64,000 nucleotides of DNA from Rhodocaloribacter litoris. GTDB taxonomy: Bacteria > Bacteroidota > Rhodothermia > Rhodothermales > ISCAR-4553. Position 1 is the first letter of the stretch. Each line of letters starts with the position of its first letter. Location of the stretch: positions 2,055,782 to 2,119,781 of the forward strand of contig NZ_CP076718.1 of assembly GCF_011682235.2 (NCBI RefSeq), in the 5' to 3' direction. The notes under the pieces were generated by a model. It saw only the letters and a program-made list of their open reading frames with translations. It was not told the origin of the DNA and searched no databases. Made by a program: the position numbers and the translations under genes. Below, piece by piece: positions 1 to 64,000 of this stretch.

Positions 1-382
1 CGTGCGCGACCCCGGCCGCCGCGCCGGCGCCGACCCCGTGGCCGAGGTCCGTGCCGGCGACGACGCCCGCGGCTTCGTCGCCGGCCTCGACGCCCTGCGC
101 CTGGGCTGGACGGCCGTGGCCCTGGGCGCGGGCCGGCGACGCAAAGAGGACCCCGTCGACCCCACCGCCGGCATCACCCTGGCGAAGAAACCCGGCGAAC
201 CCGTCCGCCCCGGCGACGTGCTGGCCTACCTCCACACCCGCCGGCACGACGCCCTCCCGGACTTCCAGGCCGCCGTGGCCGCCGCCTTCACCTTCGCCGA
301 CACACCACCCCCACCGGCCTCCCGGCTCCTCGACCGCTACGCCGAAGGCCGGTGGGCGAACCCGGACCGCTCCGGCTCGTAA
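1..382 (+). CDS. Thymidine/pyrimidine-nucleoside phosphorylase, C-terminal part (cut by window edge)
   Basis: Only the last ~126 residues lie in the window; the reading frame is open to the left edge, so the start is outside. The visible part is the C-terminal PYNP domain: the motif GAGRRRKEDPVDPTAGI is characteristic of thymidine and pyrimidine-nucleoside phosphorylases, followed by the conserved GEPVRPGDVLAYLHT segment. The enzyme reversibly phosphorolyses thymidine or uridine to base and (deoxy)ribose-1-phosphate in nucleoside salvage. Thymidine versus broad pyrimidine specificity cannot be decided from this fragment. The next gene starts 128 bp downstream on the same strand behind its own possible promoter. 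Confidence 0.9.
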   Translation, partial: VRDPGRRAGADPVAEVRAGDDARGFVAGLDALRLGWTAVALGAGRRRKEDPVDPTAGITLAKKPGEPVRPGDVLAYLHTRRHDALPDFQAAVAAAFTFADTPPPPASRLLDRYAEGRWANPDRSGS

Positions 383-440
383 TACCTTGCAACCCCCGAA
401 AAAAGCAAAACATCGCAGGACGGCGTCTCCCAAACCGCGA

Positions 441-462
441 CAGGATCGTTATATTGATCCTG
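441..462. promoter_or_regulatory. Inverted repeat upstream of the PspA-like gene
   Basis: CAGGATC (441-447) and GATCCTG (456-462) form a perfect 7-bp inverted repeat around the AT-rich spacer gttatatt, 48 bp before the pspA-like ATG. The TATATT inside the spacer could be a -10/-7 element, which would make the repeat an operator over the promoter. That role is inference; only the symmetry is seen. Confidence 0.4.
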
Positions 463-510
463 GACCCTGCTTTTCCTCCCTCATACCGCGAACCCAAACC
501 CCTACGGACC

Positions 511-1278
511 ATGTCTATCTGGGCACGTTTCAAACGCTGGATCAAGTCCATCTTTGGCGGGGCCATCTCCGCCCTGGAAGATCCCCGGCTGATTCTGGAA
601 CAGAACATCCGGGAGCTGAACGACCAGGTTCCGAAGATGAACGAGAACATTGCCACGGTCAAGGCCAATGTGATGCTGTTGCAGAAAGAAGTGCGGCGGT
701 ATGAGGCCGAGATGAACGACCTGACGGCGAAGATCAAGGCCGGTATCCAGGCCGGACGGGACGACATCGCCGAGCAGTACGCGCTGCGCCTGGAGAACGT
801 CCGCGAAGCCCTCACCCGCACGCGGGAACAGCTCAAGTATGCCTCGGCGGCCTACGACAAGGCCCTGCAGGTGAAGAAGGCCTTCATGCGCGAGAAGGAG
901 CGCAAGATCCAGGAGGCCAAAGACGCCCTGCGCGCCCACGAGCGCGCCAAGTGGCAGGCCAAGATCGCCGACACGCTCGAACAGTTCGAGGTGGCCGGCG
1001 TCGACGCCACGCACGACGAGATGATCACCCGCATCAACGAGGAGACGGCCCGGCAGGAGGCCCGTATGGAACTGGCCCTCGATTCCATCGACACCGAGGC
1101 GATGCGCATCGAGGAGGACGCCCAGAAGATCCGGGCCCAGGAACTGGTCAAACAGTTCAAGCTGGAGATGGGGGTCGGCGAGCCGGCGGCACCACAGGAG
1201 GAACCCCGCCTCGAAGTGCCGGAAGAACAGGTCGAACAGGGCAAAACCATCGGCAAACAACGCTCCCAGACGGAGTGA
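511..1278 (+). CDS. PspA/IM30 (Vipp1)-family membrane-stress protein
   Basis: The 255-residue product begins MSIWARFKRWIKSIFGGAIS, an amphipathic helix typical of PspA/Vipp1, followed by ALEDPRLILEQNIRELNDQV and a long charged coiled coil to about residue 225. The family forms ESCRT-III-like rods that stabilise the inner membrane under stress. The start at 511 is chosen because it gives the canonical N-terminus; upstream in-frame codons encode no family sequence. The C-terminal tail is acidic, Pro/Glu-rich and ends with a GKTIG motif that recurs in the next gene. It heads a same-strand cluster with two further coiled-coil proteins, suggesting a phage-shock-like module without recognisable PspB/PspC. 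Confidence 0.88.
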   Translation: MSIWARFKRWIKSIFGGAISALEDPRLILEQNIRELNDQVPKMNENIATVKANVMLLQKEVRRYEAEMNDLTAKIKAGIQAGRDDIAEQYALRLENVREALTRTREQLKYASAAYDKALQVKKAFMREKERKIQEAKDALRAHERAKWQAKIADTLEQFEVAGVDATHDEMITRINEETARQEARMELALDSIDTEAMRIEEDAQKIRAQELVKQFKLEMGVGEPAAPQEEPRLEVPEEQVEQGKTIGKQRSQTE

Positions 1279-1390
1279 AGGCCGGAGACGGACCGGCCCG
1301 GGAACACCCGCCCGGGTGCCACGAAGGACGTGGACAAGCCCGGGGTTTTCCCGTCAACCCTGCCCGTTTCACCCCTCAACCCGAAAGGCC

Positions 1391-1930
1391 ATGACGCCCG
1401 AAGAATACCAGCGGATCAAGGAGGCGGAGAAGGAGCACCTCCGGAAGCTCCGGGAGTTGAAACGCAAGGTCCGGGAGCTGGAACGGCTCAAGAAAGTGAA
1501 CCAGGCCCTTTCGGACGTGACCGGCGGAGCCGCTTCGGTGCTCGATACCCACCGTGAGATGATCGAAAAGCTGGCCATGGAGACGGCGCTGAGCGAGGCG
1601 CGCCTGGAACTGGCCCTCGAGGCGGAGCAGGAGGCTGCGCCGGCTTCCGCCGAAGATCCCGCTTCGAACGAGACGCTCGAAGAAGCGTTGCAGAAAGCCC
1701 GGGCGCAGGAACTGATTCGCCAGATGAAGCTGGAGGTGACGTCCTCCGCCGATGAAACCCCTGCCCGCCCGCCGGCGGGCAAGACGATCGGGGCCATGGA
1801 TCCCGGCACCGGGCAACGGGCGCCCGGCGCCGAAACGACGACTCCGCCCGCGGCTCCGGAAAAGCCGGCGGACCCGCCCGCCGGGCCGGATCCCCTGCCG
1901 GACAAAACCATCGGCCGGATGAAACCCTGA
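1391..1930 (+). CDS. Partial PspA paralogue: small coiled-coil protein with KTIG motifs
   Basis: The 179-residue protein has no annotated domain that I recognise. Residues ~1-35 are a charged coiled coil. The middle aligns by eye with the C-terminal half of the preceding PspA-like protein: both contain TH-x-EMI, then ET-x3-EAR-x-ELAL, and later RAQEL-x2-Q-x-KLE. It then has a Pro/Ala-rich tail carrying GKTIG and ending DKTIGRMKP, the motif also near the PspA-like C-terminus. This suggests duplication of the PspA tail with loss of the membrane-binding N-terminal helix. It lies 112 bp after the PspA gene on the same strand. A role as partner or regulator of PspA is inference. Confidence 0.75.
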   Translation: MTPEEYQRIKEAEKEHLRKLRELKRKVRELERLKKVNQALSDVTGGAASVLDTHREMIEKLAMETALSEARLELALEAEQEAAPASAEDPASNETLEEALQKARAQELIRQMKLEVTSSADETPARPPAGKTIGAMDPGTGQRAPGAETTTPPAAPEKPADPPAGPDPLPDKTIGRMKP

Positions 1931-2004
1931 GGCCGTGGCCCGTCGTATCGCGGGGTGGACCGGAGCCGCCGACCCACCCCCCTCAAGCCGTTGCCGAGGA
2001 GCGC

Positions 2005-2877
2005 ATGAACGAAGTCGACATCAACTATACCAAGGAAGCCTTCCTGCATCCCTGGAATCTGACGTTCCTCATCGCCGCAATGCTGATCGCCTTCACGGTC
2101 AGCCTCTTCAGCGCGGCGCCGTCGTGGCTTTTCGAGACCATCCTCCTCTTCGCCACGGCCGGGGAGCTGCTCTACCTGGGCACCATGCCCCGCCAGGAAC
2201 GTTTTCGCCGGGCCATCCGGGCCCGGCAGGCGGCCGAACACGCCAAACCCCCCTCGCAGAAAGAAATCTTCCAGCTCCTCTCGAAGCAGAGCCAGCGCCG
2301 CTACGTGCGGCTCCGCAAGCTCCAGAAAGACATCGCGGCCAACTACCGCAAGCTCAGCTACGCCTCGCAGGGCATGCTGGACAGTCACCTCAAAAAGATC
2401 GACGGCCTGCTCGACTCCTACCTGAAGTTGCTCTACCAGAAAGAACGGTACGAGTTTGCCATCCGGAGCAACACCGAGAGCGAGGTCATCCGGGCCATCG
2501 AGGCCCTGCGCGAAGACATGGCCGACGACACGCCGCGCGTCCGCGCCATCAAGCAGCGGCGCATGCGCATCCTCGAACAGCGGCTCGAACGATTCAAAAA
2601 AGGCCAGGAAAACCTCGAGATCATCGCGGCACAACTCGAAACCATCGAGGATGTGATCAAATACATCCACGAGCAGTCGCTGACGCTGCGCAACCCCGAG
2701 GAGATCACCTTCCAGCTCGACACGCTCCTCTCCGAGGTGGAAGAGACCGAAGCCTCGGTCGAGGCCCTGGAGGAGGTCTTCGCCCGCCCCGCCGACCTGC
2801 TCGGCGACCTGGACACGTTCGAGGACCCCACCGCCGAAGGCGCTCCCGACCCGGAAAAGACCCGCCTGCGAAGCTGA
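2005..2877 (+). CDS. Membrane-anchored coiled-coil protein of the PspA-like cluster
   Basis: The 290-residue product has a short N-terminus, two hydrophobic stretches around residues 17-36 and 40-58 that should form a transmembrane hairpin, and then a long cytoplasmic region rich in Lys, Arg, Glu and Gln that reads as a coiled coil to about residue 255. The tail is acidic. I recognise no named family. Position 75 bp after the PspA-paralogue gene and the membrane hairpin make it a good candidate for the membrane partner of the cluster, analogous in position only to PspB/PspC. A GAGG-containing sequence (gccgaggagcgc) lies immediately before the ATG. Confidence 0.75.
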   Translation: MNEVDINYTKEAFLHPWNLTFLIAAMLIAFTVSLFSAAPSWLFETILLFATAGELLYLGTMPRQERFRRAIRARQAAEHAKPPSQKEIFQLLSKQSQRRYVRLRKLQKDIAANYRKLSYASQGMLDSHLKKIDGLLDSYLKLLYQKERYEFAIRSNTESEVIRAIEALREDMADDTPRVRAIKQRRMRILEQRLERFKKGQENLEIIAAQLETIEDVIKYIHEQSLTLRNPEEITFQLDTLLSEVEETEASVEALEEVFARPADLLGDLDTFEDPTAEGAPDPEKTRLRS

Positions 2878-2970
2878 GTTGTTCCAGCGTGCGGGATACG
2901 TAAAGGTCGAGCCCCGCGCCATACGCCCCGTGCCCTGCCAGTCCCCACCATCCCTTTCGCTTCTTTCCCC

Positions 2971-3753
2971 ATGACCTTCGAGACGCTGCTCTACGAGGTG
3001 GATGCCGACGGGATCGCCCTGGTGACGATCAACCGGCCCGACAAGCTGAACGCGCTGAACGAGACCGTCATCGACGAGCTGGACCGGTGCTTCGCGGCCG
3101 TGGAGGCGGACGACGCGGTGCGCGGTGTGGTGCTCACGGGGGCGGGGCCGAAGAGCTTCGTCGCCGGAGCGGACATCTCGCGCTTCCCCGCGCTCGACGC
3201 CGTGAGCGGGCGGCGCTTCGCCCTGCGCGGGCAGGCCGTCTTCAACCGGATCGAGGCCCTGCCGAAGCCCGTCGTGGCGGCCGTCAACGGCTTCGCCCTG
3301 GGCGGCGGGTGCGAGCTGGCGATGGCGTGCCACCTGCGCGTGGCCGCCGAGCACGCGCGCTTCGGGCAGCCGGAGGTCAACCTGGGCCTGATCCCGGGCT
3401 ACGGCGGCACGCAGCGCCTGCCCCGGCTCGTCGGGCGCGGCCGCGCCACGGAGCTGATCCTCACGGGCGAGGCCATCGACGCCCGGCGGGCCCATGAGAT
3501 CGGCCTCGTCAACCGGATCGTCCCGGCCGCCGAACTGCTCGAGACGGCGAAGGAACTCGTCCGCACCATTGCCGCGAAGGCGCCCGTGGCCGTGGCCCTG
3601 GCCCTCGAAGCCGTCCGGGCCAGCGACCTGGACCTGCCGCAGGGCCTCGCCCTCGAGGCCACCCTCTTCGGTCAGGCCTGTGCCACCGAGGACTTCCGCG
3701 AAGGCGTGGCCGCCTTCCTCGAACGACGCCAGGCCACCTTCAAGGGACGATGA
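2971..3753 (+). CDS. Enoyl-CoA hydratase/isomerase (crotonase family)
   Basis: The 260-residue length is normal for a crotonase. Visible hallmarks are INRPDKLNALN near the N-terminus, the oxyanion-hole region SFVAGADISRF, NGFALGGGCELAMAC with the first catalytic-type Glu, and FGQPEVNLGLIPGYGGTQRL with the second. Both glutamates are present, which favours a hydratase. The enzyme hydrates trans-2-enoyl-CoA in beta-oxidation or butyryl-CoA-type pathways. No other fatty-acid gene is adjacent, so the substrate cannot be assigned. Confidence 0.92.
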   Translation: MTFETLLYEVDADGIALVTINRPDKLNALNETVIDELDRCFAAVEADDAVRGVVLTGAGPKSFVAGADISRFPALDAVSGRRFALRGQAVFNRIEALPKPVVAAVNGFALGGGCELAMACHLRVAAEHARFGQPEVNLGLIPGYGGTQRLPRLVGRGRATELILTGEAIDARRAHEIGLVNRIVPAAELLETAKELVRTIAAKAPVAVALALEAVRASDLDLPQGLALEATLFGQACATEDFREGVAAFLERRQATFKGR

Positions 3754-3761
3754 GAGGTGTG

Positions 3762-3914
3762 GTGCATAGTGCGTAGTGCATAGTGCGTAGTGCATAGTGC
3801 GTAGTGCATAGTGCGTAGTGCGTAAAGGCGTAATTCAGCCCAACACGCACTACGAAATACGCAATACGAAATACGAAATACGAACCACGAACCACGCACT
3901 GCGAAATACAGAAT
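3762..3914. repeat. Inverted pair of degenerate heptamer arrays
   Basis: From 3762 to 3824 nine consecutive heptamers alternate GTGCATA and GTGCGTA. After ~20 bp, a second array (about 3845-3914) consists of ten heptamers in the opposite sense (ACGCACT, ACGAAAT, ACGCAAT, ACGAACC). The two arms are partly complementary and could fold into one long imperfect stem between the enoyl-CoA hydratase stop and the CorC start. No coding potential is evident. Short-period arrays of this look are spread through many genomes; function unknown. Confidence 0.85.
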
Positions 3915-3924
3915 ACCCCGGCCC

Positions 3925-5199
3925 ATGGAGCTGCTACTGATCCTGCTGATGCTGGTCCTGAGCGCGTTCTTCTCCGGCTCAGAGATCGCGTTCGTGACGG
4001 CCAACCGGCTGCGCGTGGAGGTGTCGGCGCGGCGCGGCGGGCGGCTGGGCACCCTCGTGCAAACGTTCATCCAGAACCCGGCGGACCTGCTGACCACCAC
4101 GCTGGTGGGCAACAACCTGGCGCTGGTGATCTACTCCACGTTGATGGCCTTCTACCTGGAGCCGCCCCTGCATCGCCTCTATGCCGAGATGGCCGGCTTC
4201 AGCGAGGCCACGACCGAGGTGGCCGTCCTCGCCACGCAGACGGTCATCGCCTCCATGATCGTGCTTTTCTTCGGGGAGATCCTGCCGAAAACCGTGCTGC
4301 GGGAGGTGGCCAACCGGGCCGTCTTCGTGCTGGCCGTGCCGCTGCGGCTGACCTACGTGCTGCTGCTCCCCCTGATCAAGGTGGCCGGCTGGGCCGCCGC
4401 GGGCCTCATCCGCCTCTTCGGCACCGACGCCGACACCTTCTCCCAGTTCATGCGGCGCGACTTCGAACTGATGATCGAGGAGAGCAAGAAGAGCGGCGAA
4501 CTGGACCTGGACGAGGAGGAGAGCACCCTGCTGGCGAACGTCTTCGCCCTGAGCACCATCCGCGTCAAGGAGTCGATGGTGCCACGGACCGAGATCGTGG
4601 CCGTGGAGGAGAACACCACGCTGGAGGCGCTCCGGCAGAAGTTCATCGAGTCCGGCCACTCGAAGCTGCCCGTCTACCGCGAGAACATCGACAACATCGT
4701 GGGCATCGCCTTTGCGTACGACCTGTTCCACGATCCCGAATCGCTGGCCGCCATGATGCGCCCGGCGTACTTCGTCCCGGAGACGAAGCTCTCGAAGGAC
4801 CTGCTCCGCGAGTTCCTGGCCACGAACACCTCCATCGCCATCGTCATCGACGAGTACGGCGGCACGGCGGGACTGGTCACCATCGAGGACCTGCTCGAAG
4901 AGCTCTTCGGCGACATCCAGGACGAGTTCGACACCGACGAGGAGGTGCTGCGCCAGCTCGGCGAAGACACGTACCTCGTCAGCGGCCGCGTGGATATCGA
5001 CGAGCTGGCCGAGCGCTTCGGCATCGAGCTCTCCGAGGGCGACTACGAGACGCTGGCCGGCTACCTGCTCGAACACATCGGCGCGATCCCCAAGCCGAAC
5101 GAGGAGTACGAGTTCGACGGCTACCGCTTCACCATCGTGCAGGCCACGGCCAACCGCATCGACCTGGTGCGCATCACCCGGCTGCCCGCCGGCGCGTGA
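3925..5199 (+). CDS. CNNM/CorC-HlyC family membrane protein with CBS domains
   Basis: The 424-residue protein has an N-terminal DUF21/CNNM membrane domain (about residues 1-190) containing FFSGSEIAFVTANRLR and a conserved GNNLALVIYS segment, then a CBS pair (about 205-335) with KESMVPRTEIVAVEE and VIDEYGGTAGLVTIEDLLEE, then a C-terminal CorC/HlyC transporter-associated domain. The family takes part in Mg2+ or Co2+ efflux and resistance; haemolysin naming is historical. Order and length fit a complete gene. The ATG follows directly on the heptamer arrays, so those lie in or near the leader of this gene. Confidence 0.9.
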   Translation: MELLLILLMLVLSAFFSGSEIAFVTANRLRVEVSARRGGRLGTLVQTFIQNPADLLTTTLVGNNLALVIYSTLMAFYLEPPLHRLYAEMAGFSEATTEVAVLATQTVIASMIVLFFGEILPKTVLREVANRAVFVLAVPLRLTYVLLLPLIKVAGWAAAGLIRLFGTDADTFSQFMRRDFELMIEESKKSGELDLDEEESTLLANVFALSTIRVKESMVPRTEIVAVEENTTLEALRQKFIESGHSKLPVYRENIDNIVGIAFAYDLFHDPESLAAMMRPAYFVPETKLSKDLLREFLATNTSIAIVIDEYGGTAGLVTIEDLLEELFGDIQDEFDTDEEVLRQLGEDTYLVSGRVDIDELAERFGIELSEGDYETLAGYLLEHIGAIPKPNEEYEFDGYRFTIVQATANRIDLVRITRLPAGA

Positions 5200-5585
5200 A
5201 GGCGGCCCGGTACGGCCATCCAGAGCCTCCCCTTGCCAAGGGGAGGTGGCGCGAAGCGACGGAGGAATAGAACCCGGGGCGATGGTGGTGTTGCGGCGGC
5301 AGAAGACCCCCATCCCCCCTTCGGGGTACTTCCCCCTCTGCGGCCGCCGGGTGCGGCCAGGGGGAAGGGCTTGGGTTTACGCGATGCAGCCTTCCAGATC
5401 CTCCCCATGCGAAAGAGAGGTGGCGCGAAGCGACGGAGGGGTAGATGTTGGGGCACAGACGGATGGCGGTGGCAGACGGTTTATGAGGCGCCACCGGCAC
5501 GGTACAGGTGCACAGGAAGCCCGGCGGCGAACCCGGTGGCGCAGAGCCGCTTCGTGGAGAATGCCCGGCCGTTGTTCCTGATGTG
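5200..5585. repeat. Intergenic region with palindromic GCGAAGCGAC repeat elements
   Basis: No gene is seen. The first element starts with a perfect stem CCTCCCCTT (5226-5234) and AAGGGGAGG (5238-5246), then GGCGCGAAGCGACGGAGG and TAG. A second copy (5398-5443) reads CCTCCCCATGCGAAAGAGAGG and then the same GGCGCGAAGCGACGGAGG tail. A third copy at 50882 to 52444 is split by an insertion sequence. Between the first two lies a GC-rich stretch with cccccttcggggtacttccc, another dyad-like sequence. The family is a dispersed intergenic palindrome; a terminator or mRNA-stability role is possible but unproven. Confidence 0.8.
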
Positions 5586-5825
5586 ATGCGGAGTGACGAC
5601 ACGGAGGTTCGACAGATCACCCGTCTCGGAGGCGATATTCCGCGCTGGAGCTACGACGGGCAGCAGATCCTCTACCGACGGGACGTGCACAAGGGAGAGG
5701 GGGCGCGCTACGTGCCTTTCGTCTACGACGTGGCGACCGGGCAGCGTGCGCCGCTGTGGCCGGCGCTGCCCGACTCCCTGCCGCCGTTCCCGCCGCTCGC
5801 CACGCAGAAGCGGGTTCTCCCGTAA
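5586..5825 (+). pseudogene. Fragment of a PD40/TolB-like beta-propeller protein
   Basis: The 79-residue reading frame contains EVRQITRLGGDIPRWSYDGQ and ILYRRD, which is one WD40-like PD40 blade as found in TolB and S9/amidohydrolase propellers, then YVPFVYDVATG, the start of another. There is no signal peptide and no complete propeller, and the upstream sequence is repeat DNA. It is best read as the C-terminal remnant of a larger secreted gene whose 5' part has been lost. It could in principle be expressed as a small protein, but nothing supports that. Confidence 0.55.
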
Positions 5826-5838
5826 CCGAAACGCTCGC

Positions 5839-6930
5839 TCACCCCGGCCCCGAGGCCGCTGTCCGCACCTGATCAACTGCGCCAGAGGCGACGAAGCCCG
5901 CCCCGGCGGCGTGCGCGGCCATCACGGCGGTGTTCGGCGCGAGGATGAGATCGATGCCTTGCCGGTTGACCTCCCTGGCCAGGGCCTGTACGGCCGCATC
6001 GCGCTCGGCACCGCTCACATCGCGGATGTAGACGGCACGGATGCGGCCGGGAAAGTCGTGCACCACGTCCCGGTAGATCTCGTGGTCCTTCTGCCCGCTG
6101 TCGCCGATGAGCAGGAACGGCAGTTGGGGGTAGGTGTGCAGGATCCGGCGAATCCAGGCGAGCTTGTGCGTTTCGTGGCGGCCCGCGCCCACCTGCGTCC
6201 GGCTGAGCCCCAGGTCTCGTAGGAACAGCGGCCCGTCCGGGAGGCCGTGGTGCCGCAGGAAGTCGGCGAGGAAGTCGTAGAGGTTCCACGGGCTGCTGGA
6301 GACGTAGAAGAGCGGGTTGGCCTCCCCGCCGCTCGTCCCGTCGTGCAGGGCCCGGTAGAAGGCCACCACACCGTCGAAGGGCCGCCGGGTGCGGGCGTTG
6401 CCGAAGAGCGTCCGGCGCACCATGGTGCGGAAGCGCGTCGCCCCGGTTTGCAGCACCGTGTCGTCGAGATCGCTGATGACGCCGAAGCGGGCCGAGGGAG
6501 GCGGCACAAGCACCCGGCCCGTCGTGGGCGCACCGCCGCCGACCGGCTCCAGCGTCGCCTCGTGCCAGCTCCGGTCACCGGGCAACGGCTCGGGCAGGGC
6601 GAGGCGGGCCCGGACGTAGCCCTCGTCGTCCGCCACAACCTCGACGGACTGGCCCTGGAGGCTCACCCGCACGGCGGCCCCCGGCACCTCGTCGCTCTCG
6701 AACCGCCGCAACATGGCCCAGGCGTTGTGCCAGACGGCATCGTCGTCCTGCGGCGGGGGTAGCAGCTGGTTCCGCAGCACCCGAGCAAGCACATGCACCT
6801 CCACGGATGTCCCGTATCCGCGATACGCGTGAATCCATACCTGTCGCCGGTCCCACCGGCTCCGGAGGCGGTACCGGATCGCGTCGGCCCGATGTTCCAG
6901 GCGTTCCAGCCAGGACAGTAAGCGCTTCAT
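5839..6930 (-). CDS. App1-like phosphatidate phosphatase domain protein (DUF2183)
   Basis: The 363-residue protein carries in its C-terminal half the HAD-like App1 motif FGVISDLDDTVLQTGATR, then FYVSSSPWNLYDF and LIGDSGQKDHEIYRDVV. DLDDT supplies the two catalytic-type aspartates and GDSGQKD the distal acidic site. Yeast App1 dephosphorylates phosphatidic acid; bacterial members are poorly studied. The N-terminal ~150 residues resemble the beta-rich region usual in the family. I chose the ATG at 6930 (MKRLLSWLERLEHR); an ATG at 6999 would add 23 residues of no clear character. It is transcribed divergently from uvrA. Confidence 0.85.
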   Translation of the reverse strand: MKRLLSWLERLEHRADAIRYRLRSRWDRRQVWIHAYRGYGTSVEVHVLARVLRNQLLPPPQDDDAVWHNAWAMLRRFESDEVPGAAVRVSLQGQSVEVVADDEGYVRARLALPEPLPGDRSWHEATLEPVGGGAPTTGRVLVPPPSARFGVISDLDDTVLQTGATRFRTMVRRTLFGNARTRRPFDGVVAFYRALHDGTSGGEANPLFYVSSSPWNLYDFLADFLRHHGLPDGPLFLRDLGLSRTQVGAGRHETHKLAWIRRILHTYPQLPFLLIGDSGQKDHEIYRDVVHDFPGRIRAVYIRDVSGAERDAAVQALAREVNRQGIDLILAPNTAVMAAHAAGAGFVASGAVDQVRTAASGPG

Positions 6931-6999
6931 AGGCGGTTGTGAAGATGCGGTCGGCAACCAGCGAAGCCGGACGGTCAACATCCACGGCCCCGCTTGCAT

Positions 7000-7478
7000 G
7001 ATAGTGCTTGACCCTCCCTCTCGCAAACCGAATATTCCCGGCTCTCTCCTTCCACATGACCTCAACAGTCCATCCTTTTCGGCAGCATCGAAGCCAGCAG
7101 GGCGAAGCCTGTCTGCACCCTCGGTACCGGCCCGGACGACCTCTGCGTGTTCACGTCGTTCCCGACGACCACGCCCGGGGAAACCCTGGAGCGGGCCATT
7201 TCCTTCTATTGGCACCAGGATCCGCCCCTGGACCCCGTCGGCATCAGACGCGGCGCATGGTTTTGACGAAGGAGGGCAAGCCGTCTACCATTTCGCAAAC
7301 CCGGATCTATTTCGCACGAAAGGGCCGCCGGGTCGCCCTCCCGCCGGGGCGTCCCTTTCTTCATCCGGAAACGCGCCGTCGTGCCGAAACGAATCCAGGG
7401 CTCCGGGGTAGTATCCCCTTCGCATGTGCCAGGCATGTGCATCTCTCTCCGGTGGCGACGAACGGACCAACCTCCCGC
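7000..7478. other. Gene-free divergent intergenic region
   Basis: About 480 bp separate the App1-like gene (leftward) from uvrA (rightward). I see no reading frame with family sequence, no strong repeat and no convincing -33/-7 pair. It presumably holds the promoters of both genes. In-frame extension of uvrA into this stretch is possible but the extension has no UvrA character. Confidence 0.5.
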
Positions 7479-10426
<2,948 letters not shown>

Positions 10427-10442
<16 letters not shown>

Positions 10443-10874
10443 CGGGGGTCAGGTAACCTCGGCCGGCAACGGCGTCGACTTCTGGTAGAGCATGTCATAC
10501 GCGAGGTCACGCTCGCCGGGCCACTGAAGCGAACCGTAGACGACGGCCACCTTTCGAAACAATTCGAGATCCCGCAACGCGCGAAAAACCTCAGACTGGA
10601 GGTACGGCTTCAGATCAAACAGACGGCGTTCTCCGTTGGCAAAAGTCAACGTCAAGGTGTAGTCGTCATGCGGCCGGACGGCGACAATTTTCGGGGTCTC
10701 CGGATGCATCCTTCCCTCAATCAATGCGCGTGATCGGGTTGCCTTGTACGGCTTTGTCTTTCGGAGATGTTCGGCATGGTGAAATCGGCCCATTGGCGAG
10801 ATTGCTTTGAAGATAACCTATACCGCCCTGAAATCTGAAGTAGGGCTTGAAGAGGACGAGACGGTGGGGTGACG
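10427..10874. repeat. 18-bp direct repeat bracketing the DUF2442 segment
   Basis: CGAGACGGTGGGGTGACG occurs at 10427-10444, covering the last uvrA codons and stop, and again perfectly at 10857-10874. The 430-bp unit between the repeat starts contains the DUF2442 gene on the opposite strand. The second copy is preceded by GAAGAGGACGAGACGG, similar to the acidic uvrA tail codons. The arrangement looks like insertion of a small gene segment with duplication of the uvrA 3' end. Confidence 0.75.
10449..10709 (-). CDS. DUF2442 domain protein
   Basis: The 86-residue product starts MHPETPKIVAVRPHDDYTLT and contains FANGERRLFDLKPYL, EVFRALRDLELFRKV and VYGSLQWPGERDL, which is the DUF2442 pattern. Members are often encoded beside a DUF4160 gene, and the pair has been proposed as a toxin-antitoxin-like unit; that proposal is from general knowledge. 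Here no intact DUF4160 partner is seen upstream, only ~150 bp without family sequence. The gene is antisense to and immediately after uvrA, inside the 18-bp direct repeat. Confidence 0.85.
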   Translation of the reverse strand: MHPETPKIVAVRPHDDYTLTLTFANGERRLFDLKPYLQSEVFRALRDLELFRKVAVVYGSLQWPGERDLAYDMLYQKSTPLPAEVT

Positions 10875-10930
10875 CCGCGAAACATCGCTGCGGCCCCGTG
10901 CGTGTGTGAGGAAAAAGCCCGTACCGAGCC

Positions 10931-11491
10931 ATGATCACCGAGCGCCCGCCCGTCCGGTTCACCTACGAAGACTACCTCCTCATCCCCGAGGACGGGAAGC
11001 GCCATGAACTCATCGACGGAGAAGAACACGTGGCGCCTGCCCCCTCCACCCGGCATCAACGCATCGTCGTCCGGCTCTCAGCCGCCCTTTTCAACCATCT
11101 CGAAGCCCACGATCTCGGCGAGGTCTTCGTCGCCCCCATCGACGTGATCCTCTCCGACTACGACGTCGTGCAGCCGGACGTGCTCTTCGTGGCGAAGGCG
11201 CATGCGGATCGCATCGGCGAGCGCGGCATCACGGGGCCGCCGGACCTGATCGTCGAGGTGCTCTCCGAAGGCAACCGACGGCACGACGAGGTGCGCAAGC
11301 GCAAGCTCTACGAGCGCTTCGGGGTGGGTGAATACTGGGTGGTGGACCCGGAGCTGGAGACGGTGAAGGTGTACCGGATGACGGAGCGGGGCTACGTGCG
11401 GGTGGCCGAGTGGAGCCGCGAGAACGGCGACACGCTCACGACACCGCTGCTGACCGGCTTCACCCTTCCCCTCGACGCGCTCTTCGCGTGA
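10931..11491 (+). CDS. Uma2 family endonuclease-like protein (DUF820)
   Basis: The 186-residue protein shows the Uma2 pattern: FTYEDYLLIPEDGKRHELID near the start, VQPDVLFVAKA, GPPDLIVEVLSE and KRKLYERFGVGEYWVVDPE. The fold is PD-(D/E)XK-like, with VQPD and EVLSEGN-type acidic residues in the active-site region. The biological role of Uma2 proteins is unknown; they are common in cyanobacteria and Rhodothermota. It begins shortly after the second copy of the direct repeat and is convergent with dtd. Confidence 0.9.
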   Translation: MITERPPVRFTYEDYLLIPEDGKRHELIDGEEHVAPAPSTRHQRIVVRLSAALFNHLEAHDLGEVFVAPIDVILSDYDVVQPDVLFVAKAHADRIGERGITGPPDLIVEVLSEGNRRHDEVRKRKLYERFGVGEYWVVDPELETVKVYRMTERGYVRVAEWSRENGDTLTTPLLTGFTLPLDALFA

Positions 11492-11530
11492 GGCGCGCCG
11501 GATATCGGTCCCTGCGCGGCCGGTGCCTGC

Positions 11531-11986
11531 TCACGGGCTATCCGCTCTTTTCTCGACCCAGAGGGTCACGGGGCCTTCGTTGACCAGGTATACGTTCATC
11601 ATCGCCCCGAAGACGCCGGTGGGCACCGGCCGGCCGAGATGCCCGCTCAGGAGGGCAGCGAAGTGCTCGTAGAGCGGTTCGGCCTGCTCTGGCAGCGCCG
11701 ACGCGACGAATGAAGGCCGGTTGCCCTTGCGGGCGTCGCCGTAGAGGGTGAACTGGGAAACGACGAGCGCTTCGCCGCCCACGTCCCGTACCGACCGGTT
11801 CATGCGGCCTTCCTCGTCCGGGAAGATGCGCAGGTTGGCACATTTCTTCGCCAGCCAGGCCGCCTCTGCCTCCGTGTCGGTCGTGTGTACCCCCAGCAGA
11901 ATCAGCAGTCCCCGCCCGATGCGGGCGACGATCTGCTCGTCCACTTCGACGGACGCTTCCCGGACCCGTTGTACCAGGGCAACCAT
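11531..11986 (-). CDS. dtd: D-aminoacyl-tRNA deacylase
   Basis: The 151-residue product matches DTD in length and in motifs: [16 protein letters not shown] at the start, [19 protein letters not shown] (the SQFTL catalytic motif), and [21 protein letters not shown] (the GAMMxVxLVNxGPVT motif). It removes D-amino acids, and glycine from tRNA-Ala, from mischarged tRNAs. It is downstream of rdgB on the same strand with a 21-bp gap, so the two are probably co-transcribed as a quality-control pair. Confidence 0.96.
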
Positions 11987-12007
11987 CTTGCTCTCGCTCG
12001 TTCCGGT

Positions 12008-12607
12008 TTACGTTTCGGTCTGTCGTTGCAAAAAGGCCAGCCAGGCACGCAGGGCTTTGCCGCGATGGCTGAGGGCGTTTTTCTCGGCCGGGCTGAGTTC
12101 GGCAAAGGTGCGGGTTTCGCCTTCGGGCACGAAGAGCGGATCATAGCCGAAGCCGCCCCTTCCCCTTTCTTTCTCAAGGATGTACCCCCGGCATATGCCC
12201 TCGAAGCAAAGCACCCCGTCGTCCGTGGCGAAGGCGAGGACGGTGCGGAAACGGGCGGTGCGGTCCGGCACGCCGTGCAGTTCCTGCAGGAGCCGGGCGC
12301 GGTTTTCGGCGTCGCCGGCGCCGGGTCCTGCGAAGCGGGCGGAGTGGACGCCCGGCCGCCCGCCCAGGGCGTCGACTTCGAGGCCGGTGTCGTCGGCGAG
12401 GGCGGGTAAGCCGGTGTGGCGATGAAGGGCCAGCGCTTTCTTGCGGGCATTGCCTTCGAGCGTGGACGCGTCCTCTTCCACCTCGGGCGCGCCGGGAAAG
12501 TCGGCGGCCGTGCGAAGGACCACCGGCCATCCGGCCAGGAGCGCACGCAACTCCCGCACCTTGCCGGGGTTTCGCGTGGCCAGCACGATCTCGAGGGGCT
12601 GTTTCAT
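12008..12607 (-). CDS. rdgB: dITP/XTP pyrophosphatase (HAM1 family)
   Basis: The 199-residue enzyme contains VLATRNPGKVRELRALL at the N-terminus, LPALADDTGLEVDALGGRPG (substrate and metal site), GYDPLFVPEGETRTFAELS and NALSHRGKAL at the C-terminus, the standard RdgB/HAM1 set. It hydrolyses non-canonical purine nucleoside triphosphates. I chose ATG 12607 because it gives the usual short lead before the NPGK motif. It lies just upstream of dtd. Confidence 0.96.
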   Translation of the reverse strand: MKQPLEIVLATRNPGKVRELRALLAGWPVVLRTAADFPGAPEVEEDASTLEGNARKKALALHRHTGLPALADDTGLEVDALGGRPGVHSARFAGPGAGDAENRARLLQELHGVPDRTARFRTVLAFATDDGVLCFEGICRGYILEKERGRGGFGYDPLFVPEGETRTFAELSPAEKNALSHRGKALRAWLAFLQRQTET

Positions 12608-12684
12608 CGGTACTTCCCTGCCTGTAGACCGGGCCCCAAAAAAGCGCCCGGGCGTAACTTTTGCGCCGGCCCGCCCGTAGTCGG

Positions 12685-12710
12685 GTGTGAATTTTGGGTA
12701 CAATTCACAC
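12685..12710. promoter_or_regulatory. 9-bp inverted repeat in a divergent promoter region
   Basis: GTGTGAATT (12685-12693) and AATTCACAC (12702-12710) are perfect inverted halves separated by 8 bp, centred about 40 bp before the secreted-protein ATG at 12736 and 90 bp before the divergent rdgB start. The geometry fits a dimeric repressor or activator site. A purine-rich sequence (gagggagg) follows as ribosome binding site. Which regulator binds is unknown. Confidence 0.5.
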
Positions 12711-12735
12711 ACCACAACCCTGAGGGAGGGTCACC

Positions 12736-13188
12736 ATGTACACGCAATCCCGCGTGCTCCGGCACGCGGCCGGGGGCTTTTTTGCCCTGGCCGTTTTCAT
12801 CAGCTTCTCCGCCCCTTCGGCCTCTGCACAGCGCGCCTTCGACCACAAGGATGCCCTGTGGTGGGGTAACCTGGAAGCCCAGCTGACCACCTCGCTCGAC
12901 AGCCCCGTCGAGCAGGTACGGGACACGGCGCTCCGGCACGTCATCTTCTTCGCTACCTACTACGGCGACCGTGTTGATTTCACGGTGGCGGCGGGCAAGA
13001 TCCTCGACGTGTACGAGCACGAACGCCACGAGGGCCGGCGTATGATGGCCCTTTCGGCCCTGCATGCCATCGGCAGCCGCCCGGCCATGGAGCGCCTGCA
13101 CGAGCTCGTCCGGCAAGAACCACGGGGACGACTGCATCAGCTCACCCTGGCCGTCCTGGCCGATTATTTCGCCCGGCAGACGAGCTGA
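12736..13188 (+). CDS. Small secreted protein, possibly HEAT-like
   Basis: The 150-residue protein has a clear signal peptide (hydrophobic FFALAVFISFSAPSASA followed by Q) and a mature part predicted helical: NLEAQLTTSLDSPVEQVRDTAL, then RRMMALSALHAIGSRPAMERL. The repeated pattern of short helices with R-x2-AL recalls HEAT/armadillo-type repeats, but no family is recognised. The start is set by the signal peptide and the purine-rich GAGGGAGG upstream. It precedes rpsU by ~150 bp. Confidence 0.7.
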   Translation: MYTQSRVLRHAAGGFFALAVFISFSAPSASAQRAFDHKDALWWGNLEAQLTTSLDSPVEQVRDTALRHVIFFATYYGDRVDFTVAAGKILDVYEHERHEGRRMMALSALHAIGSRPAMERLHELVRQEPRGRLHQLTLAVLADYFARQTS

Positions 13189-13242
13189 GCGGGCACCGGC
13201 GTGCCGGGCGCCTCCACCCGCCCGAAACAACGAAACCTCCAC

Positions 13243-13276
13243 AGAAGGCACATTGTATCAATGCAGTGTGCCTTCT
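13243..13276 (+). terminator. Hairpin in the rpsU leader
   Basis: AGAAGGCACATTG (13243-13255) can pair with CAGTGTGCCTTCT (13264-13276), a 13-bp stem with one G-T wobble and an 8-nt loop. It lies between the secreted-protein gene and rpsU. The sequence after it (TATATTG) is AT-rich but not a T-run, so it may be a weak terminator for the upstream gene or a regulatory leader structure for S21. Confidence 0.5.
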
Positions 13277-13334
13277 TATATTGAAAGGCTTTCTCAAAAC
13301 CGTAACAACCGTTCTCAGCCAGGAGGGATCTGCC

Positions 13335-13526
13335 TTGCCGGTAGGAATCAAAGTTCGCGACAACGAATCGATCGACCGTGCCCTGCGGCGTTTCAAGCGT
13401 GCCGTCAACCGCAGCCGTGTGCTGCGCATCTACCGCGCCAACATGGCCTATACGAAGCCGTCCGAGGAACGGCGCATCGCGCGCGAGAAGGCGGCCCGCA
13501 ACGCCCGGAAGCGTTCGCGCTACTGA
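13335..13526 (+). CDS. rpsU: 30S ribosomal protein S21
   Basis: The 63-residue product (M)PVGIKVRDNESIDRALRRFK, followed by a basic C-terminus ending ARKRSRY, is S21. The start codon is TTG at 13335: it directly precedes the conserved PVGIKV and has a strong AGGAGG 8 nt upstream (13321-13326). An in-frame ATG further upstream would add 23 residues with no S21 similarity and would lie within the hairpin. S21 acts in translation initiation in the small subunit. Confidence 0.93.
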   Translation: MPVGIKVRDNESIDRALRRFKRAVNRSRVLRIYRANMAYTKPSEERRIAREKAARNARKRSRY

Positions 13527-13557
13527 GTTCCGGAACAGACGACACCCGTTCGGAACC

Positions 13558-13590
13558 GAGGCGGAGGGAGAACTCCGCCTCGTCTGTTTT
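13558..13590 (+). terminator. Rho-independent terminator of rpsU
   Basis: GAGGCGGAG (13558-13566) pairs perfectly with CTCCGCCTC (13573-13581) around the loop ggagaa and is followed by gtctgtttt. It sits between convergent rpsU and htrA, 31 bp after the rpsU stop. Confidence 0.8.
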
Positions 13591-13592
13591 GG

Positions 13593-14747
13593 CTAGCCGG
13601 TCTGACGGCCGATCTGCATCTCCAGCTCCAGCGGATTCCCCTCCCGGATCACCCGTACGTGAACGACGTCGCCCGGGCGAAAGTCGTAGATGCGGGCGAC
13701 GAAGTCGTTCCGGTTATGGACGGGCTCACCTGCGACGGCAACGATGACGTCGTAGGGCAGGAAACCGGCCCGCTCGGCCGGAGAGCCGGGGTCGATGTCC
13801 CGGACGAAGACGCCCCGGGCTTCCGGCAGGCCGAGGCCGCGGGCAATGCGCTCGTTCACATCCAGACCCACCAGCCCCGTGTAGTAGGAGCGGTCCACAT
13901 AGCCTTTCTCTTTCAGCTCCTGCACCACGCGCCGCACCCGCTCGGCCGGGACGGCGAAGCCGATGCCGACGGACCCGCCCGTCTGGCTGTAGATGGCCGT
14001 GTTGACCCCGATGACCTCGCCGAGGGCGTTGACGAGCGGCCCCCCCGAGTTGCCGCGGTTGATGGCGGCGTCGGTCTGGATCATGTCCCGGTAGAGCCGT
14101 CCGTCCTGTGGCTGCAGGTTCCGCCCGACGGCGCTGACGACCCCGACAGTGACGGTCGGCTCGGCCGCCTCGAACAGGCCGAAGGGGTTACCCAGGGCGA
14201 TGACCCATTCGCCCACCAGAGGCCGGTCTTCCGCGAACGTCAGGTAGGGCAACGGAGCGGGTGGGTCCACCTTCAGCAGAGCGATGTCGGTGGCCGGGTC
14301 CGAACCCACCAGCCGGGCCTCCAGCGTGGTGCCGTCCGGAAAGGCAACCGTGATCTGCGACGCCTGCCCGGCCACATGGTCGTTCGTGACGATGTAGCCG
14401 TCGGGTGAGATGACGAACCCCGAGCCCAGGCTCTGGACCTGCCGCTGCAGAACGCGGGGCGGCCGCCGGCCGAAGAAAAACTCGTAGAAGGGGTCGGCGA
14501 ACGGATCCCGGTAGCGGAGTTGCTGCACCGCCGTCACGTTCACGCTGACCACCGCCGGCGTGACGACCTCGACGGCCCGGGTGATGGCCGTGCGACGGGT
14601 GCGCAGGATGTCGTCCTGCACCTCCCGGGACGGCGCCGTGGTCTCGACGCGCTGCGGCGGCGGCGCTTCCGTCTCCTGTGAACGCGCCGGCTGGCGGCAC
14701 CCCAGCAGCACCCCGGCAAACACCAACCCCAGCACGAGACGGTTCAT
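13593..14747 (-). CDS. HtrA/DegP-like periplasmic serine protease, lipoprotein
   Basis: The 384-residue protein starts MNRLVLGLVFAGVLLGC, a lipoprotein signal with Cys at position 17. The trypsin-like domain has the triad motifs TNDHV (His), ATDIALLK (Asp) and INRGNSGGPL (Ser). A single C-terminal PDZ domain contains VFVRDIDPGSPAERAGFLPYD. It would degrade or refold damaged envelope proteins. The ATG at 14747 is preferred over the codon at 14768 because it gives the clean lipobox. The right end of a TnpB element lies just upstream of this start, so the native promoter may have been displaced. Confidence 0.92.
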   Translation of the reverse strand: MNRLVLGLVFAGVLLGCRQPARSQETEAPPPQRVETTAPSREVQDDILRTRRTAITRAVEVVTPAVVSVNVTAVQQLRYRDPFADPFYEFFFGRRPPRVLQRQVQSLGSGFVISPDGYIVTNDHVAGQASQITVAFPDGTTLEARLVGSDPATDIALLKVDPPAPLPYLTFAEDRPLVGEWVIALGNPFGLFEAAEPTVTVGVVSAVGRNLQPQDGRLYRDMIQTDAAINRGNSGGPLVNALGEVIGVNTAIYSQTGGSVGIGFAVPAERVRRVVQELKEKGYVDRSYYTGLVGLDVNERIARGLGLPEARGVFVRDIDPGSPAERAGFLPYDVIVAVAGEPVHNRNDFVARIYDFRPGDVVHVRVIREGNPLELEMQIGRQTG

Positions 14748-14765
14748 AGGATCCGAGGCTTCTGT

Positions 14766-14900
14766 CATGAACCCACGGCTCTGGGCACGTGGGCTTGTTT
14801 CTCAGGCTGCAAGCTTGCCCCGACCTACTCCCGTAGAAGCATGATCGGACCTGGAAACCATAGGACGCATGACGGCGCCCCTCGCCGCAATGTTCTTCGC
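14766..14900 (-). ncRNA. Possible reRNA (omegaRNA) overlapping the tnpB 3' end
   Basis: By analogy with known TnpB systems, a guide RNA should span the tnpB 3' end and the right-end hairpin. The hairpin CCCACG/CGTGGG with a 10-nt loop ends at 14772, and the guide would be the minus-strand sequence beginning near AAGCCTCGGATCC, i.e. the htrA 5' flank. The 5' end of the RNA cannot be set from sequence, so the extent is nominal. Confidence 0.35.
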
Positions 14901-15920
14901 GGCATTTACGTCTGCGTTCATCGTGTGGCCACACGCCTGGCACGCAAAGCGTGCCTGGCTCTTGCGGTTGGCCTTCTCGCAGTGTCCGCACTGGCTGCAC
15001 GTCCGGCTCGTGTAGGCGGGGTCTACGAGGATGATGGGAATACCAGCCAACTTCGCCTTGTACTCGATGAACTGCCGAAGCTGGTAAAAACTCCAGCTAT
15101 GGTGCCTTGCTCGCTGGCTCTTCCGAACCGTGGTCCGCTTGCGGATGCCCGTCAGGTCCTCCAGGGCAATCGCTCGCTTCGTGTCTTTGGCCTTGCGGAC
15201 AAGGTGCTTGCTGATCTGGTGATTCACGTCGGCACGAAACCGGCGCTCACGTCCGGAGAGTTGCCGGAGCCGACGCCTGGCCGACCTGGTGCCGACCGCT
15301 TGGAGGGTGCCCCGGCGCTCGGCGTACCACTTCCGCTTCGACTCGACCTGCTCGCCGCTGAACGAATCGCCGTCGGAGTCGGTGGCGATCTGCGCGATGC
15401 CGAGGTCCACACCAAGCACACCGTCTACGGCTTCCTCGTCCTCCTCCGGCACGTCACAGGTGGCCAGAAGGTAGAAACGTCCCTTCCGGTAGATCAGGTC
15501 GCTCTCGCCCTGCTGGTAGGCGAGAAGCCGGGCGTGGTGCTCGCCCACGGTGTAGGGGATGCGCTCCCGTCCGGTCATCGTCCAGATGCTCACTTCCCGC
15601 CGCTCGGTGTAGTAGCGGAGGATGCGGCTGTCGTAGACGATGCCGCCGCGTTTGCGGAACGTCCGCTTCGTGTCCTTGTCGAGTTTGTAGGCGTCGGCCA
15701 CCTTACCGAGACACCGAACGACGACCTGCGCCGAGAGCTTGAATTGACGCTTGATGTCGTGGTAGAGGGCCTTCTGCAACGCGTACTTCAAGAAGGTCCT
15801 GGTCGCCCAGGCGTGCTCGCTGATCGCGTTACAGGCGGCGTTGGCCGTCTCCATGGTGCGGAGCAGCACGTCGGCCTGTTCGGGCGAGGGGTCGAGCCGG
15901 ATCTGAGCAGTCAGCTTCAT
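14802..15920 (-). CDS. tnpB: TnpB RNA-guided nuclease (IS200/IS605 family)
   Basis: The 372-residue protein has the RuvC-like split active site: Asp in LGVDLGIAQIATD (about residue 172), Glu in IALEDLTGI (about 254) and Asp in MNADVNAAKNIA (about 337). Between the last two lies a CxxC-x15-CxxC zinc ribbon (CSQCG and CQACG). All three acidic residues are present, so the protein is predicted active. TnpB homologues use an RNA from the element's right end to cut DNA at the empty site. Start at 15920 gives MKLTAQIRLDPSPEQ, the usual N-terminus; an in-frame codon 36 nt upstream is less typical. Confidence 0.93.
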   Translation of the reverse strand: MKLTAQIRLDPSPEQADVLLRTMETANAACNAISEHAWATRTFLKYALQKALYHDIKRQFKLSAQVVVRCLGKVADAYKLDKDTKRTFRKRGGIVYDSRILRYYTERREVSIWTMTGRERIPYTVGEHHARLLAYQQGESDLIYRKGRFYLLATCDVPEEDEEAVDGVLGVDLGIAQIATDSDGDSFSGEQVESKRKWYAERRGTLQAVGTRSARRRLRQLSGRERRFRADVNHQISKHLVRKAKDTKRAIALEDLTGIRKRTTVRKSQRARHHSWSFYQLRQFIEYKAKLAGIPIILVDPAYTSRTCSQCGHCEKANRKSQARFACQACGHTMNADVNAAKNIAARGAVMRPMVSRSDHASTGVGRGKLAA

Positions 15921-16232
15921 ACCACCTTGCACGGTGCCAGTCTCAGGGAGTTTCAACCAGATGAGGGGCGCACTCCTCCCACATGGGTTATCTCATGAGA
16001 TAGCCCTGAACGGGATGGGCTTCCTGCGCTCGCCATCCTGCACCCTTTCTCGTGAAAGGATGAATCCGGATATCCGGCAGCCCGACCGTCATACGTGAGC
16101 CTCCGGGCGGGGTTTCTGGCCGGGCAGACCTCCTCATTTTCGTTCCCCCTCTTGCTAAAGGAGCCTTCCCCCACGTCGATACATGCCGTACCCGCCTGCT
16201 TTCCCCGACAGAATCATCTCGAATGCAAGGTC

Positions 16233-17693
16233 ATGAAATATTTTTTCTTACGCCTCCTTCCCGTCGTGCTGCTGGTCGGCTTTTTCGCGGGCTGTGACGC
16301 CTTCAACAACGATTCCGGCGGTATCGTAACGCTGAGCGGCCAGGTGCTCGATGCCGAAACGAACAACCCGGTCTCCGGTGCCTTCGTAACGATCAAGCCG
16401 CAGAACCTGCTCGTCGAAACCGATTCGCTGGGGCGCTATGCGGTCGAGATCGAGATCGACAGTACGATGAGCCTGCAGGTCGTTGCCGCCAAGAACGGGT
16501 TCAACCAGGCGAGTGTGACGGTGCAGGTGCTTCCGGATCGGCTCGTGGAGGTTCCGACGCTTCGCATTACCCGGATCGTCGATGAAGAGCCGGTCTCCGG
16601 GCTGGCGTCCAACATCCTCTTGCTGGCACAATCCACCACCAGCATCGGCGTGAAGGAGAGCGGTTCGGAGGAGGTGGCCAAGATCACCTTCCAGGTGGCC
16701 GACTCGCTGGGCCGACCCGTGATTCTGGACAAGCAGGCCCGGGTTCGTTTCACCCTGGGCGTCCGGCCCGGCGGCGGCGAGTTCATCTTTCCCGAGTCCG
16801 CCCCGACGGACAACAACGGCCAGGTGACGGTGAACCTGTCCAGCGGCACGAAGGCCGGCGTCGTGCAGATCGTCGCCGAGACGGAGGTCGAGGGCCGGAC
16901 GATCCGCTCGCTGCCCGTTTCGGTCTCCATCCACGGCGGCCTGCCCGACCAGACGCACTTCAGCATCGGTCCCGCCCGGTTCAACTTCCCCGGCCTGAAC
17001 ACCTTCGGCCTGACAAACGCGATCAGCGTCATCGTTGGCGACAAGTACGGCAACCCGGTCAAGCCCGGCACGGCCGTCTACTTTTCGACGACGCACGGCA
17101 TCATCGAGGGGTCGACGCAGACCGACGCCCAGGGACGCGGCAGTGTCAGCCTGATCTCGGCCAACCCGCTGCCGGCCGACGGCGTCGCCGTCATCACGGC
17201 CACCACGGCCGACGAGAACCAGAACGAGGTCATCGGGCAGACACCCGTCGTCTTCTCGGGGATACCCGTGGTCATCGTCCACCCGGATACGGCCGCACTG
17301 AATCAGGAGTACAGCCTGACGGTTACCGATCAGAACGGTAACCCCCTCGCACAGGGAACGGTCATCAGCGTGCGCGTCGAAGGCACCAAGGTCAAGGGCG
17401 TCGGCCACACGGGCGTCACGCTCGACGACACGAAGTTCATCGGGGGCATGGCCTACGAAAACATCCTGCGCGGCCCCGGCATCACCGAATTCACGTTCCG
17501 GGCCGTCGAGGACCGGACGCTGGATGAGGACGGCACGCCGACGGTGGAGGCCATCACGATCCGGGTCTCCGGGCCGAACGGGGCCCTGGAGATCGTCCTG
17601 ACCGCTTCGGGCGAAGCCCAGACCCGCACCGAAGGCGCCACCGTCGAGCGCCTGGGGGCCGACGTGGTCCGCGTCCGGGCCGGGAACCCGTGA
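16233..17693 (+). CDS. Lipoprotein with carboxypeptidase-regulatory and Ig-like domains
   Basis: The 486-residue protein begins with a lipoprotein signal ending VGFFAGC. Next comes a CarboxypepD-regulatory-like domain (VTLSGQVLDAETNNPVSGAF, about 32-110), then several invasin/Big_1-like beta-sandwich units with the repeated patterns DSLGRPV, DKYGNPVKPGTAV, TDAQGRGSVSL and DQNGNPLAQGTV. Proteins of this type are outer-membrane-anchored surface lipoproteins in Bacteroidota; ligand unknown. The start at 16233 is fixed by the signal peptide. The first gene downstream of the TnpB element, it ends in a strong terminator. Confidence 0.85.
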   Translation: MKYFFLRLLPVVLLVGFFAGCDAFNNDSGGIVTLSGQVLDAETNNPVSGAFVTIKPQNLLVETDSLGRYAVEIEIDSTMSLQVVAAKNGFNQASVTVQVLPDRLVEVPTLRITRIVDEEPVSGLASNILLLAQSTTSIGVKESGSEEVAKITFQVADSLGRPVILDKQARVRFTLGVRPGGGEFIFPESAPTDNNGQVTVNLSSGTKAGVVQIVAETEVEGRTIRSLPVSVSIHGGLPDQTHFSIGPARFNFPGLNTFGLTNAISVIVGDKYGNPVKPGTAVYFSTTHGIIEGSTQTDAQGRGSVSLISANPLPADGVAVITATTADENQNEVIGQTPVVFSGIPVVIVHPDTAALNQEYSLTVTDQNGNPLAQGTVISVRVEGTKVKGVGHTGVTLDDTKFIGGMAYENILRGPGITEFTFRAVEDRTLDEDGTPTVEAITIRVSGPNGALEIVLTASGEAQTRTEGATVERLGADVVRVRAGNP

Positions 17694-17713
17694 GACCACC
17701 ATCCTCCCGCACG

Positions 17714-17755
17714 AAGGGCCGGTGCGACGCTCCCACGCACCGGCCCTTTATTTTT
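17714..17755 (+). terminator. Strong rho-independent terminator
   Basis: AAGGGCCGGTGCG (17714-17726) pairs perfectly with CGCACCGGCCCTT (17736-17748), a 13-bp stem with a 9-nt loop, followed by TATTTTT. It closes the lipoprotein gene and separates it from the dipeptidase gene. Confidence 0.9.
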
Positions 17756-17821
17756 GGCCCATCCCGCACGTATACTCCGCCGGTATGGCTCCTTGCCGCC
17801 CGCTCACCCGCTCCGTTCGCC

Positions 17822-19129
17822 ATGATCCGCCTCCTGCTCGTGATGTCGCTGAGCGTCCTGCCCGTGACGGCCTGCCGGAGCCAGCAACCGGAGGCCGATC
17901 CGTCCACGAGCACCACTCCGCCGCCGGCCACAGACACGACCGGCGCCACGGACGGCGGCGCGATCGCCCTGCCTGCCTGGCGGCAGCACCTGCTCCTGCG
18001 CGAGGATGAGCGCTGGGCGGAGGCCCTGCGCATCCACTTCAACGCGCTCGTCGTCGACGGGCATGTGGATACGCCCATGCACCTGCTCGACGGGTACGAG
18101 CTGGGCCGGCGGCACCGGGCCTTCGAGGCGCACATCGACCTGCCGCGCCTGTTCGAGGGCGGGCTCGACGCCGCCTTTTTTTCGATCTACGTGCCGGCGG
18201 CGCTGGGAGAAGGTGCGGCGGCCGTGCGCCGGGCCCGGGCAATGATCGCCGAGGTCCGGCGGCAGGTCGCCGCCCTTGCGGACAGCGTCGAGATGGCCTT
18301 TTCGGCCGCCGACGTGCGGCGCATCACGCGGGCCGGCAAGAAGGCGGTGCTGCTCGGGCTGGAAGGCGGGCATGCCCTGGCTGCCTCGCCGGACACGCTC
18401 GCCGCCCTTTATGCCGCCGGCATCCGCTACGTCACGCTCACCCACGTCAACACGAACGCCTGGGCCGACGCCTCCCAGACGCCGCCCCGCCACGGCGGCC
18501 TCAACGAGCTGGGACGCACCATGATCCGCACGATGAACCGCCTCGGCGTGCTCGTGGACCTCTCCCACACCGCCGATGCCACCTTCTACGATGCCCTGGC
18601 CGTGAGCGAGGCCCCGGTGATCCTGTCGCACTCCTCGACGCGCGCCCTCACCGACGTCGTCCGCAACGCCTCCGACGACATGCTCCGCGCCCTGGCCACG
18701 CACGGCGGCGTCATCCTGATCAACTTTCACGAGCCGTCGGTCAACCGCCACCTGACGCCGGAAGTGATGGACGAGGTGTACCGCCGGCTGGGCGGGCGCA
18801 CGGGCGACCTGCGCGGCCTCTGGAACACCATCGCCGAGGTGCGGCGCGAGCGGGGCCTGCCCCGGGCCACCCTCGACGACGTCCTCGCCCACATCGACCA
18901 CGCCGTGCGCGTGGCCGGCATCGACCACGTCGGCCTCGGCTCCGACTTCGACGGGGCACCCATGCCTGCCGGCCTCGACGACGTCACCCGCCTGCCCTGG
19001 ATCACCTACGGCCTGCTCCGGCGCGGCTACACCGAAACCGACCTCTACAAACTCCTTGGCGGCAACGTGCTGCGCGTGCTCGAAGCTGCCGAAACGACCG
19101 CCCGCCGTATGGCCGCCTCGCCCGAATGA
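17822..19129 (+). CDS. Membrane dipeptidase-like metallopeptidase (M19), lipoprotein
   Basis: The 435-residue protein starts with a lipoprotein signal (VLPVTAC). The M19 renal-dipeptidase motifs are present: VDGHVDTPMH with the HxD zinc ligands, LLGLEGGHAL with the bridging Glu, VDLSHTAD and ILSHSSTRAL with the zinc His residues, and DHVGLGSDFDGAP. It should hydrolyse dipeptides at the cell envelope. ATG 17822 gives the signal. The last ~20 codons are duplicated 160 bp downstream, where they are read antisense as the end of the nadR-like gene. Confidence 0.92.
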   Translation: MIRLLLVMSLSVLPVTACRSQQPEADPSTSTTPPPATDTTGATDGGAIALPAWRQHLLLREDERWAEALRIHFNALVVDGHVDTPMHLLDGYELGRRHRAFEAHIDLPRLFEGGLDAAFFSIYVPAALGEGAAAVRRARAMIAEVRRQVAALADSVEMAFSAADVRRITRAGKKAVLLGLEGGHALAASPDTLAALYAAGIRYVTLTHVNTNAWADASQTPPRHGGLNELGRTMIRTMNRLGVLVDLSHTADATFYDALAVSEAPVILSHSSTRALTDVVRNASDDMLRALATHGGVILINFHEPSVNRHLTPEVMDEVYRRLGGRTGDLRGLWNTIAEVRRERGLPRATLDDVLAHIDHAVRVAGIDHVGLGSDFDGAPMPAGLDDVTRLPWITYGLLRRGYTETDLYKLLGGNVLRVLEAAETTARRMAASPE

Positions 19130-19262
19130 ACCGCACGGCGGGCGAAGCCGTGTGGAGGCTCGAGGGCGGTCCCGGCCCGGTCGTGGCACGGTGCGCCAGG
19201 CGGGCTACAGGCTCCCCGGCGGCAACGTGCTGCGCGTGCCCGAAGCCGCCGAAACGACCGCC
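19045..19262. repeat. 58-bp direct duplication of the dipeptidase 3' end
   Basis: 19045-19102 and 19205-19262 align without gaps with 52 of 58 identical bases; the shared core GGCAACGTGCTGCGCGTGC is identical. The first copy encodes the C-terminus of the M19 peptidase. The second copy is non-coding on that strand but supplies the stop and last ~19 codons of the nadR-like gene on the minus strand. Confidence 0.9.
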
Positions 19263-19810
19263 GGGCCCAGCAACCGGTCCACAGCGGCCACGGCGGTGCG
19301 GAAGCGCACTTCGGGCGGGCCGGCCACGCGGACGAACGGCACGCCGCGCCGCAGCAGCTCAGCCTCGAACTGCCGCTGGAAGAACACCCGGGCTTCGGGG
19401 CCGTCGCGCTGCCCGGGGTCGGGCACCCACGGGATGTCGTCGGCCAGGAGCAGGTACAGGTCGCCCTGGTGTTCGTACGAGGCGGCGCGGACCCACGCCG
19501 GGCAGGTGCCGAAGAAGTGGGTCTGGTAGAGGACGGTCGAGATCAGGTCCGTGTCGAGGAAGAGGACGCGGCGCGCGCGGGGCCGCAGGGCCGCCACGGA
19601 GGCCAGGTGCCCCCGGGCGATGGCGTCCACGTCGTGCGCCTCGGGCAGTGCTCCCTTCTCGTCGACGAACCGCCGGAGGTACTCGGGCACCCAGACGGTG
19701 CCGTAGTGGCCAGCCAGCCGGCGGGCCAGCGTCGTCTTGCCGGTGGATTCGGCCCCGGTGAGCACGACCCGCTTCAGGCCGGCTCCGGCGCGGGCATCGT
19801 CCTTTTCCAT
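19205..19810 (-). CDS. NadR-like ribosylnicotinamide kinase / AAA ATPase
   Basis: The 201-residue protein has Walker A LTGAESTGKTTLARRLA, WVPEYLRRFVDEKG, VLFLDTDLISTVLY and DLYLLLADDIPWVPD, the pattern of the C-terminal kinase domain of NadR (AAA_28). It would phosphorylate nicotinamide riboside to NMN. It lacks the adenylyltransferase and HTH domains of enteric NadR. It overlaps the end of pnuC by 37 bp, matching the known transporter-kinase pairing. The last ~19 residues (AVVSAASGTRSTLPPGSL) are encoded by the antisense copy of the dipeptidase 3' end. Confidence 0.85.
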   Translation of the reverse strand: MEKDDARAGAGLKRVVLTGAESTGKTTLARRLAGHYGTVWVPEYLRRFVDEKGALPEAHDVDAIARGHLASVAALRPRARRVLFLDTDLISTVLYQTHFFGTCPAWVRAASYEHQGDLYLLLADDIPWVPDPGQRDGPEARVFFQRQFEAELLRRGVPFVRVAGPPEVRFRTAVAAVDRLLGPAVVSAASGTRSTLPPGSL

Positions 19811-20376
19811 GCGAAGTAGCCCGTCGTGGCGAGGACCAGGTAGAGGGCAAAGAGCACCGAGGTCAGGTACAGCCCCTTGTACACGTAGATGAACACATAG
19901 AGCGTGTCCACAGCGATCCAGAGGAGCCAGTTCTCCAGGATCTTGCGGGCCGTCATCCAGGTGGCAACGAGGCTGAAGACGGTGGTGGCCGAGTCCCAGT
20001 AGGGCAGGTCGGCGTCGGTGAAGCGGGCCAGGAGGTAGCCCATCAGGGCGGTGCCGGCAAGGCCGAGCAGGGCCGCGACGGCCGCCTGCCGTCTGGCGAG
20101 GCGCACCACCGGGGCCTCGCCGTCGTCCCGGCCGCCGTGAAGCCAGTAGTACCAGCCGTAGAGCGAGAGGCCGATGTAGAAGACCTGCAGGCCCATGTCC
20201 GCATAGAGCCGTACCTCCCAGAAGACGATGAGGTACGCCGTCACGCTGACGAGGCCGGCGGGCCAGCACCAGACGTTCTGCCGGATGTTGAGGAGAACGT
20301 AGAGCAGGCCGGCCGTGAAGCCGACCACCTCCAGCAGGTTGAACCCCTTGATGAACAGCTCCTGAAACAGCTCCAC
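19774..20376 (-). CDS. pnuC: Nicotinamide riboside transporter
   Basis: The 200-residue protein has about seven hydrophobic segments and PnuC motifs: LEVVGFTAGLLYVLLNIRQN, VWCWPAGLVSVTAYL, YGWYYWLHGG, and WMTARKILENWLLWIAVD. I take the GTG at 20376 (VELFQELFIKGFNLLE) as start because it matches the usual short N-terminus; the frame is open to an ATG at 20475, which would add 33 non-conserved residues. Overlap with the kinase gene downstream supports coupled NR uptake and trapping as NMN. Confidence 0.87.
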   Translation of the reverse strand: MELFQELFIKGFNLLEVVGFTAGLLYVLLNIRQNVWCWPAGLVSVTAYLIVFWEVRLYADMGLQVFYIGLSLYGWYYWLHGGRDDGEAPVVRLARRQAAVAALLGLAGTALMGYLLARFTDADLPYWDSATTVFSLVATWMTARKILENWLLWIAVDTLYVFIYVYKGLYLTSVLFALYLVLATTGYFAWKRTMPAPEPA

Positions 20377-20447
20377 GGCGGCCCGGTGGCTTTGAAAGCA
20401 GGCAGGTGCGGAAATTAAGCCTGCAGGATACGAGCGTTCCCCTTTAC

Positions 20448-20482
20448 CCTTCATGCCACGAAGGCACGAAGACACAAAGAGG
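20448..20482. repeat. Short CACGAAG-type repeat
   Basis: The stretch contains consecutive related words (GCCACGAAG, GCACGAAG, ACACAAAG) between pnuC and typA. It resembles the dispersed short-period sequences seen in many environmental genomes and, in style, the heptamer arrays at 3762. No function can be assigned. Confidence 0.5.
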
Positions 20483-20509
20483 CGGGCTTTTCTCCTGCCT
20501 GTTGACGCC

Positions 20510-22336
20510 CTACGCCTCCGCCTTCCGGCTCAGGGCGTGTTTCTTGCGCTCGTGCGGGTCGAGGTGGCGCTTGCGCAGGCGGATCGACCGGGGCGTCACC
20601 TCGATCAGCTCGTCCTCGCGGATGAACTCGATGGCCTCTTCGAGCGAGAGGCGGCGCGGGGGCACCAGCTTCTCGAAGGCGTCGGCCGAGGCGGCCCGCA
20701 TGTTGGTCAGCTTCTTCTCCTTCGTGACGTTCACCTCCAGGTCCACGTCGCGGCTGTTCTCGCCCACGATCATGCCGGCGTAGACGTCGTCGCCGGGGGC
20801 GACGAACAGCTCGCCGCGCTCCTGCAGGCCGAGCACGGCATAGGCCGTCACCTTGCCGGGGCGGTCGGCCACGAGGGCGCCGGTGGTGCGGTGCACGATC
20901 TCGCCGGCCACCGGGCGGAAGCGGTCGAAAAGGTGGGTCAGGATGCCGGTGCCCTTGGTGTCGGTCAGGAACTCGGTGCGGTAGCCGATGAGGCCGCGGC
21001 TCGGGATCTCGAATTCCAGGCGCACGCGCCCGCTGCCGTGGTTGACCATCTTCGTCATGATGCCCTTGCGCAGGCCCATCTTCTGCACCACCACCCCCAT
21101 GAATTCCTCGGCCACGTCGATCAGGGCGATCTCGAAGGGCTCATGCTTCTTGCCGTCGATCTCCTTGATGATGACCTGGGGCATGCCGACGGTGAACTCA
21201 TAGCCCTCGCGGCGCATCTGTTCGATGAGGATGGCCATCTGCAGCTCGCCCCGCCCGTAGACGAGGAAGCGGTCCGGCGAGTCGGTTTCCTCGATGCGCA
21301 TGGCCAGGTTGTTTTCGGCCTCTTTGAGGAGCCGGTCCCGCAGGTTGCGCGAGGTGACGTACTGGCCTTCGCGCCCGCTGAAGGGGCCGTCGTTGATGCG
21401 GAACTCCATCGACATCGTCGGTTCGTCGACGTGGAGGGGGGGCAGCGGCTGCGGGGTTTCAGCGTCGGCCAGGCTCTCGCCCAGCCCGATGCCGGTCATG
21501 CCGGCGACGGCCACGATCTCGCCCGGCCCGGCGGCTTCCACCTCCACGCGCTGGAGGCCTTCGTAGACGTAGAGGGCCGTCACCTCGGCGCGGGTGATGT
21601 GGCCGTCGCGGTGGCAGAGGCTCACGCGCCGGCGGTTGCGGAGGGTGCCCTGCATGACGCGCCCGATGGCCAGCGGCCCCCGGTAGGGATCCGGCTGCAC
21701 GTTGGTGACGAGCACCTGGAGCGGGGCCGCCGGATCGCCCGCAGGGGGCGGGATGTGCCGGAGGATGGCGTCGAAGAGCGGGCGCAGGTCGGTCAGCGGG
21801 GCGTCCAGTTCCGCCGTGCACTGCCCGTCGCGGGCGACGGCAAAGAGGACGGGGAACTCGATCTGATGCTCGTCGGCGTCGAGGTCGATGAACAGGTCGT
21901 AGACCTCGTCGAGCACCTCGCGGGGGCGGGCGTCCTGGCGGTCGATCTTGTTGATGACCACGATGGCGGGCAGCCCCAGCGCCAGCGCCTTCGAGAGGAC
22001 GAAGCGGGTCTGCGGCAGCGGCCCCTCGGCGGCGTCGACGAGCAACATGATACCGTCGACCATGCGGAGCGTGCGCTCGACCTCGCCGCCGAAGTCGGCA
22101 TGCCCCGGTGTGTCGACGATGTTGATCTTGACGCCCTCGTACGTGACGGCCGTGTTCTTGGCCATGATGGTGATGCCCTTCTCGCGCTCGAGGTCCATCG
22201 AGTCCATCACGCGCTCCTGCACCTCCTGATTGGCGCGGAAGGTGCCGCTCTGCCAGAGCATGGCATCGACGAGGGTGGTCTTGCCGTGATCGACGTGGGC
22301 GACGATGGCGATGTTGCGCAGGCGGGTCGGGTTCAT
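20510..22336 (-). CDS. typA: Ribosome-associated GTPase TypA/BipA
   Basis: The 608-residue length is standard. G motifs are intact: [12 protein letters not shown] (G1), [10 protein letters not shown] (G2 region), [14 protein letters not shown] (G3) and [10 protein letters not shown] (G4). The EF-G-like domains and BipA C-terminal domain follow ([20 protein letters not shown]). TypA binds the ribosome and supports growth under stress and cold and large-subunit assembly. It is a single gene with 160 bp of free sequence in front. Confidence 0.97.
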
Positions 22337-22499
22337 AGCCGGTTCGTGTAAAAAACGGACGGCCCGCGCCGGCGAGCCGCCCGGAGGGAAAGCGGGGAAG
22401 AAGGGGGAAGGCGGGCGTTTCTTTCGCGCAGCGGGCGTGCAGGTTCCACCCCGCCGTGCGAAATCTCGGTGAGCAGGGCTCCCGGCCGGCGGGGATGGC

Positions 22500-24926
22500 T
22501 CACTCGCCCGCCGGGACGGGCACGCCGCTTCGGGGACCCACCGTCGCTTCGATGTACTTGAGGATGCGGCGGTACTCGTCGGTCCAGCTCGCCGGTTCGG
22601 TGAAGCCGTGGTTCTCGACCGGGTAGACGGCCATCTCCCAGCCTTCCTTGCCGAGCTCGATGAGCCGCTGGGCCAGGCGAACGACGTCCTGGAACTGCAC
22701 GTTGGTGTCCACCATGCCGTGCGCGATCAGGAGCGGGTCCTCGAGCCCTTCGGCGAAGTAGATGGGCGAGGAGCGGGCGTAGGCGAGCGAGTCCTCGACG
22801 GGCGTGTTCAGGATGTTGGACGTATAGGTGTGGTTGTAGTGGGCCCAGTCGGTGACGGCGCGGAGGGCGGCCCCGCCGCCGAAGTGCTCGGGCTCGGTGA
22901 AGAGGGCCATCAGCGTGATGAAGCCGCCGTAGGAGCCGCCGTAGATGAAGATGCGCTCGGGGGGGATGCCGTAGGCCTGCCCGAGGTAGCGAGCGGCGTC
23001 GACGTAGTCCTGCAGGTCGCGCCCGCCCATGTGGCGGTAGATGGCCGTGCGCCAGTCGCGCCCGTAGCCGGCCGAGGCGCGGTAGTCCACGTTCATCACG
23101 TAATAGCCGCGCTCGACGAGCAGGTTGTGGAACATGTACTCGCGGAAGTAGCTGCTCCAGCCTTTATGGACGTTCTGCAGGTAGCCCGCGCCGTGGACGA
23201 ACAGGACGGCCCCGCCGTTGGGCGCCTCGGGAACGAAGAGCTGGGCGGGGACGGCGGCGCCGTCGGAGGCCTCGAAGCGGATGATCTCGCCCGTGCGCCA
23301 GGGGTAGGCGGCCCACGCCTCCGTCGGTGAATGGGTCAGGCGCCGGGGCGCGTCTCCGGGCGTCTGGAAGAACAGGTCGGGCGGGCGGTTGGTGAACGAG
23401 TAGCGGTTGGCCATCCGCCGCTCGTCCGGTGCGAGGGCGACCTCGTTGAAGCCCTCCATCGTGGTCAGCCGGGTGCGCGGCCCGCCGTCGACCGGCATCC
23501 GGTAGAAGTGTCGCTCGAAGGGCGAGCCCTCGCTGCTGGTGAAGAACCAGGTGCGGCCGTCGCGGGAGAGCATCGGGTCGAACACCTCGAACGGCCCGTC
23601 GGTGAGCTGGCGGACCTCGCCCGTGGCGACGTCGACGGTGTAGAGGTGGCTGTAGCCGGTGCGCTCGCTCTGGAAGAAGAAGCGGCGGTTGTCCGGGAGC
23701 CAGCCCAGGGTGCTGCGGCCGCCGAACCACGAGATGCCCGGCCCGGCGATCCAGGCCTCGTCCGTCTGCCGGTCGAGCACCGCCAGCGTGGCCGTTTCGG
23801 GGTCGAGGCGGGCAATCCAGCGGTCCTTGTTGTCGCGCGTGCGCACTTCCACGACGGCATAGCGACCGTCGCCGCTCCAGTACGGGCCGTAGGCGTAGAG
23901 CAGCCGCTCCTTCTTCGACGAGTCGGGCTGCACGCCTTCGTCGCGCCGGTGGGCGGGGACGACGTCGTAGGCGCCGGGAAGCCGGTAGAGGTCCACGGCG
24001 TAGGTGGTGTCGCGCGCGAGGTCCTGCACGTACAACTCGGCGCGGGCGCCGGGCACGCCCACCTTGGCGCGGGCCGTCAGGTCCTCGGCATAGCCGCTCT
24101 CGGTGACGTAGTTCTGCACGAGCGTGGGCTTGCGCGGGGCCTCGTCGGAGAGGACGAACGTGACGAAGCGGCCGGTGGGGTCGAGCCGGAGCTGGCTCAG
24201 GTTCCGGTCGCCCAGGTAGAAGGTGGGCGGCGGGTCGTCGGCGCGGCGGTCGCGCTCCCGGGCCTTTTCGCGGGCCTCGCGCTCCTCCTTCTGCTTGCGA
24301 AGGTAGTCGAACAGGTGGAGCTGCTGCGCGCGGAGGAAGGCATCCTGTGCATCCGGGTCGGCGTCTTTCGGGGCCTTGCCCTTGCGCAGGTCGGTCAGCT
24401 GCCGGAGCGCGCCGGTGGCCAGGTCGAGAAGGAACAGGTTGTCGTCGCGGACGAAGACGACGCCGGTGCCGTCCGGGGTGAAGCGGGGGTCGCTTTCCTG
24501 CTCGCGGGTGTCGGTCAGCCGGGTGCGGGTGCGGCGCTGGCGGTCGTAGAGGAAGAGGTCGCCATCGTGTTCGTAGACCTTGCGCCGGAAGGCCGCGTCG
24601 TAGACGTGCTCGCCGTGATGCCACCCGTCGAAGCGCGGGTCACGCAGCACCCGGCGGCGCTCGTCGGGAGGCACTTGCTCCGGCGTGTTGCCCTCGCGGG
24701 TGACCCGGTAGAGCGAGTCGGCGGGGAACCGGCCCTGCGGGTTCCACCAGAAGTAGAGCGTCGTGCCGTCCTCGGACCACCAGGGGCTTGAGGGGCTGTC
24801 GCCGACCCACGAGGCGGGGTCCTGCATGATCTGCTCGACGGTGAGCGGCACGGGCTGGGCCGTCGCCTGTATAACGCAAACAAGGGCCGGTAGCAAAAAG
24901 GCGAGAAGGATGACAGGGAAACGCAT
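22500..24926 (-). CDS. Secreted S9 family prolyl oligopeptidase / dipeptidyl peptidase
   Basis: The 808-residue protein has a signal peptide ([18 protein letters not shown]), an N-terminal beta-propeller of TolB/DPP-IV type ([36 protein letters not shown]), and a C-terminal alpha/beta-hydrolase domain. The nucleophile is in [14 protein letters not shown], the Asp in [13 protein letters not shown] and the His in [10 protein letters not shown]. It would cleave short peptides in the periplasm. Complete, single gene; divergent from capA. Confidence 0.93.
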
Positions 24927-25138
24927 GGGCGGGCAGGGCCTGGTGTAGGGAAAATAGAGACGGGGAATAAAGATACGGGATCGCCGGGCTATGGGCTACC
25001 GGCCGGCCGACTGCCACAACCCGGCCTCGGCCCTTCGGGACTCCTGTCATTGTTCGTATCATGGGTTTCGCAGGATGTGTTTTGTTGTGCGCCCGCTGGA
25101 TCGCGCGCAGATTTGCGGGATGAACAGGGTGGCCCGGG

Positions 25139-26386
25139 ATGCATGCTTTGACACGGCGAACCTTTCTGATGCGGAGCAGCGTGGCGTGCCTGGGGCTTGC
25201 GCTTTCGGCTCCGGAGAACATGGTGCGTGGAGAAAGCGCGGCCGTCTTCGACAGCCATGCGGGTACGTCCTCCCGGGACCGGCCGCTCACGCTTTTTCTG
25301 GCCGGGGACGTCATGACGGGACGGGGGGTCGATCAGATCCTACCGCACCCGGTGGATCCCCGGCTGCACGAGGCGTACGTGAAGCGGGCGGACACGTACG
25401 TGCGGCTGGCCGAGGCGAAGCACGGGCGGATCCCCACCCCGGTGCCGTACCCCTACGTCTGGGGGGAAGCCCTCGACGAACTGGCACGGGTCCGTCCGGA
25501 TGCCCGGATCGTCAACCTGGAGACGGCCGTCACCACGAGCAACGACTGGTGGCGCGGCAAGGGCATCCACTACCGGATGCACCCTGCCAACGTCCCCGTT
25601 CTCACGGCTGCCGACCTCGACGTCTGCGTGCTGGGCAACAACCACGTCATGGACTGGGGCCACACCGGGCTCCGGGAAACGCTGGCCGTGCTGCGTGCGG
25701 CGGGCCTGCGCACGGCCGGTGCAGGCCTCGACCGGGAGGAGGCGGCTGCACCGGCGGTGCTCGAGACCCGGACCGGGCGGGTGCTGGTCTTCTCCTACGG
25801 TACCCCGGACGCGGGCGTGCCACCGGCATGGGCAGCCGGGACGAATCGGCCCGGTGTCAACCTGCTCCCGGCGCTCGACGCCCGGGGTGCCCGGCAGGTC
25901 ATCGACGCGGTCCGGACCCACCGGCACACGGGGGATCGGGTCGTCGTCTCCCTCCACTGGGGTGCCAACTGGGGCTATGCCATCCCACCGGCACAGCGGG
26001 ACTTCGCCCACCGGCTCGTGGACGCGGGCGCCGCCGATGTCATCCACGGGCATTCCTCACACCATCCGAAAGGCATCGAGGTCTACCGGCGCCGGCCCAT
26101 CCTCTATGGTGCCGGCGACCTGATCAACGACTACGAGGGGATCGAAGGTTACGAGGCATTCCGGAGCAACCTGAGGCTTCTGTATTTCCCGGCGCTGGAC
26201 GAGAACGGGGCACTCCTCTCACTCGAGATGGTGCCGGTGCAGATACGTCGTTTCCGGCTGGAGCGTGCTCCGGAGGCGGCGGTCCACTGGCTGGCGGAGG
26301 TGCTGGATCGGGAAAGCCGCCGGTTTGGCACCCGGGTCGAGGTGACGCCTCGAGGCCGCCTGGCGCTGCGCTGGAACACCCCGTGA
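25139..26386 (+). CDS. CapA-family metallophosphatase-like protein with twin-Arg-like leader
   Basis: The 415-residue protein has the CapA/PgsA fold pattern: LFLAGDVMTGRGVD, RIVNLETAVTTSND, VCVLGNNHVMDWGHTG, VVVSLHWGANWGY and IHGHSSHHPKGIEVY, which gathers the Asp/Asn/His metal-site residues. CapA was first linked to poly-gamma-glutamate export, but most homologues are of unknown role. The N-terminus MHALTRRTFLMRSSVACLGL looks like a Tat or Sec leader. No capsule genes are nearby. Confidence 0.88.
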   Translation: MHALTRRTFLMRSSVACLGLALSAPENMVRGESAAVFDSHAGTSSRDRPLTLFLAGDVMTGRGVDQILPHPVDPRLHEAYVKRADTYVRLAEAKHGRIPTPVPYPYVWGEALDELARVRPDARIVNLETAVTTSNDWWRGKGIHYRMHPANVPVLTAADLDVCVLGNNHVMDWGHTGLRETLAVLRAAGLRTAGAGLDREEAAAPAVLETRTGRVLVFSYGTPDAGVPPAWAAGTNRPGVNLLPALDARGARQVIDAVRTHRHTGDRVVVSLHWGANWGYAIPPAQRDFAHRLVDAGAADVIHGHSSHHPKGIEVYRRRPILYGAGDLINDYEGIEGYEAFRSNLRLLYFPALDENGALLSLEMVPVQIRRFRLERAPEAAVHWLAEVLDRESRRFGTRVEVTPRGRLALRWNTP

Positions 26387-26512
26387 GCCCACAATTAACG
26401 TCCGAAGTACCTGCGGCATCAACGTCTTTGACGAACGCTATAGCAGTCCGGCGAACGTGGATGGCCGCGGCCGGACGATGGCGTTCACCGCTCCAAGCTT
26501 CTTGTGCTGCAG

Positions 26513-28990
26513 TCAGTACCCGGTTTTCCGCAAGGCCAGCAGGGTCGCCCGCCGCGCCCGGGCCGTCCGGGTCAGCGGATCGTCCGGCCCCCGCAAGGCC
26601 AGCAGGCGCTCGTAGCCCGTCGTCAGGAGCGTGTCGGCCTCGGCGAAGCGCCCGAGGGCGGCCAGGCAGGCGCCCAGCGACACCCGCGTGTCGGCCACGC
26701 GCCAGTGGTCCGGCCCCAGCAGGCGCTCGCGCTGGGCCAGGCCCTCGCGAAGGAACGGTTCGGCCTCGGCGGGCTGCCCCGCCTCCAGCAGGGCCAGTCC
26801 CAGCCCCACCAGGGCGCGGGCCTGCTGCAGATGCGGCGCCGGCAGCACGTCCCGCTGTATCGCCAGGGCCCGGCGATACAGCCCCGCCGCCTCGTCGTAT
26901 GCGCCCTTCTTCATCACCGCGGCGGCGACGTTCATGAGGCTCACGGCCACGGCGGGATGCCGGGCGCCGAGGCGCGCCTCGCGGAGAGCGAGGGCCTGCC
27001 GGTGCAGGGCTTCGGCCCGGTCCCGGTTCCCCGTCTCCAGCGCCAGAAAACCGAGGTGGTGAAGCGTGGTCGCCTCATCGAGCGGCGACGCGTCCGGATG
27101 GGCCCGGTGCAGGGCGAGCGCCGCTTCGAGGTACGCCCGCGCCTCGTCCGTCCGGTCCTGATCGCGCAGCACGGCCCCCAGGTTTTGCAGTACCCGGGCC
27201 ATCCCCGCACCTCCGGGGTCCACGCGCTGCCAGATGCGCAGGGCCGCCCGGTAGTGTGCCTCCGCTCCGGCGAGCTGCCCCTGGTCGTGCAGCACGATGG
27301 CCAGGTTGTTCAGCGTGCGGGCCACGTCGAGGTGTTGGGCATGGAGATGCCGGCGGCGCAGGGCGAGGGCCTCTTCGAGCAGCGTGCGGGCCTCTGCATA
27401 GTGGCCCAGCCGCCAGGCCAGCACCCCCCGCGTGTTGAGCGTGCCGGCCAGATCGAGCGGGGCCACGTCGCCGGTGTTCCGTTGCAGCGCCAGGGCCGTA
27501 TCCAGCAGCCGGCGGGCCTCCCGGAGCTGCCCCCGGTCCATGTAGATGCCGCCGAGGGTGCTCATGAGCACGGCCCGCGTGGCCGGCTGGTCGTGCAGCG
27601 TCGATGCGATGCGCTGTGTCCCGCGCCGCAGCAGCGTGGAGACGGAGAGGGTATCCTGCCCGGGCCGGGTCGGGTCGGCGGCCCGGAAGAGGTCCTGCAG
27701 GAAGGCGGAGACCTCCTCGGCCCGGTCGCGCTCGTGCGCCAGCCGGCGGGCCTGCTCCCGGCTGGTGAAGGCGAAGCGCAGCGCGAGCACCACCAGGCTG
27801 ACCATCAGCGCCAGCACCAGGGCCGTCGACGCGATGCCGGTGGGATGGCGCCGGACGAAGCAGGCCGCCCGGTAGGCCGGCGTGTCCGGGCGGGCGGTGA
27901 CGGGCCTCCGCCGGAGGTACCGTTCCAGGTCGGCTGCCAGCAGGCCGGCCGTGTCGTAGCGCCGGGCGGGGTCAGGGTGGAGGGCCCGGGCCACGATGGC
28001 GCCGAGGTCGCCCGCCAGCAGGCGCCGCAGGCCGGCCCGGGTCCGCCCGCGGACGCGCGCCGCCGCCTCGGGGTCGTAGCCCTCCCCGGACCGGCACGTC
28101 GCCTCCCACTGTTCCAGCAGCACCGCCCTTCCATCCCGTGCGGGCGCCTCCGGCGCCACGGGGCCGCGAGGCCGGCATCCGACCAGCAGCTCGTGGAGCA
28201 CCACCCCCAGCGCGTACACGTCGCCGGCCGGCGTGACGACCGCGCCCTGCCGTTGCTCCGGGGCCGCGTACGCCGGCGTCATGAACGACGCGCCGCTGGC
28301 CTCCCCCGCATCCTGCCCACCGGGCGACCACAGCTTCGCGATGCCGAAGTCCAGCAGGCGCACCTGCCCGTCGTTCCGGACCAGGATGTGGGCGGGCTTC
28401 AGGTCCTGATGCACGATCAGGTTGCGATGCGCATGCTGCACGGCCGCACAGACCTCCAGGAAGAGCCGGAGCCGGGCCCGCACGTCCAGCCGTTGCGCGT
28501 CGCAGTAGACGTCGATGGGCCGGCCCTCGACGTATTCCATGGCGTAATAGGGGCGGCCGTCCCGGGTCACCCCGCCGTCATAGAGCCGGGCGATGCCGGG
28601 GTGTTCCAGCCGGGCCAGCAGGTGCCGCTCCACCAGGAAGCGACGGTGGACCTCCGGCAGTGTCTTCTCCCGGGGCAGGAGTTTCAGGGCGACCCTTTTC
28701 TCGAAGTGCCCGTCGGCCCGTTCGGCCAGGTAGACCGCGCCCATGCCCCCGCGTCCCAGCAGCCGCACCAGGCGGTAGGCGCCCACCTGCCCCCCCTCAC
28801 ACGCCGTCTCCGCACGCCGGGCCAGCGCGTGAACCCCGATGCGGGAGGCCAGGTCCTGAAAGTAGCGTTCCGCCGTGTCGGAGCCGCCCGTGCCCGCCCC
28901 TTCGCCCTGCCCGCGCGGCTCCGGCGCCCGTTCCCGCCGCAACCAGCGCCGGAGGTGCCCGAACAGCCCGTCCTTCCTGCCGGCACCCAT
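26513..28990 (-). CDS. Ser/Thr protein kinase with TPR repeats
   Basis: The 825-residue protein has an N-terminal kinase domain (about 70-350): glycine loop LGRGGMGAVYLA, Lys in RVALKLLP (103), Glu in VERHLLARL, DFG at 214-216 and AAPEQ. The catalytic loop reads IVHQDLKPAHILV: the usual HRD is HQD and the Mg-binding Asn is His (about 201). A transmembrane segment follows near 380-405 (ALVLALMVSLVVLALRFAF). The C-terminal half consists of ~10 tetratricopeptide repeats (ALALRRRHLHAQHLDVARTL, NNLAIVLHDQGQLAGAEAHY). Four bp separate it from the sigma-factor gene, a pairing common in this lineage. Confidence 0.93.
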   Translation of the reverse strand: MGAGRKDGLFGHLRRWLRRERAPEPRGQGEGAGTGGSDTAERYFQDLASRIGVHALARRAETACEGGQVGAYRLVRLLGRGGMGAVYLAERADGHFEKRVALKLLPREKTLPEVHRRFLVERHLLARLEHPGIARLYDGGVTRDGRPYYAMEYVEGRPIDVYCDAQRLDVRARLRLFLEVCAAVQHAHRNLIVHQDLKPAHILVRNDGQVRLLDFGIAKLWSPGGQDAGEASGASFMTPAYAAPEQRQGAVVTPAGDVYALGVVLHELLVGCRPRGPVAPEAPARDGRAVLLEQWEATCRSGEGYDPEAAARVRGRTRAGLRRLLAGDLGAIVARALHPDPARRYDTAGLLAADLERYLRRRPVTARPDTPAYRAACFVRRHPTGIASTALVLALMVSLVVLALRFAFTSREQARRLAHERDRAEEVSAFLQDLFRAADPTRPGQDTLSVSTLLRRGTQRIASTLHDQPATRAVLMSTLGGIYMDRGQLREARRLLDTALALQRNTGDVAPLDLAGTLNTRGVLAWRLGHYAEARTLLEEALALRRRHLHAQHLDVARTLNNLAIVLHDQGQLAGAEAHYRAALRIWQRVDPGGAGMARVLQNLGAVLRDQDRTDEARAYLEAALALHRAHPDASPLDEATTLHHLGFLALETGNRDRAEALHRQALALREARLGARHPAVAVSLMNVAAAVMKKGAYDEAAGLYRRALAIQRDVLPAPHLQQARALVGLGLALLEAGQPAEAEPFLREGLAQRERLLGPDHWRVADTRVSLGACLAALGRFAEADTLLTTGYERLLALRGPDDPLTRTARARRATLLALRKTGY

Positions 28991-28994
28991 GGTA

Positions 28995-29576
28995 TCACCT
29001 CTGTTCCTTGCGTCCCTCCTCGTTCAGGAGCCGGTACAGCCAGGTGGTTGCCTGGCGCCAGTCGCGCTTGACGGTGCTGGGCGAGACATCCAGGGCGGCG
29101 GCCGTCTCCTCCACGGAAAGACCGAGGAAAAAACGGCTTTCGAAGACCCGGCATTGTCGCTCGCTCCGCCGCTCCAGGTGCCCGAGCGCATCGTCGAGCG
29201 CCAGGAGCTCTTCCATGGCGTCCTCCGCCACCAGCGCCTCGGCGTCGGGGTGTACCCGCACCTGGCCGCCGCCACGACGAAGGGCCTTCTTCTTCCGGGC
29301 CTCGTTCACCAGCACCTGCCGCATGACCCGCGCCGCCAGCGCAAAAAAGTGAGCCCGGTCCTTCCACGACACGTTCCGGTCCCGCGCGAGCTTCAGGTAG
29401 GCTTCATGCACGAGCGCCGTCGTGTTGAGGGTATGGTGGCCGCACCACTGGTAGCGCTGTTGCCGGGCCAGCCGGTGCAGCTCGTCATAAATCCAGGAAA
29501 AAAGCCGGTCCAGGGCTTCCTGGTTTCCCGCTCTGGCCGCCGCGACGCAGAGCAGCATATCCTGTTGTTCCTCCAT
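28995..29576 (-). CDS. ECF-type RNA polymerase sigma factor
   Basis: The 193-residue product has sigma-70 region 2 (LDRLFSWIYDELHRLARQQ, TTALVHEAYLKL, FFALAARVMRQVLVNEAR) and region 4 (QCRVFESRFFLGLSVEETAA, ALDVSPSTVKRDW). This is the Sigma70_ECF subfamily found beside TPR kinases in Rhodothermota and Planctomycetota. ATG 29576 is used; a GTG 12 nt upstream is an alternative. The kinase gene follows after 4 bp, so phosphorylation of the sigma factor or its regulator by that kinase is likely but inferred. Confidence 0.93.
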   Translation of the reverse strand: MEEQQDMLLCVAAARAGNQEALDRLFSWIYDELHRLARQQRYQWCGHHTLNTTALVHEAYLKLARDRNVSWKDRAHFFALAARVMRQVLVNEARKKKALRRGGGQVRVHPDAEALVAEDAMEELLALDDALGHLERRSERQCRVFESRFFLGLSVEETAAALDVSPSTVKRDWRQATTWLYRLLNEEGRKEQR

Positions 29577-29827
29577 GATACCCGGCACACCCTGACGTAC
29601 TGACTGCCTTCTCTATCCAGCCTCACAAGATTTTGCGCATCACGGCAGCTTCCATAAATACCGAATAGACGGGATCAAATCAAAAAAAATGATGGCTGCA
29701 TGGTGCGTGCCGGGTCGTTTCGGTGTGCATACGAGTGAACCCGGCTGCGTGCCGGAAACCGCCGTATGGTCCGTGCTCCGTTCATCCTTTTCCGTCGCAC
29801 CATGCCCCCCGTATTCCTGTCGGGCGG

Positions 29828-30129
29828 ATGCGGCCGGCTGCCGCATCCCGGTTTGCCACGCACCTCCTTCTGTTTTTCCTGACGGTCCTGCTCGTTCCGT
29901 TCAGGTTCGCGACCGCCCAGGCCCTCACAATGACGCCCACCGGGGCGACGACCCCGGCGAAATGGGCGACAACCTCCCGCCCATCGACCTGGGATCCACC
30001 GTGCTCCCCGTGGAGCTGACCTGCTTCGAAGCCCTCCTCGACGGGAGCACGGTGACGCTACACCACGGAGCCGCCGGCGCGCTTGCCTTTCCGTGCCGGC
30101 CATGCACTCATACCCAGAATGAGGTATAG
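29828..30129 (+). pseudogene. Frameshifted remnant of a secreted protein
   Basis: In one frame from 29828 there is a good signal peptide (HLLLFFLTVLLVPFRFATAQ). The adjacent frame, from about 29940, encodes GDNLPPIDLGSTVLPVELTC and FEALLDGSTVTLHH; VLPVEL-x2-F-x-A-x2-DG-x2-V-x-L is the segment that commonly precedes C-terminal sorting domains in secreted proteins of this group. A frameshift between the two and an abrupt end before the sorting domain indicate decay. The end overlaps the convergent McrB-like gene by 22 bp. Confidence 0.6.
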
Positions 30130-31790
30130 CCTTCTTCGAGCAGGCGGGCGGTCATCAGGCAGAGACGGGCGGCGGTGCGCGGGAAGCGAGCGCCCGGAAG
30201 GGCGTTCGGGCTGCCGGCGGCTTCCCAGTCGTCGAGCACGGCACGGGCGTCGTCCTCGGTGAAGGCGTCGCCGGTGACGGCCCAGCCGAGCAGCCCGAAG
30301 AGGGCACGGCGGAGCGGGTGGCTGCCCCCGAGCAGGCGCGGCAGCACCTTCATGTGAAGGGCCAGGTCGAGCGGGTCGACGGGCGTGCCTTCGCGGGTGC
30401 GGAAGGCGCCGGCCACCTCGGCGGCGTGGAGCACGAACAGGGCCACCTCGTCGCGCGTGCGGTAGGCCACCTGGAGCTGAGCCGGGGCGAGGTGTTCATT
30501 GGCCCCGGCCAGGACCTGCATCACCGTGGTGAGGCGCTTGCGTGTGGCCGGGTCCGGCTCGTCCAGGCCGGCGAGGCGGAGGGCCCGGGGATACCAGGCC
30601 GAGACGGGCCAGCAGGCCGGTTCGGGCACCTGTGCGGTCCCCGGTGTCCAGGCGGTCAGATCCACGTCCGAGAGTTCGAGCGTGAAGGCGCGGTCGAGCA
30701 CCTTGCGGCTGAAGCCGTGGGCGCTCTCGTCCATGTTCACGGTACCCACCAGGGCGAAGTTGGGCGACAGGCGGACACCGGCCGACACGCCGGCCGCCTC
30801 CTGCAGGCCGGGCGCCAGCAGGGGCGGGCTCTCGAAGCCGCCGTGCGGGGCCGGGTGCCGGTCCTCGATCCGGCTGAGCACCTCGGCGAAGTAGTGCTCC
30901 ACCCGCGCCAGGTTCATCTCGTCCACGATGCACGTCAGGTGCCGTGTGGGATGCTGCATGGCTTCCCGGGCGGCATGGAGCACCGCGCCGGGCCGAAACC
31001 GCCCCTGCAAGTCCACGTAGCCCAGCACATCGGCGCTGTCGGTCCAGTCCGGGCGGACGGGCACGAGGCGGGCGGTCCCGCCGGTACCCTCCTCGACGAG
31101 CGCCGGCAGGCGCGACTTGCCCGTGCCGGTGACGCCGGCCAGAATGACGAACGGCTTCGTGCGCAGCGCCGTCACATAGGCCGCCACCTCCCACGGCGCA
31201 TAGACAAACCCCGTCGCCTCGATGTAATCGATCAATGCTTCGACCGCCGCGGCCCGGTCGAACGGCCCGGCGGCATACGGCGCGGCCGCCTCGCCCACCG
31301 CCGGTGCCGCCTCCTGCGCCTGCCGTGCCACCCGGTAGGCCTCGTACGCCTCGAACATCTTCTCCAGGTCCGTGGCCTCACGGGCCCGCACGAGGAACTC
31401 GAGCACCTTGGCATCGACGGTCGGCAGGGGGTGCACGACCTGTTGGACCACGGCCCGGAAGTCGCCCGCGTAGTCGCGCACTACGTCGAGCTTGTCGTGA
31501 AACGCCTCGAACGAGACCCAGGCTTCTTCCGAAAGCGCCACCAGGGGCCGCACCCGGAGGCGATGGGGAAAGGCGGCCCCGGGCGCCAGCGGTGTGGTGT
31601 CCTCGAAGGGCCGGCCCAGGGCCTCGAACATCCCGGCGACGACCTTGAGACCGGAAAGGTAGGCAAAGATGCGGTCGCCGGGGCGGATCTGCGCCAGCCG
31701 GGGCCGCCCCACCCGGCGCAGCGCGAACGTGCCGGTCTTCAGAAAAACCGGATAGTGCTCGGGGGAAACGGACCAGATCCAGCTCGGCAT
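30108..31790 (-). CDS. EVE-domain McrB-like AAA+ ATPase
   Basis: The 560-residue protein starts with an EVE/PUA-like domain (about 1-95: IWSVSPEHYPVFLKTGTFAL, IRPGDRIFAYLSGLKVVAG), a fold that binds modified bases. After a variable linker comes an McrB-type AAA+ domain: Walker A GVTGTGKS (219-226), Walker B CIVDEMN (287-293), and the NMDES segment (352-356) where McrB has its GTPase signature. EVE-McrB fusions normally work with the McrC nuclease in type IV restriction of modified DNA. No McrC-like frame is seen on either side, so nuclease partner and function are open. Confidence 0.85.
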   Translation of the reverse strand: MPSWIWSVSPEHYPVFLKTGTFALRRVGRPRLAQIRPGDRIFAYLSGLKVVAGMFEALGRPFEDTTPLAPGAAFPHRLRVRPLVALSEEAWVSFEAFHDKLDVVRDYAGDFRAVVQQVVHPLPTVDAKVLEFLVRAREATDLEKMFEAYEAYRVARQAQEAAPAVGEAAAPYAAGPFDRAAAVEALIDYIEATGFVYAPWEVAAYVTALRTKPFVILAGVTGTGKSRLPALVEEGTGGTARLVPVRPDWTDSADVLGYVDLQGRFRPGAVLHAAREAMQHPTRHLTCIVDEMNLARVEHYFAEVLSRIEDRHPAPHGGFESPPLLAPGLQEAAGVSAGVRLSPNFALVGTVNMDESAHGFSRKVLDRAFTLELSDVDLTAWTPGTAQVPEPACWPVSAWYPRALRLAGLDEPDPATRKRLTTVMQVLAGANEHLAPAQLQVAYRTRDEVALFVLHAAEVAGAFRTREGTPVDPLDLALHMKVLPRLLGGSHPLRRALFGLLGWAVTGDAFTEDDARAVLDDWEAAGSPNALPGARFPRTAARLCLMTARLLEEGYTSFWV

Positions 31791-31973
31791 GGGCTGTGGG
31801 GCTCCGGATCGGGCGACGACGGGAAATGAGGGGTCGCGGCACGCCCGCCGACCCGCCCGCCAATATACGCTGCGCCGAAGCCGCCTGCCATCCCGCCGGC
31901 TGACACGGGGCTGTCGCAACACGGGGCTACCTTGCCGTGTTCAAGCCCCTGCCTCAACAAGCCACCGGCCCCC

Positions 31974-35705
<3,732 letters not shown>

Positions 35706-35797
35706 CCCCGCCGCAACGCTTTGCGCATTTTTGTCGAAAAGGCCCCTTGTCCGGGCACGGGCCCGTCCTGCCGCCCGGCGACGATGCCATGCCCCGG

Positions 35798-35828
35798 TTG
35801 CGTGCCGGAACAAGACGCCCTATATTTG
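35798..35828 (+). promoter_or_regulatory. Bacteroidota-type promoter of tRNA-Ser
   Basis: TTG at 35798-35800 and TATATTTG at 35821-35828 are 20 bp apart, matching the Bacteroidota -33 (TTG) and -7 (TAnnTTTG) elements. The mature tRNA begins 27 bp after the -7 element. Confidence 0.7.
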
Positions 35829-35855
35829 CCGTTCCACGAGCGAAATGCTCTCTTC

Positions 35856-35945
35856 GGAGAGGTGGGTGAGTGGCTGAAACCACCGGTTTGCTAAACCGGC
35901 GTACGTCGAACAGACGTACCGAGGGTTCGAATCCCTCCCTCTCCG
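35856..35945 (+). tRNA. tRNA-Ser(GCU)
   Basis: Acceptor stem GGAGAGG/CCTCTCC, D-arm, anticodon stem CCGGT/ACCGG with loop TTGCTAA (anticodon GCT at 35890-35892), a long variable arm with paired GTACGTC and GACGTAC typical of class II serine tRNA, T-arm GAGGG-TTCGAAT-CCCTC, and discriminator G. 90 nt. CA follows the discriminator but a full CCA is not encoded. The 3' end is the attachment site of the mobile element. Confidence 0.95.
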
Positions 35946-35947
35946 CA
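35934..35947 (+). repeat. attL: core repeat at the tRNA-Ser 3' end
   Basis: CCTCCCTCTCCGCA covers the end of the T-stem, the 3' acceptor strand and the discriminator. Just before it, GGGTTCGA (35923-35930) is also shared with the right end, with three mismatched bases in between. Confidence 0.9.
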
Positions 35948-36002
35948 ACCCTTTATCCAAAAGCCTTGCAAAAACAGGCATTTACGACAATCGACAAAAC
36001 CG

Positions 36003-36029
36003 CCTCCGCAAGGTATCCGCAAGGTTTTT
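36003..36029 (+). repeat. Arm-type direct repeat, left end
   Basis: A 27-bp segment with two TCCGCAAGG words and a T-run matches the right-end copy (45649-45675) at 24 of 27 positions in the same orientation. The position, 56 bp inside attL, suits an integrase or excisionase binding site. Confidence 0.75.
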
Positions 36030-36038
36030 ACCTGCAAA

Positions 36039-36074
36039 ACGGCCGCTCCGGCACCAGCCAGGGCGGCCGTTTTT
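36039..36074 (+). terminator. Terminator-like hairpin at the element's left end
   Basis: ACGGCCG (36039-36045) pairs with CGGCCGT (36064-36070), followed by a T-run. It would now terminate tRNA-Ser transcription after integration. Part of the loop (36042-36068) is repeated exactly at 37604-37630. Confidence 0.65.
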
Positions 36075-36174
36075 GCGTCTCTGCGGGCATACCCCCACCC
36101 CCCCTTGATGTGGATGCGTGTACGTAGTGCCCCCGCGCCGGTCCCCACGGCCAGGTCGCAGAGATTTTACCCCC

Positions 36175-36411
36175 CTACCGGTACACCAGCCAGCGCGGGC
36201 CCTCACACCGCCAGCCGGCCAGCGCCACGATGCGGCATTGCAGAGCCACGTACCGCCCGCCCGCGTTACGCAGGGCCTGGCTCACGGCCCCCTGCGTAAC
36301 ACCCAGGCGCTCGGCCGCCTCTCGTTGCGTCAGTCCGGTACGCTCAAAGGCTTCGCGGGCCAGCGCGTGCAGGCCGGCCTCGTCAAGGATGGTAGGCTTC
36401 TTCTTGGGCAT
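36175..36411 (-). CDS. Small helix-turn-helix regulator
   Basis: The 78-residue protein contains a clear HTH: ERTGLTQREAAERLGVTQGA followed by VSQALRN (about residues 23-50), of XRE or Fis-like type. The rest, RYVALQCRIVALAGWRCEGP, is unfamiliar. It is the last gene of the element's left transcription unit and the closest to attL. It is a good candidate for the repressor acting on the repeated 11-mers in the operon promoter at 37253-37317; this is inference. Confidence 0.75.
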   Translation of the reverse strand: MPKKKPTILDEAGLHALAREAFERTGLTQREAAERLGVTQGAVSQALRNAGGRYVALQCRIVALAGWRCEGPRWLVYR

Positions 36412-36420
36412 CGTCGTTAC

Positions 36421-36780
36421 GGGTTAAGGTGAAGGGGCGGCCGGGAGGACCGGCCGCCCCGCTGTCGTCAGGCATCTTCCCCGGCCGCACGGGCCTTCGT
36501 CTCCAGGCAACGCGTCTCGATCAGCTTCAGCAGGTCGATTGCGGCCCAGATGCGCAGGTGAACCGGATCGGTCTCGGCCTCCTCCGGCTTCATCTTCCCC
36601 CCGAACGTCAGATTCTGAAACAGGACGTCCTCAGCATCGTGCAGGATGACCCGGACCTTCTTCACGTCGAGCAGCAACTCTCCGATGGCGTCTTGCATGA
36701 GCAGCTTAAGCCGTTCAGCGTCTTTCATGGCATACCTCACGGGTTAAGGTGAAGGGGCGGCCGGGAGACCGGCCGCCCCG
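36421..36780. repeat. Duplicated intergenic hairpin unit (two copies)
   Basis: GGGTTAAGGTGAAGGGGCGG then CCGGGAG(G)ACCGGCCGCCCCG occurs at 36421-36461 and 36741-36780, the copies differing by one base. Each contains the stem GGGGCGGCCGG/CCGGCCGCCCC and lies between two genes of the left operon. A similar GGGTTGAGG plus GGCGGTGGCC dyad lies before the first gene (37209-37240). They may adjust expression between the cistrons. Confidence 0.8.
36468..36728 (-). CDS. Hypothetical protein of the integrated element
   Basis: The 86-residue product (MKDAERLKLLMQDAIGELLL) is helical in character, with an N-terminal amphipathic region and RIWAAIDLLKLIETRCLETK near the C-terminus. No family recognised. 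ATG 36728 is chosen because GAGG lies 5-9 nt upstream; a GTG 12 nt earlier is the other option. It sits between two copies of the hairpin unit in the left operon. Confidence 0.65.
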   Translation of the reverse strand: MKDAERLKLLMQDAIGELLLDVKKVRVILHDAEDVLFQNLTFGGKMKPEEAETDPVHLRIWAAIDLLKLIETRCLETKARAAGEDA

Positions 36781-36785
36781 TGTCG

Positions 36786-37190
36786 TTAAAACAACTGGTG
36801 CGCCTCGATGCGGGCTTCCTCCCACGTCAGCGGCTCCACGTGCTCGATGCGCGGCGTGCGCGGGTTGCGCGGCATCGGAGCCCGGTAGGACGCGTTCCGC
36901 GTCCAGTTGCGCGGGCGCGGGCGCGTAGGCCGTTTTACACGGCCCTTCATAACCCGGATGCTCTCGACGCCGTCCAGGTTGACGAAGCGGCGCCCGCCCT
37001 TCTCCACGTCCCAGACCGGGCAGAGCCCGCGGGCGGCCGGGTTGAAGCGAAACCGCTCACGCTCGGCGGCCTCCGGGTTGAAGATGCACACCATACGGCG
37101 ATGCGTGCCGTCGGTGCGCTTGGTGAAGTGGACGACCAGTAACTCGCCCGCGTGGCGGCGGATCGTCTGAAGGACCTCGGTGCGTGTCAT
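36786..37190 (-). CDS. Small beta-barrel-like protein (possible WYL_2/DUF2693 type)
   Basis: The 134-residue protein has LLVVHFTKRTDGTHRRMVCI and CPVWDVEKGGRRFVNLDGVE, a pattern that resembles the small Sm-like SH3 barrel proteins of phages and plasmids (WYL_2, formerly DUF2693). The C-terminal half is basic (RVKRPTRPRPRNWTR) and could bind nucleic acid. The ATG has a strong AAGGAGG 6 nt upstream. It is the first gene behind the TTGACA/TATATT promoter and so probably the most highly transcribed gene in the element. Confidence 0.65.
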   Translation of the reverse strand: MTRTEVLQTIRRHAGELLVVHFTKRTDGTHRRMVCIFNPEAAERERFRFNPAARGLCPVWDVEKGGRRFVNLDGVESIRVMKGRVKRPTRPRPRNWTRNASYRAPMPRNPRTPRIEHVEPLTWEEARIEAHQLF

Positions 37191-37252
37191 GGCAAACCTC
37201 CTTGTTTTGGGTTGAGGATCGGGCGGCGGCCACCGCCCCGTTGACTGATGGT

Positions 37253-37317
37253 AATATAAGCAATTGATATACTCTTGTCAATAGCAAGTGATAATTTTTT
37301 TCCATCAGCAAGCAATT
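37253..37317 (-). promoter_or_regulatory. Near-consensus promoter with three operator-like repeats
   Basis: On the minus strand TTGACA (37276-37281) and TATATT (37253-37258) are separated by exactly 17 bp, a near-perfect sigma-70 promoter reading into the gene at 37190. The 11-mer TATCAATTGCT fills the spacer (37259-37269); TATCACTTGCT lies at 37283-37293 and AATTGCTTGCT at 37307-37317. The three start 24 bp apart, so they lie on nearly the same face of the helix after about 2.3 turns each. Repressor binding in the spacer would block RNA polymerase. Confidence 0.75.
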
Positions 37318-37354
37318 AAAAAACGGGCACCTCCGACACAAGCGAAGGTGCCCG
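37316..37354 (-). terminator. Terminator of the element's right operon
   Basis: On the minus strand CGGGCACCT pairs with AGGTGCCCG (37324-37332 and 37346-37354), followed by TTTTTT and AATT. It ends leftward transcription just before the promoter of the left operon. Confidence 0.85.
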
Positions 37355-37603
37355 ATCCTCAACCCATGCCCCGCCTACGGGTGGCCGCCCGGTCCCGGTA
37401 GGGACACGGCAGGGCAGGAGGGAACACAATATACGCAGACGCCCCGTCCGCGTCACCGTGTCCGCACCCGGGCCCGCAGGCCCCGGCGCACCTCGTCGGG
37501 CGTCAGTCCCTCACCCGGCATCTCACGGGCCTTTTAGCGTGGCATGTGTGGCATTTCAGCAGGTCCACGGCTCCCAATGTTTGCGTGCAAACAGTCACCG
37601 CCA

Positions 37604-37630
37604 GCCGCTCCGGCACCAGCCAGGGCGGCC
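37604..37630 (+). repeat. 27-bp repeat shared with the left-end hairpin
   Basis: Identical to 36042-36068 over 27 bases (starts GCCGCTCCGGCACC, ends GGGCGGCC), in the same orientation, and also followed by a T-rich stretch. The surrounding 37366-37634 region has no gene that I can support. It may be a duplicated terminator or a scar of recombination. Confidence 0.8.
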
Positions 37631-37634
37631 CGTT

Positions 37635-37946
37635 TTACTTCTGTGCCGGGTCGTCCGCCACCGGCGTCGCCCGCAGCAGCTCGATAGCCTCCCCGGCCAC
37701 CTCGCCGGCGGCAGACCCACCACCGATGCGCCGCGTCTCCATCACCGAGACGTTGCCATGCTTGTCCTGGTAGAGGCGCCGGGTGGTGTCACTGGAACAA
37801 TGTTCCAGTGAGGACCTCAACCGAATGACGGTGGAGTGACTCACCCTGCACCTCCGTGCGATCTCCCGGTCACTCCACCGGCACCACTCCTCGTCCTGGA
37901 GCAACTTCATCACGGCGCGGCGCTTGTCGGCGCCCGTGCGGCGCCT
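37635..37946 (-). pseudogene. Truncated ParB-like/phage HTH protein
   Basis: The frame encodes GADKRRAVMKLLQDEEWCRW then SDREIARRCRVSHSTVIRLR and DKHGNVSVMETRRIG, the C-terminal HTH part of ParB-like nucleases found on phages and plasmids. The conserved GADKRRAV lies upstream of the first good start codons (GTG 37913, ATG 37910), and the upstream frame soon meets a stop near 38000 with no ParB N-terminal domain. So the 5' two-thirds of the gene are missing. A short HTH protein could still be made from 37910. Confidence 0.65.
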
Positions 37947-38031
37947 CCTGGAGGCATGGAACGGGATTGGACAAGAGGGTTTTTTTGACGTCGCACCTCA
38001 CGGGCCATTTTAGCGTGGCATGTGTGGCATG

Positions 38032-38385
38032 TTAGCGGGTATGCGTGCAAACAGTCACCACCCACGGGCGGCTCCTCCGGCGGATCACCTCCACGGGCGG
38101 CGGCGTCTCCGTGTGGCCCTCCGGCGGGTCCGGCCACCGGCAACGGCCACCGCCGGGACGGTGCGGCCAGTCGTGGGCCGCACAGCGGCACACGGGCACC
38201 GTCACGAAGTCGTAGCGGGTGAAGGGTCGGTGCTTGCCGCGTGTGTGCCCCCCGTGGCCGGCGCATAGCTGCTCCGGGTGCCCCCACATGGCCCAGGCGC
38301 GGCATTGCTCCCCGGCCCGCGGGTGGCCCTCCGGGTACACGTGGCGGCAACGTCGCAGGTTTTGTGCTCGTCGTGAGTAGGCCAT
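38032..38385 (-). CDS. Cys/His-rich small protein of the element
   Basis: The 117-residue protein has RRCRHVYPEGHPRAGEQCRA, MWGHPEQLCAGHGGHTRG and VPVCRCAAHDWPH, a Cys/His spacing that suggests one or two zinc sites. The CRAWAMWG-x-PE-LCAGHGG pattern is familiar from small phage-encoded proteins of unknown role. GGAG lies about 10 nt before the ATG. It is between the nuclease-like gene and the ParB remnant. Confidence 0.65.
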   Translation of the reverse strand: MAYSRRAQNLRRCRHVYPEGHPRAGEQCRAWAMWGHPEQLCAGHGGHTRGKHRPFTRYDFVTVPVCRCAAHDWPHRPGGGRCRWPDPPEGHTETPPPVEVIRRRSRPWVVTVCTHTR

Positions 38386-38450
38386 TTTTGCGCTCCCGCT
38401 GGCTCCATTAATCCCAGAAATCCCGGCCACGCTGTGTGAAATTAGTCGCG

Positions 38451-38756
38451 TTATCCGCTCCCGACCCACGCCTTGAAGTCGGCCAGTCGCATTACCACCA
38501 GGTCCTCGTCGTGCCGTCGCCCCCGCTCGTGCAGGACGGCGACGGGTAGTTGATCCTCCCGTGCGGCGGCCTCGGCCTGGCGCATGGCATCCTCGATCCA
38601 GGCGGGCAGGCGGCTCCGGTGCTTGATCTCGATACTCAGCCAGGCGTGCGCCACGTCGGGCGCGTCGCCACGGGCGCGGCCGGTGACGGGCACGCGGCGG
38701 CCATTCAGGCGGGCGGCCACGGCGCGTTCGGTGCGTTTCCACGATTTTTCAGGCAT
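38451..38756 (-). CDS. Putative PD-(D/E)XK nuclease / resolvase-like protein
   Basis: The 101-residue protein reads SWKRTERAVAARLNGRRVPV, then APDVAHAWLSIEIKHRSRLP, then DQLPVAVLHERGRRHDEDLV. The order Glu, then PDV ... EIK, then Gln/Pro-containing helix is that of small PD-(D/E)XK nucleases such as phage Holliday-junction resolvases. ATG 38756 is used; the frame is open for 39 nt upstream. A role in resolving replication intermediates of the element is inference. Confidence 0.65.
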   Translation of the reverse strand: MPEKSWKRTERAVAARLNGRRVPVTGRARGDAPDVAHAWLSIEIKHRSRLPAWIEDAMRQAEAAAREDQLPVAVLHERGRRHDEDLVVMRLADFKAWVGSG

Positions 38757-38803
38757 TTCGAGTTGCTCCGGCCTAAGTGTAACAACTTGCACCAACTTGC
38801 GCG

Positions 38804-39019
38804 TCAGTTTCTCGACAGTCCCCCCTCCAGGGTGATGTCCGGGTCACAGCGGCAGCGCCCGCCCCGCAGGGCAGGGCAGCCGTGGTCATGGCGGACCACC
38901 ACGTCCCAGAGTCCCGGGCCAACGAGCAGTTCGCCGCGCCGGATCATCTCGAGCATCTTGCGGACGTAGGGCGGCACAGGGCCACCCCGCTTGTGCTTCG
39001 AGCGGTGTCGCTCAAACAT
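38804..39019 (-). CDS. Small phage-type protein with a Cys cluster
   Basis: The 71-residue protein ends VVVRHDHGCPALRGGRCRCD then PDITL; the H-D-x2-C-x5-G-x2-C-x-C-x-P pattern is frequent in short phage proteins and suggests a metal site. It overlaps the end of the upstream gene by 8 bp, indicating translational coupling. Function unknown. Confidence 0.65.
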   Translation of the reverse strand: MFERHRSKHKRGGPVPPYVRKMLEMIRRGELLVGPGLWDVVVRHDHGCPALRGGRCRCDPDITLEGGLSRN

Positions 39020-39548
39020 CGGACTCCTCCGTTTGCAGGTAGCGGCGGCTCAGGGCCTCCATCGTCTCCCGGCCGTAAGCCCGGTGCAGCTCGCGCACCA
39101 GGTCGAAGGCCACGTCCAGACTCTGCCCACGGTCGGCCTCCCGCAGGACCTCCGCGATGCTGTGGTAAAACTCGACGGGCTCCTCGACACGCCCCCAGCC
39201 CTCCAGGTCGAACGGCCGGCGCGGCAGGTAGACGCTGGCGTACCAGAACCAGGCGCACAGGAAGCCCTCCTCCAGGTTGCCGCCGAAGGCGTCGTCGAAG
39301 TAGGAGAGCGGCTCGATGCAGGCCCGCCAGCGCTCGGGGTCCGCACCCTCCGGCACGGCGTCCGCCATGAAGGTCAGGATGCGGTCCAGCAGCAGGCGGT
39401 CCCGGAGCAGGTCGCGGTGTCGTCGCAGGGCCGCCAGCACGTCGGGCGGCAGGCGGTCGGCCGGGTCGTAGTAGACGCGGCCGCCCGGCGTGGCCCAGAG
39501 CCGCACGCCCCGCCGTCGAGCCTCGTCAAGGGCCTGTGTCAGTTCCAT
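39012..39548 (-). CDS. Protein with TubC-like N-terminal segment
   Basis: The first ~50 residues (ALDEARRRGVRLWATPGGRV then YYDPADRLPPDVLAALRRHR) resemble the TubC N-terminal docking domain that also appears in many phage and plasmid primase-associated proteins. The remainder is helical and acidic with DDAFGGNLEEGFLCAWFWYA; no family recognised. It is the first gene after the inverted 9-mer array, and its leader lies in that array. Confidence 0.65.
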   Translation of the reverse strand: MELTQALDEARRRGVRLWATPGGRVYYDPADRLPPDVLAALRRHRDLLRDRLLLDRILTFMADAVPEGADPERWRACIEPLSYFDDAFGGNLEEGFLCAWFWYASVYLPRRPFDLEGWGRVEEPVEFYHSIAEVLREADRGQSLDVAFDLVRELHRAYGRETMEALSRRYLQTEESDV

Positions 39549-39579
39549 GTCACACCTCCCGATCAGGGTTAGGACACCG

Positions 39580-39682
39580 TGTCCGCAATGTCCTTAATGT
39601 CCTTAATGTCCTTAACGCACATATCTTGCACATACAATGTAAACGTTTACGGACGTTACGGACATTACGGACACGGCGGACA
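39580..39682. repeat. Inverted arrays of four plus four 9-mers (iteron-like)
   Basis: Four tandem 9-mers, TGTCCGCAA then three TGTCCTTAA, occupy 39580-39615. After a 31-bp AT-rich spacer, four 9-mers in the opposite sense, TTACGGACG, two TTACGGACA and CGGCGGACA, occupy 39647-39682 and end against the primase stop codon. The arms are largely complementary and could form a ~36-bp stem. Next to a primase-polymerase gene, the best reading is a replication origin or initiator-binding site. Confidence 0.85.
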
Positions 39683-41917
39683 TCACAGCGCGGCGGGCCG
39701 CTCGTGGCGCTCGTAGACGCCCCGGCGTGGCGAGTGCAGGAGCCCCTCGGCCTCCAGGCGCTCCAGCCACCGGCGGGCCGTCCGGTCGGTGACACCGGCG
39801 GCCACGGCGGCAGCCTCGTAGTCGCTCGTCTCGAACGTCTCGGGCAGCGTCTCCAGCACGGCCAGGGCCCGGCGGACTACGTCGTCCGCCTCCAGCGTCT
39901 CACGCAGGGCGCGGCTCGCCAGCGCCAGCGTCTGGCGGGCGTAGCTCAGCCCCAGCGTCAGGGCCGCCTCGAACGCCTCCGGCGCCGCCTCGATGCGGTC
40001 GGCCCGGTCCAGGCGGACGCCCCGCGCCGGCGCCTCGATGCAGGTCAGCACGGCGGCGATCCGTACCGTGCTCAGGGCGGCGCGTTTGACGACGGCGGCC
40101 AGCGCGTCGGGAGCCTGTCCGCGGGCGGCGGCCTCGACGACGCGGCCGTGCAGGTCCTCGAAGGCGTCGTCCAGCTTGTCCCACATATCCGGCGTCAGGT
40201 CGAGCCGGAGCGGCATGTCCCGCGTCCTCAGGGCCTCCCATACCTCGGTGAGACACCCCCGCAGGGCCTCCAGGGCGGCCCGCAGGCGCTCGTCGCCCGG
40301 CCGCGGACGCTGCGACACCCAGCGCGGCGGATCGTGGATCGTGGCGATCAGGAAACGGGAGTACAGGCCGTTCTCGACGCCCCCCTCGATCAGGCGATCC
40401 AGCTGTGCGGGCGTGCCGGCCAGGGCCAGGCTCAGCACCACGCGCTCGCAGACGATCAGGCCACCGGATCGCGTCTCCCGGCGGTGCGGCTCGTGGTGGA
40501 ACCCTTTGCGGAGCAGGTGCGAGAACGCCCCCCACTCCTGGCGCAGGGCGGCCGTCAGGGAGTCGGCCTCGCTGGAGAAGAGCAGCACCCCGTCCGGGTT
40601 GTCGGCCAGGGCCCGCGTCAGGGCGGCCTCGCTCGTGCTCTCGCTGGCGACGACGTACTGCATGGGCGGCTCGGGCGGCGGGTCTTCGCCCGTCTCCGAC
40701 GCCTCCCGGCGGCGGCGCTCCCAGTCGGCGCGGGCCTCCTCGCTCGCCCGGCGCAGGCGCTCGTCGATGTCGTCGAGCAGGCGGGCGGCCAGCGTGGCAC
40801 CGCCCTTGCCCGCCCCGGCCGGGCCGACGACCAGGGTCATCAGGGCGGGCGTATGCTCCCGCCCTCCGTAGAGGATCGAGACGCGGCCCAGGGCGGCCGA
40901 TGCGACGGCCAGGGCGGCCGTCAGGAAGGCGGCTCGCTCGCCCTCGGTCCGCAGGTCGTCCAGGGCGGCCCGCAGCGGCGGCGGCAGCAGGTGCCGCACG
41001 TCGGGCAGGACCTCGGGAGATCGCGGCTCCTGCGGGCGCTCAGGCGGCTCAGGCGGCGTCTCGGGCGGCAGGCAGGCGGCCACGTCGTCAGGGCGCGGCA
41101 GGTTTTTGACGACCTCGGCCAGGATCGCGGAGACGGTCGTCTCAGGCTCGTAGCGGACCACAGAGCGGGCGATACGGATCACCTCCTCCTCGTCGAGCGG
41201 CGGGCGGCAGGCGCGGGCGTTGATCCCCAGCAGGGCGGCCTCGATGGCCTCCTGCCCCAGCCCCTGGCGTCGCAGGGCGCCCGCGTGCGCGGCCAATGTG
41301 GCGTTACGCCGCCCCGCCGGGATCGTCTCGTCCTCGCTCCCGGCCGCGGGCGTCGTACGCTCGGGCCGGCGGCGGGCGGCTCCCAGGCGCTCCAGCAGCG
41401 CCGGCGGGCAGGCGGGCGGCGGCTCACCGGGACGCGGGCGGACGATCCACCGGTATGCTCCCTGCTCGGTCCGGCTCGGCGCGGCCACGACGTAGGCCCT
41501 CCCCATACCTCGCAGGTCGAGCCCCGGCAGGGCCCCGGCGCGGGTCGGCAGGTGCAGGTCCTCCGGGACGCTGGCGACGATGTGGCAGCCGCCCCGCGGC
41601 GTCTGCTGGCGCGGTGCGTGGCGCAGGGCCGGGTACTCACCCAGTAGCTCGGTGGCCAGGCGCGGCTCGTCGAGATCGAGCACCAGGATGCCCGGCGGCG
41701 GCAGCACGGCCACGTTGGCGTTCGGGCGATCCTGCCACCACCGCCGGATCGTCTCCGGGTCGGTCGTGGCGTCTCGCAGCCCGTGCGGCACCAGCGGCCC
41801 CAGGGGCGCTTTGCCGCCCGGCTCGCAGGGCAGGACGGGCCAGCCCAGGCGCTCCGCGTAGGCCAGGGCGGCGCGGCCCAGGGCGGGCACGGCGCCGTTG
41901 GTGTGCGTCGTGCTCAT
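39683..41917 (-). CDS. Primase-polymerase / DUF3987 helicase-like replication protein
   Basis: The 744-residue protein has an N-terminal prim-pol domain (about 10-180): WPVLPCEPGGKAPLGPLVPH, the catalytic VLDLDEP, TPRGGCHIV and GLDLRGMGRAYVVAAPS. A primase-C-terminal-like segment follows (GRRNATLAAHAGALRRQGLG). From about 330 comes a DUF3987/P-loop domain with VVGPAGAGKGGATLA and SSEADSLTAALR. The last ~60 residues form a winged-helix-like region (VAAGVTDRTARRWLERLEAE). It should prime and unwind the element's DNA, i.e. autonomous replication after excision. It overlaps the next upstream gene by 4 bp. Confidence 0.9.
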   Translation of the reverse strand: MSTTHTNGAVPALGRAALAYAERLGWPVLPCEPGGKAPLGPLVPHGLRDATTDPETIRRWWQDRPNANVAVLPPPGILVLDLDEPRLATELLGEYPALRHAPRQQTPRGGCHIVASVPEDLHLPTRAGALPGLDLRGMGRAYVVAAPSRTEQGAYRWIVRPRPGEPPPACPPALLERLGAARRRPERTTPAAGSEDETIPAGRRNATLAAHAGALRRQGLGQEAIEAALLGINARACRPPLDEEEVIRIARSVVRYEPETTVSAILAEVVKNLPRPDDVAACLPPETPPEPPERPQEPRSPEVLPDVRHLLPPPLRAALDDLRTEGERAAFLTAALAVASAALGRVSILYGGREHTPALMTLVVGPAGAGKGGATLAARLLDDIDERLRRASEEARADWERRRREASETGEDPPPEPPMQYVVASESTSEAALTRALADNPDGVLLFSSEADSLTAALRQEWGAFSHLLRKGFHHEPHRRETRSGGLIVCERVVLSLALAGTPAQLDRLIEGGVENGLYSRFLIATIHDPPRWVSQRPRPGDERLRAALEALRGCLTEVWEALRTRDMPLRLDLTPDMWDKLDDAFEDLHGRVVEAAARGQAPDALAAVVKRAALSTVRIAAVLTCIEAPARGVRLDRADRIEAAPEAFEAALTLGLSYARQTLALASRALRETLEADDVVRRALAVLETLPETFETSDYEAAAVAAGVTDRTARRWLERLEAEGLLHSPRRGVYERHERPAAL

Positions 41918-42108
41918 GCCGGCACCCTCCCCGCCGTCAGCCGGCGGCGCTTGATCTCACGGGCGAGGATGCGGGCCACGTAGGCGCGGGCGCGGGCCAG
42001 GTCCTCGGCCGTCAGCGGCTCAAACCGGCATCTGGACGCGTCACGCGTCCATCGGCGGCGCTCCGGCGGCAGCATGGGCGGCACCGCCGGGTAGATGCGG
42101 GCGCTCAT
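41914..42108 (-). CDS. Small basic protein between excisionase and primase genes
   Basis: The 64-residue protein contains FEPLTAEDLARARAYVARIL and a basic REIKRRRLTAGR tail; no family recognised. It overlaps both neighbours by 4 bp (ATGA type), so it is translated in a coupled unit with the HTH protein and the primase. Possibly DNA-binding because of its charge. Confidence 0.65.
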   Translation of the reverse strand: MSARIYPAVPPMLPPERRRWTRDASRCRFEPLTAEDLARARAYVARILAREIKRRRLTAGRVPA

Positions 42109-42299
42109 CGCTCCACCTCCGCGCCGTGCTCGATCAGGCGCTCGATGTCGCTGGCGCGGAAGCGCACGGCGCGGCCGATGTGGACGGCCTCGATCACGCC
42201 CCGGCGGCGCAGCTGGTGGAGCGTCGTCCTCCCGATGCGGAGGATGTCGAGGACCTCACGGACCGTGAGGAGCCGGTCCGAAGCGTTGGGCTTTTTCAT
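42105..42299 (-). CDS. Excisionase/AlpA-like helix-turn-helix protein
   Basis: The 64-residue product reads LLTVREVLDILRIGRTTLHQ, then LRRRGVIEAVHIGRAVRFRA and DIERLI, the standard winged HTH_17/AlpA-type fold of excisionases and phage regulators. Located in the integrase operon, it probably directs excision or regulates int, with the TCCGCAAGG arm repeats as possible sites. It overlaps the next gene by 4 bp. Confidence 0.85.
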   Translation of the reverse strand: MKKPNASDRLLTVREVLDILRIGRTTLHQLRRRGVIEAVHIGRAVRFRASDIERLIEHGAEVER

Positions 42300-42912
42300 C
42301 GCAGCAGCGGTTTGGTTCGCGGTTTCGCGTCAAAAACCGCTGCTGGGCATCTCCGTTTTTCTGAAAAACGTTATCCGGATTTTTGGGAGAAGCAGCGCTC
42401 CACTTCACGGAGCAGGTCTTCAGACAGAGTCCGGCGTGAGTAGTAGGCACCGATGCGGCGGAAGATTTCGGACAGGCGCGACTCCAGCCCGCTTCTCGAC
42501 AGCGCCAGCGCCTCGGCCGCTGTAGTCAGGGCCCCTTCCATCCCCGTCTCATTTCCAGCCCCCGCTATGGCCTCACGTACGGCCCGCAACGTCTTGATCA
42601 CCTCTTCCTCAGACAGCGAGGGGCGCCCCGGGCGCAGCATCTCAATGGGCGGCTGTCCGCTGGGCCAGACCAGTTCCCTAACGGCGCGGTTCGCCTTCAC
42701 ATAGTAGCGGACGGTAAAGCCGGCAAAACCTGCCATTAAAAGGGTTCTCCGGATCGGCCCCACCAACTCCTCGGGTATGGCACCATCGCACGAAAACGGA
42801 AGGGGAGTCCCTATATCCAGATCCAACGACAACACCGCCCGAGCCGTCGGCAGCGTGTCATACTTTCCGCAAGCGAGTTTTAGGTGTAGGTCCTTAAAGA
42901 TTTCAAAAGCTA

Positions 42913-44125
42913 GTGCTGCGTCAAGGATCATCTGCCGGGTAGGATAGTAGCTTCAACAGTCGCTCACTCCTGAAGCCACTTCCTGCCATGGCCAAAAAAT
43001 ACTGCGTCACGCTCAATGACAGTGAACGCCAGCACCTCGATGACCTCATTGAGCGGCGTTCAAAAGGTGTCCCGCCGGTCAAACGAGCCTTCATGCTGCT
43101 CAAAGCAGACCAGAGCCAGGGCGCACCGGCCTGGACCGATGAACGCATCGCCGAAAGCTACAACGTCAGTGTCCGAACCGTCGAGCGCTTACGTCGGCGC
43201 TTCGTCGAAGAAGGCTTCGAGGTGGCTCTCTACGGCAAAAAACGCGAACCGGTTAAAGAGAAGATCTTCGACGGGCAGGTCGAGGCTCATCTGGTGGCCC
43301 TGCGCTGTTCAGAGCCGCCGGAAGGCTTTGCCCGGTGGTCGCTCCGCCTTCTGGCTGACCGTATGATCGAACTCGGTTACGTCGAATCGATCTCGCATGA
43401 GAGCGTGCGGCAGTTGCTTAAAAAAACGAACTCAAGCCCTGGCGCGTTAAGTCGTGGGTAATTCCTCAGGCCGATGCCGCCTTCGTCTGCCAGATGGAGC
43501 AAGTGCTCGATGTCTACGCCCGGCCCTACGACCCGCTCCGACCGGTTGTGTGCCTCGACGAAGCGCGCAAGCAACTCATCAGCGAGGTGCGACAGCCCTT
43601 CACGCGTGCCGACGGGGTGCGGCACGTGGATTACGAGTACAAACGCGAAGGGACCCGCACGCTCTATATGCTCTGCGAGCCCCTGGGCGGCTTCCGGAAG
43701 GTGCTCGTCAAGGAGCGTCAGGACCGTTTGACCTGGGCTCGTGTGGTGGCCCACCTCGTCGAAGACCTCTATCCAGACGCCGAGACGATCACGCTGGTTC
43801 AGGACAACCTCTCCGCGCACACCGCCTCGGCGCTCTACGAGGTCTTCGACGCCGAGCGCGCCCGGCGCATCGTGCGCAAGTTGGAGATAGTCTCGACGCC
43901 GGTGCATGGTTCGTGGTTGAACATGGCCGAGATCGAGCTTTCGGTGCTGGTTCGTCAGGGTCTCTGTCGCCGCATCGGCAATGCATCGCAGTTAGAGGGC
44001 GAGATCGCCGCCTGGTACGAGGCGCGCAACGCAAAGCAGCGGGGTGTAGACTGGCAGTTCACGACGGCGGATGCGCGGGTGAAGTTGAAGCGGCTATACC
44101 CGTCAATTATAACTTGACACAGCAC
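42913..44125 (+). mobile_element. IS630-family insertion sequence
   Basis: The ends are GTGCTGCGTCAAG (left) and CTTGACACAGCAC (right), 13-bp inverted repeats with one mismatch, flanked by TA on both sides (42911-42912 and 44126-44127), the TA duplication expected of IS630/Tc1-mariner elements. Length 1213 bp. It carries one frameshifted transposase gene opposite in direction to the gene it disrupts. Confidence 0.93.
42988..44117 (+). CDS. IS630-family transposase, made by -1 frameshift
   Basis: The first frame (42988-43461) encodes an N-terminal HTH region (ADQSQGAPAWTDERIAESYN, VRTVERLRRRFVEEGF). The second frame contains the DDE domain with VVCLDEAR (Asp), LVQDNLSAH (Asp) and NMAEIELS (Glu), ending at 44117. 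A run of seven A at 43420-43426 (GCTTAAAAAAACG) allows a -1 slip that joins them as QLLKKNELKPWRVKSWVIPQ, which matches IS630 proteins across the junction. Programmed frameshifting is therefore more likely than decay. Confidence 0.9.
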
Positions 44126-44459
44126 TAGTTCTAGCTGAAAGACCACTTGTTCCTCCAATTGTCGAACCAGTTCCGAGACTGAGGCAAGACCGGCGCGGGC
44201 CTGTTGCTGCACAACCTCGTCCATTTGGCCGTAGCCGTCGAGTTCTACCGTCGCTCCCCAGCGGAAGGGCTCTTGCATGATGATATGCGCTTCCCCTCGG
44301 TTTATGTGCACCCCCCAGAGGAAGGGTGCTTCTCCCCGCTGCCCCACAGTTCCTTCGGGCGAGTCCGGGCCAAGCCACAGCACGCCCTCGCGCAGAGACA
44401 GAAAGCTCAGTATGCGGCATTCCGCCACCGCTAAAGAAAAAGGAAGTGCATCCATAATC

Positions 44460-45641
44460 TCACATCCCCCTGAAAGCCGCCTCGATGCGGCGGCGGCGGG
44501 CGTCGTCCCAACTCCCGACGTAGCGTTGCAGCGTGTCCAGGTCGGCGTGCGTCAATCCCAGCAGGGCCCCGGTGCCGGCCTCGTGAACCACCGTGGTGAT
44601 GAAGCTTCTCCGGCCGCTGTGCAGACTCAGCACCTGCCACTTCGGCCGCGTCTCGCCGCCGGGCAGGCGGACGGGCGCCTCGATCCCGGCAAGGCGGGCC
44701 ACCTCCTTCAGGTACCGGTTGGCCCGCTGCTCACTGATGCGCGGCACGGGCGTGCGGGCGCCCGCCTCCCGGCGCTCCCGTAGCATCCGCCGGGCGGGCG
44801 ACACCAGCGGCCAGCGGTGAAAGACGTTGGTTTTGTGCTCCCGCAGCAGCCAGACGCCTTCCTCCAGGTCGATCGTCCCCCACGCCGGAGGCTTCATGCC
44901 CTCCTTCAGGTCTGAGACGCGAAGGCCGGTGTAGCAGGCCAGCAGCAGCAGGAAGCGGGCCCGCTCGTAACCCTCGGGCAGGTCCGACAGGTCGGCGCCC
45001 TCGATCGCCTTGATCTCGTGCGGCGTCAGGAACACAGCGTCGCGGCGGCTCTCCGGCAGCGGCGCAACCTCCGGGACCTCCGGGATCAGCCCGCGCCCGT
45101 GCAGCCACTTGAGGAAGTTTTTCGTGTAACTCACGTGGCGGTTGGCCGTCGCGTGCGACAGGCCCGCGTGCTGTGCGAGAAAGGCTTGATAGCGTTCGAG
45201 GAAGGCGCGATCCACCACGGCCACGGTGGCCCCACGCGGCAGGAACGCCTCCAGGTGAAGGCGGATGCGCCGCAGCACCTCCAGGCTCGACGGGCGGACG
45301 CGGACGGCCTTCACCTCCAGCCACTCCTCGAACAGCCCCATCAGGTCGTGCGTCGCCCCTTGAAGGCCCAGGTCCTCCCGGATCGCGCCGGCCACGTCGT
45401 CGAGCGGCAGGCCGTCGAGCAGCAGGGCCTCGGCCCGGTGCTGGATGCGTTCGAGCCGGGCGTTGACCTCGACGGCACCGGGAGCCGATGCGCGAAGGCG
45501 CCCCCGGCGCTTGTTCCAGTCCCGCGGCGCCACACGCAAGGGCAGGTTGATCCACTTCTGCTGTCGCCCCCGCAGCAGGGCCAGACGTACGGTGCAGCGG
45601 CCGTCAGGGCCGGGCCGGTCCAGGTAGTATTTCGCAGCCAT
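44460..45641 (-). CDS. Tyrosine recombinase (integrase) of the element
   Basis: The 393-residue integrase has an N-terminal arm-binding/SAM-like region (RPSSLEVLRRIRLHLEAFLP, SHATANRHVSYTKNFLKWLH) and a C-terminal catalytic domain. Arg is in CYTGLRVSDLKEG, the His-x2-Arg pair in LSLHSGRRSFITT, a His in GLTHADLD and the nucleophile Tyr in LQRYVGSWDD. ATG 45641 is the start; the frame stays open through attR but that part is unrelated. It integrates the element at tRNA-Ser. The arm-type repeat at 45649-45675 lies directly upstream. Confidence 0.93.
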   Translation of the reverse strand: MAAKYYLDRPGPDGRCTVRLALLRGRQQKWINLPLRVAPRDWNKRRGRLRASAPGAVEVNARLERIQHRAEALLLDGLPLDDVAGAIREDLGLQGATHDLMGLFEEWLEVKAVRVRPSSLEVLRRIRLHLEAFLPRGATVAVVDRAFLERYQAFLAQHAGLSHATANRHVSYTKNFLKWLHGRGLIPEVPEVAPLPESRRDAVFLTPHEIKAIEGADLSDLPEGYERARFLLLLACYTGLRVSDLKEGMKPPAWGTIDLEEGVWLLREHKTNVFHRWPLVSPARRMLRERREAGARTPVPRISEQRANRYLKEVARLAGIEAPVRLPGGETRPKWQVLSLHSGRRSFITTVVHEAGTGALLGLTHADLDTLQRYVGSWDDARRRRIEAAFRGM

Positions 45642-45648
45642 CGCAAGG

Positions 45649-45675
45649 CCTCCGCAAGTATTCCGCAAGGTTTTT
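45649..45675 (+). repeat. Arm-type direct repeat, right end
   Basis: Counterpart of 36003-36029, located just upstream of the integrase start and ~115 bp inside attR. An additional CGCAAGG word lies at 45642-45648. Being in the int promoter region, it could also autoregulate the integrase. Confidence 0.75.
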
Positions 45676-45790
45676 CCAGACTTTGACGCACAACGACGCA
45701 CAGGGTTGCACAAAGAAATCGGCTCTAACGCCCTCAAAAACTGTGTTTTGTCGTCCGTCGTTGTTTGCCCTTGTTTGCCGGGTTCGAGAG

Positions 45791-45804
45791 CCTCCCTCTC
45801 CGCA
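45791..45804 (+). repeat. attR: core repeat
   Basis: Perfect copy of the 14-bp attL core, preceded by GGGTTCGA (45780-45787) and three mismatched bases. A terminator hairpin follows 5 bp later, probably the original terminator of tRNA-Ser. Confidence 0.9.
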
Positions 45805-45809
45805 TACAG

Positions 45810-45836
45810 AGCCGGGCCTTCGGTCCGGCTTTTTTG
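45810..45836 (+). terminator. Terminator beyond attR (original tRNA-Ser terminator)
   Basis: AGCCGGGCC pairs with GGTCCGGCT around a TTC(G) loop (45810-45830) and is followed by TTTTTT. In the uninterrupted chromosome this would lie 5 bp after the tRNA-Ser CTCCGCA end. Confidence 0.85.
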
Positions 45837-46373
45837 TTTTGAGACGATTTCTCGATGTTCCGTCTCGCCGGGACGAACATCCGGATCGACCCGAACGTGG
45901 CGAGCCTCCGCCACGCGGCGGTGCACAGCATCCTCTGGCTGCTCGACCGGCTCGTGGAAGAAGCTGTCATCCCGCCTGCAAGGGCGGCCGGCGGCGATCC
46001 GGGCATGACACAGCGTCGTCACGCCACAGGCCGATCTTTCTCTCACTGGTACCGGTCCCCCGCCGGCGAATCCTGGCGAGGTGCGCATCGTAGGAGATCC
46101 AGTTCAGGAAGTCATACGAAAAGCACGTTTCATACCGTTTCAAGATGAGGCCGCGTGTCCGGCCGCATCGTGCGGACCGCGCGGTAAGGTTTCGTCCGAT
46201 CGTGTGCCTGGCTGGTGGCGTTAGGGCTTTACCGCGCCCCACAGGGCCCCGGGCGAACGGAACCGGTATGAAGGACTCGTGGGGCTGTCGTTTCGCGCGA
46301 GCGGGTGCCCGGCGACGTCCTGCGCCCCGCGCGCAGGACCTTTCTCGGCACATTTCAGGGAGAGAAACCCACC
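45837..46373. other. No supported gene
   Basis: About 540 bp between the terminator and the membrane-protein gene. A forward frame from 45855 (MFRLAGTNIRIDPNVASLRH) has somewhat protein-like composition for ~40 codons and then becomes Arg/Ser-rich; it matches no family that I know and may be a remnant. GGAGAG before 46374 is the ribosome site of the next gene. Confidence 0.4.
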
Positions 46374-47540
46374 ATGCGAAACCTCTGGCGTGAATACGGG
46401 CTGATCGTGGCCCTCATCGTGGTCGCCATGGCAGCCTACCTCGTCTACAACCAGCACCGCGAGCGGCTGTTGGCCTCCTCGCTGGATCTGATCGGCTCCC
46501 GGCTGGTGGCGATGGTCGAGGGAAGTGAAAACCACCGGGGCACGGTCGCCCGCCTGTTCGACCAGTTCAAGAAGCAGGTCCTGCAACGGGAGGTGACCCC
46601 GGTGCAGGTCGAATACGTGGCGGCCAACGTGCTCAACCTCAGCAGCAGCGGCGCGAAGCTGACACCGGAAGAAGTGCGGCTCGTGCTGGAGCCGGCCCTG
46701 GCCTCCGTGCCCGATGCCGTGCCGGCCACACCGCCGGCAGCCCCCGCCCCCTCGACACCGTCGCCCGCCCCCTCCATGGCCGACGTGGGCCGCCGCATCG
46801 GGGAGGTGCTGGCTTTCGAGACGCGGCTGCGCAGCCTGCTCTCGGAGGACCCGGCGCTGCACGAGAAGCTGGCCGGGCATATCCAGTTCCACTTCGACGG
46901 GGGCCTGCGGGTCGTCATCGATGAGGACGTGCCGGCCAGGCTCACCCGGGCCGAGCGGGAACGCTTCCTGGCCGCCGTGCGTGCGCTCGAAGAAGGCAGG
47001 CGGGTGCGATGGGAGAAACACCTCGCCGACGCCCTACAGGCACAGCGGGCACGCACCGAGGCGGAGCGCCTGGTCATGGAAGGCCTGCACAAGAAGCTGA
47101 TGCACCGCGCCGGGCCGTCCCCCGGAACATCCGCGGCCGTAGCAACACCGGGCGGCGTGCAACCCCACGCTACCGCATCCCCCCAGACCGCCCGGCACGG
47201 TGAAGTACGACTCCGCAACGCCTCGATGACCGGCACGCTCGCCCTCATGACCACCCTGAAACGCCTGGAAGCCCTGGGCTACCTTCCTCCCGCGCAGCGC
47301 GACTCGGTCCACCAGGCCGTGCAACAAGCCCTCCAGCCGGTGTTGGCCTTCGCGGACAGCCTCGCAACCGGACTGGCACACGGGCAGGATCCGGCCCGGC
47401 TCGAGGAAACGCTCCGGAACTATGAAGACCACCTCGAACGGTACTTCGAAGCCTACGAAGCGAAGATGAACGCCCACCAGCGGCTCGATTCCCTGCCCCC
47501 CCGCCCCCCGGAACCACCGCCCCTTCCCCAGCAGCCATGA
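46374..47540 (+). CDS. Membrane-anchored helical protein, hypothetical
   Basis: The 388-residue protein has one N-terminal transmembrane segment (YGLIVALIVVAMAAYLVYN, about 8-26) and a long helical, Glu/Arg-rich remainder with Pro/Ala/Ser linkers near 120-140 and 250-280, ending in a Pro-rich tail (PPRPPEPPPLPQQP). Type II-like bitopic topology. No family recognised. Its stop overlaps the queD start by 4 bp (ATGA), so the two are translationally coupled even though no functional link is obvious. Confidence 0.7.
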   Translation: MRNLWREYGLIVALIVVAMAAYLVYNQHRERLLASSLDLIGSRLVAMVEGSENHRGTVARLFDQFKKQVLQREVTPVQVEYVAANVLNLSSSGAKLTPEEVRLVLEPALASVPDAVPATPPAAPAPSTPSPAPSMADVGRRIGEVLAFETRLRSLLSEDPALHEKLAGHIQFHFDGGLRVVIDEDVPARLTRAERERFLAAVRALEEGRRVRWEKHLADALQAQRARTEAERLVMEGLHKKLMHRAGPSPGTSAAVATPGGVQPHATASPQTARHGEVRLRNASMTGTLALMTTLKRLEALGYLPPAQRDSVHQAVQQALQPVLAFADSLATGLAHGQDPARLEETLRNYEDHLERYFEAYEAKMNAHQRLDSLPPRPPEPPPLPQQP

Positions 47541-47998
47541 AAGTCGCCAAGCAGTTTCGCTGGGAAGGCGCCCACCGCCTGCCCTGGCACGAAGGACTTT
47601 GCCGGAACCTCCACGGCCACTCCTACCGCCTGACCGTCGAACTCGACGGCGAACCGGACACCCGCGGCATGCTGGTCGACTTCCAGGCGCTCAAGCAGAT
47701 GATGGCCCCCCTCATCGACGCGTGGGACCACGCCATCCTGGTGGCCGAAACGGACGACGAGCTCCACGACGTGGTGCGCCGTACGGGCTGGAAACATGCC
47801 CTGCTGCCCTTCGACACGACCGCCGAGAACCTGTGCCGCTACGTGGCCGATCACCTCTGCACGGCCCACGGCCCGTACCTGAGGGAACGCGGCGTGCACA
47901 CCGTGCGCGTTCGCCTGGCCGAGACCGAGACGTGCTATGCCGAGGCGGAGCGACACGTCCCGGTCGTGGTACCGCAACCCCGGATCACCCACGTCTGA
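47537..47998 (+). CDS. queD: 6-pyruvoyl-tetrahydropterin synthase / QueD-like enzyme
   Basis: The 153-residue protein has the PTPS/QueD zinc motif: GAHRLPWHEGLCRNLHGHSY gives the first His, the catalytic Cys and the HGH pair. LVDFQALKQMMAPLIDAWDH and TAENLCRYVADHL follow, and the catalytic Glu lies in LAETETCYAEAE. QueD makes 6-carboxy-tetrahydropterin for queuosine; no other queuosine gene is in the window, so a pterin role is also possible. Confidence 0.85.
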   Translation: MKVAKQFRWEGAHRLPWHEGLCRNLHGHSYRLTVELDGEPDTRGMLVDFQALKQMMAPLIDAWDHAILVAETDDELHDVVRRTGWKHALLPFDTTAENLCRYVADHLCTAHGPYLRERGVHTVRVRLAETETCYAEAERHVPVVVPQPRITHV

Positions 47999-48020
47999 GC
48001 TGCCGAAAGCGGTTCCGATC

Positions 48021-49427
48021 TCAAGGGAAAATACCCATCTCCAGGTACGAGACGGCCACCTTGTTGATGGCGTTGATGAACGCGGCCGTGCGCAGGTCCA
48101 CGTCGTGCCGTCGAGCGATCTCGCGGATCTCGTTGTAGGCCTCGATCATCGTCTCCTCCAGCCCCGAATTGACCAGGTCCTCTTCGGAGGCCCCGTGGGC
48201 GATCCGGGCAACGGTCTCCGGCGAGAACTTCTTCCCCGTCGCCTCCTCGACGGCCCGCAAGAGCTGCTGGTGCATGCTCTCCTCGAAGCGGCGGCTCATC
48301 CGCCCGAAGCGCACGTGCGAGAGGTTGCGCAGCCACTCGAAATAAGACACCGTCACGCCGCCGGCGTTCAGGTACACATCGGGGATGATGAAGACGCCGC
48401 GTTCGAGCAGGATCGTGTCGGCATCGGCGGTGACCGGACCGTTGGCCGCCTCCGCAATGATCTTCGCCTGGATGTTCCGGGCGTTCTCGCGGGTGATCTG
48501 CCCTTCGAGAGCGGCCGGGATCAGGATGTCGCACGGCAGTTCGAGGGCATCGGCGCTGCGCGGGAGATTTTCCGCGCCGGGATAGTCGAGGATCGAGCCG
48601 GTTTCCCTGCGGTGGGCCATCACGGCGTCGACGTCGAGGCCGCCGGGGTTGTAGATGGCTCCCTCGTACTCGGCCAGGCCGACGAGGACGGCGCCCCCTT
48701 CCTGCACGAATTTGGCCGCGTGATACCCCACATTGCCCAGCCCCTGCACCACGATCTTCTTGCCTTCGAGGCCGGGTTCGAGGCCCAGCGCCTCCATGTC
48801 CCCGGCGAAGCGGCACGCCTCGCGGATGCCGAAGAAGACCCCCCGCCCGGTGGCCTCGGTGCGTCCCCGGATGCCGCCCTGCCCGACGGGCTTGCCCGTC
48901 ACGCAGGCCAGCGCGTCGAGTTTGTCGTTGGCGATGGTGTTGTACGTGTCCAGGATCCAGGCCATCTCGCGCGGTCCCGTGCCATAATCCGGCGCCGGCA
49001 CGTCCACGCCCGGACCGATGAAGTTCTTCCGGATCAGCTCGTAGGTGTAACGGCGCGTCACCCGCTCGATCTCGGCCTCAGAGTACTGGCGCCGGTCGAT
49101 CATGACACCGCCTTTCGCCCCCCCGAACGGCACGTTGACGATCGCGCATTTGTAGGTCATCAGCGCCGCCAGCGCCATCACCTCGTCTTCGTTGACCGAA
49201 GGCGCATACCGGATCCCGCCCTTGACCGGCAGCTTGTGGTGGCTGTGCTCGGCACGATACGCCTGGATCGTCTCGATCGAGCCGTCGTCCCGCTTCAACG
49301 GAAAGGTCATGTGGTAGACGCTGTTGCAGACTTTGATCTGCTTCAACAGGCCGGGCGGATGCGGGGTGTGGGCCGCCGCCTTGTCGAACATCCGGTCTAC
49401 CTGTTCCAGAAAACTCTCGTGGACCAT
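48021..49427 (-). CDS. gdhA: Glutamate dehydrogenase
   Basis: The 468-residue protein carries [32 protein letters not shown] with the catalytic Lys region, [40 protein letters not shown] and the Rossmann glycine motif [15 protein letters not shown]. It interconverts glutamate and 2-oxoglutarate with NAD(P). The start at 49427 has GGAGGAG 8 nt upstream. Cofactor specificity is not decided here. Complete single gene. Confidence 0.95.
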
Positions 49428-49530
49428 GGGGATGCTCCTCCGGGATAATTCAAGGACATCGGTGTGCGCCGGGGCACGTGCCGGAGCGAAGAATACATAC
49501 CGCCTGCCTCCTTTACAAGCACGGGCAACG

Positions 49531-50769
49531 TCAGGACGCCATCGCCTGCACCTCCGGCCGGTACTTGTCGAGCGAGGCCGTGTTGAAGACGACGACCCGG
49601 TTGCCGGGCCCGATGACGCCCTCCGCAACCAGGGGTTCGAGAGCCGCCAGGCACGCGGCGCCTTCCGGGCAGATGCGCCATCCTTTCGCCCGCACCACCG
49701 TGCGCAGGGCAGCCAGCAGGTCCTCCTCGGCCACGGCGACGGCCGCGCCGCCGCTCTGCCGGAGGATCTCGAGCACGCGGAAGTGCCCCACGCTGCCGGC
49801 CACGTTGAGCCCCGTGGCGACGGTCCGGCCCGGCTCCACCGGGGTCACGTCGGCCGCGCCGGCCCGAAAGGCCGCCACGACGGGCGCGGTACCGGCACTC
49901 TGCACCGCCACGATGCGGGGCCGCCGCGCGTCGATCAGCCCCAGCGCTTCCAGCTCGTCGAACGCCTTCCACATGCCCAGGATGCCCGTGCCGCCGCCCG
50001 TGGGGTAGACGATCACGTCCGGCAGCGACCACGTCGTCTCGCCCGGCGGCGGCTCGGCCAGTTCGAGCCCCATCGTCTTCTTCCCCTCGATGCGCCAGCC
50101 CGGCTCCCGGAACGTGGCGACGTTGAAGAACCCCCGGGGCAGGTATTGCTCCTGCACGCGTACCCCGGCCTCCCGGATGGTGCCCGGCACCGTCTCGAGG
50201 TGCACGTTCGGGTGCCGCCGGGCCAGGGCGGCGACCCGTTCCCGGATCGGCGGGTCGGTGTCCCCGGGCAGCACGACGGCCACCTCCAGCCCTGCCGCCA
50301 CGCCGTAGGCGGCCAGCGCATCGCCGGCGTTGCCCTGCGTGGGCACCACGAGCTTCCGTAATCTCAGCCGCCGGGCCATCGAGACGACCATCGCCATGCC
50401 GCGGTCCTTGAAGCTGCGGGTCGGGTTGTGGCCCGGGGCGCCCTCGTCCTTGACCTGCAGCCGGAAGCCCACCTGCCGGGCCAGCGGGTGGTCGTCCCAG
50501 TCATAGACCGGCGTGCCGCCCTCCCCGAGGGCGACGATGTGCCGGGCGTCGTCCGGGTCCGCCACGTCGAGGGGAAGCAGCGCCCCGAAGCGCCACAGGT
50601 CGCGCCGCTCCGGCCGCAGCCATGCCGTGCCGGGCTGCTCGGCCCGCAGCCGCTCCAGGTCGAGCACGACCTCGACGGGCCGCCCGTCCTCCGGGCAGAG
50701 GTTCATGATCGTATCCGGGGGATAGGTCCGGCCCGAGCCCAGGCCGCGCAAACAGCGCACGTAGCCCAT
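49531..50769 (-). CDS. thrC: Threonine synthase
   Basis: The 412-residue PLP enzyme begins [19 protein letters not shown], then [30 protein letters not shown] with the PLP-binding Lys, [14 protein letters not shown] and [14 protein letters not shown]. It converts O-phosphohomoserine to threonine. ATG 50769 gives the standard start. The reading frame stays open through the neighbouring insertion sequence, but that part is only antisense to the transposase. Confidence 0.93.
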
Positions 50770-50896
50770 GCGAGGTCCCTGTCGTGTGACGAAAAAGCGC
50801 GGCCATGTTACGCCGGGGCCGCCCCGCATGCAAGGCCGGCGTGTCTTGAACAGCGTAGGACTTTTTTGGCCTTCAAAGCCCCTCCCCATGCGAAGG

Positions 50897-52414
50897 CTTA
50901 CCTTTACCCACAAGTGCCGTGAGATTAGCAGAAGGATGCTGATCAAATAACCTTTTACCCCATCGAAGCCATTGAAGAGGAGCCCCCCGATGGATACGGA
51001 AGCAATCCCAGACCTCCCTGAGGTCGATGAACTCTCCACCTGGCTTGTGCATGAATTGCACGACATGGCGCTGGGCGACAAGCGCCTGGACCGGCGACTG
51101 CTCGACACCGGCGCCAAACTGGCGGCCAGGCCTTCGGTGTCGATCAATCAGGCCTGTGCGGATTGGGCCGACACCAAGGCCGCCTACCGGCTCTTCGACA
51201 ATGCCAAAACGACCGCCGAGAAGATCCGGGCGCCCCATTATCGCCGTACGCGGGAGCGGGCCCAGGGGCACAAACGGCTCTTTGCCATTCAGGATACGAC
51301 CTACCTGAACTATACCCATCATCCCAGTACAAAGGGGCTCGGACCCATCGGCACCGCGCAGCAGAACCTGTCCGGCATAGTCATGCACACCAGCCTGCTC
51401 ATGACCGAGCAGGGCCTTCCGCTCGGATTGGCCGGTCAGGCCATCTGGGTGCGCCCCCCCACGATGCACCAGCGCACCGCAGACGAACGACGCAAGCTGC
51501 CCATCGAAGAGAAGGAAAGTTCCAAGTGGCTCCAGGCCCTGCAACAGACCCAGGCCGTCGTTCCCCCCGAGGCCCAGCTCATCACCATCGGCGACAGCGA
51601 GTCCGACCTTTTTGAGCTTTTTCACCAGGCCCGCACCCTGGAGACCGACCTGCTGGTGCGAGCCGCCCAGAACCGCTCCGTCTGTGCACCCGAAGTGGGG
51701 CGGCTCTGGGAGGTGATGGGCCGGCAAGCGGCGTGCGGGCAGTTGCAGGTGCTCGTCCCCGCCCGCAAAGGGAAGCCGAAACGCCAGGCCTCGGTCACGG
51801 TGCGCTTTGCGCCTGTGAGCTTGAAAGCCCCTCGGCACCTGCGCAAAAAGATGGGCGATATGCCGCTCTATGCGGTGCTGGTGCAAGAGGAGGCCCCGCC
51901 CGCGGAGGACCCGCCTTTGTGCTGGCTTCTTTTGAGCACGGTGCCGGTGCATCGTTTTGCCGACGCCGTGGAGCGGATCCGGTGGTACGGCCTGCGCTGG
52001 CAGATTGAGGTCTATCACAAGGTGCTCAAATCGGGATGCCGTGTGGAAAAAGCCCAGTTGGCCAGCGTGGAGCGTCTGATGCCCTATCTGGCCCTGTTCA
52101 GCATCATAGCCTGGCGTCTTTTCTGGATGACCCTGGTGGCCCGTCATGCGCCTGATGTGCCCTGCACGCTGGTGCTGGCCGAGCATGAGTGGCGGGCTCT
52201 GTATGCCTTCCACCACAAGACGCAGCAGGTGCCTGCCCGGCCGCCCACGGTGGGCCAGGTGGTCCTGTGGATCGCCCGGCTGGGCGGCTTTCTGGCTCGC
52301 AAAAGCGATGGGCCTCCGGGTGTCACTGTGCTCTGGCGCGGCTGGCAACGTCTCACCGATATCGCCTCCGCCTGGCTCGTCTTTCACCCCTCCTGATTTG
52401 TGGGTAAAGGTAAG
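50897..52414 (+). mobile_element. IS4-type insertion sequence, copy A
   Basis: 1518 bp with 17-bp perfect terminal inverted repeats CTTACCTTTACCCACAA/TTGTGGGTAAAGGTAAG and a 9-bp target duplication ATGCGAAGG (50888-50896 and 52415-52423). One transposase gene fills most of the element. It inserted into the intergenic palindrome between thrC and the outer-membrane protein gene. Confidence 0.95.
50990..52396 (+). CDS. IS4-family transposase (copy A)
   Basis: The 468-residue DDE transposase has MALGDKRLDRRLLDTGAKLA and INQACADWADTKAAYRLFDN (Tn5/IS4-like N-terminal domain), Asp in FAIQDTTYLNYTHHPSTKGL, Asp in TIGDSESDLFELF, and the Glu in RWQIEVYHKVLKSGCRVEKA (YREK-like segment). ATG 50990 follows GAAGAGGAG. 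It differs from copy B at two visible residues (Gln and Ser here, Pro and Gly in copy B, near residues 363 and 366). Confidence 0.95.
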   Translation: MDTEAIPDLPEVDELSTWLVHELHDMALGDKRLDRRLLDTGAKLAARPSVSINQACADWADTKAAYRLFDNAKTTAEKIRAPHYRRTRERAQGHKRLFAIQDTTYLNYTHHPSTKGLGPIGTAQQNLSGIVMHTSLLMTEQGLPLGLAGQAIWVRPPTMHQRTADERRKLPIEEKESSKWLQALQQTQAVVPPEAQLITIGDSESDLFELFHQARTLETDLLVRAAQNRSVCAPEVGRLWEVMGRQAACGQLQVLVPARKGKPKRQASVTVRFAPVSLKAPRHLRKKMGDMPLYAVLVQEEAPPAEDPPLCWLLLSTVPVHRFADAVERIRWYGLRWQIEVYHKVLKSGCRVEKAQLASVERLMPYLALFSIIAWRLFWMTLVARHAPDVPCTLVLAEHEWRALYAFHHKTQQVPARPPTVGQVVLWIARLGGFLARKSDGPPGVTVLWRGWQRLTDIASAWLVFHPS

Positions 52415-52556
52415 ATGCGAAGGGGAGGTGTCGCGAAGCGACGGCGGGGTAGTCCCGCCACCGCACGGATCTCACCTGAGTACGTCCTATTGAAAACCAG
52501 ACCGTGCAAGCGTATTCTTTCCGCCGTCCTGCCCCACTCACGCTCCACGCCGCCGC

Positions 52557-53342
52557 ATGTCACATCGCTCGCTCCGGTTCGCGTTGTTCCTGCCGGCCTT
52601 CATGCTCCCGGCCCTGTCTTCGTTTGCCCAGGAGGCCCCGCTCTCGACCGACCGCCCTGGCTTCGGCGACGGCTCGGCGGTGATGGCGCCGGGCCGCATC
52701 CAGATCGAGGGCGGGTACGGCTACTCGGAAGACGGCCCGGTCGTTTTCCATGCCCTCGGGCAGGCGCTCGTGCGCATCGGCGTGCTGCCGCGTGTCGAGC
52801 TGCGCCTGGGCCTCAACTCGTTCCTGATCTGGGACGCGGCCGACCGGTCGCGCTCGGGCTTCGAGGACAGCATGATCGGGGCAAAGGTGGGCCTGCTCGA
52901 AGGCGACGGCGTGCCGCTGGGCCGACCGAGCCTGACGCTGATCGTGCTGACGAGCCTTCCCACGGGCGACGACCGCCTGAGCGCCGATGCCCTCCAGCCC
53001 GAGGCCAAGCTCGCCGCCGACTGGCCGCTGACGGACGTGCTCGGCCTCTCCGCCAACGCCGGCGTCGCCAGCGTTGCCAACGGCGCGGACAGCCGCGAGG
53101 CCCAGTACACCCTGACGCTCCCGCTCGGCGCCGGCCTGCCCTCCGTACCCGGCCTGGGCGTCTACGCCGGCTACCGCCTGCAGGCCCTCCCCGGCCTGGA
53201 CACGAGCCGGCACGACCTGGAGGGCGGCGCCACCTACCTCCTCGACCCGAACACCCAGCTCGACGTCAACTTCGGTGCGGGCGTGCACCCTGCCGGCAAC
53301 GACACCTTCTTCGTGGGCCTGGGCGTGGCCCGTCGTCTCTGA
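52557..53342 (+). CDS. Outer-membrane beta-barrel protein (MetA-pathway/transporter-like)
   Basis: The 261-residue protein has a signal peptide (FALFLPAFMLPALSSFAQ) then LSTDRPGFGDGSAVMAPGRI, IQIEGGYGYSED and alternating beta-strands ending in an aromatic/Leu residue (FFVGLGVARRL). This matches proteins annotated as phenol MetA-degradation-pathway or transporter-like barrels. Substrate unknown. aroE follows 18 bp downstream, possibly co-transcribed. Confidence 0.8.
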   Translation: MSHRSLRFALFLPAFMLPALSSFAQEAPLSTDRPGFGDGSAVMAPGRIQIEGGYGYSEDGPVVFHALGQALVRIGVLPRVELRLGLNSFLIWDAADRSRSGFEDSMIGAKVGLLEGDGVPLGRPSLTLIVLTSLPTGDDRLSADALQPEAKLAADWPLTDVLGLSANAGVASVANGADSREAQYTLTLPLGAGLPSVPGLGVYAGYRLQALPGLDTSRHDLEGGATYLLDPNTQLDVNFGAGVHPAGNDTFFVGLGVARRL

Positions 53343-53360
53343 AGGGTAGTACGCTCCCAC

Positions 53361-54230
53361 ATGATGCCGGACGCTCACACCCGCCTCGTCTTCCTGCTCG
53401 GCGATCCCGTCGAGCATTCCCTCTCGCCCCGGATGCACAACGCGGCGTTCCGTCACCAGGGATTGAACTGGGTGTACCTGGCCGCCCGCGTGCCGGCCGA
53501 CGCCCTGCCGGAGGCCGTGCGGGGCCTGCGGGCGCTGGGCGCGGCCGGGGCCAACGTGACGCTGCCCCACAAGCAGGCCGTCGTGCCCCTGATGGACACG
53601 CTCTCGCCCGCAGCCGAGGCCGTCGGCGCCGTCAACACCATCGTCGTCCGCCCCGGCGACGACGGCCGCCCCCGGCTCCACGGCGACAACACCGACGTGG
53701 CGGGCTTCCTGGCCCCCCTCGAGCCACGGGCAGCCGACCTGTCGGGACAGCCCATGACCGTCCTCGGAGCCGGCGGAGCTGCCCGCGCCGTCGTCTATGC
53801 CCTGCTGCGGGCGTTCCGCCCCGCCCGGCTGACCGTCGTGGCCCGCTCCCCCGAACGCGCCCGGCCCTGGCTCGACGCCTTCGCCCGCCACGACCCGGAC
53901 GCCTCCCTCACCCTGGCGTCCCCGCAGGCGGCCCGCGACGCCGTGCGCGCGAGCCGGCTGGTCGTCAATGCCACCCCGGCCGGCATGCACCCGCACGTCG
54001 ACCAGACCCCCTGGCCCTACCCTGACGACTTCACCGAGCAACACCTCGTCTACGATCTCATCTACACCCCGGAGCGGACGCGCCTGCTCCGCGAGGCCGC
54101 CGCCCGCGGCGCCGCCACCCTGGGCGGGCTCGACATGCTCATCGGCCAGGCCGCCGCCGCCTACCGGCAATGGACCGGCCAGCCGATGCCGCTCGACGTG
54201 GTGCGGGCCGCACTCCGAACCGGAAGCTGA
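53361..54230 (+). CDS. aroE: Shikimate dehydrogenase
   Basis: The 289-residue enzyme shows FLLGDPVEHSLSPRMHNAAF, GANVTLPHKQAVVPLMD with the catalytic Lys, LHGDNTDVAGFL with the Asp, the nucleotide-binding VLGAGGAARAVVYAL and GLDMLIGQAAAAYRQW. It reduces 3-dehydroshikimate to shikimate with NADPH in aromatic amino acid synthesis. Length and motifs complete. Two in-frame Met codons start the frame; the first is used. Confidence 0.95.
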   Translation: MMPDAHTRLVFLLGDPVEHSLSPRMHNAAFRHQGLNWVYLAARVPADALPEAVRGLRALGAAGANVTLPHKQAVVPLMDTLSPAAEAVGAVNTIVVRPGDDGRPRLHGDNTDVAGFLAPLEPRAADLSGQPMTVLGAGGAARAVVYALLRAFRPARLTVVARSPERARPWLDAFARHDPDASLTLASPQAARDAVRASRLVVNATPAGMHPHVDQTPWPYPDDFTEQHLVYDLIYTPERTRLLREAAARGAATLGGLDMLIGQAAAAYRQWTGQPMPLDVVRAALRTGS

Positions 54231-54360
54231 ACCGTCACCGCACCGGGCACTTCAGTTTACCCCCTTTCCGGCCGATACCTTTTCCCACCCCGGGCGCCGT
54301 CCGGCCTTCCGGAATGGATACGACCTGATGATCACGGTTTAACACAGGACCACCTGCCCC

Positions 54361-55287
54361 ATGGAAGTCGCCGCAAGAACCTCATCGCCCCAGTCACTGG
54401 GTTCGCTGGAGCTGCAATGCCCCCCGTTGCCCCACACACTGCTCGAAGCCCTGGAGTTGATGCACCAGCCGGAAGGCCTGCAGATGGACCGGGTGATCCG
54501 GATGGTGGAAAATGATCCGGGCGTGACGACGCGCGTGCTGAAGGTGGTCAACTCGGCCTATTACGGGCAACGCGGCCAGATCACCAGCGCCCGGCGGGCC
54601 GTGCTGGTCCTCGGCTCGGTGTCCGTCACGGGCCTCGTCATGAGCATGGGGCTGCACGAGATGCGTCACGACCTCGACGCCAGCACAGCCGGGCCGTTCC
54701 TGCACCTCGTGCGACACAGCATCGCCACCGCCTTCCTGGCCCGGCACATGCTCGCCCACGAGGAAGGACCGGACGTCTCGCTCAAAGACCGGCCCGGCGA
54801 CGCCTACACGGCCGGCCTCCTGCACGACTTCGGCAAGCTGATCCTCCTCTACAACCACCCCGCCGAGGCGGCCCATCTGTACCTCGAAGCCCAGAAGGGA
54901 AAAATCTGCGCGTCGAACGTCCTCGCAAAGGAACGTGAGCGCTTTGGGTACGACCACGTGGAAACGGGGGTTTACCTGACCCGCCGGATGAAATTCCCCG
55001 CGGTGTTGACGGCGGCCATCGCCTGGCATCACAGCGACGAGGTCGCCGGCGACCTCGACCCGGAGACGCGGCACCTGGTCTACCTCGTGCAGGCCGCCAA
55101 CCGGGCCGCCGCGGCGCTCGGCTTCTCCAGCAACTGCCCGGTCCCCTGCGAGCAATGTGCCGCCGACCCGATCTGGTCCCGCCTGGTCGAGGAGCGCGTC
55201 GTGGCCCACCCCGACGTGGAGACGCTCCAGGCCGACCTGCAGGCCGTCCAGCCCGCCCTGACGGAGTACATCGACCTGATCACCTGA
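54361..55287 (+). CDS. HDOD-domain signalling protein
   Basis: The 308-residue protein is an HDOD domain with DRVIRMVENDPGVTTRVLKV, VNSAYYGQ, TSARRAVLVLGSVSVTGLVM and an intact HD pair in AGLLHDFGKLIL followed by AIAWHHSDEVAG. HDOD proteins act in regulation of motility, stress and nucleotide signalling. Unlike most HDOD domains this one keeps the HD motif, so phosphohydrolase activity is possible. Independent gene with 130 bp of free sequence in front. Confidence 0.88.
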   Translation: MEVAARTSSPQSLGSLELQCPPLPHTLLEALELMHQPEGLQMDRVIRMVENDPGVTTRVLKVVNSAYYGQRGQITSARRAVLVLGSVSVTGLVMSMGLHEMRHDLDASTAGPFLHLVRHSIATAFLARHMLAHEEGPDVSLKDRPGDAYTAGLLHDFGKLILLYNHPAEAAHLYLEAQKGKICASNVLAKERERFGYDHVETGVYLTRRMKFPAVLTAAIAWHHSDEVAGDLDPETRHLVYLVQAANRAAAALGFSSNCPVPCEQCAADPIWSRLVEERVVAHPDVETLQADLQAVQPALTEYIDLIT

Positions 55288-55433
55288 GGCGGGATGCGTC
55301 GTGCCTCGTGGCAACGCGCCACCGGCACGACGATTCCAGCGGCTAACCCCCGCTCCTTCGACGGAACAGACTCGGACCGGCGCTTCTTCGTATCTTGGCG
55401 CCATCGTCCTCCCCCAGCCTGTTCCGTCCGCCG

Positions 55434-56567
55434 ATGACCGTCTCCGTTCCGCCTGGCCTGACGGCCCGCGACCTGCACGTCGAGCCGCTCGAACGCGCCG
55501 AGACCATCCCGGCCCGCTGGTACACCGCCCCGGCCTTCCACGCCTTCGACCGCGAGGCCGTTCTGGCCCGGCGCTGGCAGTATGCCGGGCACGTGAGCCG
55601 CCTGCCCGATCCCGGCACCTACCTCTGCGCCGACGTAGCGGGGCGGCCGGTCGTCATCGTCCGCGACCGCGAGGGCACGCTCCGCGCCTTCTACAACGTG
55701 TGCCGCCACCGGGGCGGCCCGCTGGCCATGGACGCCTGCGGGCACCTCCACAAGGGCGTCCTCCAGTGCCAGTACCACGGCTGGACCTACCGCCTCGACG
55801 GCTCCCTCCGCGGCGTCCCCCGCTTCGACCGCACCGACCTGTTCGACAAACGCGACTACGGCCTCGTGCCCGTTGCCCTGGCCGAATGGGACGGCCTCCT
55901 CTTCGTCCATCTTGCCGCTGATCCGCAACCGCCCATCGAGGAGGTCATCGCCGGGATCGGCGCGCGCATCGCCCCGCAACGCCTGGCGACGAAGACGTTC
56001 TACCGCCGCGACGTCTACGACGTCGCCTGCAACTGGAAGGTGTACGTGGACAACTACCTGGAGGGGTATCACATCCCGCTCGTCCACCCCGAACTGTGCC
56101 AGGTGCTCGACTACCGGGCCTACGTCACCGAGACGGCCCGGTACCATTCGCTCCAGTACAGCCCCATCCGCGACGGCGAACAGCAGTATGGCGCCGCCGA
56201 GGGCGACGCCTACTACTATTTCCTCTTCCCTAACATGATGCTCAACATCCTGCCGGGCCGGCTGCAGGTGAACCTCGTCGAGCCGCTGGCCCCCGACCGC
56301 TGCCGGGTAATCTTCGACTATTACTACGACGACGTCGCCTCGCCCGAAGCCCGGCGGGCTATCGAGCGCGACCTGGCCTTCAGCGACCGGGTGCAGCAGG
56401 AGGACATCGCCATCTGCGAGCACGTGCAGCGCGGGCTGGCGTCCGGCGCCTACGACCGGGGCCGTTTCTCCGCCGAATGTGAGGAAGGGGTCTACCACTT
56501 CCAGACGCTCCTGAAGGAAGCGTACGCGGAGGCCCTGGCGAACACGCCGGCGGAGGCGGGCCCATGA
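55434..56567 (+). CDS. Rieske aromatic-ring-hydroxylating oxygenase, alpha subunit
   Basis: The 377-residue protein has the Rieske cluster NVCRHRGG and LQCQYHGWTY (CxH...CxxH) and the mononuclear iron site DNYLEGYHIPLVHPEL (Asp/His/His). The N-terminal HRGG-type domain and C-terminal RHO catalytic domain are both complete. No ferredoxin or reductase gene is adjacent; the family also includes choline/carnitine-type monooxygenases, so the substrate is open. ATG 55434 gives a normal N-terminus. It overlaps pgeF by 4 bp (ATGA). Confidence 0.9.
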   Translation: MTVSVPPGLTARDLHVEPLERAETIPARWYTAPAFHAFDREAVLARRWQYAGHVSRLPDPGTYLCADVAGRPVVIVRDREGTLRAFYNVCRHRGGPLAMDACGHLHKGVLQCQYHGWTYRLDGSLRGVPRFDRTDLFDKRDYGLVPVALAEWDGLLFVHLAADPQPPIEEVIAGIGARIAPQRLATKTFYRRDVYDVACNWKVYVDNYLEGYHIPLVHPELCQVLDYRAYVTETARYHSLQYSPIRDGEQQYGAAEGDAYYYFLFPNMMLNILPGRLQVNLVEPLAPDRCRVIFDYYYDDVASPEARRAIERDLAFSDRVQQEDIAICEHVQRGLASGAYDRGRFSAECEEGVYHFQTLLKEAYAEALANTPAEAGP

Positions 56568-57310
56568 CGGCGCCGGTGCTCCTTCGCCCCGCCCTCTTCG
56601 ACGGCGTGCCCGGCCTGGCAGCCGCCTTCACCACGCGCCACGGCGGCGTGAGCGCCCCGCCCTACGCCTCGCTCAACCTGGGCCTGAGCACCGACGACGA
56701 CCCGGCGCACGTGCACGAGAACCGCCGGCGGGTAGCCGCGGCGCTGGGGTTCGCCCCGGAGGCCCTCGCCCTGGCCGGGCAGGTACACGGCGCGGCGGTG
56801 CGCGTGGTGACGACGCCGGGCCTCTACCCCGGCTTCGACGGGCTGGTGACGGCCACGCCGGGGCTGCTGCTGGGCATCACCGCCGCCGACTGCGCGGCCG
56901 TCCTCCTGGCCGACCCCGACGCGGGCGTGGTGGGGGCCTGCCATGCCGGCTGGCGCGGCGCCGTGGCCGGGGTGGTGCCGGCCACACTCGACGCCCTGCG
57001 CACCCTCGGCGCCCGCCCCGAACGCATCCGGGCCTACATCGGCCCCTGCATCTCCGCACGGCACTTCGAGGTGGGCCCCGAGGTGGCCGCCCGGTTCGAC
57101 GCGGCGTTCGTCCTCCGCACGCCGGGGCAAAAGCCGCACGTGGATCTGAAAGCGGCGGTGGAAGCGCAGCTCCGGCAGGGCGGCGTCCCCGCGCAGGCCA
57201 TCGAGGTGTCGCCGCGCTGCACCTATGCCGAAACGCACACCTTCTTTTCCCACCGGGCCGAGCGTGGCCGTACCGGCCGGATGATGGGCCTGATCGGACT
57301 CCGGGCGTGA
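56564..57310 (+). CDS. pgeF: Peptidoglycan editing factor / purine nucleoside phosphorylase YfiH
   Basis: The 248-residue protein has the Cu-oxidase_4/YfiH motifs FTTRHGGVSAPPYASLNLGL, LAGQVHGAAVRVV, LGITAADCAAVLLAD and GACHAGWRGAVAGVV, which supply the zinc-binding His, Cys and His. LACC1-type purine nucleoside phosphorylase/adenosine deaminase activity and correction of serine misincorporation in peptidoglycan are both reported for the family. Its start overlaps the Rieske gene. An IS982-type element lies 7 bp after its stop. Confidence 0.93.
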   Translation: MTAPVLLRPALFDGVPGLAAAFTTRHGGVSAPPYASLNLGLSTDDDPAHVHENRRRVAAALGFAPEALALAGQVHGAAVRVVTTPGLYPGFDGLVTATPGLLLGITAADCAAVLLADPDAGVVGACHAGWRGAVAGVVPATLDALRTLGARPERIRAYIGPCISARHFEVGPEVAARFDAAFVLRTPGQKPHVDLKAAVEAQLRQGGVPAQAIEVSPRCTYAETHTFFSHRAERGRTGRMMGLIGLRA

Positions 57311-57317
57311 GAACCTG

Positions 57318-58331
57318 TCAATGCGAATTAAGAGTTGACACCATGGTGTCCTGAGCGTTTAGAAGGAGATGACCCCTCACCTCCAACCAAACGCCCGAGG
57401 ACCCCATGGACTGGCAATATACGCTCATTCATCTGTTCCTCCACGTCTGTGAGCAGTATCAGCGCCGCCTCTGCGTCGTTGCCCAGCGCCTGAGCAACAA
57501 CCACGCGCCGGCCTTCTCCGATGAAGAAGTCCTCACCGTCTACCTCTTCGGGCTCATGCAGCAGCGCCGCACGCTGACCGACATCTACGCCTACACCCGC
57601 GACCACCTGATGGCCTTCTTCCCCAAACTGCCCTCCTACGTCGCCTTCGTGCAGCGCCTCAACCGGCTGGCCGATGCCTTCCCCCTGCTGGTCGAAGCAG
57701 CCCTGGAGGCATGTCCGCGCCAGTCCTCTGGTGAGCGACCTGCAGAGCGCTCTGGTGAACCAACCGATTACATCATCGACTCTTTTCCGGTCGTGATGGC
57801 CCAGCAGAAGCGCTCGGCCTGGGCCAGGGTCGCTCCGCACATCGCCGGCAAAGGCTTCTGCGCCTCGAAGAACCTGTATTTCTACGGCGTCAAGGTACAT
57901 GTCGTCGCACGGCGGCGTCCCGGCACGATGCCGCTGCCGCTCTACATCGGACTGGCTCCCGGCCCGGCCAATGACCTGACCGTGGCCCGACAGATCCTAC
58001 CGCGCCTGCACGAGGGGCGTCTCTTTGCCGATAAGATCTACGCCGACCGTGAGCTAGGCGAGCGCCTGGCAGCCGAGCAGAACCTGCACCTGTGCACGCC
58101 GGTGAAGAAGCGCAAGGGGCAGACCGATGTGCTGCTGACCGAGAAGGTGTACTCGCGGCGGGTCAGTCAGCGCCGGCAGCCGATCGAGTCGCTGTTCAAT
58201 TGGATCGAGCAGAAGACGGGCATCGAGGTGGCCTCGAAGGTGCGTTCGTTCGAGGGCCTCTTGGTGCACGTCTTCGGGCGGCTAGCCGCGGCGATGTGGA
58301 TCCTCGCGTTCTACCCTTAATTCGCATTGTC
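57318..58331 (+). mobile_element. IS982-type insertion sequence
   Basis: Inverted ends share CAATGCGAATTAAG (57319-57332) with CTTAATTCGCATTG (58316-58329). ACCTG flanks both sides (57313-57317 and 58332-58336), a likely 5-bp target duplication. About 1014 bp with a single transposase gene. It lies between pgeF and the secreted beta-helix gene, and its right end abuts the stop codon of the latter. Confidence 0.8.
57406..58320 (+). CDS. IS982-family transposase
   Basis: The 304-residue protein has the IS982 pattern: FSDEEVLTVYLFGLMQQRRT, YIIDSFPVVMAQQKR (Asp), SKNLYFYGVKVHVVARRRPG, LFADKIYADRELGERL (Asp) and RRQPIESLFNWIEQKTGIEV (Glu) near the C-terminus. A short Ser/Gly/Arg-rich stretch (RQSSGERPAERSGEPT) precedes the first Asp. 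The frame is intact, so the element may be active. Confidence 0.9.
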   Translation: MDWQYTLIHLFLHVCEQYQRRLCVVAQRLSNNHAPAFSDEEVLTVYLFGLMQQRRTLTDIYAYTRDHLMAFFPKLPSYVAFVQRLNRLADAFPLLVEAALEACPRQSSGERPAERSGEPTDYIIDSFPVVMAQQKRSAWARVAPHIAGKGFCASKNLYFYGVKVHVVARRRPGTMPLPLYIGLAPGPANDLTVARQILPRLHEGRLFADKIYADRELGERLAAEQNLHLCTPVKKRKGQTDVLLTEKVYSRRVSQRRQPIESLFNWIEQKTGIEVASKVRSFEGLLVHVFGRLAAAMWILAFYP

Positions 58332-59985
58332 ACCTGACCAGCATCATCGTGCGCGTCTGTACCTCGCGCCCGGCTTCGAGGCGGTAGACGTAGAGCCCGC
58401 CGGGTAGCCCGCCGGCGGCAAAGGTGACGGTCCGGCGGCCGGCCGGCTGCAGGCCGTCGACGAGGAGGGCCACCTGGCGGCCCAGCACGTCGTAGACGGC
58501 CAGCCGCACGGGACGGGCCTCGGCTAGCGTGAAGACGATCTGCGTGGACGGGTTGAAAGGATTCGGGTAGTTGCCTTCGAGCCGGATCGCCGAGGGCACG
58601 TCCGCCGGTTCGTCCTCCGTGGCGACGGCCACCTTCTCCGTCGCGTCGGCGCCTTCCTCGAAGGCCCCGGCATCGCAGGCGCCGTCCCACCGGGTGTAGC
58701 CGCGCTGGTCGACGGCGAGCGTGTCGCCGGAGGCCAGGAGGCAGGTGCCGGCATCGAGGGCGGGGCTGCCCGCAAGGAGGGCGTGCACGGGCGTGGGACC
58801 GCCGTGATCGGCCAGCGGGCCGAGGACGGCCGTGAAGACCGAGGCGGGATCGACGAGCGTGTCGGTCGCGCCGGCCGGGCAGCCGGTGCCTTCGGCGAAG
58901 ACGTTGAAGCCGTCCGAGGCGGCGAGGCCATCGCAGTCGGCCGTCGCGTCGTTATCCACGGCGGTGTTGCCGGCCACGAGGCTGCCGCGCACGCGGGTGC
59001 TCGCCGAGCGGGTGGCGGCCAGCCCGCCGCTCCGGGCCGCGGGGCCGTCCCAGGCCGCCCGCACGGTGTTCCCGGCCAGCGTGGTTGCCTCGACAAGCGC
59101 CTCGCCTGCGTTGAAGAGGCCGCCGCCGGCACCGCCCTCGAAGCAGGCCAGCGCATTGCCGCTGAGGGTGCTGTTGCGCACGATGAGCGTACCCGCGTTG
59201 TAGAGGCCTGCCCCGTAGCAGGCATCCTGCACGTCCGAAGCCGTGTTGGCGGCCACCGTGCTGCGCTCGAGCACGAGCATGCCCTCGTTCCAGATGCCGC
59301 CGCCGCGCCCCCCTTCGATGAGGAAGCCCGCCGCCGCGTTGCGCTCGACCAGGCTCTCGACCAGGTGCAGCGTCCCGCCGTTCCAGATGCCGCCGCCCCG
59401 GGGCTCGGCCTCGTAGTCGGAGGCGACGGACGCTACGTTGTCGCGGACGATGACGCGCGCCAGCGTGAGCGTGCCCGCGTTCCAGACGCCGCCGCCCTGC
59501 CGGTTGTCCGTGAACAGGTCGCCGCCGTCCTGCAGGGTCATGTCTTCCACCCGGGCCGTGACCCCGGCCTCGACGCGGAGGACGTGCGCGTGGGGGCTGC
59601 CGGCATGCTTGTAGGCCACCCGCACCCCGGCCCGCAGCAGCGCCACCGCCGGCGGGATGCGCTCGATGCGCGTCTCGGAAGGCCCGTCCGAGGCGTCGGC
59701 GTCGAGGACCGTCACGTCCGCCCCGGCCCCGCGCAGCGTCACGTCGGTGCGGATCGTCAGATCGCCCTCGTAGAACGTCCCGGCGCCGACCTCGATCACG
59801 TCCCCGGCTTCGGCCACGGCCAGCGCCCGGCCCACGCTCGCACACGGCGCCGCCGCATCGAGACATGCGTTGCCGGCATCGTCGCCCCCGAGCGCCACAT
59901 GGCGGGTCTGCTGTCCCAGGACCTGCTGGCCGGTCCCGCACATCATCATGCACCCCAGAAAAAGTATCAGATGCCGGCGCTTCAT
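58330..59985 (-). CDS. Secreted right-handed beta-helix protein with T9SS-type sorting domain
   Basis: The 551-residue protein has a signal peptide (LILFLGCMMMCGTGQQVLGQ), a choice-of-anchor/beta-helix region with repeated GGGVWNAGTL, GGGIWNGGTL, GGGIWNEGML and GAGLYNAGTL rungs (about 150-330), a cysteine-containing DADCDGLAASDG region, and a C-terminal sorting domain NYPNPFNPSTQIVFTLAEAR ending YRLEAGREVQTRTMMLVR. It should be exported and sorted to the surface by a type IX-like route. Its stop codon lies at the edge of the IS982 element. Confidence 0.87.
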   Translation of the reverse strand: MKRRHLILFLGCMMMCGTGQQVLGQQTRHVALGGDDAGNACLDAAAPCASVGRALAVAEAGDVIEVGAGTFYEGDLTIRTDVTLRGAGADVTVLDADASDGPSETRIERIPPAVALLRAGVRVAYKHAGSPHAHVLRVEAGVTARVEDMTLQDGGDLFTDNRQGGGVWNAGTLTLARVIVRDNVASVASDYEAEPRGGGIWNGGTLHLVESLVERNAAAGFLIEGGRGGGIWNEGMLVLERSTVAANTASDVQDACYGAGLYNAGTLIVRNSTLSGNALACFEGGAGGGLFNAGEALVEATTLAGNTVRAAWDGPAARSGGLAATRSASTRVRGSLVAGNTAVDNDATADCDGLAASDGFNVFAEGTGCPAGATDTLVDPASVFTAVLGPLADHGGPTPVHALLAGSPALDAGTCLLASGDTLAVDQRGYTRWDGACDAGAFEEGADATEKVAVATEDEPADVPSAIRLEGNYPNPFNPSTQIVFTLAEARPVRLAVYDVLGRQVALLVDGLQPAGRRTVTFAAGGLPGGLYVYRLEAGREVQTRTMMLVR

Positions 59986-60662
59986 CCTGCCGCCTCTCCT
60001 TTGGTCGTGGCCTTTCCCTGCCGGGTCGTTCCCGGAACCCGCTATCCTCGCCGTCTCAGTTTCGAACCATGCCGGCTCCCAGAGAGGACGGCGGGTCCCG
60101 GAACGATACGCCGGGCAGCGGCCGGGGACGTTTTTCCCCGGGCCCGCCCGTGAGACAACGACCGTGCCGATCCGGAAGGCGCGGGCCCGTATTCGGACGG
60201 AGACGACCGCCGTTTCAGGAGATCCGCCGGGACCGGGGCCTCCGGTGGGCGTCGGCCCAGTAGGCCCAGCCCACGAAGAGCCACTGGAGATGACCGGCCC
60301 AGGCGATGGCCTCGACCTGCTCGGGCGGCGGGCCAAACAGGTTGGCTGCGTGGATGAGCAGCAGCGCGGCGATCAGGGCCGGGGCGGCATAGCGCCCGGT
60401 GCGATCTGCCGGGGCGGTGCGGGTCAGGTAGAGCCAGGCCCCGGCCCCGAAGAGCGCCAGTTCCAGCGGGATTGCCAGAGCCGGCACGTTCCACCCTCCG
60501 AACCCCACCAGCGGGCCACCGGGCCAGAGCGGCAGATCGGGGCGGTGCACCAGCAGGTCGAGCACCCAGTGGCTCACCACCGCCAGCGCAAGGACGAGCG
60601 CCCCCCGCCGGTCCTTCCGTATCCACAGGTAGACACCGCCCAGGAGCACCCCCCAGCCGAGC

Positions 60663-62180
60663 CTTACCTTTACCCACAAGTGCCGTGAGATTAGCAGAAG
60701 GATGCTGATCAAATAACCTTTTACCCCATCGAAGCCATTGAAGAGGAGCCCCCCGATGGATACGGAAGCAATCCCAGACCTCCCTGAGGTCGATGAACTC
60801 TCCACCTGGCTTGTGCATGAATTGCACGACATGGCGCTGGGCGACAAGCGCCTGGACCGGCGACTGCTCGACACCGGCGCCAAACTGGCGGCCAGGCCTT
60901 CGGTGTCGATCAATCAGGCCTGTGCGGATTGGGCCGACACCAAGGCCGCCTACCGGCTCTTCGACAATGCCAAAACGACCGCCGAGAAGATCCGGGCGCC
61001 CCATTATCGCCGTACGCGGGAGCGGGCCCAGGGGCACAAACGGCTCTTTGCCATTCAGGATACGACCTACCTGAACTATACCCATCATCCCAGTACAAAG
61101 GGGCTCGGACCCATCGGCACCGCGCAGCAGAACCTGTCCGGCATAGTCATGCACACCAGCCTGCTCATGACCGAGCAGGGCCTTCCGCTCGGATTGGCCG
61201 GTCAGGCCATCTGGGTGCGCCCCCCCACGATGCACCAGCGCACCGCAGACGAACGACGCAAGCTGCCCATCGAAGAGAAGGAAAGTTCCAAGTGGCTCCA
61301 GGCCCTGCAACAGACCCAGGCCGTCGTTCCCCCCGAGGCCCAGCTCATCACCATCGGCGACAGCGAGTCCGACCTTTTTGAGCTTTTTCACCAGGCCCGC
61401 ACCCTGGAGACCGACCTGCTGGTGCGAGCCGCCCAGAACCGCTCCGTCTGTGCACCCGAAGTGGGGCGGCTCTGGGAGGTGATGGGCCGGCAAGCGGCGT
61501 GCGGGCAGTTGCAGGTGCTCGTCCCCGCCCGCAAAGGGAAGCCGAAACGCCAGGCCTCGGTCACGGTGCGCTTTGCGCCTGTGAGCTTGAAAGCCCCTCG
61601 GCACCTGCGCAAAAAGATGGGCGATATGCCGCTCTATGCGGTGCTGGTGCAAGAGGAGGCCCCGCCCGCGGAGGACCCGCCTTTGTGCTGGCTTCTTTTG
61701 AGCACGGTGCCGGTGCATCGTTTTGCCGACGCCGTGGAGCGGATCCGGTGGTACGGCCTGCGCTGGCAGATTGAGGTCTATCACAAGGTGCTCAAATCGG
61801 GATGCCGTGTGGAAAAAGCCCCGTTGGCCGGCGTGGAGCGTCTGATGCCCTATCTGGCCCTGTTCAGCATCATAGCCTGGCGTCTTTTCTGGATGACCCT
61901 GGTGGCCCGTCATGCGCCTGATGTGCCCTGCACGCTGGTGCTGGCCGAGCATGAGTGGCGGGCTCTGTATGCCTTCCACCACAAGACGCAGCAGGTGCCT
62001 GCCCGGCCGCCCACGGTGGGCCAGGTGGTCCTGTGGATCGCCCGGCTGGGCGGCTTTCTGGCTCGCAAAAGCGATGGGCCTCCGGGTGTCACTGTGCTCT
62101 GGCGCGGCTGGCAACGTCTCACCGATATCGCCTCCGCCTGGCTCGTCTTTCACCCCTCCTGATTTGTGGGTAAAGGTAAG
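60663..62180 (+). mobile_element. IS4-type insertion sequence, copy B
   Basis: 1518 bp, same length, orientation and terminal repeats as copy A, with its own 9-bp target duplication CAGCCGAGC (60654-60662 and 62181-62189). It disrupts the membrane-protein gene. Different target duplications show that the two copies inserted independently. Confidence 0.95.
60756..62162 (+). CDS. IS4-family transposase (copy B)
   Basis: 468 residues, identical by eye to copy A except EKAPLAGVERL where copy A has EKAQLASVERL. The DDE residues in QDTTYLNYTH, GDSESDLF and WQIEVYHKVLK are all intact. See copy A for domain description. Confidence 0.95.
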   Translation: MDTEAIPDLPEVDELSTWLVHELHDMALGDKRLDRRLLDTGAKLAARPSVSINQACADWADTKAAYRLFDNAKTTAEKIRAPHYRRTRERAQGHKRLFAIQDTTYLNYTHHPSTKGLGPIGTAQQNLSGIVMHTSLLMTEQGLPLGLAGQAIWVRPPTMHQRTADERRKLPIEEKESSKWLQALQQTQAVVPPEAQLITIGDSESDLFELFHQARTLETDLLVRAAQNRSVCAPEVGRLWEVMGRQAACGQLQVLVPARKGKPKRQASVTVRFAPVSLKAPRHLRKKMGDMPLYAVLVQEEAPPAEDPPLCWLLLSTVPVHRFADAVERIRWYGLRWQIEVYHKVLKSGCRVEKAPLAGVERLMPYLALFSIIAWRLFWMTLVARHAPDVPCTLVLAEHEWRALYAFHHKTQQVPARPPTVGQVVLWIARLGGFLARKSDGPPGVTVLWRGWQRLTDIASAWLVFHPS

Positions 62181-62394
62181 CAGCCGAGCACGGCGAGCAG
62201 GCTGTGCGTGTACGGATACGCCACGAAGTCGAGCGGCGTCATCCGGGTGATGCCGGGCGCGATCTCCACGCGCTCCAGCCCCAGCAACAGCAACGTGGGC
62301 CAGAGGAGATCGATGAACTGCGCCGCCAGAAACAGCGTGCCCAGGGAAGGGCGCGGCGCGGCGGCCTTCGCCCCCATCCCCACGCCGAAATGAC

Positions 62395-62802
62395 CTACGA
62401 ACATGCGTCCACGGGTTTAGATACAGCAGGAGACGTCTCGTGGCGGTGCCACCACTCGCGGAAGGTCCGGCATTGCCCGGCCTCGTTCATCTCCACCGCC
62501 AGGATACCGTCGAGCTGCACACGCGCGTTGCCGGGTACGCGGAGGAAGGAAGCCTGCCAGTGCGCCAGGCCCCGTGCCCCCGAGACGCCCAGAACAAGGT
62601 ATGAAAAGTTGATCTCTCGCTGGGTCCGAACCGCCTCCTCCCAGTACGCCCGGATCGCTTCCCGCCCCTGCACCGGCGTGGCGAACGGGGTTTCGTAGTA
62701 GCATGCATCCGGGGAGAAAAGGGCTGCGGCGGCGTCCGGATCGCGGGCTTCCCAGGCGAGCCCGTAGGCCCGGCACCAGCGGCTGAAGCTCTCTCTCGTC
62801 AT
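62395..62802 (-). CDS. SnoaL-like / NTF2-fold protein
   Basis: The 135-residue protein reads RAYGLAWEARDPDAAAALFS, DACYYETPFATPVQGREAIR and AYWEEAV, the cone-shaped SnoaL/NTF2-like fold of ketosteroid-isomerase type. These proteins bind small hydrophobic ligands or act as hydrolases; no substrate can be deduced. ATG 62802 gives the compact domain. The downstream membrane-protein gene overlaps its 3' end by 10 bp, suggesting an original operon. Confidence 0.85.
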   Translation of the reverse strand: MTRESFSRWCRAYGLAWEARDPDAAAALFSPDACYYETPFATPVQGREAIRAYWEEAVRTQREINFSYLVLGVSGARGLAHWQASFLRVPGNARVQLDGILAVEMNEAGQCRTFREWWHRHETSPAVSKPVDACS

Positions 62803-62836
62803 GGTCCGGCCTCGTACGATCGTTGCGGGAAATCGA

Positions 62837-63274
62837 CTACGAACGCGGAGACGGCTGCAAGAGCGCGCTCCCTTCGGCCTTTCCGGCGCCATACGCCGGT
62901 TCGTCCTCCAGCGAAACCTTGAGCAACCCGCCCATAATGGCCAGATTTTTCAACACCTGGATCAACTGCATCTCCCCCTGAACGGGATCGTTCAGCCCGC
63001 TCACGTGAAAGAGCAGCGTGGCCGGCACCAGGAAGAGGATCAGCCCCAGCGCGGCCCAGCGCGCTTTTACGGCAAAGAGCAGGCAGGCACCCCCCACGAT
63101 CTCCGTGGTGATGGCCCCCAGCGCCAGCAACCCGGGAAAAGGCAATCCCATTCCCGCGAGCGTGGCGACCGTGCTGCCGAAACCGAAAAGCTTCATGGTC
63201 CCGGTCACCAGGAAAATCAGTGCCAGCAACAGGCGAGCCAGCGTGTTGATCCGTTCCTTGTTCATGGTTCTCAT
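62837..63274 (-). CDS. DoxX-family membrane protein
   Basis: The 145-residue protein has four hydrophobic segments and the DoxX pattern LARLLLALIFLVTGTMKLFG, GAITTEIVGGACLLF, GLILFLVPATLLFH and LIQVLKNLAIMGGLL. DoxX proteins are membrane components linked with thiosulfate:quinone oxidoreductase or oxidative-stress complexes, but most are uncharacterised. Two Met codons three residues apart are possible starts (63274 and 63265) relative to a GGAGG upstream. Confidence 0.85.
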   Translation of the reverse strand: MRTMNKERINTLARLLLALIFLVTGTMKLFGFGSTVATLAGMGLPFPGLLALGAITTEIVGGACLLFAVKARWAALGLILFLVPATLLFHVSGLNDPVQGEMQLIQVLKNLAIMGGLLKVSLEDEPAYGAGKAEGSALLQPSPRS

Positions 63275-63339
63275 GTCCCTCCTGATGATGTTCGAAGATG
63301 ATCGGATTCTCCGGCCGCGGGCGCCGGGAGAGCGTCGTC

Positions 63340-64000
63340 TCAGGGGCGCGGGGCCGCTTCGGCCGCCGGATAGCGGCCGCGGCCGGCCTCCAGATAGCGC
63401 TCGGCCGAACGCCGGACCGCCGCAGTTGCGCCGGTGCGCACGTCGTCTCCCGTCCAGGCCCCGTAGATCCGGTCGAAACGCAGCGGTGCGACCGCCTCGA
63501 CGATGGCCCGGACCTCCGCCGGCCCGAGGGGAACGTGGTTGGGAAAGCTGTACATGAAGCTGACGTACCGCCGGTCCGCCGCCACCTTGATCGAGTCGCC
63601 GGTGAGCAGGGCCCCGCGCCCGGCGGCTCCCCGCGGCCAGTACAGCACGGCCGAACCGGGAAAGTGCCCGCCGACGCGTACGAGGCGCAGACCCCCCGGC
63701 AGATCGAGCGTGTCGCCCTCCCAGAAGCGAAGCACGGGGTCCGGGTGCATCACCCAGGACCGGTCGGCCGTATGCAGGTACACCGGCACGTCCCCGAAGG
63801 CGTGACTCCAGGCCGCCACCGCCGAGTAATAGTGGGGATGGGACACGGCGATGGCCGCCAGCCCGCCGCGGGCCTCCACCGCCCGGACCGTCTCTTCGTC
63901 GAGCAGGGTGATGGCGTCCCACAGCACGTTGCCCTCCGGCGTCTCGACGAGCAGGGCCCGCTGGCCGATGCCGAAGGACGGTTCCGTGAAGATCTCCGTC
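63340..64000 (-). CDS. Metallo-beta-lactamase-fold hydrolase (5' end beyond window)
   Basis: The frame continues to the right edge, so the N-terminus is missing. Visible are QRALLVETPEGNVLWD, VSHPHYYSAVAAWSHAFGD, YLHTADRSWVM, LVRVGGHFPGSAVLYW and LLTGDSIKVAADRRYVSFMY. The canonical HxHxDH motif is replaced by HPHYYS, while the later His (GGHFPG) and Asp (TGDS) ligands remain; this is a known sub-branch of the fold, but metal binding may differ. Substrate unknown. Confidence 0.85.
   Translation of the reverse strand, partial: TEIFTEPSFGIGQRALLVETPEGNVLWDAITLLDEETVRAVEARGGLAAIAVSHPHYYSAVAAWSHAFGDVPVYLHTADRSWVMHPDPVLRFWEGDTLDLPGGLRLVRVGGHFPGSAVLYWPRGAAGRGALLTGDSIKVAADRRYVSFMYSFPNHVPLGPAEVRAIVEAVAPLRFDRIYGAWTGDDVRTGATAAVRRSAERYLEAGRGRYPAAEAAPRP

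Follow-up and report, generated by a model that had tools for sequence, protein, structure and literature searches.

The element, its control operon, and two sister elements

The window, the whole stretch of 64,000 nucleotides of Rhodocaloribacter litoris DNA analyzed here, lies in a genome that consists of a single contig of 4.50 Mb and holds an element inserted at a tRNA-Ser gene, with the 14-bp repeat of the tRNA end found again at the far end of the element at 45791-45804 (Table 1). The promoter under study reads into a minus-strand operon of three genes, encoding proteins of 134 aa, 90 aa, and 78 aa (the last an HTH protein); the first gene begins with an ATG at 37190 preceded by AAGGAGG. 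The 134-aa protein gave a weak WYL_2-like (Sm-like barrel) match under the family cut-off and is 89% and 73% identical to its two relatives; its predicted structure (pLDDT 54.9) is too poor for use. At 42988-44117, the window also contains an insertion sequence whose transposase parts, HTH_32 and DDE_3, lie in two frames; it seemingly splits one of the element's minus-strand genes (42371-42931 and 44103-44420). A family search of the genome gave no small-subunit rRNA gene, and since the control was found in 9 of 14 genomes, the gene may have been masked or missed; the genome that gave no match is the single contig and looks complete.

Table 1. Features of the element and of its control cassette (positions are those of the window)
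Feature	Position	Strand	Remarks
Host element	35934..45804	.	tRNA-Ser insertion, 14-bp direct repeat at each end
tRNA-Ser	35856-35946		insertion site of the host element
Operon gene 3, 78-aa HTH protein	36175..36411	-	candidate repressor
Operon gene 2, 90 aa	36468..36740	-	without family match
Operon gene 1, 134 aa	36786..37190	-	conserved in both sister elements
Shine-Dalgarno AAGGAGG of operon gene 1	37197..37203	-	from sequence
Target segment GCCCGAUCCUCAACCCA in operon leader	37208..37224	-	4 nt 5' of AAGGAGG
Leader hairpin	37221..37238	-	loop region UGGCCG complementary to RNA loop CGGCCA (37387-37382)
Operon promoter	37253..37281	-	-35 TTGACA 37281-37276, 17-nt spacer, -10 TATATT 37258-37253
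Operator candidate copy 1 (TATCAATTGCT)	37259..37269	-	inside spacer
Operator candidate copy 2 (TATCACTTGCT)	37283..37293	-	10/11; 24 bp upstream, just upstream of -35
Doubtful third copy (AATTGCTTGCT)	37307..37317	-	not within 2 mismatches
Candidate antisense RNA gene, ~107 nt	37318..37425	-	closing stem around two hairpins, then linker and intrinsic terminator
Intrinsic terminator of RNA, then TTTTTT	37324..37354	-	stem pairs unchanged in three elements
Antisense segment UGGGUUGAGGAUCGGGC	37350..37366	-	one inverted-repeat arm; RNA linker plus terminator base
RNA domain	37368..37415	-	8-bp closing stem, 37415-37408 with 37375-37368
Inner hairpins of RNA domain	37405-37392 and 37391-37378	-	
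CCUCCU at RNA 5' end	37416..37421	-	complementary to Shine-Dalgarno AGGAGG; from cofold and read-through fold
Putative -10 of RNA gene, TATATT	37428..37433	-	
PrimPol/DUF3987 primase	39683-41917		
Excisionase-like HTH protein	42105-42299		
Tyrosine integrase	44460-46088		ORF; true start likely about 45641

Relatives were sought by a protein search of 99 genomes, including that of R. litoris itself, and by searching the DNA of 114 genomes of the order with a 244-bp control block. Two close relatives of the element were found; one lies in the same chromosome at a distance of 38 kb (L016:10974-19162, beyond the end of the window), and the other in Roseithermus sacchariphilus MEBiC09517. They adjoin tRNA-Val and tRNA-Leu, with end repeats of 16 and 18 bp, respectively, and in both of them a Toprim/AAA_25 protein replaces the PrimPol, although the Toprim matches are under the family cut-off. 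What the three elements share is a cassette composed of a small RNA gene, the promoter, and two small genes, located at the tRNA end of the element in all three; the 90-aa gene was not found at the corresponding place in either of the other two elements. Since this cassette is kept beside three tRNAs (Ser, Val, and Leu), with a PrimPol in one element and Toprim/AAA_25 in two, it appears from the sequences to travel as a unit.

The carriers of the cassette come to three loci in two genomes, both in the DNA search of 114 genomes and with an RNA model in 394 genomes. Among viral contigs, no relatives were confirmed, plasmids gave no match, and the phage search gave one 34% match, called a WYL domain protein. 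Six further genomes of the order hold weaker relatives of the HTH protein; the RNA model matched at none of their eight loci, and the loci scanned lacked a 24-bp pair of the 11-mers discussed below. A promoter-like site is present at two of seven such loci, and at one of them (L075), it precedes what we take, by eye, to be a DNA methyltransferase gene. Among the open-access papers listed for Rhodothermus promoters, Rhodocaloribacter, Roseithermus, Rhodothermaeota small RNA, and antisense-RNA satellites, none dealt with the cassette. Two weak protein matches in genome G011 (E values of 3.4e-4 and 7.1e-4) were rejected, their loci having no DNA similarity to the element, and a DNA-search match of 26 nt in genome G087, in a seemingly unrelated gene, was judged to be due to chance.

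Two palindromes accompany the cassette. The first, TGTTTGCNNGCAAACA, occurs once in the window (37578-37593, with 0 expected) and near the cassette in both sisters (L016:12510-12525 in one and L018:9134-9149 and 10601-10616 in the other), and it is possibly another operator or a replication or recombination site. The second, the 21-bp CACTGGAACAATGTTCCAGTG at 37790-37810, has a near-identical copy in the paralogous element (L016:12222-12242), just upstream of the RNA gene, and looks like the operator of a second regulator.

The operon promoter

TTGACA-17-TATATT had been proposed as a near-consensus promoter from the sequence alone, and our analysis confirms this. Located on the minus strand, it matches the consensus at 11 of 12 positions, both of its hexamers are identical in the paralogous element and in the element of R. 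sacchariphilus, and it is the sole site with at least 11 of 12 matches on both strands of 464 kb of sampled genome DNA (20 stretches of 20 kb plus the window), with 0 in each of three shuffles. These observations support the view that a small regulatory operon of the element is driven by a strong promoter here.

The sequence-only reading further held that the promoter follows a foreign grammar in a lineage that normally uses TTG/TAnnTTTG, which is given as the Bacteroides promoter consensus in an excerpt of PMC7366714. Neither half of this claim fits the genome of R. litoris. The pattern TTGACA-N16-18-TATNNT occurs 29 times genome-wide versus 3 times for the backward pattern, while TTTG-N17-21-TAnnTTTG occurs 3 times versus 12 times backward. 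In 221 upstream regions from the genome sample, with genes called by a simple script and the operon promoter excluded, there were eight cases of TTG-N20-21-TAnnTT (four on the opposite strand) versus 1.39 in shuffles, with none of 100 shuffles reaching eight, and seven cases of TAnnTTTG (none on the opposite strand) versus 3.99 in shuffles, an enrichment that is not significant, as 12 of 100 shuffles reached seven. Twenty stretches were taken that hold 21 of the other 27 TTGACA-N16-18-TATNNT sites, and in five of these stretches, a tRNA gene follows a consensus site at a distance of 13-45 nt. Others precede genes presumably encoding ribosomal protein L13 and the succinate dehydrogenase flavoprotein, whose translations were recognized by eye. 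TTGACA and TATAAT-like hexamers 16-18 nt apart, as in sigma-70-type housekeeping promoters, are thus used by host genes, and the Bacteroidetes sigma-ABfr promoter (TAnnTTTG at -7 and TTTG near -33) was neither found at the operon promoter nor enriched genome-wide. The operon promoter is thus an exceptionally close match to a sigma-70-type code that the host itself uses. This indicates that the genome writes its promoters in the ordinary TTGACA/TATnnT code and not in the Bacteroidetes code.

A candidate structured RNA upstream of the promoter

A structured RNA of ~107 nt, with its own -10 box and terminator, appears to be encoded upstream of the promoter. The putative -10 box shows 0 of 6 differences in the three elements, while the 12 nt upstream of it differ at 7 of 12 positions between the window and each relative, and both BLAST alignment blocks with the relatives end at 37434. 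The -35 of the RNA gene is weak (GTGACG, 37456-37451). Since the start of the RNA is placed by inference and the -35 is poor, the RNA could also be processed from an upstream transcript.

The RNAs of the three elements (107-111 nt) fold with z scores of -4.27, -4.81, and -5.05, and in each case, 0 of 200 shuffles folded as well. In a three-row alignment, 98.2% of the cells pair, three pairs being changed on both sides and three on one side, a covariation to be read with the knowledge that it comes from three sequences, two of them alike, and that the tested structure was derived from one of them. The two unpaired cells both lie outside the closing stem and the inner hairpins. A covariance model of the RNA scored 132-139 bits at the three loci, and nothing else exceeded 27.2 bits in 394 genomes of the phylum; compared to these scores, four further matches at 22.8-27.2 bits were judged to be chance. 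When the window stretch and the three loci were searched against Rfam, only tRNA reached the threshold; among the subthreshold matches, one to DUF1874 on the opposite strand scored 30.5 versus the 42 bits required.

Predicted pairing of the RNA with the operon leader

The promoter is flanked by a perfect 17-bp inverted repeat (37208-37224 and 37350-37366) with arms 125 nt apart, and this appears to be so because the linker of the upstream RNA is antisense to the operon leader. Both the repeat and the terminator of the RNA had escaped the sequence-only reading. The antisense segment UGGGUUGAGGAUCGGGC is the exact complement of the target segment GCCCGAUCCUCAACCCA; the former has 0 of 17 differences in both relatives, and the latter is exact in the paralogue and matches at 16 of 17 positions in R. 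sacchariphilus. Between the window and the paralogue, the arms are without differences and therefore show complementarity without covariation. At the Shine-Dalgarno sequence, the leader of the paralogue has UGGAGG opposite CCUCCA in the RNA, which is a matched change, and in R. sacchariphilus, the position beside GGAGG is mismatched with the RNA.

Cofolding of the RNA with the leader gained 19.9, 20.1, and 13.4 kcal/mol in the three elements, with the lowest gain in R. sacchariphilus, and in all three predicted complexes, the stems of the RNA are kept and the CCUCC/Shine-Dalgarno pairing is added. Among 222 leaders taken from the genome sample, the true leader ranked first by the duplex energy of the segment (-36.5, with the next at -25.5) and also by cofold gain, where the margin is small (-19.9, with the next at -18.0). 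The leaders of operon genes 2 and 3 reached -23.1 and -23.9 against the antisense segment, values that only 4 and 3 of the 222 leaders, respectively, equal or beat. These two leaders (36430-36465 and 36740-36790) share a hairpin, GGGGCGGCCGG...CCGGCCGCCCC, followed by TTCACCTTAACCC. The 16-mer CGGCCGCCCCTTCACC was seen, among 52 loci compared, only in the loci of the three elements.

Perfect arms 125 nt apart around a promoter, in an element that encodes a tyrosine recombinase, could also be recombination sites between which a 159-bp segment flips to turn the operon on and off. However, all three loci have the same orientation, one arm is mutated in R. sacchariphilus, the arms coincide with the linker and terminator base of the RNA on one side and, on the other, with the part of the leader next to the Shine-Dalgarno sequence, and the evident sites of the integrase are the direct repeats at the tRNA. 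We find such an invertible promoter very improbable. Practically no credence can be given to a miniature transposon with 17-bp terminal repeats that brought the promoter by chance: the inverted ends do enclose a short AT-rich stretch, but no target duplication is visible next to the arms, the conserved block runs past both of them, to 37434 and into the gene, and exact copies of the arms occur in the genome only at the two cassettes.

The same pairing is also predicted in cis. A read-through transcript of 254 nt folds with a z score of -5.77, and the 17-bp and CCUCC/Shine-Dalgarno helices enclose the terminator and the leader hairpin. Together with the weak -35 of the RNA gene, this would suit an insulator in which the structured RNA and the leader belong to one read-through transcript that hides the ribosome-binding site, with no free RNA acting in trans. 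Such an arrangement has to contend with a terminator with six U residues and an invariant stem between the two halves, at which most transcripts would end before the leader, and with conservation that starts at a -10 box. We consider it unlikely, if by no means negligible, and favor an RNA that ends at its terminator and acts in trans.

The 11-mer repeats and the HTH protein

An 11-mer was previously described as filling the spacer of the promoter exactly, with two more copies upstream at 24-bp steps. The 11-mer does abut the -10 box, but it occupies the last 11 of the 17 spacer nucleotides; likewise, one 10/11 copy lies exactly 24 bp upstream, but the next (37307-37317) has only 7/11 matches to copy 1 and 8/11 to copy 2, and the third match within 2 mismatches lies at 37311-37321, 28 bp away and off the 24-bp step. 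Both sister elements have the 24-bp pair as well, there within 2 mismatches only, and copy 1 reads TAGCAATTGCT in both. The window has three matches within 2 mismatches versus 2.36 expected. When the 84-nt AT-rich block is shuffled, 2.6% of the shuffles contain a pair within 1 mismatch; for the pairs of the other two elements, within 2 mismatches, the figures are 32% and 14%. The 11-mer repeats alone are weak statistical evidence. The motif TANCANTTGCT occurs 7 times in the genome versus 26 times for the backward control, and since 4 of these 7 occurrences are in the two element promoters, it is nearly element specific.

With each of its two relatives in the other elements, the 78-aa HTH protein shares 95% identity, and it matches Pfam HTH_3 and Sigma70_r4 over the cut-off. 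Its model (pLDDT 88.4) has the HTH fold of XRE/HipB-type autorepressors, with a VIA Z score of 8.0 to HicB (6hpb_B; 2.5 A over 64 residues) and 6.2-6.8 to HipB entries; Foldseek gave no match at an E value of <=0.001. The fold is thus predicted to be of the HicB/HipB/XRE kind, with middling Z values. What it shares with the HipB, HicB, and XRE autorepressors is the general fold type; no toxin partner is seen here.

A simple autorepressed promoter, governed by the HTH protein and the 11-mers alone and with the inverted repeat as a by-product of terminator and leader, would be an alternative. The 24-bp pair kept in three elements, the strong conservation of the HTH protein, and the near confinement of the motif to the two element promoters of the genome all agree with it. 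However, the chance frequencies of the 11-mer pairs speak against it, and it leaves the perfect 17-bp complementarity, the compensatory changes in the stems, and the folding z scores unaccounted for; we regard it as improbable.

A proposed two-layer control cassette

Taken as a whole, the site is best explained as a regulated promoter that drives a control operon of two to three genes, with an antisense RNA and an autorepressor forming the switch of a tRNA-integrated element. We give this reading, which is computational throughout and draws on three loci in two genomes, a probability of roughly 0.6. The promoter, the terminator, the complementarity, and their conservation are apparent in the sequence, and the models support the structure of the RNA and the RNA-leader complex.

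In the first layer, the HTH protein of the operon, or another protein of the element, would bind the 24-bp-spaced TATCA-n-TTGCT sites, which overlap the spacer and adjoin the -35, and thereby bring about autorepression. In the second, sequence, folding, and comparison suggest that the ~107-nt RNA is transcribed from the same strand immediately upstream and stops at its terminator before the promoter. Up to 17 nt of its linker would pair with the operon leader while its 5' CCUCC covers the Shine-Dalgarno sequence, so that translation of operon gene 1 would be blocked in trans. In cis, the same pairing would silence a read-through message, and only the dedicated promoter would then yield a translatable one. 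We infer the existence of a discrete RNA, its action in trans as a repressor, and recognition of the 24-bp pair by the HTH protein. The earlier idea that the promoter is the master switch of the element is plausible, but it leaves out the more distinctive part, the layer of antisense RNA.

Since the antisense and target segments are near-identical in the three elements, the RNA from one element should act on the others. The two elements in one chromosome differ in their replication modules and have the same 17-nt segments, antisense as well as target. As a tentative and rather doubtful extension, the cassette may provide an RNA immunity common to different integrative elements, in which a resident RNA silences the control operon of every incoming or coresident element of the group and also reaches the later operon leaders by pairing with their CCUUAACCC-type segments. 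This prediction of cross-immunity is testable, as two copies with the same pairing segments are present in one chromosome.

Comparison with known systems

IstR-1/tisB is a type I toxin-antitoxin system with an antisense RNA. Like there, the small RNA of the cassette neighbors the leader and has a stretch of perfect complementarity to it. In contrast, the putative target here is a 112- to 136-aa protein followed by an HTH protein and not a small hydrophobic toxin, and we see no evidence of a toxin.

The C4 RNA of phages P1 and P7 is a same-strand RNA encoded upstream of its target. An excerpt of PMC5320573 describes it as having a compact three-stem shape, as preventing translation by covering the ribosome-binding site together with an upstream specificity segment, and as being cut from a larger transcript by RNase P. 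As far as that description goes, the cassette RNA is similar in being compact and three-stemmed, in lying upstream on the same strand, and in its predicted pairing with both a ribosome-binding site and a specificity segment. Unlike C4, it would pair through a linker between the stem domain and the terminator, over up to 17 nt, and it has its own terminator and different target genes. The C4 covariance model gave no match up to an E value of 5 in the window stretch or 3 at the three loci.

The CI RNA of P4, in the part of PMC4825925 that treats it, is the antisense immunity RNA of an integrating satellite; it is processed from a primary untranslated transcript, pairs near its own gene, silences functions of the element, and causes premature transcription termination via sequences upstream and downstream. 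The cassette RNA likewise would be an antisense RNA of an integrative element that pairs with sequences near its own gene. It differs from CI, as described there, in that its predicted target is a single leader, with pairing to the Shine-Dalgarno sequence, and in having its own terminator and a separate downstream promoter.

By analogy, the cassette would work like the P1 C4 or P4 CI RNA but belong to neither, since there is no match to the C4 model and it has its own terminator, a separate promoter, and a different target. To our knowledge, the mobile elements known to be under antisense-RNA control are chiefly phages and plasmids of enterobacteria. A cassette of thermophilic Rhodothermales, kept through swaps of both the integration site and the primase, would be an independent solution to the same task.

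Follow-up and report, generated by a model that had tools for sequence, protein, structure and literature searches.

A convergent array of 9-bp repeats behind a DUF3987 primase-helicase gene of Rhodocaloribacter litoris, a probable replication site of a small integrated element

What is the function of an inverted array of short repeats that directly adjoins the stop codon of a primase-helicase gene in Rhodocaloribacter litoris? The array lies in a stretch of 64,000 nt (NZ_CP076718.1, positions 2,055,782–2,119,781 of the forward strand), here called the window, on which all coordinates below are based. As the original prediction had it, eight 9-mers occur beside the primase gene in a 4+4 inverted arrangement, in which a 31-bp centre separates four TGTCCNNNN units from four inverted ones (39580–39682). 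The left arm (39580–39615, plus strand) is built of 9-bp units with a TGTCC core and a 4-nt spacer, TGTCCGCAA being followed by three copies of TGTCCTTAA. The right arm (39647–39682, minus strand) consists of TTACGGACG, two copies of TTACGGACA, and CGGCGGACA, which on the minus strand are TGTCCGCCG, two copies of TGTCCGTAA, and CGTCCGTAA. The core is exact in seven of the eight units. The array was also said to end exactly at the primase stop codon, and it does, the sequence in gene direction being CTG TGA TGTCCGCCG. The predicted symmetry around a 31-bp AT-rich centre stands as far as the window is concerned, the centre (39616–39646) being 61% AT within a GC-rich element, but AT-richness does not hold as a general feature, as array centres in relatives range from 41 to 79% AT.

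When the region was scored for convergent cores with a period of 9, the array reached seven exact cores; when the 700 bp around it were dinucleotide-shuffled 3000 times, the best score was four. No second copy was found in the 4.5-Mb genome with a two-unit pattern allowing up to 2 mismatches; a control pattern likewise gave 0 matches. Short tandem repeats of another kind, with 7- and 14-bp periods (GTGCATAGTGCGTA and TACGAAA types), occur far from the array at 3756–3897.

The array is housed in an integrated element of ~9.86 kb that occupies a tRNA-Ser(GCT) gene (35856–35946, plus strand) and is bounded by 14-bp att repeats, one (CCTCCCTCTCCGCA; 35934–35947, plus strand) at the 3′ end of the tRNA and the other (45791–45804, plus strand) upstream of the integrase. 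Its minus-strand genes include a tyrosine integrase (44460–45641) with Arm-DNA-bind_5, Phage_int_SAM_5 and Phage_integrase domains and a likely start, MAAKYYLD, at 45641; a 64-aa excisionase/AlpA-like protein (42105–42299) with an HTH_17 domain match; and a RusA-like or Holliday junction resolvase-like protein (38451–38795). A related element of 6.25 kb in genome G017 is likewise inserted in a tRNA-Ser gene and shows the same order of tRNA, primase and integrase. By eye, two adjacent ORFs at 42988–44117 in the window, between the excisionase-like gene and the integrase, resemble an IS630-type transposase. A search of the neighboring genes for a defence system gave nothing convincing. Elsewhere in the window, at 31932–35705, a UvrB frame is apparently split by an intein after the P-loop GATGTGKS, with the intein ending in HGGLFVHN before TFTIANV (also by eye).

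The primase-helicase itself (39683–41917, minus strand) is a protein of 744 aa in which Pfam searches and modeling identified a Prim-Pol domain (residues 17–171), PriCT_1 (197–258), the putative helicase DUF3987 (328–668) and a winged helix-turn-helix (wHTH; ~680–740). DUF3987 is the sole ATPase domain found by Pfam, and no SF3 helicase domain or DUF5906 was detected in the protein; Fis was likewise absent among the element ORFs scanned. The full-length AlphaFold prediction was poor (pLDDT 44), and for this reason only the C-terminal wHTH was modeled (pLDDT 85). With that model, Foldseek matched winged helices of a generic kind and gave no E-value below 0.001, and a sequence search of solved structures gave no clear relative of the protein. 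Nor did the protein, or that of locus L239, have relatives among the viral contigs queried.

The gene that follows the array (39012–39548, minus strand) encodes a 178-aa protein with a TubC_N-like N terminus, a weak match (E 0.0019) below the curated cut-off. The original prediction had offered either this protein or the primase as the one that binds the repeats. Since the domain match is weak and array-bearing relatives generally have no such neighbor, the TubC-like protein was set aside as the less likely binder, in favor of the C-terminal winged helix of the primase. By eye, a TubC_N-like small protein also follows the DUF3987 gene in genome G009 (L312).

Whether the array is peculiar to this element was addressed by gathering DUF3987 loci across the order and the phylum on the strength of the domain alone, with repeats ignored. 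In the first set of 42 loci, counted here without G033, the window and the array locus of G057, the density of five-mer pairs at a lag of 9 was 17.1 per kb over the first 150 bp past the gene; gene bodies had 2.9 and sequence farther downstream 2.1. Inverted arrays with a period of 8 to 10 were present within −450 to +150 of the stop codon at 9 of the 42 loci, a figure that takes in G057 and G033, and at none of 172 control windows or 840 shuffles. An identical recipe applied to a held-out set of 54 DUF3987 loci gave 15.9 lag-9 pairs per kb after the gene versus 2.0 and 1.4 elsewhere, with inverted arrays at 8/54 loci versus 2/221 controls. As for other gene types, lag-9 pairs numbered 1.4 per kb behind integrases and 10.5 behind VapE helicases.

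Lags of 9 and 18 are the strongest signal behind DUF3987 genes, and several loci, among them G033, carry direct repeats only. At least two lag-9 matches were found at 37/94 loci versus 6% of control windows, so that some relatives are without obvious repeats; reading the sequences by eye added further imperfect arrays, with none visible at some loci. The origin prediction had been staked on related elements with the same primase not lacking the repeats. Repeats of 9 bp do occur at the corresponding position in many relatives, albeit with other cores, and some relatives have none detectable, an outcome that is favorable overall. In G057 and G017 the array falls within the reading frame, just past the part encoding the wHTH, and the gene end as such is thus not what matters. 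The primases of these two genomes seemingly share a related C-terminal extension past the array (L172:9057–9380 and L016:7069–7400, respectively), which the window protein does not have. In G033, besides the TGTCC array at the 3′ end of the DUF3987 gene, a second 9-bp array with GGAC occurs in the 5′ coding end (L018:4879–4913).

The repeated word itself varies. TGTCC is the core in the window, G057, G033, L239, L263, L274 and L288, while other DUF3987 genes are followed by TTCGG (G017), TGGCG, TGGCA, TGCA-type, TTGCC and other cores. The G017 protein is 55% identical to that of the window in DUF3987 and 37% in the wHTH, and its core differs, whereas the G057 protein is 30% identical in DUF3987 and 42% in the wHTH, and its core is the same. 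Core word and winged helix appear, in a post hoc test, to change together. An arginine in the putative recognition helix was found at 18/24 loci with a GG/CC-containing core versus 2/15 others (Fisher 2.4e-4, or 6e-4 with near-identical cases collapsed); as the position was chosen from 14 after inspection and the statistic ignores shared descent, the association is regarded as a lead.

Convergent TGTCC arrays were also sought in genome and viral contigs with no protein used in the search. Five of these either adjoined the 3′ end of a DUF3987 gene or lay within that end; four are new and one (L297) is the G057 locus, which another pattern search had already picked up. Among 30 large ORFs neighboring TGTCC arrays, chosen for their length and their closeness to the array irrespective of annotation, 20 coded for a replication ATPase or a primase-helicase: AAA_25, alone or combined with Prim-Pol, RepB_primase, PriCT_2, Toprim_3 or DnaB-N; VapE; DUF3987; D5_N with Prim-Pol and DUF5906; and DUF927 with Toprim_3. 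Lone AAA_25 matches count for less, as AAA_25 is a broad family. A scan of viral contigs with four TGTCC units gave a mixed result in which many arrays were in-frame coding repeats, and the convergent pattern was therefore used instead. Convergent TGTCC arrays, several of TGTCCACATTGTCCACA type, are present in viral contigs L187, L198, L204, L205, L216, L220, L229, L232, L237 and similar ones, and no large helicase ORF was found adjoining the array in these contigs.

A different distribution was encountered in a few MAGs, where several convergent 9-bp TGTCC arrays are dispersed, often between genes and, where tested, mostly away from replication genes. The loci concerned are L238, L249, L254, L260 and others of Prevotella UBA4217; L251, L255 and L262 of RUG598; L242, L274 and L293 of bog_950; L244, L246 and L284 of the Magnetococcales; and L269, L277, L295 and L299 of Planctomycetaceae Cc175. 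The dispersed copies are REP-like, unexplained, and something other than the arrays beside replication genes.

An origin, bound by an initiator or formed by a long hairpin, was what the array had been proposed to be, and the comparative evidence strongly favors a cis-acting replication site of the adjoining primase-helicase. Judging from sequence, we consider it probable that the array is such a site, most likely the origin, of the small element and that it would be bound by the wHTH of the element's own primase-helicase. Following excision, the protein could attach through its C-terminal winged helix to the two convergent sets of iterons, each iteron being a 5-bp TGTCC core plus a loose 4-bp spacer, or 9 bp in all. 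The bound protein would probably take the form of two facing assemblies, between or beside which the DUF3987 ATPase may open the DNA, and the first primer could then be laid down by the Prim-Pol domain. Since the part of the gene that encodes the wHTH would sit next to the wHTH target, the two could be exchanged or co-evolve as one cassette, which would account for a layout that is constant among relatives and a core word that is not.

Of the two origin types originally offered, initiator binding is the better supported, if not decisively so. In a hairpin or cruciform origin, a stem-loop would be extruded from the 36-bp arms and recognized by its structure rather than by unit sequence, as proposed for the Sulfolobus plasmid pRN1. 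The window arms do fold strongly (RNA z −5.8, DNA z −5.9), and pRN1 needs an intact stem-loop of ~100 bp, one stem mutant of which became functional again once symmetry was restored (PMC4234260). This rescue, together with the failure to observe sequence-specific binding by the pRN1 replication protein in vitro (PMC4234260), favors a structural role in that plasmid. A stem, however, needs no direct 9-bp periodicity, and yet that periodicity is the dominant signal behind DUF3987 genes, with several loci having direct repeats only. The window arms are only 83% complementary, with 6/36 arm pairs mismatched, mostly at spacer positions, and with no unit pair fully matched. Moreover, across TGTCC arrays beside helicases, spacer identity was 0.57 for mirrored units, 0.50 for non-mirrored units and 0.60 for neighbors within an arm (p 0.08). 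Mirrored spacers being hardly more alike, and the window arms being mismatched, recognition of units is favored over recognition of a stem, and we regard a hairpin origin as unlikely. An accessory site, at which the helicase would bind while initiation took place elsewhere in the element and the two sites were looped together, seems to us similarly improbable. The precedent is the crr of phage P4, which matches the array in position, in its 9-bp spacing and in its convergent arrangement, and which lies ~4.5 kb from the P4 ori. On the other hand, convergent TGTCC cores were found clustered nowhere else within the 9.9-kb window element, and in the SaPIs the site in this position is the origin itself (PMC7581432).

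Readings that involve gene expression fare worse. The array lies 31 bp upstream of the TubC_N-like gene start and could conceivably serve as an operator, binding a regulator of that gene or of the operon. Inverted repeats are often bound by regulators, and autoregulation is frequent among replication initiators. Against this, no sigma-70-like promoter was found at the array when scored against the consensus only; in relatives such an array can also be found where two genes converge or within the 3′-terminal coding sequence (L186, L202, G057, G017); and the conserved neighbor is the helicase gene rather than the next gene, all of which makes an operator very unlikely. Slightly further down the scale, and hardly to be credited, is the idea that the array forms a structure at the 3′ end of a transcript, or is a REP-like repeat, and plays no part in replication. 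The transcript would fold well, and the dispersed intergenic arrays of some MAGs offer a parallel, but the window array is single-copy, no T-tract terminator was found at it, and 9-bp repeats are specifically enriched behind replication helicases. Promoter and terminator readings of the array were rejected.

With the array read as an initiator-binding replication site, a broader possibility presents itself, which we advance tentatively and as something short of probable. Self-loading helicases of mobile elements in bacteria and archaea, though they belong to unrelated ATPase families (DUF3987, AAA_25/RepA-like, VapE, D5 and DUF927), might share an origin code, in which a C-terminal winged helix guides the helicase to 9-bp units of five specific and four loose bases at the end of its own gene. 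The wHTH and array would then constitute an exchangeable specificity cassette, and the "stem-loop" origin of pRN1 could be one of these, giving a new reading to an origin that its authors describe as iteron-free (PMC4234260). DUF3987 proteins are encoded by phage satellites as well as by integrated elements of other kinds, and a repeat array at the gene end gives this whole family a candidate origin that can be tested directly. The varying cores, in turn, provide a route to a winged-helix recognition code and to predicting the compatibility of elements within one cell.

How does the array compare with known systems? In the mostly non-subscription literature searched, no description was found of repeats behind DUF3987 genes or of the replication start site of DUF3987 elements. 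Kazlauskas et al. predicted DUF3987 to be a helicase and suggested that WH domains might recognize origins, with no mention of iterons (PMC5862659). PICMI satellites resemble the window element in being small and in encoding an integrase, AlpA and a DUF3987 primase (PMC10803314). They differ in having DUF5906 in the primase, a Fis gene and a fis integration site (PMC10803314), none of which applies to the window element in its tRNA-Ser gene; a text search of the PICMI description found no iterons (PMC10803314).

SaPI origins lie immediately 3′ of rep and contain short iterons that are recognized by the helicase C-terminal domain, apparently as two hexamers (PMC7581432), and in the PICIs of E. 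coli two iteron sets always flank an AT-rich region (PMC6092414). The window array is alike in starting at the stop codon, directly downstream of the helicase gene, and in having short iterons in two sets, one on each side of a centre; the C-terminal DNA-binding domain of the SaPI/PICI helicase is paralleled by the predicted C-terminal wHTH. The two iteron sets are shared; the centre is 61% AT in the window array, and AT-richness is not conserved among its relatives (41–79%). The window helicase is a DUF3987 fused to Prim-Pol rather than the staphylococcal-island type, DUF927, which was named for an S. aureus island (PMC5862659). Induction and packaging by a helper phage are further SaPI/PICI traits. 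In SCCmec, the C-terminal domain of Cch2 binds a repeat region 3′ of its gene, in which 23 bp hold three 5-nt iterons (PMC7581432), an arrangement that would fit the 5+4 spacing. Cch2 binding, unlike the window layout, needs direct rather than inverted repeats, and the primase, CCPol-MP, is separate.

In P4 (NC_001609), the crr iterons begin no more than 51 bp from the end of the alpha gene, with 9-bp spacing and convergent pairs ~36 bp apart, and crr is not annotated as an origin. As in the window, iterons spaced at 9 bp directly follow the gene for a one-polypeptide primase-helicase. P4 differs in its separate ori, its Toprim-type primase (PMC4234260) and its TTCAC core, where the window has a single site and a Prim-Pol with DUF3987.

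The ~100-bp stem-loop of pRN1 lies 3′ of a Prim-Pol-helicase-WH gene, is genetically required and, with the replication operon, is sufficient (PMC4234260). The region reads TGTCCATAGTGTCC...GGACACTATGGACA and includes the TGTCC core itself; GGAC/GTCC cores at 9-bp spacing are seen in both pRN1 (TGTCCATAGTGTCCAAC...GTTGGACACTATGGACA) and pRN2 (GGACCGATAGGACA...TGTCCTATCGGTCC). Both plasmids therefore share with the window a long inverted repeat 3′ of such a gene and TGTCC/GGAC cores spaced at 9 bp. They have an SF3 helicase where the window has DUF3987, and in pRN1 the stem is nearly perfect and specific binding was not detected. Because the PICI, P4 and pRN1 classes each have a tested feature without counterpart in the window array, it is assigned to none of them. 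It is best read as a site that would work much as those of the PICIs/SaPIs, P4 and pRN1 do, here with the uncharacterized helicase DUF3987.
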